Below, piece by piece: positions 1-33,318 of a stretch of DNA of 33,318 bases. The notes beneath the pieces are model-generated. The model had not been told where the DNA came from. It did no database searches and saw only the letters and a program-made list of their open reading frames with translations. The DNA lies in contig JABFRW010000150.1 in the NCBI GenBank assembly GCA_013140805.1, positions 1 to 33,318 on the forward strand, in the 5' to 3' direction. Origin of the DNA: Candidatus Eisenbacteria bacterium. Its GTDB lineage: Bacteria > Eisenbacteria > RBG-16-71-46. The position numbers and the translations under genes are program-made. Numbering within the stretch: position 1 is the stretch's first letter; every line of letters begins with the position of its first letter.

Positions 1-2
1 TC

Positions 3-668
3 ATCGTGTATGGCGTCGGTCATCAATTGTGGGGCGACACGCTCGCGCTCACGCGCAAGGCCTTCGAGACACCGTTCGGGCCGGTCGCCTGCGACACCGA
101 GTTCGTGGACGCGCTCGCGGCGCCGCTCGGTGACATCGCGTATCACGGCGAACTGGTCCATCGCGACGAACACTCGATCGAGTTCCAGCTCCTGTATCTC
201 AAGCGCTGGCTTGGGGAGCGGCCGATCCGACTGGTTCCGATTCTGCTCGGCGGCTTCCACGCGATACTCGAGTCCGGGCGCACACCCGCCGAGGTGGCTC
301 CACTCGAGGCCCTGCTCGGCACGCTGCGAGAGACCGAGGCTCGCCTGGGCGGGCCGACGCTTCACGTCGCGGGCATCGACCTGTCGCATGTCGGCCCTCG
401 CTTCGGGGATCCGACACCGGACCCGCGCATTCTGAGCGAAGTCGAACTCAAGGATCGCGCGGCACTCGAGGCCGCACTGCGAGGCGAAGCGCAAGGCTGG
501 TACGACACGATCGCCTCGCACGCCGATTCGACGCGCGTGTGCGGCTGGGGGGCGACCTACGCCATGTTGCGCGGCGCGGTGCCGGGTCCCGGCCGACTGC
601 TGCACTATGAAGCTTCGTCCGAGGAAGACGGCACGGTCGTCACCGTGGCTGCGGCGGTGTGGCCCTAA
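3..668 (+). CDS. amrB: MEMO family protein (AmmeMemoRadiSam system protein B), 5' truncated
   Basis: The reading frame is open from the window edge, so the true start lies upstream. A GTG at 6 falls inside the conserved N-terminal strand and is unlikely to be the start. Family hallmarks seen in order are GVGHQLWG, HRDEHSIEFQ, AGIDLSHVGPRFGD and TRVCGWGATYAML. These match the His, His, Asp/His and Cys positions that line the metal site of MEMO1 homologues (H49, H81, D189/H192 and C244 in the human protein). MEMO is a fold related to extradiol dioxygenases. In prokaryotes it often sits beside AMMECR1 and radical-SAM genes, but neither is inside this window. The stop at 666-668 is 14 nt before the next start, so these are probably co-transcribed. 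The biochemical role of bacterial MEMO proteins is poorly defined; the family call is firm. Confidence 0.9.
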   Translation: MVYGVGHQLWGDTLALTRKAFETPFGPVACDTEFVDALAAPLGDIAYHGELVHRDEHSIEFQLLYLKRWLGERPIRLVPILLGGFHAILESGRTPAEVAPLEALLGTLRETEARLGGPTLHVAGIDLSHVGPRFGDPTPDPRILSEVELKDRAALEAALRGEAQGWYDTIASHADSTRVCGWGATYAMLRGAVPGPGRLLHYEASSEEDGTVVTVAAAVWP

Positions 669-682
669 CTGCGGAGGATTCG

Positions 683-1933
683 ATGGTCGCGACCCGTCAG
701 CTCAAGGTGAAGAACGGCGACGTGCTCGTGCTGGTCGGCACCATGAAGGGGCTGTTCGTGTTGCGCTCCAACTCTGCGCGCCGGCGCTGGGAGATCGGCG
801 GCCCGCACTTTCCGGGTCATGCGGTCTACGCGGCGTGTTACGACGGGCGCAATGGACGCAAGCGCCTGCTGGCGGCGGCGAGCAGCATGCACTGGGGCTC
901 CGTGATTCATCACAGCGACGACTTCGGTCACTCGTGGACCCATCCCGAGAGCGCAAACGTCAAGTTCCCCGCCGACACCGAACTCTCGCTTCAACAGATC
1001 TGGCAACTCGCACCGGGTCGCGCGAGCGAGCCCGACACCCTCTATTGCGGCGTCGAGCCTGCGGCGTTGTTCGTGAGTCGTGACGCGGGAGAGTCGTGGG
1101 AGCTGTCGCGCGGGTTGTTCGAGCATCCGCACCGGCCGCAGTGGCAGCCTGGTGGCGGCGGGTTGTGTCTGCACACCATCCTGCTCGATCCCTCGAACGA
1201 GCAGCGCATGCACGTCGCGATCTCGACCGGTGGCCACTACCGCACCGATGACGGCGGACGCACCTGGAAAGCGCGCAATCACGGCGTGCGCGCCGACTTC
1301 CTTCCGGGCAAGCACCCCGAATTCGGTCAGTGCGTTCACAAGGTGGTACGGCACCCGTCGCGGCCGGAGCGACTGTTCCTGCAGAATCACTGGGGCCTGT
1401 ATCGCAGCGACGACGCCGGCGACTCGTGGCGAGACATCGCGAACGGCGTTCCCAGCGACTTCGGCTTCGCCATGACCATGCATCCCCACGATCCCGAGAC
1501 CGTTTACATCGTGCCGATCGAGTCCGACCGGTACCGCTGCACACCCGAGGGACAGCTGAGGGTCTACCGCACCCGTGATGGCGGCGGCTCGTGGGAGCCG
1601 CTCGGCAAAGGCATGCCGCAGAGCGGCGCGCACGAGACGGTCTTGAGAGACGCCATGGCGGCCGACGTGTTCAATCCGGCGGGAGTCTATTTCGGAACGC
1701 GCAGCGGCTCGGTGTGGGGCTCTCCGGATGGCGGGGCCCACTGGCAGTCGCTCGCCGACGGACTGCCGCCGATCGTGTGCGTGAAGACGGCAGTGATCGG
1801 CGAAGTGAGAGCGCAACGCGCGGCGAAGCCCAAGCGCGCCGCAAAGCCCAAGCGCGCCGCAAAACCCAAGCGCGCCGCAAAACCCAAGCGCGCCGCCACG
1901 CCGAAGCGTGCGGCTGCGCGCCGGAAGCGCTAG
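683..1933 (+). CDS. BNR/Asp-box beta-propeller protein (sialidase/sortilin-like fold) with Lys/Ala-rich tail
   Basis: This 416-residue protein has no signal peptide, so it is probably cytoplasmic. Six Asp-box motifs (S/T-x-D-x-G-x-x-W) are visible: SDDFGHSW, SRDAGESW, TDDGGRTW, SDDAGDSW, TRDGGGSW and SPDGGAHW. They are spaced as blades of a six- or seven-bladed propeller. Such proteins are often labelled glycosyl hydrolase or exo-sialidase, but I see no sialidase Arg-triad or FRIP motif, so enzymatic activity is not supported. ATG 683 is preferred over GTG 659 because GGAGG at 673-677 precedes it and GTG 659 lies inside the MEMO gene. The last ~37 residues are a basic KPKRAA repeat followed by AARRKR, a possible nucleic-acid-binding or flexible tail. 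The gene lies between a MEMO gene and a MoaD/ThiS-like gene. Confidence 0.85.
   Translation: MVATRQLKVKNGDVLVLVGTMKGLFVLRSNSARRRWEIGGPHFPGHAVYAACYDGRNGRKRLLAAASSMHWGSVIHHSDDFGHSWTHPESANVKFPADTELSLQQIWQLAPGRASEPDTLYCGVEPAALFVSRDAGESWELSRGLFEHPHRPQWQPGGGGLCLHTILLDPSNEQRMHVAISTGGHYRTDDGGRTWKARNHGVRADFLPGKHPEFGQCVHKVVRHPSRPERLFLQNHWGLYRSDDAGDSWRDIANGVPSDFGFAMTMHPHDPETVYIVPIESDRYRCTPEGQLRVYRTRDGGGSWEPLGKGMPQSGAHETVLRDAMAADVFNPAGVYFGTRSGSVWGSPDGGAHWQSLADGLPPIVCVKTAVIGEVRAQRAAKPKRAAKPKRAAKPKRAAKPKRAATPKRAAARRKR
1826..1915 (+). repeat. 18-nt tandem repeat encoding KPKRAA units
   Basis: Five consecutive 18-nt units in frame with the propeller gene. The first four (1826-1897) encode KPKRAA and differ only at a few bases; the fifth (1898-1915) is TPKRAA. 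Near-identity at the DNA level suggests recent slippage expansion, so copy number may vary between strains. Confidence 0.9.
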
Positions 1934-1935
1934 CG

Positions 1936-2217
1936 ATGGCGATCGAGTTCTTCATCCCGTCGATGCTGACCGAATTCTCGGACGGCGCGAGTCGGGTGCG
2001 GATCGAGGCCTCTCCCGCCACCGTCGGAGAGGCTCTCGACCTGCTGTGGCACCGCCACCCGGGCATTCGCGACCGGGTGGTCACCGAGCGTGGCGAGGTG
2101 CGCCCGCACGTGAACGTCTTCGTGACCGACGAGAACATTCGATGCACCGGGGGCCTCGGCACGCCGATACCTTCCGGGGCCGCGATCTCGATCATTCCGG
2201 CCGTGAGCGGCGGCTAG
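1936..2217 (+). CDS. MoaD/ThiS family ubiquitin-like sulfur-carrier protein
   Basis: A 93-residue protein of the size and pattern of beta-grasp sulfur carriers. It begins MAIEFFIPSML and has the 'VGEALDLLWHRHPGIRDRV' helix, 'VNVFVTDENIR' strand and 'IPSGAAISIIPAVSGG' terminus. The exposed Gly-Gly end is the residue pair that E1-like MoeB/ThiF enzymes adenylate and that is converted to a thiocarboxylate. Its ATG follows the propeller stop by only 2 nt, so the two are translationally linked. No MoaE, ThiG or E1-like gene is present here, so its acceptor pathway (molybdopterin, thiamine, thiolation or protein tagging) cannot be assigned. The family call is strong. Confidence 0.88.
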   Translation: MAIEFFIPSMLTEFSDGASRVRIEASPATVGEALDLLWHRHPGIRDRVVTERGEVRPHVNVFVTDENIRCTGGLGTPIPSGAAISIIPAVSGG

Positions 2218-2277
2218 TCGCCACACGGCGAACCGGACCGGGCCCGGCTCGTGCGCGCGTCGCGCGCGAGCATCACT

Positions 2278-2287
2278 TCACCGGTGA
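2278..2287. promoter_or_regulatory. Perfect 10-bp palindrome just upstream of the rhodanese RBS
   Basis: TCACCGGTGA is a perfect dyad ending 2 nt before the AAGGAG ribosome binding site at 2290-2295. It lies in the 86-nt gap between the MoaD-like gene and the rhodanese, which also contains a small stem (2218-2231) and CCGGGCCCGG (2238-2247). It may be an operator or leader hairpin; short GC-rich palindromes also arise by chance. Confidence 0.22.
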
Positions 2288-2303
2288 TGAAGGAGATTCG
2301 ATC

Positions 2304-2873
2304 ATGCGTCCACGCGCGCTCGTCCTGATCCTGCTCACGCTGCTGACAATTGTCGGCGCTCGGCCGCTCGCCCGCCCCGAGATCGCGAATCCCGCGATCG
2401 ACATGGATGCGCACCTTCGTATCGCGCGCGAAGTCGCCAGACACCGCGAGTCGCGGCGCGTCAGCGAAGCGGAGTTCCTGCGCATGATGCTCGAGCCCGG
2501 CACGCTGGTGCTGGATGCGCGCAGCCGCGAGAAGTTCGACGAGCTGCACGTGAAAGGCGCGATGTCGCTGAGCTTCCCCGATCTCACCGTCGAGAGCCTC
2601 GCACGCCTGATCCCCGACAAGAACACGCGGATCCTGATCTAATGCAACAACAACTTCACGAACGCCGAGGGACCGTTTCCGGCCAAGCTCGCGCCGGCCT
2701 CGCTCAACCTGTCGACCTACATCACGCTCTACACCTACGGTTACCGAAACGTCTACGAGCTGGGTCCGCAGGTCGATCTCGACCTCTCGCGGCTGCCGTT
2801 CGAATCGTCGCCGGGCGAAAAACCGTGGCTGAAGCTTGCGCCTCTCGAGCCCGAGCGCGACGGCGTGCGCTAG
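2304..2873 (+). pseudogene. Secreted rhodanese-like protein interrupted by an in-frame TAA before the catalytic Cys
   Basis: ATG 2304 has a good AAGGAG site at 2290-2295. The N-terminus (MRPRALVLILLTLLTIVGA) is a signal peptide or anchor, followed by a rhodanese domain: LVLDARSREKFDELHVKGA is the conserved substrate-entry region. Translation stops at TAA 2640-2642 after 112 residues. The same frame continues without disturbance as CNNNF, then ASLNLSTYITLYTYGYRNV and YELGP to TAG 2871-2873, which is recognisable rhodanese C-terminal sequence. TGC 2643-2645 would encode the active-site Cys (codon 114). As I recall, relatives have Tyr in front of CNNNF, so a TAC-to-TAA change is the simplest explanation. 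It is a recent nonsense mutation, a sequencing error, or (less likely) a readthrough site. Other genes here use TAA as a normal stop. The full product would be 189 residues. The TAG overlaps the stop of the convergent gene. Confidence 0.75.
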
Positions 2874-3385
2874 CCTTCGACCGCCCGCTGGACCCGCTCC
2901 TGCGCGGACGCGTCGCCGGTGAGTTGCTGCATCCGACCCTCCGCGGTGAGTTCGAAGGTCGCGCGCGTCTCGTGCCCGGGCGCGCCGAACGTCGCCGCGA
3001 ATCGGTAGGGCGCCGTGCCGCGGCGACGTGCGAGACACTCGGTCGCGGGAGTCAGGCTCGCCAGATTCGAATCGCGCATCAGTCCGAACAAGGCGCGGTC
3101 CACGGGACTCACGCGGGGTCGCGGACCTGCCGCGCCGAACCGCTCGACGAACGCGTCGTAGTCGAGCAGCAGCCCCTCGCCGCGCGCGCCGTACTCACCC
3201 GCCAGTGCATCGTCGTAGCAGGCGCGGCAATACGCTCGCACCACCACGCCTTCGTGCAGGAACAGCGCGACCACACGATAGTCCGCGACCGCCGCAGCGC
3301 ACGCGCTGCAATGCGCGGACTCGCCGAACGCGCGCTCCAGCGACTCGCGCGCCGTCGCTTCGCGCCGGGTCGCCTCGCCGCTCAT
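2870..3385 (-). CDS. Hypothetical protein with two CxxC motifs (zinc-ribbon-like)
   Basis: A 171-residue soluble protein that I do not recognise. Near the N-terminus two Cys pairs, HCSAC (C26, C29) and YCRAC (C53, C56), are about 23 residues apart, as in treble-clef or zinc-ribbon knuckles. The rest is mixed alpha/beta with 'VSPVDRALFGLMRD' and a C-terminal strand-rich part. The start at 3385 overlaps the stop of the upstream minus-strand gene by 4 nt (ATGA), so the two are translationally coupled. Its stop codon overlaps the rhodanese stop on the other strand. A metal-binding or RNA/protein-binding role is possible but not shown. Confidence 0.72.
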   Translation of the reverse strand: MSGEATRREATARESLERAFGESAHCSACAAAVADYRVVALFLHEGVVVRAYCRACYDDALAGEYGARGEGLLLDYDAFVERFGAAGPRPRVSPVDRALFGLMRDSNLASLTPATECLARRRGTAPYRFAATFGAPGHETRATFELTAEGRMQQLTGDASAQERVQRAVEG

Positions 3386-3840
3386 CGCTCACTCCGCGCG
3401 ACGAGCGGATGATGATGGAAGTAGGACGGGCCCTTCACGTGGAGTTGCAGCGCCATCCACTCGAGTCGCTCGACCAGCTCGTGTTCGCGCGCGCCTCCAC
3501 GCCACCAGCGGTCGCCCTCGCCCAGCAGATCGCCAAGTCGCGCCCGCGCTCCACCACCCTCGTCCCCCGTCGACCCGGGATGAAGCGCCAACACCTGCAT
3601 GTCGACCGGATCATTGGCGAAGCCGACCTCGCCCGAGATCCAATCGAGGTGTCGCATGAGCGCGAGAAATCGCCAGCGACCGCCTTCGATCGGCCAGCGC
3701 ACCCAAGCGTGATTCACGGCCTGATGCCAGCTCGCCGTGGGTTGACGCGTTTCGGGCACGCAGCGTTCGATCGCCTCGCGGGCGAGCGAATCGAAGGTGG
3801 CGCGAGGGTTGCGCGGTTCCTTTCGGCGTTCTTGCGACAT
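3382..3840 (-). CDS. Hypothetical protein, coupled to the CxxC protein
   Basis: A 152-residue protein without a signal peptide or membrane segment; I do not recognise the family. It is rich in Trp, His and Arg, with 'SWHQAVNHAWVRWPIEGG' near residues 37-54, a Gly-rich central stretch, and 'HVKGPSYFHHHPLVARSE' at the end. It is first in a two-gene minus-strand unit, and its stop overlaps the next start by 4 nt. A 100-nt gap separates its start from the divergent EVE-domain gene, so both promoters should lie in 3841-3940; I see no clear -35/-10 pair there. Good frame extension and coupling support a real gene. Confidence 0.65.
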   Translation of the reverse strand: MSQERRKEPRNPRATFDSLAREAIERCVPETRQPTASWHQAVNHAWVRWPIEGGRWRFLALMRHLDWISGEVGFANDPVDMQVLALHPGSTGDEGGGARARLGDLLGEGDRWWRGGAREHELVERLEWMALQLHVKGPSYFHHHPLVARSER

Positions 3841-3936
3841 GGGCGCAGACTAGGGCACGCGAGCGGCGGCGGACAAGCATCGAGGCGCGACCGCCGCCCG
3901 AAGAGTTGCGCCCTCCGCACAGCTTGCGTAGCGTGA

Positions 3937-6371
<2,435 letters not shown>

Positions 6372-6372
<1 letters not shown>

Positions 6373-8222
6373 TGAACAATCAGGACGTCGCACGCGTGCT
6401 CGAACAGCTCGCCACCATGCTCGAGATCGACGGCGCGAATCCGTTCCGGGTGCGCGCCTATCGCGAGGGCGGCCGCATCGTGGGCTCGCTCCCGCAACCG
6501 GTGGCGACGCTCGCCGCCGAGGCCGGCGCGCTCGAGGCGCTCAAGGGCATCGGCAAGGACCTGGCGCAGAAGATTCGCGACCTGGTCGCGAGCGGTTCGA
6601 CCGAACTGTTCGACGAGCTCAAGCTGCGGATTCCGCTCGAGGTGGTGGCGCTCACCGAGTTGCAGGGGCTGGGCCCCAAGCGGGTGCAGACGCTCATGAC
6701 CGAGCTGAAGGTGAAGGATCGCGCGACGCTCGAGGCGGCCGCGAAGGCCGGCAAGCTGCGCGACCTCCCGGGCTTCGGCGAGAAGGTCGAGCAGAACGTG
6801 CTCAAGGCGCTCGCGACCGCTGAGCAGTCGAGCGGGCGCATGCTCATGGCCGGTGCGTGGGGGGTCGCGCACGAGTTGCTGGCGCGCGTGAAGGCAGTGA
6901 AGGGCGTCCATCACGCGGAACTCGCGGGTTCGTTCCGGCGGCGGCGCGAAACGATCGGCGATCTGGATGTGCTCGCGACCGGAGGTCGCGCCGAAACCGT
7001 CATGGAGGTGTTCGTCACGCACCCGGACGTGGTCGACGTGCTCGGCCGCGGCGACACCAAGTCGTCGGTGCGATTGCGAAACGGCCTCCAGGTGGACCTT
7101 CGCCACGTTCCCGATGCGAGCTTCGGCGCGGCGTTGCTCTACTTTACCGGCAGCAAGGCGCACAACATCGAGTTGCGAAAGAGGGCGATCGACAAGGGAT
7201 GGTCGCTCAATGAATACGGGCTCACGAAGGGCGAGCGCACGATCGCCGGTCGCACCGAGGAAGAGATCTACCAGGCGCTCGGGCTCGCCTGGATTCCGCC
7301 CGAGCTTCGCGAGTCGAACGGCGAGCTCGAGCTGGCCGCCGCAGGCAAGCTCCCGAAGCTGATCGAGCTCGACGACATCCGCGGCGACCTGCACATGCAC
7401 TCGACCCGTAGCGACGGCAAGGACACGCTCGAGGCCATGGTGAAAGCCGCTCGCGATCGCGGGCTCGAGTACGTCGCGATCACCGAGCACTCGAAAGTGT
7501 TGCCGATGACCCGCGGATTCGACGACGCACGCGTGGCGAAGTCGGTGGCGGAGATCGAGGCGGTGCGTCGTGCCGTGCCGGGCATTGAAGTGCTGCACGG
7601 CCTCGAAGTCGACATTCTCGGTGACGGGTCGCTCGATCTGGGCGACGAAGCGCTCGGGCTGCTCGATTGGGTCGTGATCTCGCTGCATACGCGTCTCGGT
7701 ATGGAGCGCGACGAGATGACGTCGCGCGTGCTGCGAGCCCTCGATCACCCCGCGGTCGCCGCGATGGGTCACCCGACCGCGCGCCGCATCGGTCAGCGCG
7801 ACGCCGTGGCGATCGACCTCGATGCGGTGTTCGAGCGTGCGGCCGCGCGCGGGGTTGCGATGGAACTGAGTGCTCAGCCGGACCGCACCGACCTCGACGA
7901 CGTGAACGCGCGCCGCGCGGCGGCACTCGGCTGCTCGTTCGTCATCGACACCGACGCGCACGCCACCTCGCAGCTCGAGCTGATGCGCTACGGCGTCTTC
8001 ACCGCGCGGCGTGCCGGGCTTTCGAAGAACGCGATTCTCAATACCATGCCGTTCGCGAAGCTCGAGGAGCGGCTTGCGAAGCGCCGAACCGCCACGCCCG
8101 GGAAGGGCGTCGCCCCGTCAAAGCTCGCGGTCCCGAAGGCGGCGAAATCGAAGGCGGGCAAGCCGAAGGCTGCGGGGCGTGCGAAATCGGCGGCACCGAC
8201 CCGCAAGCGGTCCGCGAAGTAA
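6372..8222 (+). CDS. polX: Bacterial family X DNA polymerase/3'-5' exonuclease with PHP domain (PolX)
   Basis: 616 residues from ATG 6372; a GTG one codon earlier is also in frame, but ATG with GGAGGGAAG upstream fits better. The order is an N-terminal HhH/8-kDa-like region (ALEALKGIGKDLAQKIRDL), a second HhH (LPGFGEKVEQNV), then the nucleotidyltransferase site (GSFRRRRETIGDLDVLA with D197 and D199, third Asp at D242 in LQVDLRHV). The C-terminal PHP domain has GDLHMHS (H341, H343), TEHS (H373), GHPTAR and DTDAHA. Family members fill short gaps in base-excision repair and trim 3' ends through the PHP domain. The last ~45 residues are an extra Lys/Ala/Arg/Pro-rich tail not typical of the family. 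A terminator-like hairpin follows at 8284-8332. Confidence 0.96.
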
Positions 8223-8283
8223 TTTCGAAACGGCGGCGAAATGCGTTGACGCTCCCCCGGCACCGCCGCAGTATCCAAATCGT

Positions 8284-8332
8284 CCCGTGAGGCACGGCGC
8301 GTCAGCGCTTCGCTCGCCTTCACGGGCTTTTT
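8284..8332 (+). terminator. Hairpin with T-run between polX and the secreted protein gene
   Basis: CCCGTGAGGC (8284-8293) pairs with GCC(T)TCACGGG (8315-8325), with one bulged T, and is followed by CTTTTTG. The ~21-nt loop contains a small internal stem (AGCG-CTT-CGCT). It probably terminates the EVE-ligA-polX transcript. A TTGACG at 8246-8251 with a weak AGTATC about 18 nt downstream raises the alternative that the hairpin sits in the leader of the following gene. Confidence 0.6.
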
Positions 8333-8403
8333 GCTCTGCGGTGGCCGCCGGACCGCCCCCGAGCATCCTGATCACTCCTCTCCAAGGTTGAAGGAGGCCG
8401 CAG

Positions 8404-9222
8404 GTGATCCCACTGATTCCTTCGTTCTCGAAGTTCGGCTTCATCGTCGCATCGGTGCGCAGTGCCGGTGCGCGCGTCCTGACTCCGGTTCTCGCACTCG
8501 CGCTCGTGTTCGGATTCTCGACGCGCGCGCTCGCGGTGGACGTCAACATCACCGCCGACAATGCCTATGTCTTCGATTACGGTCCGGCTGCAGGACCGAC
8601 CTCACTGTTCGGCGGGGTCGAGAACTGTCTGTCGTCTGAAATCTTCTCGTGCGGACCGGGACCCGAGGCCTATCTCGGGGTGCCGGCGCTCTCCGGTGAG
8701 TATCTCTATGTCGTCACCTGGAGCGATGGTGGCGTGACTCAGGGCGTCCTGGGTGACTTCACCGATGGATCGACGATCGTGCGCACCGGCCAGCAGGGTT
8801 GGCAGGTCTTCGCGACTGGTCTCGACATCGATCCCGACTGCGGACCCGGGTCGAGTGTTCCGTCGCTCGCCACGGTCACCACTCAGATCGGTCTGGCAAA
8901 TTCCAACTCGGGCGGCGTGAATTCGAGCGTCGGCTGGGTGGGACCCACCGGAGGTTCGCTGGGAACCATCGGCGTACTCGCGATCGGAGAACTGAATGAC
9001 TCCGCGGCGGGCAACTTCCCGATCGTCTGCAACATTCTGAACAACGCTCGTTGGATGTGGTACAACCCGGACCCGTTGAGCATCACGGATCCGTTCCGCA
9101 TCGGAGCGGCGCCAAATCTCCCGAACGACAACAACGAGTTCCTGATCTTCCGGCTGCCTGCGGAAATCGCAACGTCGATCGGTGGCAAGACCTGGGGCCG
9201 TCTCAAGGTCTCGTACCGCTAG
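8404..9222 (+). CDS. Secreted hypothetical protein with C-terminal WGRLK-xx-YR tail
   Basis: The 272-residue product starts at GTG 8404, with a strong AAGGAGG at 8391-8397. A long signal peptide (hydrophobic VLTPVLALALVFGFST, then RALA before VDVNITAD) points to export. The mature part is Asn/Gly/Ser-rich and beta-like: 'GEYLYVVTWSDGG' and 'GWQVFATGLDIDPDC' suggest a jelly-roll-type surface domain, but I recognise no family. It contains several Cys (NCLSSEIFSC, PDCGPG, IVCNIL), consistent with an extracytoplasmic disulfide-bonded protein. It ends KTWGRLKVSYR; the next gene ends ASWGRLKTIYR, so this tail may be a processed sorting or attachment signal. A strong terminator follows. Confidence 0.8.
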   Translation: MIPLIPSFSKFGFIVASVRSAGARVLTPVLALALVFGFSTRALAVDVNITADNAYVFDYGPAAGPTSLFGGVENCLSSEIFSCGPGPEAYLGVPALSGEYLYVVTWSDGGVTQGVLGDFTDGSTIVRTGQQGWQVFATGLDIDPDCGPGSSVPSLATVTTQIGLANSNSGGVNSSVGWVGPTGGSLGTIGVLAIGELNDSAAGNFPIVCNILNNARWMWYNPDPLSITDPFRIGAAPNLPNDNNEFLIFRLPAEIATSIGGKTWGRLKVSYR

Positions 9223-9244
9223 TCGCGGATTCATCACGGTTTCG

Positions 9245-9275
9245 AAACCGACCGCGCCCGGCACGCGGTCGGTTT
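9245..9275 (+). terminator. Strong 12-bp stem terminator
   Basis: AAACCGACCGCG (9245-9256) pairs perfectly with CGCGGTCGGTTT (9264-9275) around a 7-nt loop, ending in a T tract. Its left arm overlaps the perfect palindrome CGGTTTCGAAACCG (9237-9250), so two competing hairpins are possible; the 12-bp stem should dominate. It separates the two WGRLK-tail genes into different transcripts or attenuates the second. Confidence 0.85.
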
Positions 9276-9327
9276 TCGTTCGCGCGGCACGCCGCCGCAC
9301 CATCACGGTTCTCTCTCGGAGGTCGTC

Positions 9328-9996
9328 ATGCGCTCGCTTCGTTCGAACTCCTGCCTGGCCCTCGCGCTCCTCTGCGTGTGCGCCGCCCCGACCCGTGCAC
9401 TCGCCGGCGTACCCTCGCCGCTCAACACTACGATCCCGCTCAACATCGTCGTGTGCCCTCAGGCGGACATCCCGTTCACCATGGTCGTGCGCGACGCAGC
9501 GAACAATCCGGTGGTCGGGAGCTTCGTCGAGCTGAATTTCTCGACGTGCAGCGTTCCGGCCGCCTACCCGAATGACGTCCCGGTGCGGTTCTGCCCGAGC
9601 GATCCGGGACCCGGGATCACGCCGATCGGACCCGGGCACGTTGCGGCACTCACCAACGCGGCGGGCGTGGTCACGTTCTTCCTTCGCGCGGGCGGCGTGT
9701 GCGTGGGCAGCGCGGTCGAGATTCGCGCCGACGGTGTGAGTCTTGGCCAGCGCGGCGCCGCCTCGCCCGATCAGAATGGCAGCCTGTCGGTGTTCTCGAA
9801 TCCCGACGCGCTCGAACTGGTGGCGAAGGAGAGTGTCGCGCTCTACGACGTCACTGCGGACCTGGACTCCGACGGCGATACGAACACGGATGCCGGCGAC
9901 ATCGCCGTGTACGACGCGCACGCGGGCCACACGTGCGATGCGCGGACGCCGACGCGTGATGCAAGCTGGGGTCGGCTGAAGACGATTTACCGCTAG
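9328..9996 (+). CDS. Secreted Ig-like/dockerin-like protein with C-terminal WGRLK-xx-YR tail
   Basis: This 222-residue protein starts at ATG 9328 with GGAGG at 9318-9322. The signal peptide is MRSLRSNSCLALALLCVC ending near TRALA. The body resembles a bacterial Ig-like (Big-1 type) fold: 'PFTMVVRDAANNPVVGSFVE' and 'AALTNAAGVVTFFLRAGG' match the pattern of such domains. Near the C-terminus DLDSDGDTNTDAGDIAVYD is an EF-hand/dockerin-like calcium loop, normally used for protein-protein docking. The final residues ASWGRLKTIYR repeat the tail of the preceding protein. It is most likely a surface or extracellular structural protein; its partner is unknown. It converges on the dehydrogenase gene with 8 nt between stops. 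Confidence 0.8.
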   Translation: MRSLRSNSCLALALLCVCAAPTRALAGVPSPLNTTIPLNIVVCPQADIPFTMVVRDAANNPVVGSFVELNFSTCSVPAAYPNDVPVRFCPSDPGPGITPIGPGHVAALTNAAGVVTFFLRAGGVCVGSAVEIRADGVSLGQRGAASPDQNGSLSVFSNPDALELVAKESVALYDVTADLDSDGDTNTDAGDIAVYDAHAGHTCDARTPTRDASWGRLKTIYR

Positions 9997-10004
9997 ACCG
10001 CGCG

Positions 10005-11606
10005 CTACCCGATCTTCTCGGCGATGCTCTTGGCCTGCAGGAACAGCAGCAGATAGTCACGCCCGCCGGCCTTGGAATCGGTCCCGCTCATGTTGAAGCC
10101 GCCGAACGGATGGCAGCCCACCATGGCGCCCGTGCACTTGCGGTTGAGGTAGAGGTTACCGACGAAGAATTCGTGCCGCGCGCGCTCGAGCTTGGTGGCA
10201 TTCTTCGTATAGACCGCACCGGTGAGCCCGAACTCGGTGTTGTTCGCGATCGCCAGGGCGTCGTCGTAGTCCTTCGCGCGGATGATCGCGAGCACCGGGC
10301 CGAAGATCTCCTCCTGCGCCAGCCGCGCGGTCGGCGCGATGTCGTCGAACACGGTCGGCTGCACGAACCAGCCATCGGCCCCGGTGACGCGCGCGCCGCC
10401 GGTGAGCAGCTTGCCCTCGGTCTTCCCGACGTCGATGTACGAGAGAATCGTCTTCATCGCGCGCTCGCTGGCGACCGGTCCCAGATAAGTACCGTAGGCC
10501 GCGGGATCGCCGACGTTGATGAATGTCGGCATCACCGCCATGAGCTTCGCGACGAATGCATCGTGCACCTTGTCCACCACGATCGCGCGTGAACACGCCG
10601 AACACTTCTGACCGCCGAAGCCGAAGGCCGCCTGTGCCACACCCAGCGCCGCGGCGTCGAGGTCCGCTTCGTCGTCGATCAGGATCGCGTCCTTGCCGCC
10701 CATCTCCGCGACCACGCGCTTGAGCCAGATCTGCCCCGGCTGCACTTCGGCCGCGAGCTTGTTGATGCCGATGCCCACCGGCTTGGAGCCGGTAAAACTC
10801 ACGAAGCGGGTCTTCGGGTGGCGCACCAGCGTATCGCCGACCACGCCGCCGGCTCCGGTGACGAAGTTGAACACGCCGGGCGGAAGCCCGACTTCCTCCA
10901 TGAGCTGATGGAACTGCCACGCGATCGCGGGCGTGTCGCTCGCCGGCTTCACGACCACGGTATTGCCGGTCACGATCGCAGCGGTGGTCATGCCGACGCA
11001 GATCGCGAGCGGGAAGTTCCACGGCGGGATCACCGCGCCGACCCCGATCGGCAGGTACACCATCGTGTCCTTCTCACCCGGCATCTGATGGATCGGATGA
11101 GGTGCGTCGTAGCGCAGCATCTCGCGCGCGTAGAACTCCATGAAGTCGATCGCTTCGGCGGTGTCGGCGTCGGCTTCACCCCAGCTCTTTCCCACTTCGA
11201 GCACCATCCAGGCGGAGAACCAGTGCCGGCGCTCGCGCATGCGGCGCGCGGCTTCGACGAGATACGCGGCGCGCTCGGCCGCCGGCACGCGGCTCCAGGT
11301 GCGGAAGGCATCGAACGCGGTGTCGATCGCGCGATTCGCCTGCTCGACCGTCCCCGACTGAAAGCGACCGAGCACCTCGCTCGGATGCGCGGGGTTCGTG
11401 GAGTCGAAGGTTCCCGATCCCTTCAGACGCTCGCCGCCGATGACGAGCGGGTACTCCTTCCCCATCTCGGCGCGCACCGAAGCGAGTGCGGCCTCGAACG
11501 CCGCGCGATGATCGGGCTTGGAGAAGTCGACGTAGGTCGTCGGCGAGTACTCCGGCAGCGACTTGGAGTCGACCGGCGCGATGGATCGGGACGGGGTCAC
11601 CGTCAT
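10005..11606 (-). CDS. pruA: L-glutamate gamma-semialdehyde (delta-1-pyrroline-5-carboxylate) dehydrogenase
   Basis: A 533-residue aldehyde dehydrogenase of the stand-alone RocA/PruA type. Visible are the PWNFP motif (195-199), FTGSKPVG, the general base in AEMGGKD (E301) and the catalytic Cys in GFGGQKCSACSR (C335). The GQKCSACSR signature and the TGGA ... GPVLAI ... FGLTGAVY C-terminal part match the P5C dehydrogenase group. It oxidises glutamate semialdehyde to glutamate with NAD+, the second step of proline breakdown. The start at 11606 is chosen for its upstream GGAGG; the frame stays open further 5' but that part overlaps the symporter gene and is not homologous. No proline dehydrogenase is nearby. 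It is divergent from an acidic amino-acid/dicarboxylate symporter. Confidence 0.95.
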   Translation of the reverse strand: MTVTPSRSIAPVDSKSLPEYSPTTYVDFSKPDHRAAFEAALASVRAEMGKEYPLVIGGERLKGSGTFDSTNPAHPSEVLGRFQSGTVEQANRAIDTAFDAFRTWSRVPAAERAAYLVEAARRMRERRHWFSAWMVLEVGKSWGEADADTAEAIDFMEFYAREMLRYDAPHPIHQMPGEKDTMVYLPIGVGAVIPPWNFPLAICVGMTTAAIVTGNTVVVKPASDTPAIAWQFHQLMEEVGLPPGVFNFVTGAGGVVGDTLVRHPKTRFVSFTGSKPVGIGINKLAAEVQPGQIWLKRVVAEMGGKDAILIDDEADLDAAALGVAQAAFGFGGQKCSACSRAIVVDKVHDAFVAKLMAVMPTFINVGDPAAYGTYLGPVASERAMKTILSYIDVGKTEGKLLTGGARVTGADGWFVQPTVFDDIAPTARLAQEEIFGPVLAIIRAKDYDDALAIANNTEFGLTGAVYTKNATKLERARHEFFVGNLYLNRKCTGAMVGCHPFGGFNMSGTDSKAGGRDYLLLFLQAKSIAEKIG

Positions 11607-11623
11607 GAGGTCCTCCGGGAGTC

Positions 11624-11638
11624 GGGCGCCACGCGCCC
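11624..11638. promoter_or_regulatory. 15-bp dyad in the pruA leader
   Basis: GGGCGC-CAC-GCGCCC is a perfect 6-bp inverted repeat lying 18 nt upstream of the pruA start in the 137-nt divergent region with the symporter. It could be an operator or a leader hairpin near the ribosome binding site. It is GC-only, so chance occurrence is possible. Confidence 0.25.
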
Positions 11639-11744
11639 AGTCAGAACCACGAATCGCGCGCAGTCTAGCGGAGGCGATGGAGGTCGGGAAGCCTCGCGCG
11701 CGGGAGTTTGTGGCCGCTCGAGGTGATCGCCATACTGCGCCGCC

Positions 11745-13004
11745 ATGCGCCACGGCCTCGCCATACGAATGCTGATCGGACTCGCGCTCGGAGCCCTGCT
11801 GGGCCTCGCCGCGAATGCGCTGTTCGCGGGCTCTCCGGCGCTCGAGCGTGTGATTCGCTACGGCACCGAACCGGCCGGCAAGCTGTTCCTGAGACTTCTG
11901 TTCATGCTGGTCATCCCGCTCATCGTGTCGGCGCTCTCGCTCGGAGTTTCGGGCCTCGGCGACGTGAGGCGACTCGGTCGCATCGGGTTGAAGACGTTCG
12001 CTTACACGGTGGTGGTGTCGATCGTGGCGGTGCTGATCGGCGTCGCGATCATCAACCTGCTGCATCCGGGCGTCGGCCTCTCCCCCGCATTGCGAGAGCG
12101 GCTCGCGGCATCGCACTCCGGAGCTCCTGCGGCCGCGCCCGCGAGCGTGAGCGGTGTGGACTTCGTCCTCAACCTGGTCCCGAGCAATCCGATCAAGGCG
12201 ATGGTCGAGGGCGACATGCTCGCGGTCATGGTGTTCGCGCTGTTCCTGGGCATCGGACTCGCGCTGACACGCACGGAGCCCGCGCGACGAATGGAAGAAG
12301 CGCTCCAGGGTCTCTACGACGTCGTCATGCGCCTGCTCGATCTGATCCTGCAGATCGCGCCGATCGGAGTCGCGTGCCTGCTGTTCACGCTCACCGCGCG
12401 ACTCGGCCTCGAGGTGCTGTGGTCGCTCGGCGGCTACGTGTTCGCGGTCGTGCTGGCGCTGGCGATCCATCAGTTCGTCGTGTACTCGATCTCGGTCGCG
12501 TGGCTCGGCGGGATGAGTCCGCTCAAGTTCTTTCGCGCGATCCGCGAAGCCATGCTGACCGCGTTCTCGACCGCATCGAGCAACGCGACGCTTCCCACTT
12601 CGTTGCGGGTCGCGGAGCGCGAGTTGGGCCTGCCGCCCTACGTGAGCCGCTTCGTGCTGACGCTCGGATCGACCGCGAACCAGAATGGCACCGCGCTGTT
12701 CGAAGGAATGACGGTGCTGTTCCTGGCGCAGTTCTACGGCATCGAGCTGTCGCTCGCGCAGCAGGTGAGCGTGGTGTTCGTCTGCGTGCTGGGCGGGATC
12801 GGGACCGCGGGCGTTCCGGCCGGCTCGATCCCGGTGATCGCCATGATCCTGGGCATGGTCGGCATACCCGCCGAAGGCATCGGCATGATCCTCGGCGTCG
12901 ATCGATTCCTCGACATGTGCCGAACGACGCTCAATGTGACTGGAGACCTCGCCGCCGCCGTCGTGGTATCGCGCGGTGAGCCGCGGACCTTCGCCGCGGA
13001 TTGA
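11745..13004 (+). CDS. Dicarboxylate/amino acid:cation symporter (DAACS, GltP/DctA family)
   Basis: A 419-residue integral membrane protein with the glutamate-transporter-homologue architecture: about eight membrane helices and two re-entrant hairpins. Seen are KLFLRLLFMLVIPLIVSALS near the N-terminus, the serine-rich hairpin STASSNATLPTS, GGIGTAGVPAGS in hairpin 2 and DRFLDMCRTTLNVTGD in the last helix. The usual NMDGTA in helix 7 reads NQNGTA here (GSTANQNGTALFEG), which changes two residues of the classical sodium site. It imports acidic amino acids or dicarboxylates driven by Na+ or H+. Divergence from pruA suggests a glutamate/proline-related substrate. ATG 11745 lacks a strong ribosome binding site but fits the family N-terminus. 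Confidence 0.93.
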   Translation: MRHGLAIRMLIGLALGALLGLAANALFAGSPALERVIRYGTEPAGKLFLRLLFMLVIPLIVSALSLGVSGLGDVRRLGRIGLKTFAYTVVVSIVAVLIGVAIINLLHPGVGLSPALRERLAASHSGAPAAAPASVSGVDFVLNLVPSNPIKAMVEGDMLAVMVFALFLGIGLALTRTEPARRMEEALQGLYDVVMRLLDLILQIAPIGVACLLFTLTARLGLEVLWSLGGYVFAVVLALAIHQFVVYSISVAWLGGMSPLKFFRAIREAMLTAFSTASSNATLPTSLRVAERELGLPPYVSRFVLTLGSTANQNGTALFEGMTVLFLAQFYGIELSLAQQVSVVFVCVLGGIGTAGVPAGSIPVIAMILGMVGIPAEGIGMILGVDRFLDMCRTTLNVTGDLAAAVVVSRGEPRTFAAD

Positions 13005-13016
13005 GCCGCTGCCGCT

Positions 13017-13067
13017 GTTCGACCTGACCGAACTCAGCGGCGACGGAAGTTCGACCTGCTCGAACTC
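13017..13067 (+). repeat. Two tandem GTTCG-N7-CGAAC dyads (19-nt direct repeat)
   Basis: GTTCGACCTG-AC-CGAACTC at 13017-13035 is repeated as GTTCGACCTG-CT-CGAACTC at 13049-13067, 17 of 19 bases identical with a 32-bp period. Each copy is itself an inverted repeat. The first can extend into a longer stem (13011-13017 with 13035-13041). It lies between the symporter stop (13004) and the secreted protein start (13149), a layout suited to a dimeric repressor/activator bound on one DNA face, or to an RNA terminator without a T-run. Confidence 0.5.
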
Positions 13068-13148
13068 CTGGAATATCGCTTGCTCCAGCTGCGACGCATG
13101 CGACTCTCGAGGCTGGAATCGATGCCCCGACCCTCGTCAGGAGTTCTC

Positions 13149-14069
13149 ATGCGCGCTGCAAATTCGATCGCCGTGTGTCTCGTCGCACTCGCCTCATCAT
13201 CGCTCGTTCCGCTCGCGCTCTCGGCGCCGACGGTGGGATTCCAGGAAACCTGGAACAACGGACTGCTCAACGGTTGGACAGGCGGATTCGAGCTCGAGTA
13301 CACGAATCCGGGCAGCGGAGGGGTGGGCGGCAGCGGCTACCTGCGGGTGAACGCGCCACCCCCTCCCAAGAACGTCGGGACGCGTTCGAACGGCGCCGAG
13401 TACTTCGGGAGCTGGAGTCGCCCGGGAATCACCTCGGTGCGCATGTCGTTGAGCGATCTCGGCACCAGCGATGCGTTCCTGCTCCATCTCTCGGTTGGTT
13501 CGAACGCCAGCCTGTTCCAGCACAATGTCGGGTTCGTGCCTCCGGTGAGCGGATGGGCGGAGTACGTCGTCGACCTCACGCAGCCCGGCGACTTCACGCA
13601 GATCATCACTCCGCCCGGCGGCGCGACGCTCGCGCAGGCGCTCGACACCGTGCAGGTCGTGCTCATCCGCCACGATCTCGCCCCCTATGTCATGAGTCCG
13701 AATACCGCCTTCGGCGACTTCGGCGTCGACAACCTGCAACTCGTCGGAAGCGGAGTGTCGGTCGATCCCGTGCGCCGGCCTCCGACCACGAATCGCCCGG
13801 TCGAACTCGCACCGCCGGCTCCGAATCCCGCGCGCGGCCGCGTGACGCTTCACTTCACGAGTCCGGTCACCGCCGACGTCACGATCCGCATCGTCGACGC
13901 GGCGGGACGGCTGGTGCGTCGGGAGCTGATCCGGGGCGCCTCAGGCTCGCGGCAGTGGGTGTGGGACGGCCGCGACGACCACGGCACCCGGGCGCCCGCC
14001 GGTGTCTATCGCGCGATTGCCGCGTCGCCGATGGGTGGCATGAGCCGGTCGTTCGTCCGGATCGACTGA
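13149..14069 (+). CDS. Secreted protein with C-terminal FlgD/T9SS-type Ig-like domain
   Basis: ATG 13149 with CAGGAG about 8 nt upstream gives 306 residues and a clean signal peptide (AANSIAVCLVALASSSLVPL, cleavage near ALSA). An earlier in-frame ATG (13080) would bury the signal peptide. The mature N-terminal ~190 residues begin 'GFQETWNNGLLNGWTGGFEL' and look like a jelly-roll or carbohydrate-binding-type beta sandwich. After a Pro-rich linker the last ~80 residues form a FlgD-Ig-like domain: PAPNPARGRVTLHF, VTIRIVDAAGRLVRRE, WVWDGRDDHGTRAPAGVYR. Such domains serve as secretion or anchoring modules in type IX systems and related bacteria. Function of the N-terminal part is unknown; a surface or polymer-binding role is plausible. 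Confidence 0.78.
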   Translation: MRAANSIAVCLVALASSSLVPLALSAPTVGFQETWNNGLLNGWTGGFELEYTNPGSGGVGGSGYLRVNAPPPPKNVGTRSNGAEYFGSWSRPGITSVRMSLSDLGTSDAFLLHLSVGSNASLFQHNVGFVPPVSGWAEYVVDLTQPGDFTQIITPPGGATLAQALDTVQVVLIRHDLAPYVMSPNTAFGDFGVDNLQLVGSGVSVDPVRRPPTTNRPVELAPPAPNPARGRVTLHFTSPVTADVTIRIVDAAGRLVRRELIRGASGSRQWVWDGRDDHGTRAPAGVYRAIAASPMGGMSRSFVRID

Positions 14070-14199
14070 CGGCCTCCGACGAGGCGTCGCCGCGGTCTTG
14101 CATCCTTGCGGACGCTGGTTCAGGCTTTGCCCGGCGCTGCCACGTCCGTCAACGCGCAACCGAGCGGCGCCGACTGATCCCTTTCTTCGGAGGCTGCCC

Positions 14200-16515
14200 G
14201 TGTCCCCGTTCCGCGCTCGTCGAGTGTCGTGGCGAAGCGCTCGGGTCAGCGCCCGGGCTTCGGGTCTCGTCGGCGCTCTCTTGCTCTGCTGGGCCTTGAG
14301 TGCCTTCGGAGCGCCCCCTCGGATCGAGTTCGGATGGTACGGACTGACCGTTGGCGCCAGGTCCGACCACCGGGCGATCTATGACCGATCGCGCGACGGC
14401 GTCATCGTTATCGGTGGCAAGCTGGGCGGGTCGGGCTATCAGGATGCATGGCTGATTCCGCTCAACGGAATCGATCGACCCAGGCGAATCGGTGGTGCCC
14501 GAGGAGGGCACTTCGGCGGGGGCACTTCCGCGGCGATGGATCCGAAACACGATCGCCTGTTCGCATTCGGTGGGTACGAGGTCCTCGTCGCGGACTGCTG
14601 TTACGGCTATGCGATTCAGGACGAGGGCGTGATGTTGACCACGCAGCTTGGCGAGGAGGAAGGCTGGCACACGCTCGCCGGCAACTACTGCCCATCTTGC
14701 ACTCGTCCAGCTCGGCGGTTCGGTAGTTCGCTGACGTACGATTCGAGGCGCGGTCGCTTGCTCGCATTCGGCGGAGGCATGCACACCCATCCATACGGTT
14801 TTGTCGACCTATTCGATCGCGCGAACGATCTCTGGGAGTTTCTGCCCGATTCGACCGAGGATTGGTCCGAGCTTCACCCTTCAGGATCGCCGCCGTCGCT
14901 CGCGTACAGCGTCGACGGACGCGCCTTTCTCGATGCCGCGCACGATCGAATGCTGTACGTGCTGGGCGGACGCGTGTGGTCACTGAACCTGGCGACACTT
15001 CATTGGGACTCGCTGACCAACTCGCCTGCCAAGATTCCAGACGACGCGGCGATCGCCTTCGACCCAGATCGTTCTGTGCTCTTCGCGGTGCACTTCGGCA
15101 ACGTTTGGCGACTCGAGGTCGCGGCTCCAGACGAGTGGCAGCCGGTCGCGATCGCACCGGCGGGGGCAATTCCAAACGGCGAAGCCATCTGGGATCCGTC
15201 TCGAGCTCGTCTCGTGATCTTCAGCGGGCCTCAAACCGAGGGTGCCGAACCTTCCGGACCGACGCCAGTGCTCAGGTGGTTGGATCCGAGACTCGCTGTT
15301 CCCGGCTGGCAGATTCTCTATGACGGGCGCATTCCGTCGGGCCTTACGCCAACTTCGCGCGCGATCTATGACACCCGCCGGGATCGCGTCGTGCTGTTCG
15401 CATTTGCCGGCCAACGATATGAACTGGTCGCGAGGCCCGAGACCGGGCGATGGGAGCCGATTCCGGCGAGTTCCATCGATGCGACCGCTTCACTCAGTTC
15501 CGCGGTGTATGACCCCCTGAACGACCGCGTGCTGGCGGCCTTCCTCGGCTCTCGGGTCTTCGCCTTCGACTTTGATGATGGCGGCGGATGGCAGGCCGTG
15601 GGCGGTGCGTTGCCCGAGTTCAGTCTCGTCGGATACCTGCCAGGCGAGCGCAGACCCATCGTTCTCGGATGGAATCTGCAGACATGGACGTCCGAAGTGT
15701 TTGAACTTCGGCCCTCGGCGGCAGCCGACGAGTGGGTTCGTGTTCCGATGATTGGCGCGGCGCCGCCCCCGCGATGGCTCGCGGAGTTTCAGGGAGAATT
15801 TCAGAGTCCGAGGCTCCACTACTTCGCGGGCACGGATTTCCTGGACGTTCAGCTCGACTCGCTGTGGACGCTCGAAGTCGCGGACTCGGCGCGCTGGTCT
15901 CGCCGTGCGTGGGGGGGCTGGATCGCAAGTCCCTACCCTGGTACCGCATTCGACCCCTATCGGGGAATCGCCTTCGTCTATGGGTATCAGGCGGTCGGCG
16001 CCGGCTGGCGCTATGAGGGACAGGCGCTCAATGTGCGAACCAACCGCGTCGATCAGTTCGCGGTCACGGGCGAACCCACATTGCCCGTTCGCGACGGGGC
16101 GTTCGCGATCTACGATCCCGTACACGATCGGTTCCTGTTCGGAGGAGGTCGGAGCAACCCAACGACCTATCACGACGTCTTTGCCTTCGCCTGGCCTGCG
16201 TCCGGCACGGTCGTTCCCGTTGGAGTTACACCCGCAGATCCCGGGCCAGCGAACGTCACCGCACGCTTCGTCAGGCTCGACGGGCGCTGGGTGCTCCGGG
16301 TGGAGGGAGGCTCACGCCGCATCGATCGTGTCGAGCTATTCGACGTGGCGGGGCGAAGAGTCGGGACTCGTCGCATCGACGCGACCGCTGGCGTCGGCGC
16401 GCCCCTGCAGCTCGAGATGCCCGCCTCGATGCGACGCGGAATCTACTTCGCCCGCGTGAGCGGGCTCGGCTTCAGGACCTCGCTTCGAGTGCCCGCGCTG
16501 TGGCTCGACCGCTAG
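14200..16515 (+). CDS. Secreted Kelch-like beta-propeller protein with C-terminal sorting-type domain
   Basis: GTG 14200, preceded by CGGAGG, gives 771 residues. Arg-rich residues precede the hydrophobic segment GLVGALLLCWALSAFG and a likely cleavage near GAPPR. The body has repeated 'YD..RDR..vFGG' blades typical of Kelch/galactose-oxidase-like propellers, for example YDRSRDGVIVIGG, DPKHDRLFAFGG, YDSRRGRLLAFGG, YDTRRDRVVLFA, YDPLNDRVLAAF and YDPVHDRFLFGGG. There are enough repeats for one large or two small propellers. The last ~85 residues contain VELFDVAGRRVGTRR and MRRGIYFARVSG, a type IX-like Ig module. No catalytic residues can be assigned, so it is probably a binding or surface protein. 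Base composition is slightly less GC-extreme than its neighbours. The 130-nt gap before it holds only a small stem without a T-run. Confidence 0.8.
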   Translation: MSPFRARRVSWRSARVSARASGLVGALLLCWALSAFGAPPRIEFGWYGLTVGARSDHRAIYDRSRDGVIVIGGKLGGSGYQDAWLIPLNGIDRPRRIGGARGGHFGGGTSAAMDPKHDRLFAFGGYEVLVADCCYGYAIQDEGVMLTTQLGEEEGWHTLAGNYCPSCTRPARRFGSSLTYDSRRGRLLAFGGGMHTHPYGFVDLFDRANDLWEFLPDSTEDWSELHPSGSPPSLAYSVDGRAFLDAAHDRMLYVLGGRVWSLNLATLHWDSLTNSPAKIPDDAAIAFDPDRSVLFAVHFGNVWRLEVAAPDEWQPVAIAPAGAIPNGEAIWDPSRARLVIFSGPQTEGAEPSGPTPVLRWLDPRLAVPGWQILYDGRIPSGLTPTSRAIYDTRRDRVVLFAFAGQRYELVARPETGRWEPIPASSIDATASLSSAVYDPLNDRVLAAFLGSRVFAFDFDDGGGWQAVGGALPEFSLVGYLPGERRPIVLGWNLQTWTSEVFELRPSAAADEWVRVPMIGAAPPPRWLAEFQGEFQSPRLHYFAGTDFLDVQLDSLWTLEVADSARWSRRAWGGWIASPYPGTAFDPYRGIAFVYGYQAVGAGWRYEGQALNVRTNRVDQFAVTGEPTLPVRDGAFAIYDPVHDRFLFGGGRSNPTTYHDVFAFAWPASGTVVPVGVTPADPGPANVTARFVRLDGRWVLRVEGGSRRIDRVELFDVAGRRVGTRRIDATAGVGAPLQLEMPASMRRGIYFARVSGLGFRTSLRVPALWLDR

Positions 16516-16564
16516 TGACAGCGCGCAGGCCTGCGGATTCTGATGGTCGCGGGTTCAAGAACGC

Positions 16565-17581
16565 TCACGCCGAAGCGTAGCGTCCGATCGCCTGGCTTAC
16601 GATCTCGCCGATCAACTCCGTGTAGCTGCGCCCCGACTTGCGCGCTGCCATCGAGAACTCCGCAGTCGGCAGCAGGTAGGGATTCGGATTCACCTCGAGC
16701 ACGTGCACCCGTCCGTCGGTCGCGAGCCGGAAGTCGATGCGCCCGTAGTCGCGAAGCTGCAGGGCCTGATACGCCTGCACCGCGGTCTCCTGGAGTTGGT
16801 TCACGACGTCATCGCCGAGATCGTCGGGGAAGAAGGGTTTGGTGGTCTTGTACGCCACCGTGTCCTCCTCCCATTTCACCTCGGAACCGGCGATCTTCGG
16901 AATGCCTTCCGGGAGCTTCGAGAGATCCAGCTCGACGACCGGCAGGGCCTCGGGCTTTTCGTTTCCGATCACTCCCACGTACAGCTCGCGGCCCTCGATG
17001 TACTCCTCGATCAGCGCCGGACTGTCGAACTCGGCGTGGATGTAGTCGATGCGCTCCATCAGTTCCTTGATGGAGGTGCACACCGCGCCGAACTGGATGC
17101 CGATCGAGCCGTCCTCGCGCGCCGGCTTCACGATCACGGGGAACTGGATGTCGTGCGAATGCTCGGTGCGTCCGCGGTACACGGTCGAGAAGTACGGCGT
17201 GTGAATGCCGTGAAACGTGAAGATCTTCTTGGCGAGCGCCTTGTCCTGGGCCAGGAACAGCCCGCTTGAGCCGGCGCCGGTGAACCGACGCCCGAGCAGT
17301 TCGAGGTAGCCGGCGAGATTCGTGTCCTGACTGTCGTCTCCCGCGAACGATTCGGTGAGGTTGAACAGCAGGTCGGTCTGCGAGCGCGCCAGTTCGATGA
17401 GCGATTCGCTGGTGCCGTCGACGCGCACGTACACCGGGCTGTGCCCGGACTTCTTCAGCGCCTCGTAGACGGTCTGGACATCCTCATCGCGCGACTTCTT
17501 CTTCGGCCGCTCGCCCTCGACGCGTTCTTCCTCGTCGTCCCACCAGTAATCGTAGAGAACGCCGATTCGGAGCCTGGCCAT
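16565..17581 (-). CDS. ATP-grasp ligase, D-Ala-D-Ala ligase-like
   Basis: A 338-residue ATP-grasp enzyme. Visible are the ATP-binding lysine segment FPVIVKPAREDGSIGI, the hinge ALIEEYIEGRELYVGVIGNE, and the Mg-binding end RVHVLEVNPNPYL. The fold matches Ddl, but the N-terminus reads RIGVLYDYWWDDEEE with an acidic/basic insert instead of the Ddl motif GGxSxEHxVS. The substrate is therefore probably not D-Ala/D-Ala; another amino-acid or peptide ligation is more likely. It is the downstream gene of a two-gene minus-strand unit with a metallopeptidase-like gene, 50 nt apart. A ligase beside a peptidase suggests peptide or cell-wall modification; this is inference. Confidence 0.85.
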   Translation of the reverse strand: MARLRIGVLYDYWWDDEEERVEGERPKKKSRDEDVQTVYEALKKSGHSPVYVRVDGTSESLIELARSQTDLLFNLTESFAGDDSQDTNLAGYLELLGRRFTGAGSSGLFLAQDKALAKKIFTFHGIHTPYFSTVYRGRTEHSHDIQFPVIVKPAREDGSIGIQFGAVCTSIKELMERIDYIHAEFDSPALIEEYIEGRELYVGVIGNEKPEALPVVELDLSKLPEGIPKIAGSEVKWEEDTVAYKTTKPFFPDDLGDDVVNQLQETAVQAYQALQLRDYGRIDFRLATDGRVHVLEVNPNPYLLPTAEFSMAARKSGRSYTELIGEIVSQAIGRYASA

Positions 17582-17631
17582 GGCGGTCCTCGCCTTCTCG
17601 GGTTTCGGGCCGCATCCATGGACCCGCGCGC

Positions 17632-18642
17632 TTACTCGTGCACGAATCGCCCGCGCGTCAGGTAGTTCATCGCGAGCGTGGTGGCGTAGGCGGTCAGTTC
17701 CACGAGATACGCCGCCTCACGGCCGGCCACCGCGTAGAGCTGCTGCTCGACACACGTGCGCACGATGCGCTCCACGAGCGCACGCACGATCGGGCGTTTC
17801 ACTCCCGTCCAGTACGTGATCTTGTCCGTCAACGTCTTGCGATGCTCTTCGATCAGTTCCGAGGCCGGGCGCACGTGCTTGCGACGCCCACGTGTGACGA
17901 ACAGCTCGGTCAGATCGTTTTCGAGCGCCACATTGACCGCCGCCCCGCTCTGCTTGGTGAGGCGCCGGTAGAACTGCTCGACCGTGACCCGCATGTCCTC
18001 GACCGTAATGTCGAAATCCCCGGTCGTGACCAGCGGATCCTGATCCCGCAGTCGACGCATGACGCGATCAACATAGCGCAGCTTGGCGAGCGCCGGCCAG
18101 CCTTTGTATCGGCGCCGCCAGTTCGATCCGGGCGTCAGCCACACCGCGAAGGTTTCGGCGAAGTCCTCATCGGGGTGTTTCTGGGCGTACCAGCCGGCGA
18201 TGTGACGCACGAACTTGCGGCTGAACGGAAGCGGTCGATAGTGATCGCGGTAGCGGCGATTGTAGGGCCCGAAGACGCGCCGCCACTCGGGAGTGGTGTA
18301 GAGGCGATACGCGTAGTTGATCGCGTGGCCGGCCTCGTGGCGCAGATACATCATGATCTCGCGCTCGTCTTCGAGGTCGTTCATCTCGCGCTCGAGTCGT
18401 GCGAGCTTCGGATCCGCGAGATAGAACGGAATGCCGATCACCGGCTGGCCGTCGGGACATCCCCATTCGTCGGTCAGGTAGCACACCGGCCGGAAGCGAC
18501 GCAGTCCCTTGCGATCGAGTTCGCGCTGCAATTGATGAACGAAACGCTCGACCGGCGAGCCCTCAAGCCGCAGCCCCAGCTGGCTGATCCGCTTGTTGAG
18601 GATCTCGCGGATCTCGGGCGTGGCCTGCTCGAAGTTCGACAT
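17632..18642 (-). CDS. Putative zinc-binding metallopeptidase (HExxH)
   Basis: A 336-residue soluble protein with the zinc motif RHEAGHAINY (H102, E103, H106) and a likely third ligand in DEDFAETFAVWLTPG (E163), as in gluzincin-type peptidases. The strongly charged segment between them (RRVFGPYNRRYRDHYRPLPF) and the WYAQKHPDEDFAE motif recall uncharacterised 'putative zinc-binding metallopeptidase' families. The C-terminal ~130 residues are helical. There is no signal peptide, so it probably acts in the cytoplasm. It lies upstream of the ATP-grasp ligase and is probably co-transcribed with it. The upstream 259-nt region is shared with the divergent YceI-family gene; the start at 18642 lacks an obvious ribosome binding site. 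Substrate unknown. Confidence 0.78.
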   Translation of the reverse strand: MSNFEQATPEIREILNKRISQLGLRLEGSPVERFVHQLQRELDRKGLRRFRPVCYLTDEWGCPDGQPVIGIPFYLADPKLARLEREMNDLEDEREIMMYLRHEAGHAINYAYRLYTTPEWRRVFGPYNRRYRDHYRPLPFSRKFVRHIAGWYAQKHPDEDFAETFAVWLTPGSNWRRRYKGWPALAKLRYVDRVMRRLRDQDPLVTTGDFDITVEDMRVTVEQFYRRLTKQSGAAVNVALENDLTELFVTRGRRKHVRPASELIEEHRKTLTDKITYWTGVKRPIVRALVERIVRTCVEQQLYAVAGREAAYLVELTAYATTLAMNYLTRGRFVHE

Positions 18643-18869
18643 GGGGGACGGATGCTAGTCACACCGGGTCCCGGTCACAAGCCGCCGGGCTGCCTGGCGC
18701 CCCGTTCGATACGACTGAACGTAAGGCGCAGGCAAAGCCTTGAGCCGCGGGTTCGCAATCACGCCTCTAAAGCGGCATGCTCCCGACGCTGCGACGGCGG
18801 GACGTGCCATGCGGTGCGGACTTCGATGCGCGTCCGGCCGACGCTCGCAGACCTGTCTCCCCCATCAGA

Positions 18870-18887
18870 TCGTTCGGAATCGAACGA
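18870..18887 (+). promoter_or_regulatory. Perfect 7-bp hairpin/dyad abutting the YceI-gene RBS
   Basis: TCGTTCG (18870-18876), loop GAAT, CGAACGA (18881-18887) is immediately followed by AAGGAG (18888-18893) and ATG 18902. The GTTCG/CGAAC arms match those of the dyads at 13017-13067, although the spacer is 4 rather than 7. It may be an operator or an mRNA hairpin controlling access to the ribosome binding site. Confidence 0.4.
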
Positions 18888-18901
18888 AAGGAGTTTCCTC
18901 C

Positions 18902-19531
18902 ATGAAGCGTTTCTTCTCGGTGGTCGCGCTCGCGGCCGTCACCCTGGTCGCCGCCGCGCTCCCCTCGTTTGCCGAGGCCACGAAGTGGAGTTTCGACGGA
19001 GTGCACAGCGAGGCCGGATTCTCGATCCGTCACATCTTCACGAAGGTGCCGGGACGCTTCGACGACATGAGCGGTTCGATCGTGTTCGACGAGAAGAATC
19101 CTTCCAAGTCGACGGTGCAGGCCACGATCCAGGCCAAGAGCATCAACACCCGCAACGAGCGCCGCGACAACCATCTTCGCAGCGCGGACTTCTTCGACGT
19201 CGAGAAGTTCCCGACCCTCGATTTCAAGAGCACCAAGGTCGAGGCTGGCAAAGAAAAGAATTCCTACAAGGTCACGGGTGACCTGACCATGCACGGCGTC
19301 ACCAAGTCGGTGGTGCTCGACGTGTCGTTCCTCGGCGCCGGCGACTTCGGCATGGGCGGCAACACCATGGGCAAGAAGGCCGGCTTCGAAGCGCGCACGA
19401 AGGTCAATCGCAAGGACTTCGCGCTGCTGTGGAACAAGACGCTCGACCAGGGCGGCACGCTGCTGGGCGACGATGTCGACATCACGCTCGCGATCGAAGC
19501 CGACGCCGTCAAAGAGGAAGCCGCCAAGTAA
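18902..19531 (+). CDS. YceI family periplasmic protein
   Basis: 209 residues from ATG 18902, with a strong AAGGAG. The signal peptide MKRFFSVVALAAVTLVAAAL is followed by cleavage near SFAEA. YceI hallmarks are W-x-F-D-x-x-H-S (KWSFDGVHSEAGFSIRH), NTRNERRDNHLRSADFFD, FPTLDFKST, GDLTMHGVTKSVVLDV and AGFEARTKVNRKDFALLWN. The family is a lipocalin-like barrel that binds polyisoprenoids or other lipophiles; physiological roles are unclear. It is a single-gene transcript: divergent promoter region upstream and a strong terminator downstream. A longer in-frame N-terminus exists but would place the signal peptide internally, so it was rejected. Confidence 0.95.
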   Translation: MKRFFSVVALAAVTLVAAALPSFAEATKWSFDGVHSEAGFSIRHIFTKVPGRFDDMSGSIVFDEKNPSKSTVQATIQAKSINTRNERRDNHLRSADFFDVEKFPTLDFKSTKVEAGKEKNSYKVTGDLTMHGVTKSVVLDVSFLGAGDFGMGGNTMGKKAGFEARTKVNRKDFALLWNKTLDQGGTLLGDDVDITLAIEADAVKEEAAK

Positions 19532-19558
19532 TCGAAGCGCTGCTTCTGTCGGCAGCAC

Positions 19559-19592
19559 GAAGCCCCCGCACCTCGATCGGTGCGGGGGCTTC
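19559..19592 (+). terminator. 14-bp stem terminator after the YceI-family gene
   Basis: GAAGCCCCCGCACC (19559-19572) pairs perfectly with GGTGCGGGGGCTTC (19579-19592) around TCGATC, followed by TTCG. The T-run is short but the stem is very stable. It lies between convergent genes and may stop transcription from both sides. Confidence 0.85.
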
Positions 19593-19642
19593 TTCGTGAC
19601 CGCGGCGGCAGTCGGCGGCTCGACGAACGCCGTCGATGGCCC

Positions 19643-20248
19643 TCAGTGGCTCGAGCCGGCCTCGGTCGAGGTTGCGGCTTCGGTGACGCCCTGTGCCTTC
19701 TCGTAGGCCTCGATCGCGGTCCGCAGCGTCTTCGCCTCACCGTCGGCCTTGTAGCGTTCGAGCAACACCAGCTGTTCGCGCGCCTTCTTCGCGTCGCCCT
19801 TCTCGAGCCACGCCTCGCCGAGGTACTCGCGCGCCGGGGCATAGTCGGGCTTGAGCGTCAGGCACTTCTCGTAGGCCGCAACCGATTTGTCGAAGTCCGA
19901 CAGCTTGCGGGCCGCGAACCCGACCAGATTCCACGCTTCGTGATAGGCGGCATCGCGCGACACCGCGCTCTCACCCCACTCGAGTGCCCGCTTGTAGCGC
20001 TTCTCGGAGTTCTTCGCCTTGCCGTCGGCGGCGTCCTGCTTGGCGCGCGCGATCTCTTCGTAGGCCTGCGCATAGAGGCGCTCGGCCTCCTCGCGCGGCG
20101 TCTTCGGCGACTTGGTCTCGATGCTGCCGGAGGAAGCCGATGGCGTGGAGCCGGAACTCGACGAGCCGCCGCCGCCAAATGAAGCAAGCGACGGGGTGAC
20201 GAACGCTGCGAGCGCGGCCAGCGCGAGCAAGGAGACAGTGGAACGCAT
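19643..20248 (-). CDS. Secreted tetratricopeptide-repeat protein
   Basis: 201 residues from the ATG at 20248, chosen because it gives a clean signal peptide (MRSTVSLLALAALAAFVTPS, cleavage near SLASF) and has GAGAGG upstream. A Gly/Ser-rich linker follows (FGGGGSSSSGSTPSASSGS), then three or so TPR-like helical pairs: NSEKRYKRALEWGESAV, AAYHEAWNLVGFAARKLSDF, KSVAAYEKCLTLKPDYAPAR, EYLGEAWLEKGDAKKAREQL. TPRs mediate protein-protein contacts; a periplasmic scaffold role is likely, partner unknown. It is the last minus-strand gene before the terminator and is separated from the upstream gene by 100 nt with no recognisable promoter. Confidence 0.85.
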   Translation of the reverse strand: MRSTVSLLALAALAAFVTPSLASFGGGGSSSSGSTPSASSGSIETKSPKTPREEAERLYAQAYEEIARAKQDAADGKAKNSEKRYKRALEWGESAVSRDAAYHEAWNLVGFAARKLSDFDKSVAAYEKCLTLKPDYAPAREYLGEAWLEKGDAKKAREQLVLLERYKADGEAKTLRTAIEAYEKAQGVTEAATSTEAGSSH

Positions 20249-20348
20249 GGGCAACCTCTCGAAGTGGAATCCGAAGTGAGGGAACGCGAGGGATTGTGAA
20301 CCCAAACCGATCGGCGCGCCAGCCCCGGATGTCAGTGTTTGGCGAAGC

Positions 20349-20972
20349 CTAACGACCCTTCTTCCACTCCTTCATGTATTTCCAGTTCTGAGGCTTGCCC
20401 TCGGCCATCCACTCGATCGCCTTCGCCAGTCGGGAGGCGCGCGTCGCCGCCTGCTTTGCGCCGGTGATCCACTCGACGTACTCGCGTCGATGGCTCGGCG
20501 AGAACCCCGCGAAGGTCGCGCGGGCCTTCGAGTGCTTTGCGAGGGCCGCCTTCAGGTCCGCAGGTACCGGAAGCGCCTTTTGCGGACCGGACGACTTGGC
20601 GCGCGCCCGCGGCTTGGCCCCCGACTCATTGAGCTTCATGGCGAGTCGCACGTAGCTCGAGAGCACCCGTTTGGAGGGCAGCTCGGAGACCTTGGTCAGG
20701 CGCCCGAAGTTTCCCATCGCCTCGTCGAGCGAGCGTCCGCCCAAGTCGACGATCGCCGCGCCGCGCCAGAAGCCGAACGTCGCATGCGCCTTGAACGCGG
20801 CCATGTCGCACATCAGGCCGTGATAGGTGAACGCCGGCATGCCCCACTTGATGTCCTCGGCCACGTCCGGGCAGGCGCCGTGCACCACTTCGCGTAGGTG
20901 GCGGAGAATCGGCCTGGCGAATTCTGCGGACCTGGCGATGTAGGCGTCGATTCGTTTGTCGCGCTTTCCCAT
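20349..20972 (-). CDS. DUF1801 / YdeI (OmpD-associated)-like protein
   Basis: 207 residues from the ATG at 20972 (GAGGTG upstream). The N-terminal DUF1801 domain has RPILRHLREVVHGACPDV, EDIKWGMPAFTYHG and MAAFKAHATFGFW. The C-terminal YdeI/OmdA part has VPADLKAALAKHSKARATF, FSPSHRREYVEWITGAK and ATRASRLAKAIEWMAEGK. Proteins of this two-domain form are common and named for weak links to porin regulation or stress; no activity is established. It begins 2 nt after the end of the upstream hydrolase gene, so the two form an operon. Confidence 0.9.
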   Translation of the reverse strand: MGKRDKRIDAYIARSAEFARPILRHLREVVHGACPDVAEDIKWGMPAFTYHGLMCDMAAFKAHATFGFWRGAAIVDLGGRSLDEAMGNFGRLTKVSELPSKRVLSSYVRLAMKLNESGAKPRARAKSSGPQKALPVPADLKAALAKHSKARATFAGFSPSHRREYVEWITGAKQAATRASRLAKAIEWMAEGKPQNWKYMKEWKKGR

Positions 20973-20974
20973 GC

Positions 20975-22486
20975 TCACCTCGGGGATTCGAGTCGGGCGA
21001 CCAGCCACGCAGTCATGCGATCCAACACAGCCGGAGCCAGGGTCTCTTCGATCGTAGAATATTCGCTCATCGCGCCGCTCGTCGCAGTCTGGAACAGGTG
21101 ATTGAGTCCCGGCATCCGCGCCATCGTCACGTCACGGTTGCCGCCCGCTCGCAAGGCCGCCTCGATCGCGGGCAGGTTGATGGAAGCATCCACCTGAAGA
21201 TCGAGCTCGCCGTTTAGTGCGAGCACCGGGCACCTCACCCGACGCAGGTCAACCGCCGGGTCGTGGGCGATGAACCAGCGCAGCCACGGGAGTCGCGACT
21301 GTTCGGCTGCGTCACGCGCGAAGCGCTCTTCCCCACCGACCGCCTGGAGCTCGGCGGCGCTCAGGGTGCGAGCGAAGACGCGCAGCGTTCGCTCGGCGCG
21401 CACGAAGACCGACTCGGGGGAGGCGCCCGACTTGATCTCGCGGTGGATCGCACGATTCGGCGCCATGCGGCGCGCGATCTCCTCCCGCGCAAGGCCGGCG
21501 GACCTCATGAGAGCTTCCGTCTGAGTGGCCAGAACGCTGTCCCCCGGAACACCGGTGCCCGCAAGCAACACGAGGGCTGCGATCTGCGAGTCACGCGCCG
21601 CGACCCATGGCGCCAGGATGCCACCCTCGCTGTGTCCGACGATCGCGATGCGTCGCGCGTCGACCTCGGGTCGCGAGCGCAGGTAGCGCACTGCGGCCTC
21701 GACATCGCTCGCGTTGTCGATTCCGGTCGCGAGCGCGGGATTTCCTCCCGAGCCTCCGACGCCGCGATCGTCGTAGCGCAACACGGCGAAGCCGGCGCGC
21801 GTGAGCCGATCGGCGATCACGAGGAACGGCTTGTGCTCGAACACTTCCTCGTCGCGACTCTGCTGACCCGAGCCCGAGACCAGTACCACTGCCGCATGCG
21901 GCGCCCGATCGCGGGGTCGCGTCAGCGTTCCCGCGAGCGTCAGCCCGGCGCGCGAGTTTCGAAACGTGATCGAGTCCGATGCGTACGGAAACGGAGGAAC
22001 CGGGTGTTGCGGACGCGAAGCCCTCGCGATCTCGCCGTGCTCGAGCGTCAGCTCGGCACGTTCACCGCCTTGATTCCAGGTGCCGACCAGGCGACCGCTC
22101 GCGCGATCGAGCCGTCCTTCGAACCACGCGGCGGCCTGCGTGAGCACCACACGAACCGAGTCCGGAGTTGCGAGCACCACCTCGAGCGGCAGACCGATGG
22201 CGCCCTGATCCGGGCTGTCGAGCTTCGCGACCCACTCACCCGCGGCACCGCGCTCGAAATGAAGCACCAGGCGCAGCGCGGCGGACAGCCGACCGTTCCA
22301 TGCGCCCGCGAGGGAAGCAGCGCCTGGCGCCACGGGGGCCGGCGCACCGATCTCGGGCGCTGAGCTCGCGAGTGCCAGCGTTCGAGCGGCGGCGAATGCG
22401 GTCGTCAGGAGCGTCAACAGGATCACGGCGAGCACGGCCGATGAGGCGCGGAGCCGGGTTGTGACGAGCGGACGGGATGGGCGCAT
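20975..22486 (-). CDS. Secreted alpha/beta hydrolase
   Basis: 503 residues from the ATG at 22486 (GGAG upstream). A hydrophobic signal sequence spans residues ~14-35. The region ~58-155 is a beta-rich domain (GAWNGRLSAALRLVLHFERG, GRLVGTWNQGGERAELTLEH) seen in front of periplasmic or secreted hydrolases. The catalytic domain starts around residue 170, with oxyanion-region VLVSGSGQQSRDEE, the nucleophile elbow GHSEGG (S286), acid D429 in NGELDLQVD and base H463 in GLNHLFQ. The family hydrolyses esters or peptides; the substrate is unknown. The longer in-frame N-terminus lacks a plausible signal and was rejected. Confidence 0.92.
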   Translation of the reverse strand: MRPSRPLVTTRLRASSAVLAVILLTLLTTAFAAARTLALASSAPEIGAPAPVAPGAASLAGAWNGRLSAALRLVLHFERGAAGEWVAKLDSPDQGAIGLPLEVVLATPDSVRVVLTQAAAWFEGRLDRASGRLVGTWNQGGERAELTLEHGEIARASRPQHPVPPFPYASDSITFRNSRAGLTLAGTLTRPRDRAPHAAVVLVSGSGQQSRDEEVFEHKPFLVIADRLTRAGFAVLRYDDRGVGGSGGNPALATGIDNASDVEAAVRYLRSRPEVDARRIAIVGHSEGGILAPWVAARDSQIAALVLLAGTGVPGDSVLATQTEALMRSAGLAREEIARRMAPNRAIHREIKSGASPESVFVRAERTLRVFARTLSAAELQAVGGEERFARDAAEQSRLPWLRWFIAHDPAVDLRRVRCPVLALNGELDLQVDASINLPAIEAALRAGGNRDVTMARMPGLNHLFQTATSGAMSEYSTIEETLAPAVLDRMTAWLVARLESPR

Positions 22487-22791
22487 GGCGGGATCTCCGA
22501 TGGAACAGTCGAGCCGTCGACAGGGTACTTCGGAGCACGGGTTGCCACGAGCGCCGAGAAACTCCGGCCGATCGCCTCCGGCAGGTGGATGAAACACGCC
22601 TCACCCGCTTGGCCACGATCTGCCGGCCGTGGTCTAATGCAGGCTCTCCAGTCGCAGTCGCGCCGAATCAACGGGTAAACCTGCGGAAGGGCGAACCGAA
22701 TCCGGGCGGGTTCCGTCGCATCGAACCGCCGCCCGACCTCCGCGACCTCGATTCCTTCGCCACTACCTCGCTCGCTCAGGAGCCACTCCCC
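22487..22791. other. 305-nt divergent intergenic region between hydrolase and RND efflux genes
   Basis: No gene is visible here. It holds the GGAG site of the hydrolase near 22497, the candidate RND promoter at 22609-22638 and, 3' of it, a ~150-nt leader ending in CAGGAG (22778-22783) before GTG 22792. The frame upstream of GTG 22792 is open but shows no homology and has a weak protein-like character. No hydrolase promoter could be recognised. Confidence 0.6.
22609..22638 (+). promoter_or_regulatory. Candidate sigma-70-type promoter with internal dyad for the RND operon
   Basis: TTGGCC (22609-22614) and TCTAAT (22633-22638) are 18 nt apart, giving 4/6 and 5/6 matches to the consensus. Between them is the inverted repeat CCACG-N10-CGTGG (22613-22617 and 22628-22632), a position where a repressor would block RNA polymerase. 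Efflux operons are often controlled this way, but no regulator gene lies adjacent. Confidence 0.35.
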
Positions 22792-23919
22792 GTGCAGAAG
22801 CGCATGATCCAAATGTTGGCGATCGTCGTCGTGGTCGTCGCGATTCTCGGTTTCATCAAGTTCCAGCAGATCCAGGCCGCGATGTCCGCCGGCAAGTCGT
22901 TTCAACCACCTCCCGAGACGGTGACCACCGTCGTCGCGAAGTCGCAGGACTGGCAGGGTCACATCGAAGCCGTCGGCGCCGTCGCTCCCGCTCAGGGCGT
23001 CACGCTGAGCGCCGACCTGCCGGGCGTGGTCGAGAAGATCAGCTTTCAGTCGGGCGCGCGCGTCAGCAAGGGTCAGGCGCTGGTGCTGCTCGACAGCCGT
23101 CAGGAGCGCGCACAGCTCGCCTCGGCGCGGGCGAAGAGTGATCTGGCCAAGCTGAGCCTCGATCGCGGCCGCAAGCTGTTCGAGTCGGGCTCGATCGCGC
23201 AAGCCGAACTCGATCAGGTCGAGGCGCAATTCAAGCAGGCCGACGCCGACGCCGACGAGATCGAGGCCACGATCGGGCGCAAGACCATTCGCGCTCCGTT
23301 CAGCGGCACGGCCGGCATCCGCCAGGTCAATCTGGGGCAGTACCTGCACAGCGGTGATCCGGTGGTCCCGGTGCAATCCATGGATCCGATCTACGTGGAC
23401 TTCTCGGTGCCGCAGCAACAGGTCGCGTCGCTGCGCGTCGGCGCATCGGTACAGGCGGCGTCCGACAGCGGCGCGCGCGCGACGCTCACCGGGCGCATCA
23501 CCGCGATCAACCCGGTGGTCGATGACGCGACGCGAAACATACAGGTGCAGGCGACGTTCTCGAATCCTCGCGGCGTCATGCGTTCGGGAATGTACGTCAC
23601 GGTCAAGGTGATGCTGTCGGCTCGCAGTGAGGTCATCGCGCTGCCGAGTTCCGCCATCAACTTCGCCCCCTACGGCAACTCCGTCTTCATCGTGGAGGAT
23701 GTGAAGGGCCCGGACGGCAAGACCTATCGCGGCGTGCGCCAGCAGTTCGTGAAGCTGGGTACCGCGCAGGGTGACCAGGTCGCGGTGCTGGACGGCGTCA
23801 AGGCCGGAGAAGAGATCGTGACCTCGGGCGTGTTCAAGCTTCGCACCGGCGCCGCGGTGGTCGTGAACAACACGGTGCAGCCCGGCAATAGCCCGGCGCC
23901 CAAGCCGGCGGACAGCTGA
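22792..23919 (+). CDS. RND efflux periplasmic adaptor (membrane fusion protein, AcrA/MexA type)
   Basis: 375 residues from GTG 22792, preferred for CAGGAG ~9 nt upstream; ATG 22804 is the alternative. An N-terminal membrane anchor (MLAIVVVVVAILGFIKF) is followed by the first barrel strand (VTTVVAKSQDWQGHIEAVG), the lipoyl half-motifs (GVVEKISFQSGARVSKGQAL and TIRAPFSGTAGIRQVNLGQY), a coiled-coil hairpin (AQLASARAKSDLAKLSL ... ELDQVEAQFKQADADADEIE), a beta-barrel and a membrane-proximal domain. No lipobox Cys is seen, so it is anchored by the helix. It links the inner-membrane pump to an outer-membrane channel. The stop overlaps the pump ATG by 1 nt. Confidence 0.93.
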   Translation: MQKRMIQMLAIVVVVVAILGFIKFQQIQAAMSAGKSFQPPPETVTTVVAKSQDWQGHIEAVGAVAPAQGVTLSADLPGVVEKISFQSGARVSKGQALVLLDSRQERAQLASARAKSDLAKLSLDRGRKLFESGSIAQAELDQVEAQFKQADADADEIEATIGRKTIRAPFSGTAGIRQVNLGQYLHSGDPVVPVQSMDPIYVDFSVPQQQVASLRVGASVQAASDSGARATLTGRITAINPVVDDATRNIQVQATFSNPRGVMRSGMYVTVKVMLSARSEVIALPSSAINFAPYGNSVFIVEDVKGPDGKTYRGVRQQFVKLGTAQGDQVAVLDGVKAGEEIVTSGVFKLRTGAAVVVNNTVQPGNSPAPKPADS

Positions 23920-26900
23920 TGCGCATCACCGACCTGTTCATTCGCCGGCCGGTTCTCGCCATCGTGGTCAACCTCGTCATCCTGATCGCGGGGCTGCAGT
24001 CGATCGGTTCGCTCACGGTGCGGCAGTACCCGCGCACCGACATCGCGGTCGTGACGGTGAGCACGATCTACGTCGGAGCGAACGCCGACCTGGTGCGCGG
24101 CTTCATCACGTCCCCGCTGGAGCGGGTGATCGCGAGCGCCGACGGAATCGATTTCGTCGAGTCCTCGAGCGCCCAGAACGTCAGCACCATCACGGTGCAC
24201 CTGAAACTCAACTACGACACCAACGCGGCACTCACGCAGATCCAGGCGAAGGTTGCGCAGGTGCGCAACGACCTTCCACCCGAAGCGCAGGCGCCGGTCA
24301 TCGACGTGCAGACCGCCGACGCGCGATTCGCCTCGATGTATCTGGGCTTCGGTTCCAAGGACCTCGATCAGAACCAGATCACCGACTACCTCACGCGAGT
24401 CGTGCAGCCGAAGCTCAGTGCCATCAGCGGCGTGCAGCGCGCAGACATCCTCGGCGGTCGCGTGTTCGCGATGCGCGTGTGGCTCAAGCCCGACCGCCTC
24501 GCGGCGCACAACCTGTCGCCGTCTCAGGTGCAGGACGCGCTGGCGCAGAACAATTACCTGTCCGCGCTCGGTCGCACCAAGGGTTCCATGGTGTCGGTCA
24601 ATCTGGTCGCGAACACCAGCCTCAAGACTCCCGAAGAGTTCCGGCAGCTGGTCGTGAAGCAGGACGGCAACAACGTCGTGCGGCTCGGCGATGTCGCCGA
24701 CGTGGTGCTGGGGGCCGAGGACTACGACACCGACGTCAGGTTCGACGGTCAGTCGGCCACCTTCATGGGGATCTGGGTGCTCCCGACCGCCAACGCGCTG
24801 GACGTGATCAAGCGGGTGCGCGTCGCCATGAAGGAAGTCCAGGCCGAGCTGCCGGTCGGCATGACCTCGGGCATCCCCTACGACTCGACGATCTACATCC
24901 AGGAATCCATCAACGAAGTCTTGAAGACGCTGAGCGAGACCCTGTTGATCGTGATCCTGGTGATCTTCCTGTTCCTCGGCTCGGTCCGCGGGCTGATCAT
25001 TCCGGTGGTGGCGATCCCGATCTCGCTGATCGGAGCCGTGTTCCTCATGCAGACCGCCGGCTTCACGATCAACCTGCTCACGCTGCTGGCGATCGTGCTG
25101 TCGGTCGGCCTGGTCGTCGACGACGCGATCGTCATGGTCGAAAACGTCGAACGCCACGTGCACGCGGGCGAGAAACCGTTCAATGCGGCGATTCGAGCCG
25201 CGCGCGAACTTCTGGGCCCGATCATCGCGATGACCATCACGCTGGCGGCCGTCTACACCCCGCTCGGCATCCAGGGCGGCCTCACCGGCTCGCTGTTCCG
25301 GGAATTCGCATTCACGCTGGCGGGTGCGGTGCTGGTCTCGGGCGTCGTGGCACTCACGCTCTCCCCCATGATGGCTTCGCGCCTGCTGCGCCCGGGCGAC
25401 AGCGAACGCGGCTTCGCCGGCTGGATCAACCAGCGCTTCGATCGGTTCCGCCACGGCTATCAGCAGATGCTGTCCGGCACGCTGTCGCGCCGGCCCGTGG
25501 TCCTGACACTCTGGGTCCTCGTGGTGTTGCTGATGGTGCCGTTCTACATGTTCTCGAAGCGCGAGCTGGCGCCGGCCGAGGACCAGAGCGTGGTGTTCGG
25601 CATCGTGCAGGCGGCGCCGAACGCGACGCTCGATCAGACCAATCTGTTCGCGAGCCAGATCTACGACGTCTATCACTCATTCCCCGAGATGAAGAACACG
25701 TTTCAGATCACGTTCCCGAGCGGCGGCTTCGCCGGCATGGTCACGAAACCGTGGGCGGAGCGGAAACGCAGCACCTCGGAGCTTCAGGTCGAGGTCGCCG
25801 GCGGGTTCTCGAAGATCCCCGGCATCCGAGCGATCGCGGTGGTTCCGGCGTCACTGCCGGGTGGCGGAAGCTTCCCGGTCGATCTCGTGATCGCGTCGAC
25901 GGCCGAGCCTCAGCAGCTGGTCGACATCGCGAATCAGCTGGTCGGCAAGGCGTACGCGAGCGGCATGTTCATGTACGTCGACACCGATCTGAAATTCGAC
26001 CAGCCGCAGGCCGAGGTGGTGTTCGATCGTGACAAGGTCCGCTCGCTCGGCGTCGACATGAGCCGCGTCGGCCGCGACATGTCCACGTTGCTCGGCGGCA
26101 ACTTCGTCAATCGTTTCAGCGTGCAGGGTCGCAGCTACAAGGTGATCCCTCAGGTCAAGCGCAGCGAGCGCCTCACCCCCGAGCAGCTGCAGTCGATCTA
26201 CGTGTCCGGGCCCGCAGGCAAGCTGGTTCCGCTCTCGACCTTCGCCACCATCAAGACCACCACCGAACCGCGCGAGCTCAAGCGCTTCCAGCAGCTCAAC
26301 GCGGTGCGACTGCAGGCGGTCATCCCGCCGAACATCGCGCTCGATCAGGCGCTCGGATTTCTCGAGACCGAGGCCAAGAAGATCATGCCGGCGGGCTACA
26401 GCATCGACTACGCGGGTGAGTCCCGACAGCTCCGCACCGAGGGCGGCAAGTTCATCGGCATCTTCCTGCTCTCGGCGATCCTCATCTTCCTGGTGCTCGC
26501 CGCACAGTTCGAGAGCTTCCGGGATCCGTTCGTGATCCTCGGAGGCTCGGCGCCGCTCGCGGTCACCGGCGCACTCGCGTTCACGTTCCTCGGCTTCACC
26601 TCGCTCAACATCTACAGCCAGGTCGGCTTGATCACGCTGGTCGGGCTGGTGGCGAAGAACGGCATCCTGATCGTCGAGTTCGCGAACCATCTGCAGGAGA
26701 CCGGGCTCGACAAGTCGCGCGCCGTGATCGAGGCCGCCGGCACCCGACTGCGCCCGATCCTCATGACGACGGCCGCGACCGTGTTCGGCCATCTGCCGCT
26801 GATCTTCGCGCGCGGCCCCGGCGCCGGCGCACGCAACAGCATCGGAATCACGCTGGTGAGCGGCATGATCATCGGCACCGCATTCACGCTGTTCGTGGTG

Positions 26901-27014
26901 CCTGCGGTCTACACGCTGGTCGCCAAGGTTCACAAGCGCGAAGCGGTCGAAGAGGTCGCGGATGTCGCGCCGACCACCGAGACCCACGGCGGTGCCGAGG
27001 TGGCGCCGATCTGA
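23919..27014 (+). CDS. RND multidrug efflux pump, AcrB/MexB-like (HAE1)
   Basis: 1031 residues, the normal size for this family. The N-terminal helix (FIRRPVLAIVVNLVILIAGL), two large periplasmic loops and twelve membrane helices are recognisable. The proton-relay pair is present in helix 4 (VGLVVDDAIVMVENVERH) and the relay Lys in helix 10 (GLVAKNGILIVEFANH). The pump exchanges protons for hydrophobic or amphipathic compounds from the periplasm and inner membrane. Absence of heavy-metal signature residues and the overall pattern favour the drug-efflux (HAE1) group. No TolC-like channel follows; a terminator lies 25 nt after the stop, so a channel must be encoded elsewhere. Substrate range cannot be told from sequence. 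Confidence 0.95.
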   Translation: MRITDLFIRRPVLAIVVNLVILIAGLQSIGSLTVRQYPRTDIAVVTVSTIYVGANADLVRGFITSPLERVIASADGIDFVESSSAQNVSTITVHLKLNYDTNAALTQIQAKVAQVRNDLPPEAQAPVIDVQTADARFASMYLGFGSKDLDQNQITDYLTRVVQPKLSAISGVQRADILGGRVFAMRVWLKPDRLAAHNLSPSQVQDALAQNNYLSALGRTKGSMVSVNLVANTSLKTPEEFRQLVVKQDGNNVVRLGDVADVVLGAEDYDTDVRFDGQSATFMGIWVLPTANALDVIKRVRVAMKEVQAELPVGMTSGIPYDSTIYIQESINEVLKTLSETLLIVILVIFLFLGSVRGLIIPVVAIPISLIGAVFLMQTAGFTINLLTLLAIVLSVGLVVDDAIVMVENVERHVHAGEKPFNAAIRAARELLGPIIAMTITLAAVYTPLGIQGGLTGSLFREFAFTLAGAVLVSGVVALTLSPMMASRLLRPGDSERGFAGWINQRFDRFRHGYQQMLSGTLSRRPVVLTLWVLVVLLMVPFYMFSKRELAPAEDQSVVFGIVQAAPNATLDQTNLFASQIYDVYHSFPEMKNTFQITFPSGGFAGMVTKPWAERKRSTSELQVEVAGGFSKIPGIRAIAVVPASLPGGGSFPVDLVIASTAEPQQLVDIANQLVGKAYASGMFMYVDTDLKFDQPQAEVVFDRDKVRSLGVDMSRVGRDMSTLLGGNFVNRFSVQGRSYKVIPQVKRSERLTPEQLQSIYVSGPAGKLVPLSTFATIKTTTEPRELKRFQQLNAVRLQAVIPPNIALDQALGFLETEAKKIMPAGYSIDYAGESRQLRTEGGKFIGIFLLSAILIFLVLAAQFESFRDPFVILGGSAPLAVTGALAFTFLGFTSLNIYSQVGLITLVGLVAKNGILIVEFANHLQETGLDKSRAVIEAAGTRLRPILMTTAATVFGHLPLIFARGPGAGARNSIGITLVSGMIIGTAFTLFVVPAVYTLVAKVHKREAVEEVADVAPTTETHGGAEVAPI

Positions 27015-27038
27015 CGCGGTCGCGCCCCAGGCAAACGG

Positions 27039-27076
27039 AAAGCGCGGTGGGGTTCCCCTCCCCACCGCGCTTTTTT
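27039..27076 (+). terminator. Strong intrinsic terminator after the RND operon
   Basis: AAAGCGCGGTGGGG (27039-27052) pairs perfectly with CCCCACCGCGCTTT (27060-27073) around TTCCCCT, with a six-T run at 27071-27076. The reverse strand ends in a shorter T-rich tract, so it may also help to stop the convergent FG-GAP gene. Confidence 0.92.
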
Positions 27077-27105
27077 CACGCCGGCCGAAAGACGGCGCGT
27101 TCCGT

Positions 27106-28935
27106 TTAGCGGAGCGCGGTGAGCTTTCCGGTCTGCGACACACCGCCGACCGTGAGGCGATAGAGATACACGCCACTCGCCGCGCCTTCGGGAAGCCGCC
27201 ACCGGGCACGCCGGGGGCCCGCCTCGATCCATCCATCGAGAACGGTCGTGAGCGTGCGACCGGTGACGTCCAGGATCTCGAGCCGCACCTGGGCACTCCG
27301 GCGCAGTGCGAACTCGAGCGTGGTCTCGTGCTTGAACGGGTTCGGCGATGACCGATGCCACGCGACGGTCGAACGAGCGTCGTCCGGCCCGCCGCCGGGC
27401 TCGCCGACGCCGGTCGGGATCAGCCCCTCGGTGTAGTGCTTGCGCTGGTCGGCCGGCAGTCCGGTGGTGATCTCTCGAACACCCGACGGCCAGATCACCT
27501 CGACGGTGTCGATCACCGCGGCATCTCCGAGCCCGAAGTGGAGCTGCAGATTCTGCGAGCAATACGCGGCCTGCCCCTCGACCACGCGCAGCTGCTCGAC
27601 GGGCTGGCCGCCGATCGTGGCCTTCACGCGCACCACGGCACCGAGTGCGGAGCGATTCGAAGCGGTGCCTTCGAGATCCAGTTCGAGCCAGTGCGAACCG
27701 TTCGCATTGAGATTGCGGTACAGCGACTCGTTCTCGTTGTTGTTGAAAGTGCGCGCCACGTAGAGGTCGAGGTCGCCGTCCTGATCGTAGTCGCCCCACG
27801 CCGCGCCGTAGGACCAGCCGAGGTCGGTGGTGACCTGAGCCGTCGTGAGCTTCACGAACGACGCGGTGCCGGTCTCGATCAAGCGATTCTGATACAGGAA
27901 GTTTCGCTTGGTCGCACCGCCGAAGCCGTTCGTGACGAACAGATCGAGATCGCCGTCGTTGTCGATATCGCCCCAGATGCCGCACACCGACCAGCCGTCG
28001 TCGCTGCTCGTGATGTCGGCCGACATGCGCGTGAACGTACCGCCGTCGTTTCGGTACAGCGAGTTGTTCTCGGCCGACGAATTCGCGACGAAGCAGTCGA
28101 AATCACCGTCGTTGTCGTAGTCGGCCCACGCCGCGCTAAAGCTCGAGTTGCCGGCGGTCGCGAGGTCGCCGGGCGACTCGGCCTCGAACGTCGCGGTCCC
28201 GCCGGGAACCAGCTGGTTCCGGTAGAGGATCTCGTCCTCTCCGTTCTCGTTCGTCACGAACATGTCGTCGTCGCCGTCGCGGTCGATGTCGATCCACGAC
28301 GAGCTGCGGGTGTAGAACGCGTCGCTCGCGATCGCGCCAGTCAGCACCCGGCTGAGCGTCCCGTCCTGATCGTTGTGGTACAGGAAGTCGGCCTCGGCGA
28401 CCGCGTCGCCGCTGTTCGTGACGTGCAGGTCGGCCCAGCCGTCACGATCGTAGTCCCCCCACGAACACGTCTCGGAGTGACCGCCGTCGGTCACCGCGGC
28501 GCCGGTCAGGACGCGCGTGAACGTGCCGTCGCCGTTGCCCAGGTACAACAGGTTGTTGTCGCCGTACCAGTTGACCACGAAGCAGTCGAGATCGCCGTCG
28601 TTGTCGAAGTCCGCGAAGCTCGCGCCGTCGGCTCGAAACGCGCCGGTCACGATCGGGTCGCCGAGCACCTTGGTGTAGGTGTAGTTCGGCGCGCCGTCGT
28701 TGCGGAACAGCGCGTTCGCCTGGCCGGTCGAAGGACCATTGGTCAGGAAGATGTCGAGGTCGCCATCCTTGTCGAAGTCGACCCAGCACACCGCGCGTGA
28801 GGCTCCGGCGTTCGTCACGTGGGGCCCGGTGGTGATGCGGATGAAGCTCTGGGCATGGCTGGTTGCCGCAAGCGCCAGCAATGCCGCGGAAACCGCGACG
28901 GCCGCAGGCAGTACACAGGCGAATCTGAACCGCAT
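27106..28935 (-). CDS. Secreted FG-GAP/VCBS repeat protein with ASPIC/UnbV and T9SS-type C-terminal domain
   Basis: 609 residues from the ATG at 28935, with GGAGGG upstream; two earlier in-frame Met codons (28950, 28980) are less suited. The signal peptide is FACVLPAAVAVSAALLALAA with cleavage near SHAQS. Seven FG-GAP calcium-binding repeats follow (WVDFDKDGDLDIF, FADFDNDGDLDCF, WGDYDRDGWADL, WIDIDRDGDDDMF, WADYDNDGDFDCF, WGDIDNDGDLDLF, WGDYDQDGDLDLY), forming an integrin-like propeller. Then comes an ASPIC/UnbV domain (SHWLELDLEGTASNRSALGA ... VEVIWPSGVREI) and a C-terminal Ig-like module (SPNPFKHETTLEFALRR, VRLEILDVTGRTLTTVLDG, GVYLYRLTVGG). Likely extracellular, calcium-stabilised, with a binding or adhesive role. 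It is the last gene of a minus-strand run, 152 nt after the regulator. Confidence 0.93.
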   Translation of the reverse strand: MRFRFACVLPAAVAVSAALLALAATSHAQSFIRITTGPHVTNAGASRAVCWVDFDKDGDLDIFLTNGPSTGQANALFRNDGAPNYTYTKVLGDPIVTGAFRADGASFADFDNDGDLDCFVVNWYGDNNLLYLGNGDGTFTRVLTGAAVTDGGHSETCSWGDYDRDGWADLHVTNSGDAVAEADFLYHNDQDGTLSRVLTGAIASDAFYTRSSSWIDIDRDGDDDMFVTNENGEDEILYRNQLVPGGTATFEAESPGDLATAGNSSFSAAWADYDNDGDFDCFVANSSAENNSLYRNDGGTFTRMSADITSSDDGWSVCGIWGDIDNDGDLDLFVTNGFGGATKRNFLYQNRLIETGTASFVKLTTAQVTTDLGWSYGAAWGDYDQDGDLDLYVARTFNNNENESLYRNLNANGSHWLELDLEGTASNRSALGAVVRVKATIGGQPVEQLRVVEGQAAYCSQNLQLHFGLGDAAVIDTVEVIWPSGVREITTGLPADQRKHYTEGLIPTGVGEPGGGPDDARSTVAWHRSSPNPFKHETTLEFALRRSAQVRLEILDVTGRTLTTVLDGWIEAGPRRARWRLPEGAASGVYLYRLTVGGVSQTGKLTALR

Positions 28936-29087
28936 CGTCCCTCCGTTCATGGCGCTGATGGCGTCTCCGGTCGGATCCACGACCGAGGACGCTACGGTCG
29001 AGTGCCGGGACGAACCATGGCGGAGCGACGAGCCGTGGGCGGGCTGCGACGAGCCGCGCGGAGCGCGCGATGGGCTGCGGGGTGCGG

Positions 29088-29924
29088 CTAGGACTCGCCG
29101 CGCGGCCGGCCCTCGAGCACGCTGAGGAATGCATCGCGGTAGGTGCGGCTCAGCGGAACTTCGACGCCGTCGTTGAGCACCACGGCGCCGTCGCCTCCCG
29201 GCTCGCTGCGCACCGTGCGCACGTGATCGATGCGCACGATGTGCGAGCGGTGGACGCGCGCGAATCGCCGCGGATCGAGGTCGAGGCTCAGCGCCTGCAT
29301 GGTGGCGCGGTGCAGATGCACCTGCCGCCCGATGTGGAGTCGCGCGTAGTCGCCGTCGGCTTCGATTCGTTCGACGGCGTCGATCGCGATCACCTCGGCA
29401 GTGCCCGAAGAGCGCACCAGCCAGCGGGTCGGGCGGGCACTCGCGGCGGCGGTCGCCGCGTCGATCAGGGCCTCGCGCGCGCTCCCGCCCGGCTTCATCA
29501 GCTCTTCACGTTCGCGCAGCAAGCGCTCGAGCCGATCGGTCAGCTCGCGCGCGGTCGAGCCGAGCTGCACCTCGCGAACCCGCTCCATCACCGCATCCAG
29601 CGCCTCCGCGGTGATGGGCTTGAGCACGTATTGGAGCGCGTGCATCTGGAATGCGCGCAGTGCATGTGCGTCGAACGCAGTGACGAACACCACCCACGGC
29701 CGTTCCTCGCGCGCGAGCCGTTCGAGCATGCCGAAGCCGTCGAGTCCCGGCATTTCGACGTCGAGGAACGCCACGTCGGGGCGCCGCGTACGGATCAGTT
29801 CGATCGCCTCGAGGCCGTCGCCCGCCTCGCCGACCACTTCGAGGTCCGGCTGAGTCGCGAGCAGCGCCCGCAATCCCGATCGGGCAAGCGGCTCATCGTC
29901 GATGAGCACCACTCGCAAAGTCAC
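29088..29924 (-). CDS. LytTR-family response regulator
   Basis: 278 residues from GTG 29924, which overlaps the kinase stop by 4 nt (GTGA). The receiver domain is complete: D9-D10 (LIDDEPLARSG), phospho-acceptor D55 (VAFLDVEMPG), T in FVTAFD and K in YVLKPI. After a charged helical linker (residues ~125-165) comes a LytTR DNA-binding domain: VRSSGTAEVIAIDAVERIEA, GDYARLHIG, FARVHRSHIVRIDHVR and LNDGVEVPLSRTYRD. It is phosphorylated by the adjacent LytS-type kinase and activates or represses target genes; targets unknown. Confidence 0.95.
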   Translation of the reverse strand: MTLRVVLIDDEPLARSGLRALLATQPDLEVVGEAGDGLEAIELIRTRRPDVAFLDVEMPGLDGFGMLERLAREERPWVVFVTAFDAHALRAFQMHALQYVLKPITAEALDAVMERVREVQLGSTARELTDRLERLLREREELMKPGGSAREALIDAATAAASARPTRWLVRSSGTAEVIAIDAVERIEADGDYARLHIGRQVHLHRATMQALSLDLDPRRFARVHRSHIVRIDHVRTVRSEPGGDGAVVLNDGVEVPLSRTYRDAFLSVLEGRPRGES

Positions 29925-31129
29925 GACGCAGCCTCGCGTGCGGCGACCGGCGCCGATGCGACGCGATACGGGATTCGAACCCGCGTTTCGGTTCCGCCGC
30001 TCGGCAGCGCGTTCAGCTCCAGCCGGTGCGCGTCGCCGTACAGCGTGTGGAGACGCGAGCGCGTGTTGGCGAGGCCGATCCCGAGACCGGCGGTGCCGGG
30101 CTTCGATTCCGCTCCCGACTCGAGCGCCGTCGCATGGGGAGCGGCCCCGTTCGAATCCGGCTCGTCGCGGACGCGCAGTTCGAGCCACTCCTCGAGTCGA
30201 TGCGCCTCGATCGCCAGCAGCGCGCGGCCGGGACGTGCGGCCACGCCGTGCTTGAGCGCGTTCTCGACCAGCGGCTGCAAGAGCAGGCGCGGGACCTGAG
30301 CCGCGTAGGCGGCCGGCTCGATCTCGATCGAAATCCGCAGCCGCTCGCCGACCCGCGCCGACTCGATCGCCAGGTACTGCTCCAGCCACTCGACCTCGTG
30401 GCGTACCGAGATCTCGTGTGCCTGAGGCTGCGCGAGTGTGGCCCGCAGCAGCTCTCCGAGCCGCCCGATCAGGGCCTGCGCGCGGCGCGGATCCTCGGTC
30501 ACCAGCGACGAGATCGCGTTGAGCGTGTTGAACAGGAAGTGCGGCTGAAGCTGGCGCTCGAGCGCGTCGAGTCGCGCGGTCGAAAGCGCCGCCTCGAGCC
30601 GCGTGGCGCGCACCGCCTCGGCGTGGATGCGCTGCTGCAGGCTGGTCGCGTGCTCGATCAGCACCACGATGCCGAACAGCGTGAGCCCGTAGTCGAACGA
30701 CGCGAGCACCGAGCGCGCGAGCAGCACCCAGGAGAACGGAGTCTGAGGTGACGCGCGGATCGTGTGCACGATCATGTCGAACAGGAAGCGCTGGAGGACC
30801 GCGACGCCGATGCCGCACGCCACCAGCATCATGATCCGGCGCGCCACATGCGGCCGCTCGACCCGCAGCCTGCGCGACAACCACAGCACCAGCGGGGTGA
30901 AGGCGCCCCACAGCGACACGTACAGCAGATCGACGAGGGTGACTTCGACCGCGCTGAATGGACGCCCGGCCGCGGTTCGCACCGAGTAGGACTGCAGCGT
31001 GAAGAACAGCCCGAACGCCGCCCACAAAGCGGCGGCCAGCAGGATCCGGTGGCGACGCGCGGCCGGGCGAGCCTCCGGTACGGGCGGGGTCGCGATCACG
31101 GCCGCGTCTTGTTCACTCGAAGATGGCAT
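29921..31129 (-). CDS. LytS/YehU-type sensor histidine kinase
   Basis: 402 residues from the ATG at 31129; a GTG three codons earlier (31138) is possible, and neither has a clear ribosome binding site. Four hydrophobic segments (~28-48, 64-86, 99-118, 134-158) form a membrane sensor region. The His_kinase domain has LERQLQPHFLFNTLNAIS with H197 as the likely phospho-acceptor, followed by the HATPase region with N-box LVENALKHG and G-box GLGIGLANTRSRL. It autophosphorylates and passes the phosphate to the LytTR regulator encoded by the overlapping next gene. The 133-nt stretch before it carries an inverted repeat (31209-31231). Confidence 0.94.
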   Translation of the reverse strand: MPSSSEQDAAVIATPPVPEARPAARRHRILLAAALWAAFGLFFTLQSYSVRTAAGRPFSAVEVTLVDLLYVSLWGAFTPLVLWLSRRLRVERPHVARRIMMLVACGIGVAVLQRFLFDMIVHTIRASPQTPFSWVLLARSVLASFDYGLTLFGIVVLIEHATSLQQRIHAEAVRATRLEAALSTARLDALERQLQPHFLFNTLNAISSLVTEDPRRAQALIGRLGELLRATLAQPQAHEISVRHEVEWLEQYLAIESARVGERLRISIEIEPAAYAAQVPRLLLQPLVENALKHGVAARPGRALLAIEAHRLEEWLELRVRDEPDSNGAAPHATALESGAESKPGTAGLGIGLANTRSRLHTLYGDAHRLELNALPSGGTETRVRIPYRVASAPVAAREAAS

Positions 31130-31208
31130 CGCGTTCACTGTGCGCGAGACAGGATCCGCGCCGCAAGCACTCCGCGCGACCGCTTCGGAGCGCTGTCGCC
31201 GCGAGCGT

Positions 31209-31231
31209 CCATCTCATCGCACGCGAGATGG
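31209..31231. promoter_or_regulatory. Inverted repeat upstream of the kinase gene
   Basis: CCATCTC (31209-31215) and GAGATGG (31225-31231) form a perfect 7-bp dyad with a 9-nt spacer in the gap between the aconitase-family stop (31273) and the kinase start. There is no T-run on the minus strand, so an operator or leader structure is more likely than a terminator. Confidence 0.3.
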
Positions 31232-31272
31232 GCAGAGCCGAGTCCAGACCCATTGGTGCTCGCAGAGCAGCT

Positions 31273-33315
31273 TCACACCGCGAATGCCTCCGCCTCCCAG
31301 GTGAGCCCGAGCTCCGAAGGCGGCGCCATGTACCCGAGCATCGCACTCGCGGCGACCACGCTCGGTGACGCCAGGTAGCCCTCGCCGCCGAGCCCCATGC
31401 GGTTCGTCCAGTTGCGATTGAAGCTCGTGATGGCACGCTGACCCTTCGTGAGCGAGTCGGGGCCCTGTCCGAAACACGGCCCGCACCAGCTCTCGCGGAT
31501 TCCGCCGCCCACCGAACGGAATACTTCGGCGATCGACTCGCCGTCGAGCCGCGCGTCGGGTCGCTCGATCTGCTGCTTCACCCCACCCGAGCCCGGGAAG
31601 ATCACGAACTCCCTCGCGGCCTTCGTGAGACCACGCGCGCGCGCGGCCTTGAGCACCAGTGCCGCCGACAGCAGGTCGTCGTAGCCGCCGTTGGTGCACG
31701 AGCCGATCATCGCCTTGTCGAATGTGATGCGCTCCTTCGCCACTTCCTCGGCCGGGAACGCGTTCCCGGGGCTGAACGGCTTCGCGATCATCGGGCGCAC
31801 GTCCGAGAGCGTCAGGGTCTCGTCGATCTCCCACGCCACGTCGGCGCCGGGAGCGATGCGCGGGTACGGAAGCGAGCTCATGCCCTTGGCCGCGAACCAT
31901 GCGTAGGTGATGTCGTCGGGCGCGAAGATGCCGTTGTAGCTCTCGGCCTCCGCCATCATGTTGCTGATGGTGTTGCGGTAGGCGATCGGGAGCTGCCGCT
32001 CGGCGTCCACGAACTCGACGCTCATGCCCTGCGACTGCTTCGCCCCCCAGCGGCGCAGCAGTTCGAGCACCAGATCCTTGCCCGTCACCCACGGCTGCAG
32101 CCGCCCCTTGAACACCACGCGTCGAGGCCTGGCGACTGTCGTGTAGATGTAGCCGGTGCTCCAGCCGAAGCCGAGTGTGGTCGAGCCCACCCCGATCCCG
32201 ATTGCGCCATACGCGCCGTAGGCGCGCGAGTGCGAGTCCGCGCCGGGGATCATCATGCCCGGGTGGACGAGGCCCTGTTCGGGAAAGTAGAAGTGAAAGA
32301 TGCCGTCGCCCGGGGTCGCGTAGTAGGGCTTCTCGATGCCGTTCAACTTCGCGAACGCGCGCCCGATCGAGGTCTGCTTCTCGTCGGCATCGACGCCGGT
32401 GAACACGAAGTGATCGTTCGCGATCGCGATCTGGCGCGGCCAGATCGCCTCGCCGCCGGTGATCTGGTTGAAGGTGTGGATCGAAAATGGCGCGGTGCCG
32501 TCGGAAGCGGGCAACAGGTCCGCGTAGATGCGCACGGTGGCGCCGGGGCGGATCTCCGCGTTCTTGTCCACGCGATGCGCCCACAGGATCTGCTCGGTGG
32601 TCGTGAGCGTGCGCGCGGTTGCGGCATCCGGCCAGCTGATGTCGGGCTTCGTCTCCACACTGCGCCGGAACTCACGACGACCGAGTGCAAAGATGCCGCC
32701 ACTCCTGCGGATCTCGTCCTCCTTCGGCGTCAGCGGCACCGGATCGTAGGTCTTGCTCCGCGTCACGTTCGCGAGCTGCCGCGAGTCGGGATCGAACGTG
32801 AACGCGTCGCCCTCCTGAGCATCTGCGACCGCCTCGGGACTCTGGATCACGTGCAGCCCCAGGTTGAACGCGTTGCGACGAAAGATGTCGCCCATGTTGT
32901 TCCCGCACACCACCACCATCTCGAGACCCTTCTCCTCGGCCACACCCTTCAAGCCTGCGGGGCTCATCTCGCGCGACGATCCGATCGCGAAACGATCCCC
33001 CGCGATCACGAAGGTCTGCCCCGCGTGCACGCGCGCGCGGAAGTCGGGCATCAGGTAGCGAAAGCTGCCCGCCTTCCAGCGCTCGTCGAGTGTTTCGAGG
33101 CTCTCGCTCACGCAGTCGGCGGCGGGCGTGATCTGGTCGGTGTCGATCGCGTCGAGCTTCTTCCCCGGCACCTTGGGGTCCCAGAAGATCAGCGCGGTGC
33201 CGCTCAGCAATCGCGCGCCGGACGGGTTCGCCACCGTCTCGTCGGCCGGCCGGGGCCCCGGAAGCTGGTCGAGCGTGACTCCGGGCTTCAGGCGAGCGGG
33301 TTCGAGCGTGTGCAT
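31273..33315 (-). CDS. Aconitase/isopropylmalate dehydratase-family hydro-lyase, swivel domain first
   Basis: 680 residues if the ATG at 33315 is the start; the frame reaches to 3 nt from the window edge, so a longer N-terminus cannot be excluded. The N-terminal ~215 residues are the small-subunit swivel domain (DTDQITPAADC, FAIGSSREMSPAGLKGVA, NLGLHVIQ). The remaining ~450 form the large catalytic part: TLTTTEQILWAHR, GLVHPGMMIPGADSHSRAYG, [4Fe-4S] ligands in IGSCTNGGYDDLL (C540) and ESWCGPCFGQG (C611, C614), and a C-terminal NRNWTNRMGLGGEGYLASP. The enzyme isomerises a hydroxy-tricarboxylate or similar acid. The swivel-catalytic order is opposite to AcnA and resembles AcnB without its HEAT-like domain. 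Sequence resembles LeuC/LeuD and homoaconitase as much as aconitase, so the substrate is unresolved. Confidence 0.88.
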   Translation of the reverse strand: MHTLEPARLKPGVTLDQLPGPRPADETVANPSGARLLSGTALIFWDPKVPGKKLDAIDTDQITPAADCVSESLETLDERWKAGSFRYLMPDFRARVHAGQTFVIAGDRFAIGSSREMSPAGLKGVAEEKGLEMVVVCGNNMGDIFRRNAFNLGLHVIQSPEAVADAQEGDAFTFDPDSRQLANVTRSKTYDPVPLTPKEDEIRRSGGIFALGRREFRRSVETKPDISWPDAATARTLTTTEQILWAHRVDKNAEIRPGATVRIYADLLPASDGTAPFSIHTFNQITGGEAIWPRQIAIANDHFVFTGVDADEKQTSIGRAFAKLNGIEKPYYATPGDGIFHFYFPEQGLVHPGMMIPGADSHSRAYGAYGAIGIGVGSTTLGFGWSTGYIYTTVARPRRVVFKGRLQPWVTGKDLVLELLRRWGAKQSQGMSVEFVDAERQLPIAYRNTISNMMAEAESYNGIFAPDDITYAWFAAKGMSSLPYPRIAPGADVAWEIDETLTLSDVRPMIAKPFSPGNAFPAEEVAKERITFDKAMIGSCTNGGYDDLLSAALVLKAARARGLTKAAREFVIFPGSGGVKQQIERPDARLDGESIAEVFRSVGGGIRESWCGPCFGQGPDSLTKGQRAITSFNRNWTNRMGLGGEGYLASPSVVAASAMLGYMAPPSELGLTWEAEAFAV

Positions 33316-33318
33316 GGG

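Follow-up and report, generated by a model that had tools for sequence, protein, structure and literature searches.

Results

Two neighbouring proteins with dissimilar bodies end in the same tail

Why should two adjacent genes for exported proteins, with nothing else in common, end in almost the same residues directly before the stop codon? The pair lies in the window, by which we mean the whole stretch of 33,318 nucleotides that was analysed; it is contig 150 of a 3.8-Mb, 215-contig Candidatus Eisenbacteria genome (GCA_013140805.1). A first-pass annotation had read the two C-termini, TWGRLKVSYR and SWGRLKTIYR, as a terminal tag of the sorting type on unrelated exported proteins. Both open reading frames are present with these ends and with predicted signal peptides, and each is preceded by a Shine-Dalgarno-like GGAGG. 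Their features are as follows.

8404..9222, + strand: tagged exported protein 1, 272 aa (open reading frame; no Pfam or NCBIfam domain match to its body)
8404..8535, + strand: protein 1 predicted signal peptide, cleavage after ...STRALA (heuristic and direct sequence reading)
9193..9219, + strand: protein 1 C-terminal tag WGRLKVSYR, stop codon 9220-9222 (sequence, motif searches)
9328..9996, + strand: tagged exported protein 2, 222 aa, with Ig-like domain, dockerin-like domain, linker and tag (open reading frame, homologues, AlphaFold model)
9328..9405, + strand: protein 2 predicted signal peptide, cleavage after ...TRALA (heuristic and sequence reading)
9442..9762, + strand: protein 2 Ig-like beta domain, residues 39-145 (AlphaFold model, weak Big_1 similarity, Foldseek)
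9790..9927, + strand: protein 2 dockerin-like calcium-binding repeat region, two helices (AlphaFold model; homologues weakly match Dockerin_1)
9943..9966, + strand: protein 2 disordered linker ...TPTRDAS preceding the tag (pLDDT <50 from residue 206)
9967..9993, + strand: protein 2 C-terminal tag WGRLKTIYR, stop codon 9994-9996 (sequence, motif searches)

We found by BLASTP that the two bodies are dissimilar, with similarity confined to the last 10 residues; the proteins are not homologues. Allowing up to two mismatches, the tag matched only these two sites in the window and had no match in 100 shuffles. No homologue of protein 1 was found among the 46 other genomes of the phylum.

Between the two genes, at 9245-9275, a perfect 12-nt inverted repeat is followed by a short T-rich stretch. 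This is probably a transcription terminator, and thus the genes for proteins 1 and 2 may not form one operon. Upstream of the pair, positions 4357-8222 hold an NAD-dependent DNA ligase (LigA) followed directly by a family X DNA polymerase with a PHP domain.

The tag is strictly terminal and occurs on many unrelated bodies

A search of the whole genome with the pattern W-G-x-[LIV]-K-x-x-[YF]-R, with no stop codon required, returned 42 sites, so that the motif is far from confined to the pair. Forty-one of these stand immediately before a stop codon and the 42nd (L216), which lies in a signal-peptide ORF, is cut off where its contig ends; none of the 42 is internal, and the reversed control pattern had no match in the same genome. 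Near-variants (F or L in place of W, W in place of Y) bring the number of tagged ORFs to 44; the heuristic caller assigned signal peptides to 38 of these, the other six being short, broken or without a recognisable start. Thus, the sites are terminal and lie on exported rather than cytoplasmic proteins.

The tagged bodies fall into about 28 unrelated groups that have only the tail in common, with a few small groups of paralogues (the largest with five members). Tails in this genome follow the consensus P-T-P-T-x-x-x-[ST]-W-G-x-[LIV]-K-x-x-Y-R-COOH, and the C-terminal residue is Arg in every tag selected. In one tagged family the tail is kept while identity in the body falls to 26-56%.

The tag is widespread within the phylum, being present in 44 of 47 genomes, with 5-41 copies per genome in most families, 0-3 in family f11 and none in f7. 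Beyond the phylum set, the matches listed include Krumholzibacteriota, Latescibacterota, a Zixiibacteriota bin, UBP1, Coatesbacteria, Poribacteria, Effluviviaceae and others; the named genomes are a sample of tag carriers rather than a full list. Copy numbers among the listed genomes reach 71 in one and 51 in another, with 27-39 in several. Outside the window's genome the extended consensus is S-P-V-E-x-x-[ST]-W-G-x-[IV]-K-x-[LM]-Y-R. Matches in Lachnospiraceae and Pedobacter in the collection scan were located in tiny ORFs, and we dropped them as chance.

Tagged proteins are small, exported and of surface type

In a multi-phylum sample of 8-kb loci, signal peptides were predicted for 51 of 61 complete tagged ORFs compared to 131 of 449 untagged ORFs (odds ratio 12.4, P 3e-16); since the caller is a simple heuristic, this ratio weighs more than the absolute counts. 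At least one tagged protein, at L010, has a signal peptide of the lipoprotein type. The domains found in tagged bodies (choice_anch_E and J, LTD (lamin-tail), PPC, NHL/ScyF propellers, CHRD, beta-helix, cohesin, M36-associated and others) are typical of surface or extracellular proteins; the 'choice-of-anchor' domains were so named at NCBI to reflect their co-occurrence with many different anchoring signals. Tagged proteins have a median length of 252 aa, compared to about 710-740 aa for proteins with T9SS C-terminal domains (CTDs).

No NCBIfam or Pfam model describes the tag, and the tails of 132 tagged proteins gave no match to any sorting-signal model; the T9SS type A model TIGR04183 matched 0 of 132 at E <= 0.1. 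We found no hydrophobic segment on either side of the tag, which strongly supports the first-pass annotation in setting the tail apart from LPXTG and PEP-CTERM signals.

The conserved part of the tail comprises 9-10 residues, with no folded beta CTD and without motifs B and D (GxY). In AlphaFold models of the window's protein 2 and of a 14-member tagged family the bodies are folded and the tails have pLDDT <50; the model of the 14-member family draws the tail as an isolated helix, at low confidence. Over the nine terminal residues the hydrophobic moment is highest at around 110 degrees, the pattern of an amphipathic helix. The tag is thus a floppy appendage, which may form a short amphipathic helix with the conserved Ser/Thr as its cap.

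Related bodies carry either the tag or a T9SS type A domain

The family of protein 2 shows what can stand in the place of the tag. The Ig-like domain of protein 2 has as its top Foldseek match the invasin-type adhesin InvE (E 5.8e-5), and six members of the family, including that in the window, terminate in the tag. A 774-aa protein at L250 has a signal peptide and an Ig-dockerin body of the protein 2 type, and its C-terminus matches TIGR04183 (26.2 bits); the match of another family member, at L251, is weaker.

A second case is provided by two adjacent paralogues at L078 that are 40% identical over 189 aa: one (L078:4077-6290) has a T9SS type A end (TIGR04183 26.0 bits, cut-off 23), and its neighbour (L078:6290-6982) ends in the tag. 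Four more untagged relatives of tagged proteins have T9SS-type C-termini, two of them above the cut-off. Among the proteins examined, none carried both the tag and a T9SS type A domain. Thus, the tag and T9SS CTDs stand in for each other on homologous bodies.

The two kinds of end also resemble each other in their basic residues. Of 18 local CTDs, 17 carry K/R at -6 and -1, and the tag has K at -5 and R at -1, a likeness of spacing that does not establish homology of the residues. Of the residues through which type A CTDs contact the translocon, only a Lys near the C-terminus is almost invariant (PMC10994853).

Two adjoining genes with T9SS type A-like ends, at 13080-16515, also lie in the window itself, 3 kb from the tagged pair.

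13080..14069, + strand: exported protein with T9SS type A-like C-terminal domain (PAGVYRAIA...), context (weak TIGR04183 and PorZ-tail matches, below cut-off)
14098..16515, + strand: Kelch-repeat protein with tail RRGIYFARVSG..., T9SS type A-like by eye, context (no TIGR04183 match)

About 14 homologues of protein 2 have neither the tag nor a T9SS CTD and end exactly where the linker would start. In such members (L228, L230-L233, L238, L241-L243, L245-L247) the last two residues are almost always Cys-Pro, and Cys-Pro also directly precedes the tag linker in many tagged proteins. We looked past these Cys-Pro ends for a tag hidden by frameshift or readthrough and found none directly downstream. 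At eight loci (L248, own contig C89, and L229, L231, L232, L233, L238, L241 and L245) a tagged gene lies about 0.85 kb downstream of an untagged protein 2 homologue, which in most cases ends in Cys-Pro; the two products may be partners.

The tag occurs largely in genomes with T9SS machinery

Within the phylum, SprA was detected in 46 of 47 genomes at E <= 0.001 (38 above the curated cut-off), and T9SS CTD proteins were found in all 47, with about 40-100 matches in most and a minimum of nine. Proteins of the PorV family were likewise present in 47 of 47, with 6-15 paralogues each among the matches listed, an expansion that suggests several specialised T9SS shuttles. We considered the number of PorV paralogues as a marker of tag-bearing genomes and rejected it, since there are 6-15 copies everywhere among the matches listed and no clear signal. 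In other lineages, SprA was found in 17 of 19 tag-bearing genomes. The co-occurrence of tag and T9SS as a whole is confounded by shared ancestry.

The association has exceptions in both directions. The one genome of the phylum with no SprA match (G010), a fragmented, 86%-complete bin, has 12 tag matches along with PorV and CTD proteins. In the other lineages, the exceptions are a 1.3-Mb Kerfeldbacteria bin with three tags and an actinobacterial bin with a single tag, neither of which has SprA. Gene transfer or mis-binning could explain these two; nevertheless, SprA-less bins with the tag weigh against a strict link between tag and T9SS. Conversely, G012, G038 and G043 have T9SS proteins and no tag, so the presence of a T9SS is not sufficient for the tag. 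The Kerfeldbacteria contig appears genuine, with GroEL, primase and Nudix genes; a tagged signal-peptide protein is encoded at L071:4760-5785 (contig G051:C28) on this apparently genuine Kerfeldbacteria (Patescibacteria) contig, and its gene was possibly acquired by transfer.

The first-pass annotation had suggested looking for a transpeptidase, protease or outer-membrane channel that co-occurs with the tag. The SprA channel does; all-against-all clustering of 627 ORFs from 114 loci yielded only surface-protein families and housekeeping genes, with no recurrent neighbour that would be a dedicated protease or receptor, and no dedicated transpeptidase was identified either.

Discussion

A probable short modular signal and the machines that might read it

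The strictly terminal placement of the tag, its association with signal peptides and surface-type domains, and its interchange with CTDs on homologous bodies strongly support the first-pass proposal of a sorting-type tag, and we consider it very probable that the tail directs proteins to the outer membrane or the cell surface. The overall signal would be P-T/V-x-x-x-[ST]-W-G-x-[ILV]-K-x-[LIM]-[YF]-R-COOH, short, modular and borne on a flexible linker. The signal peptide would take tagged proteins through Sec, after which a receptor in the periplasm would read the exposed C-terminal peptide and direct the protein to the outer membrane or surface.

The further suggestion that the tag belongs to a system not yet described fared less well: since the tag tracks T9SS genomes and replaces CTDs on homologous bodies, a known translocon may handle it. 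The most likely machine would be the T9SS, with the tag as a minimal alternative, mainly for small proteins, to a folded CTD of 40-80 aa; we regard this reading as evenly balanced between right and wrong. Features of T9SS substrates are found in tagged proteins, namely a Sec signal peptide and SprA and PorV in the genome, with the tagged exceptions noted above. The shuttle might be one of the several PorV-like paralogues, dedicated to the tag. T9SS type B CTDs, which are served by PorP/SprF-like proteins, offer a precedent for a second class of T9SS signal with its own shuttle (PMC12618676). If the T9SS does read the tag, the mode of binding would have to differ from that of folded CTDs. Known CTDs bury ~1,850 A2 in the SprA-PorV pocket (PMC10994853) and the shortest described are three-stranded folds of 40-51 aa (PMC11969387), and thus a peptide of nine residues, possibly helical, cannot bind in that way.

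Alternatively, a separate, undescribed sorting or anchoring system with its own receptor might operate in T9SS-bearing bacteria and compete for similar bodies, a less likely reading that we nevertheless take seriously. Several observations fit it: in one and the same phylum, G012 and family f11 have a T9SS but few copies of the tag or none; the tag has no fold in common with CTDs, a floppy short helix being predicted for it; its carriers are small; and it occurs in a SprA-less genome. However, we found no candidate machine, and of the other multi-copy tag genomes tested, from several phyla, nearly all have SprA. That Eisenbacteria, Krumholzibacteriota, Latescibacterota and their relatives run such a pathway beside the T9SS, with a receptor of its own and tens of proteins per genome, is a tentative proposal with perhaps a little more in its favour. 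We think it unlikely that the tag is instead a docking peptide, an amphipathic helix that, without translocation, keeps the protein attached to a partner or to either face of the outer membrane. The hydrophobic moment, the helical tail in one low-confidence model, the lipoprotein-type signal peptide at L010 and the eight loci at which a tagged gene lies downstream of an untagged protein 2 homologue would all suit docking, but the replacement of the tag by T9SS CTDs and the adhesin-like domains favour surface display. Moreover, apart from W, G, the hydrophobic position, K, Y and R, almost every position is free to vary, which suits specific recognition more than partition into a membrane.

In other bacteria, periplasmic proteases recognise C-terminal peptides, and the tag might accordingly be a degron or quality-control signal for such a protease; its strong conservation over diverse surface-type proteins and phyla, together with CTD swapping, makes this very improbable. 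The small size of the motif is all that speaks for coincidence, or for a domain remnant common through gene duplication, and this reading is refuted by the empty controls, the 42 terminal sites with none internal, and the unrelated bodies. Returning to the T9SS as the reader of the tag, we found no shuttle or protease specific to the tag.

Novelty and meaning

The tag appears to be new: no family model describes it, and in the literature searched on C-terminal tags or the T9SS in Eisenbacteria, Krumholzibacteriota and Latescibacterota we found no description. Sortases, exosortases and the T9SS were discovered by way of C-terminal tags (LPXTG, PEP-CTERM, MYXO-CTERM and T9SS CTDs). A tag with its own machine, if this proved true, would be more than another C-terminal sorting signal. 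Here nine residues, with no membrane segment or fold, mark as many as 71 proteins in a genome, across several uncultured phyla, and allow a large part of the surface proteome that these bacteria export to be annotated together. They also raise a testable question, namely whether the T9SS reads a minimal peptide or another sorting machine does so, and so short a tag is potentially a handy handle for surface display.

Comparison with known C-terminal signals

The closest likeness is to the T9SS type A CTD (TIGR04183/PF18962), which is also a C-terminal signal on Sec-exported proteins with surface-type bodies in the same genomes, with a basic terminal residue and a second basic residue a few positions upstream, and homologous bodies carry either one. 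In contrast to type A CTDs, including the short CTDs of Prevotella intermedia, the tag lacks the 40-80 aa beta fold, motif B, the GxY motif D and any HMM match, and consists of nine conserved residues on a disordered linker, in proteins mostly of ~250 aa. Type B CTDs differ from the tag in being folded domains with five motifs, often encoded beside a shuttle gene (PMC12618676); we saw no linkage of this kind for the tag.

Like the PEP-CTERM/exosortase and MYXO-CTERM/myxosortase signals, the tag is shared by dozens of exported proteins in a genome that are otherwise unrelated, NHL/ScyF and choice-of-anchor bodies among them, but it has no transmembrane segment, PEP motif, invariant Cys or arginine cluster after a helix. 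The signature motif, transmembrane helix and basic tail of GlyGly-CTERM and LPXTG signals are likewise missing. The cargo-loading peptides of encapsulins are also short, conserved and C-terminal behind a flexible linker, but encapsulin cargo is cytoplasmic and tagged proteins bear signal peptides. Finally, the beta-signal of outer-membrane proteins shares with the tag extreme C-terminal conservation on envelope proteins; however, it ends in an aromatic residue on beta barrels, whereas the tag ends in Arg, on bodies that are propellers, Ig-like, beta-helix and others.
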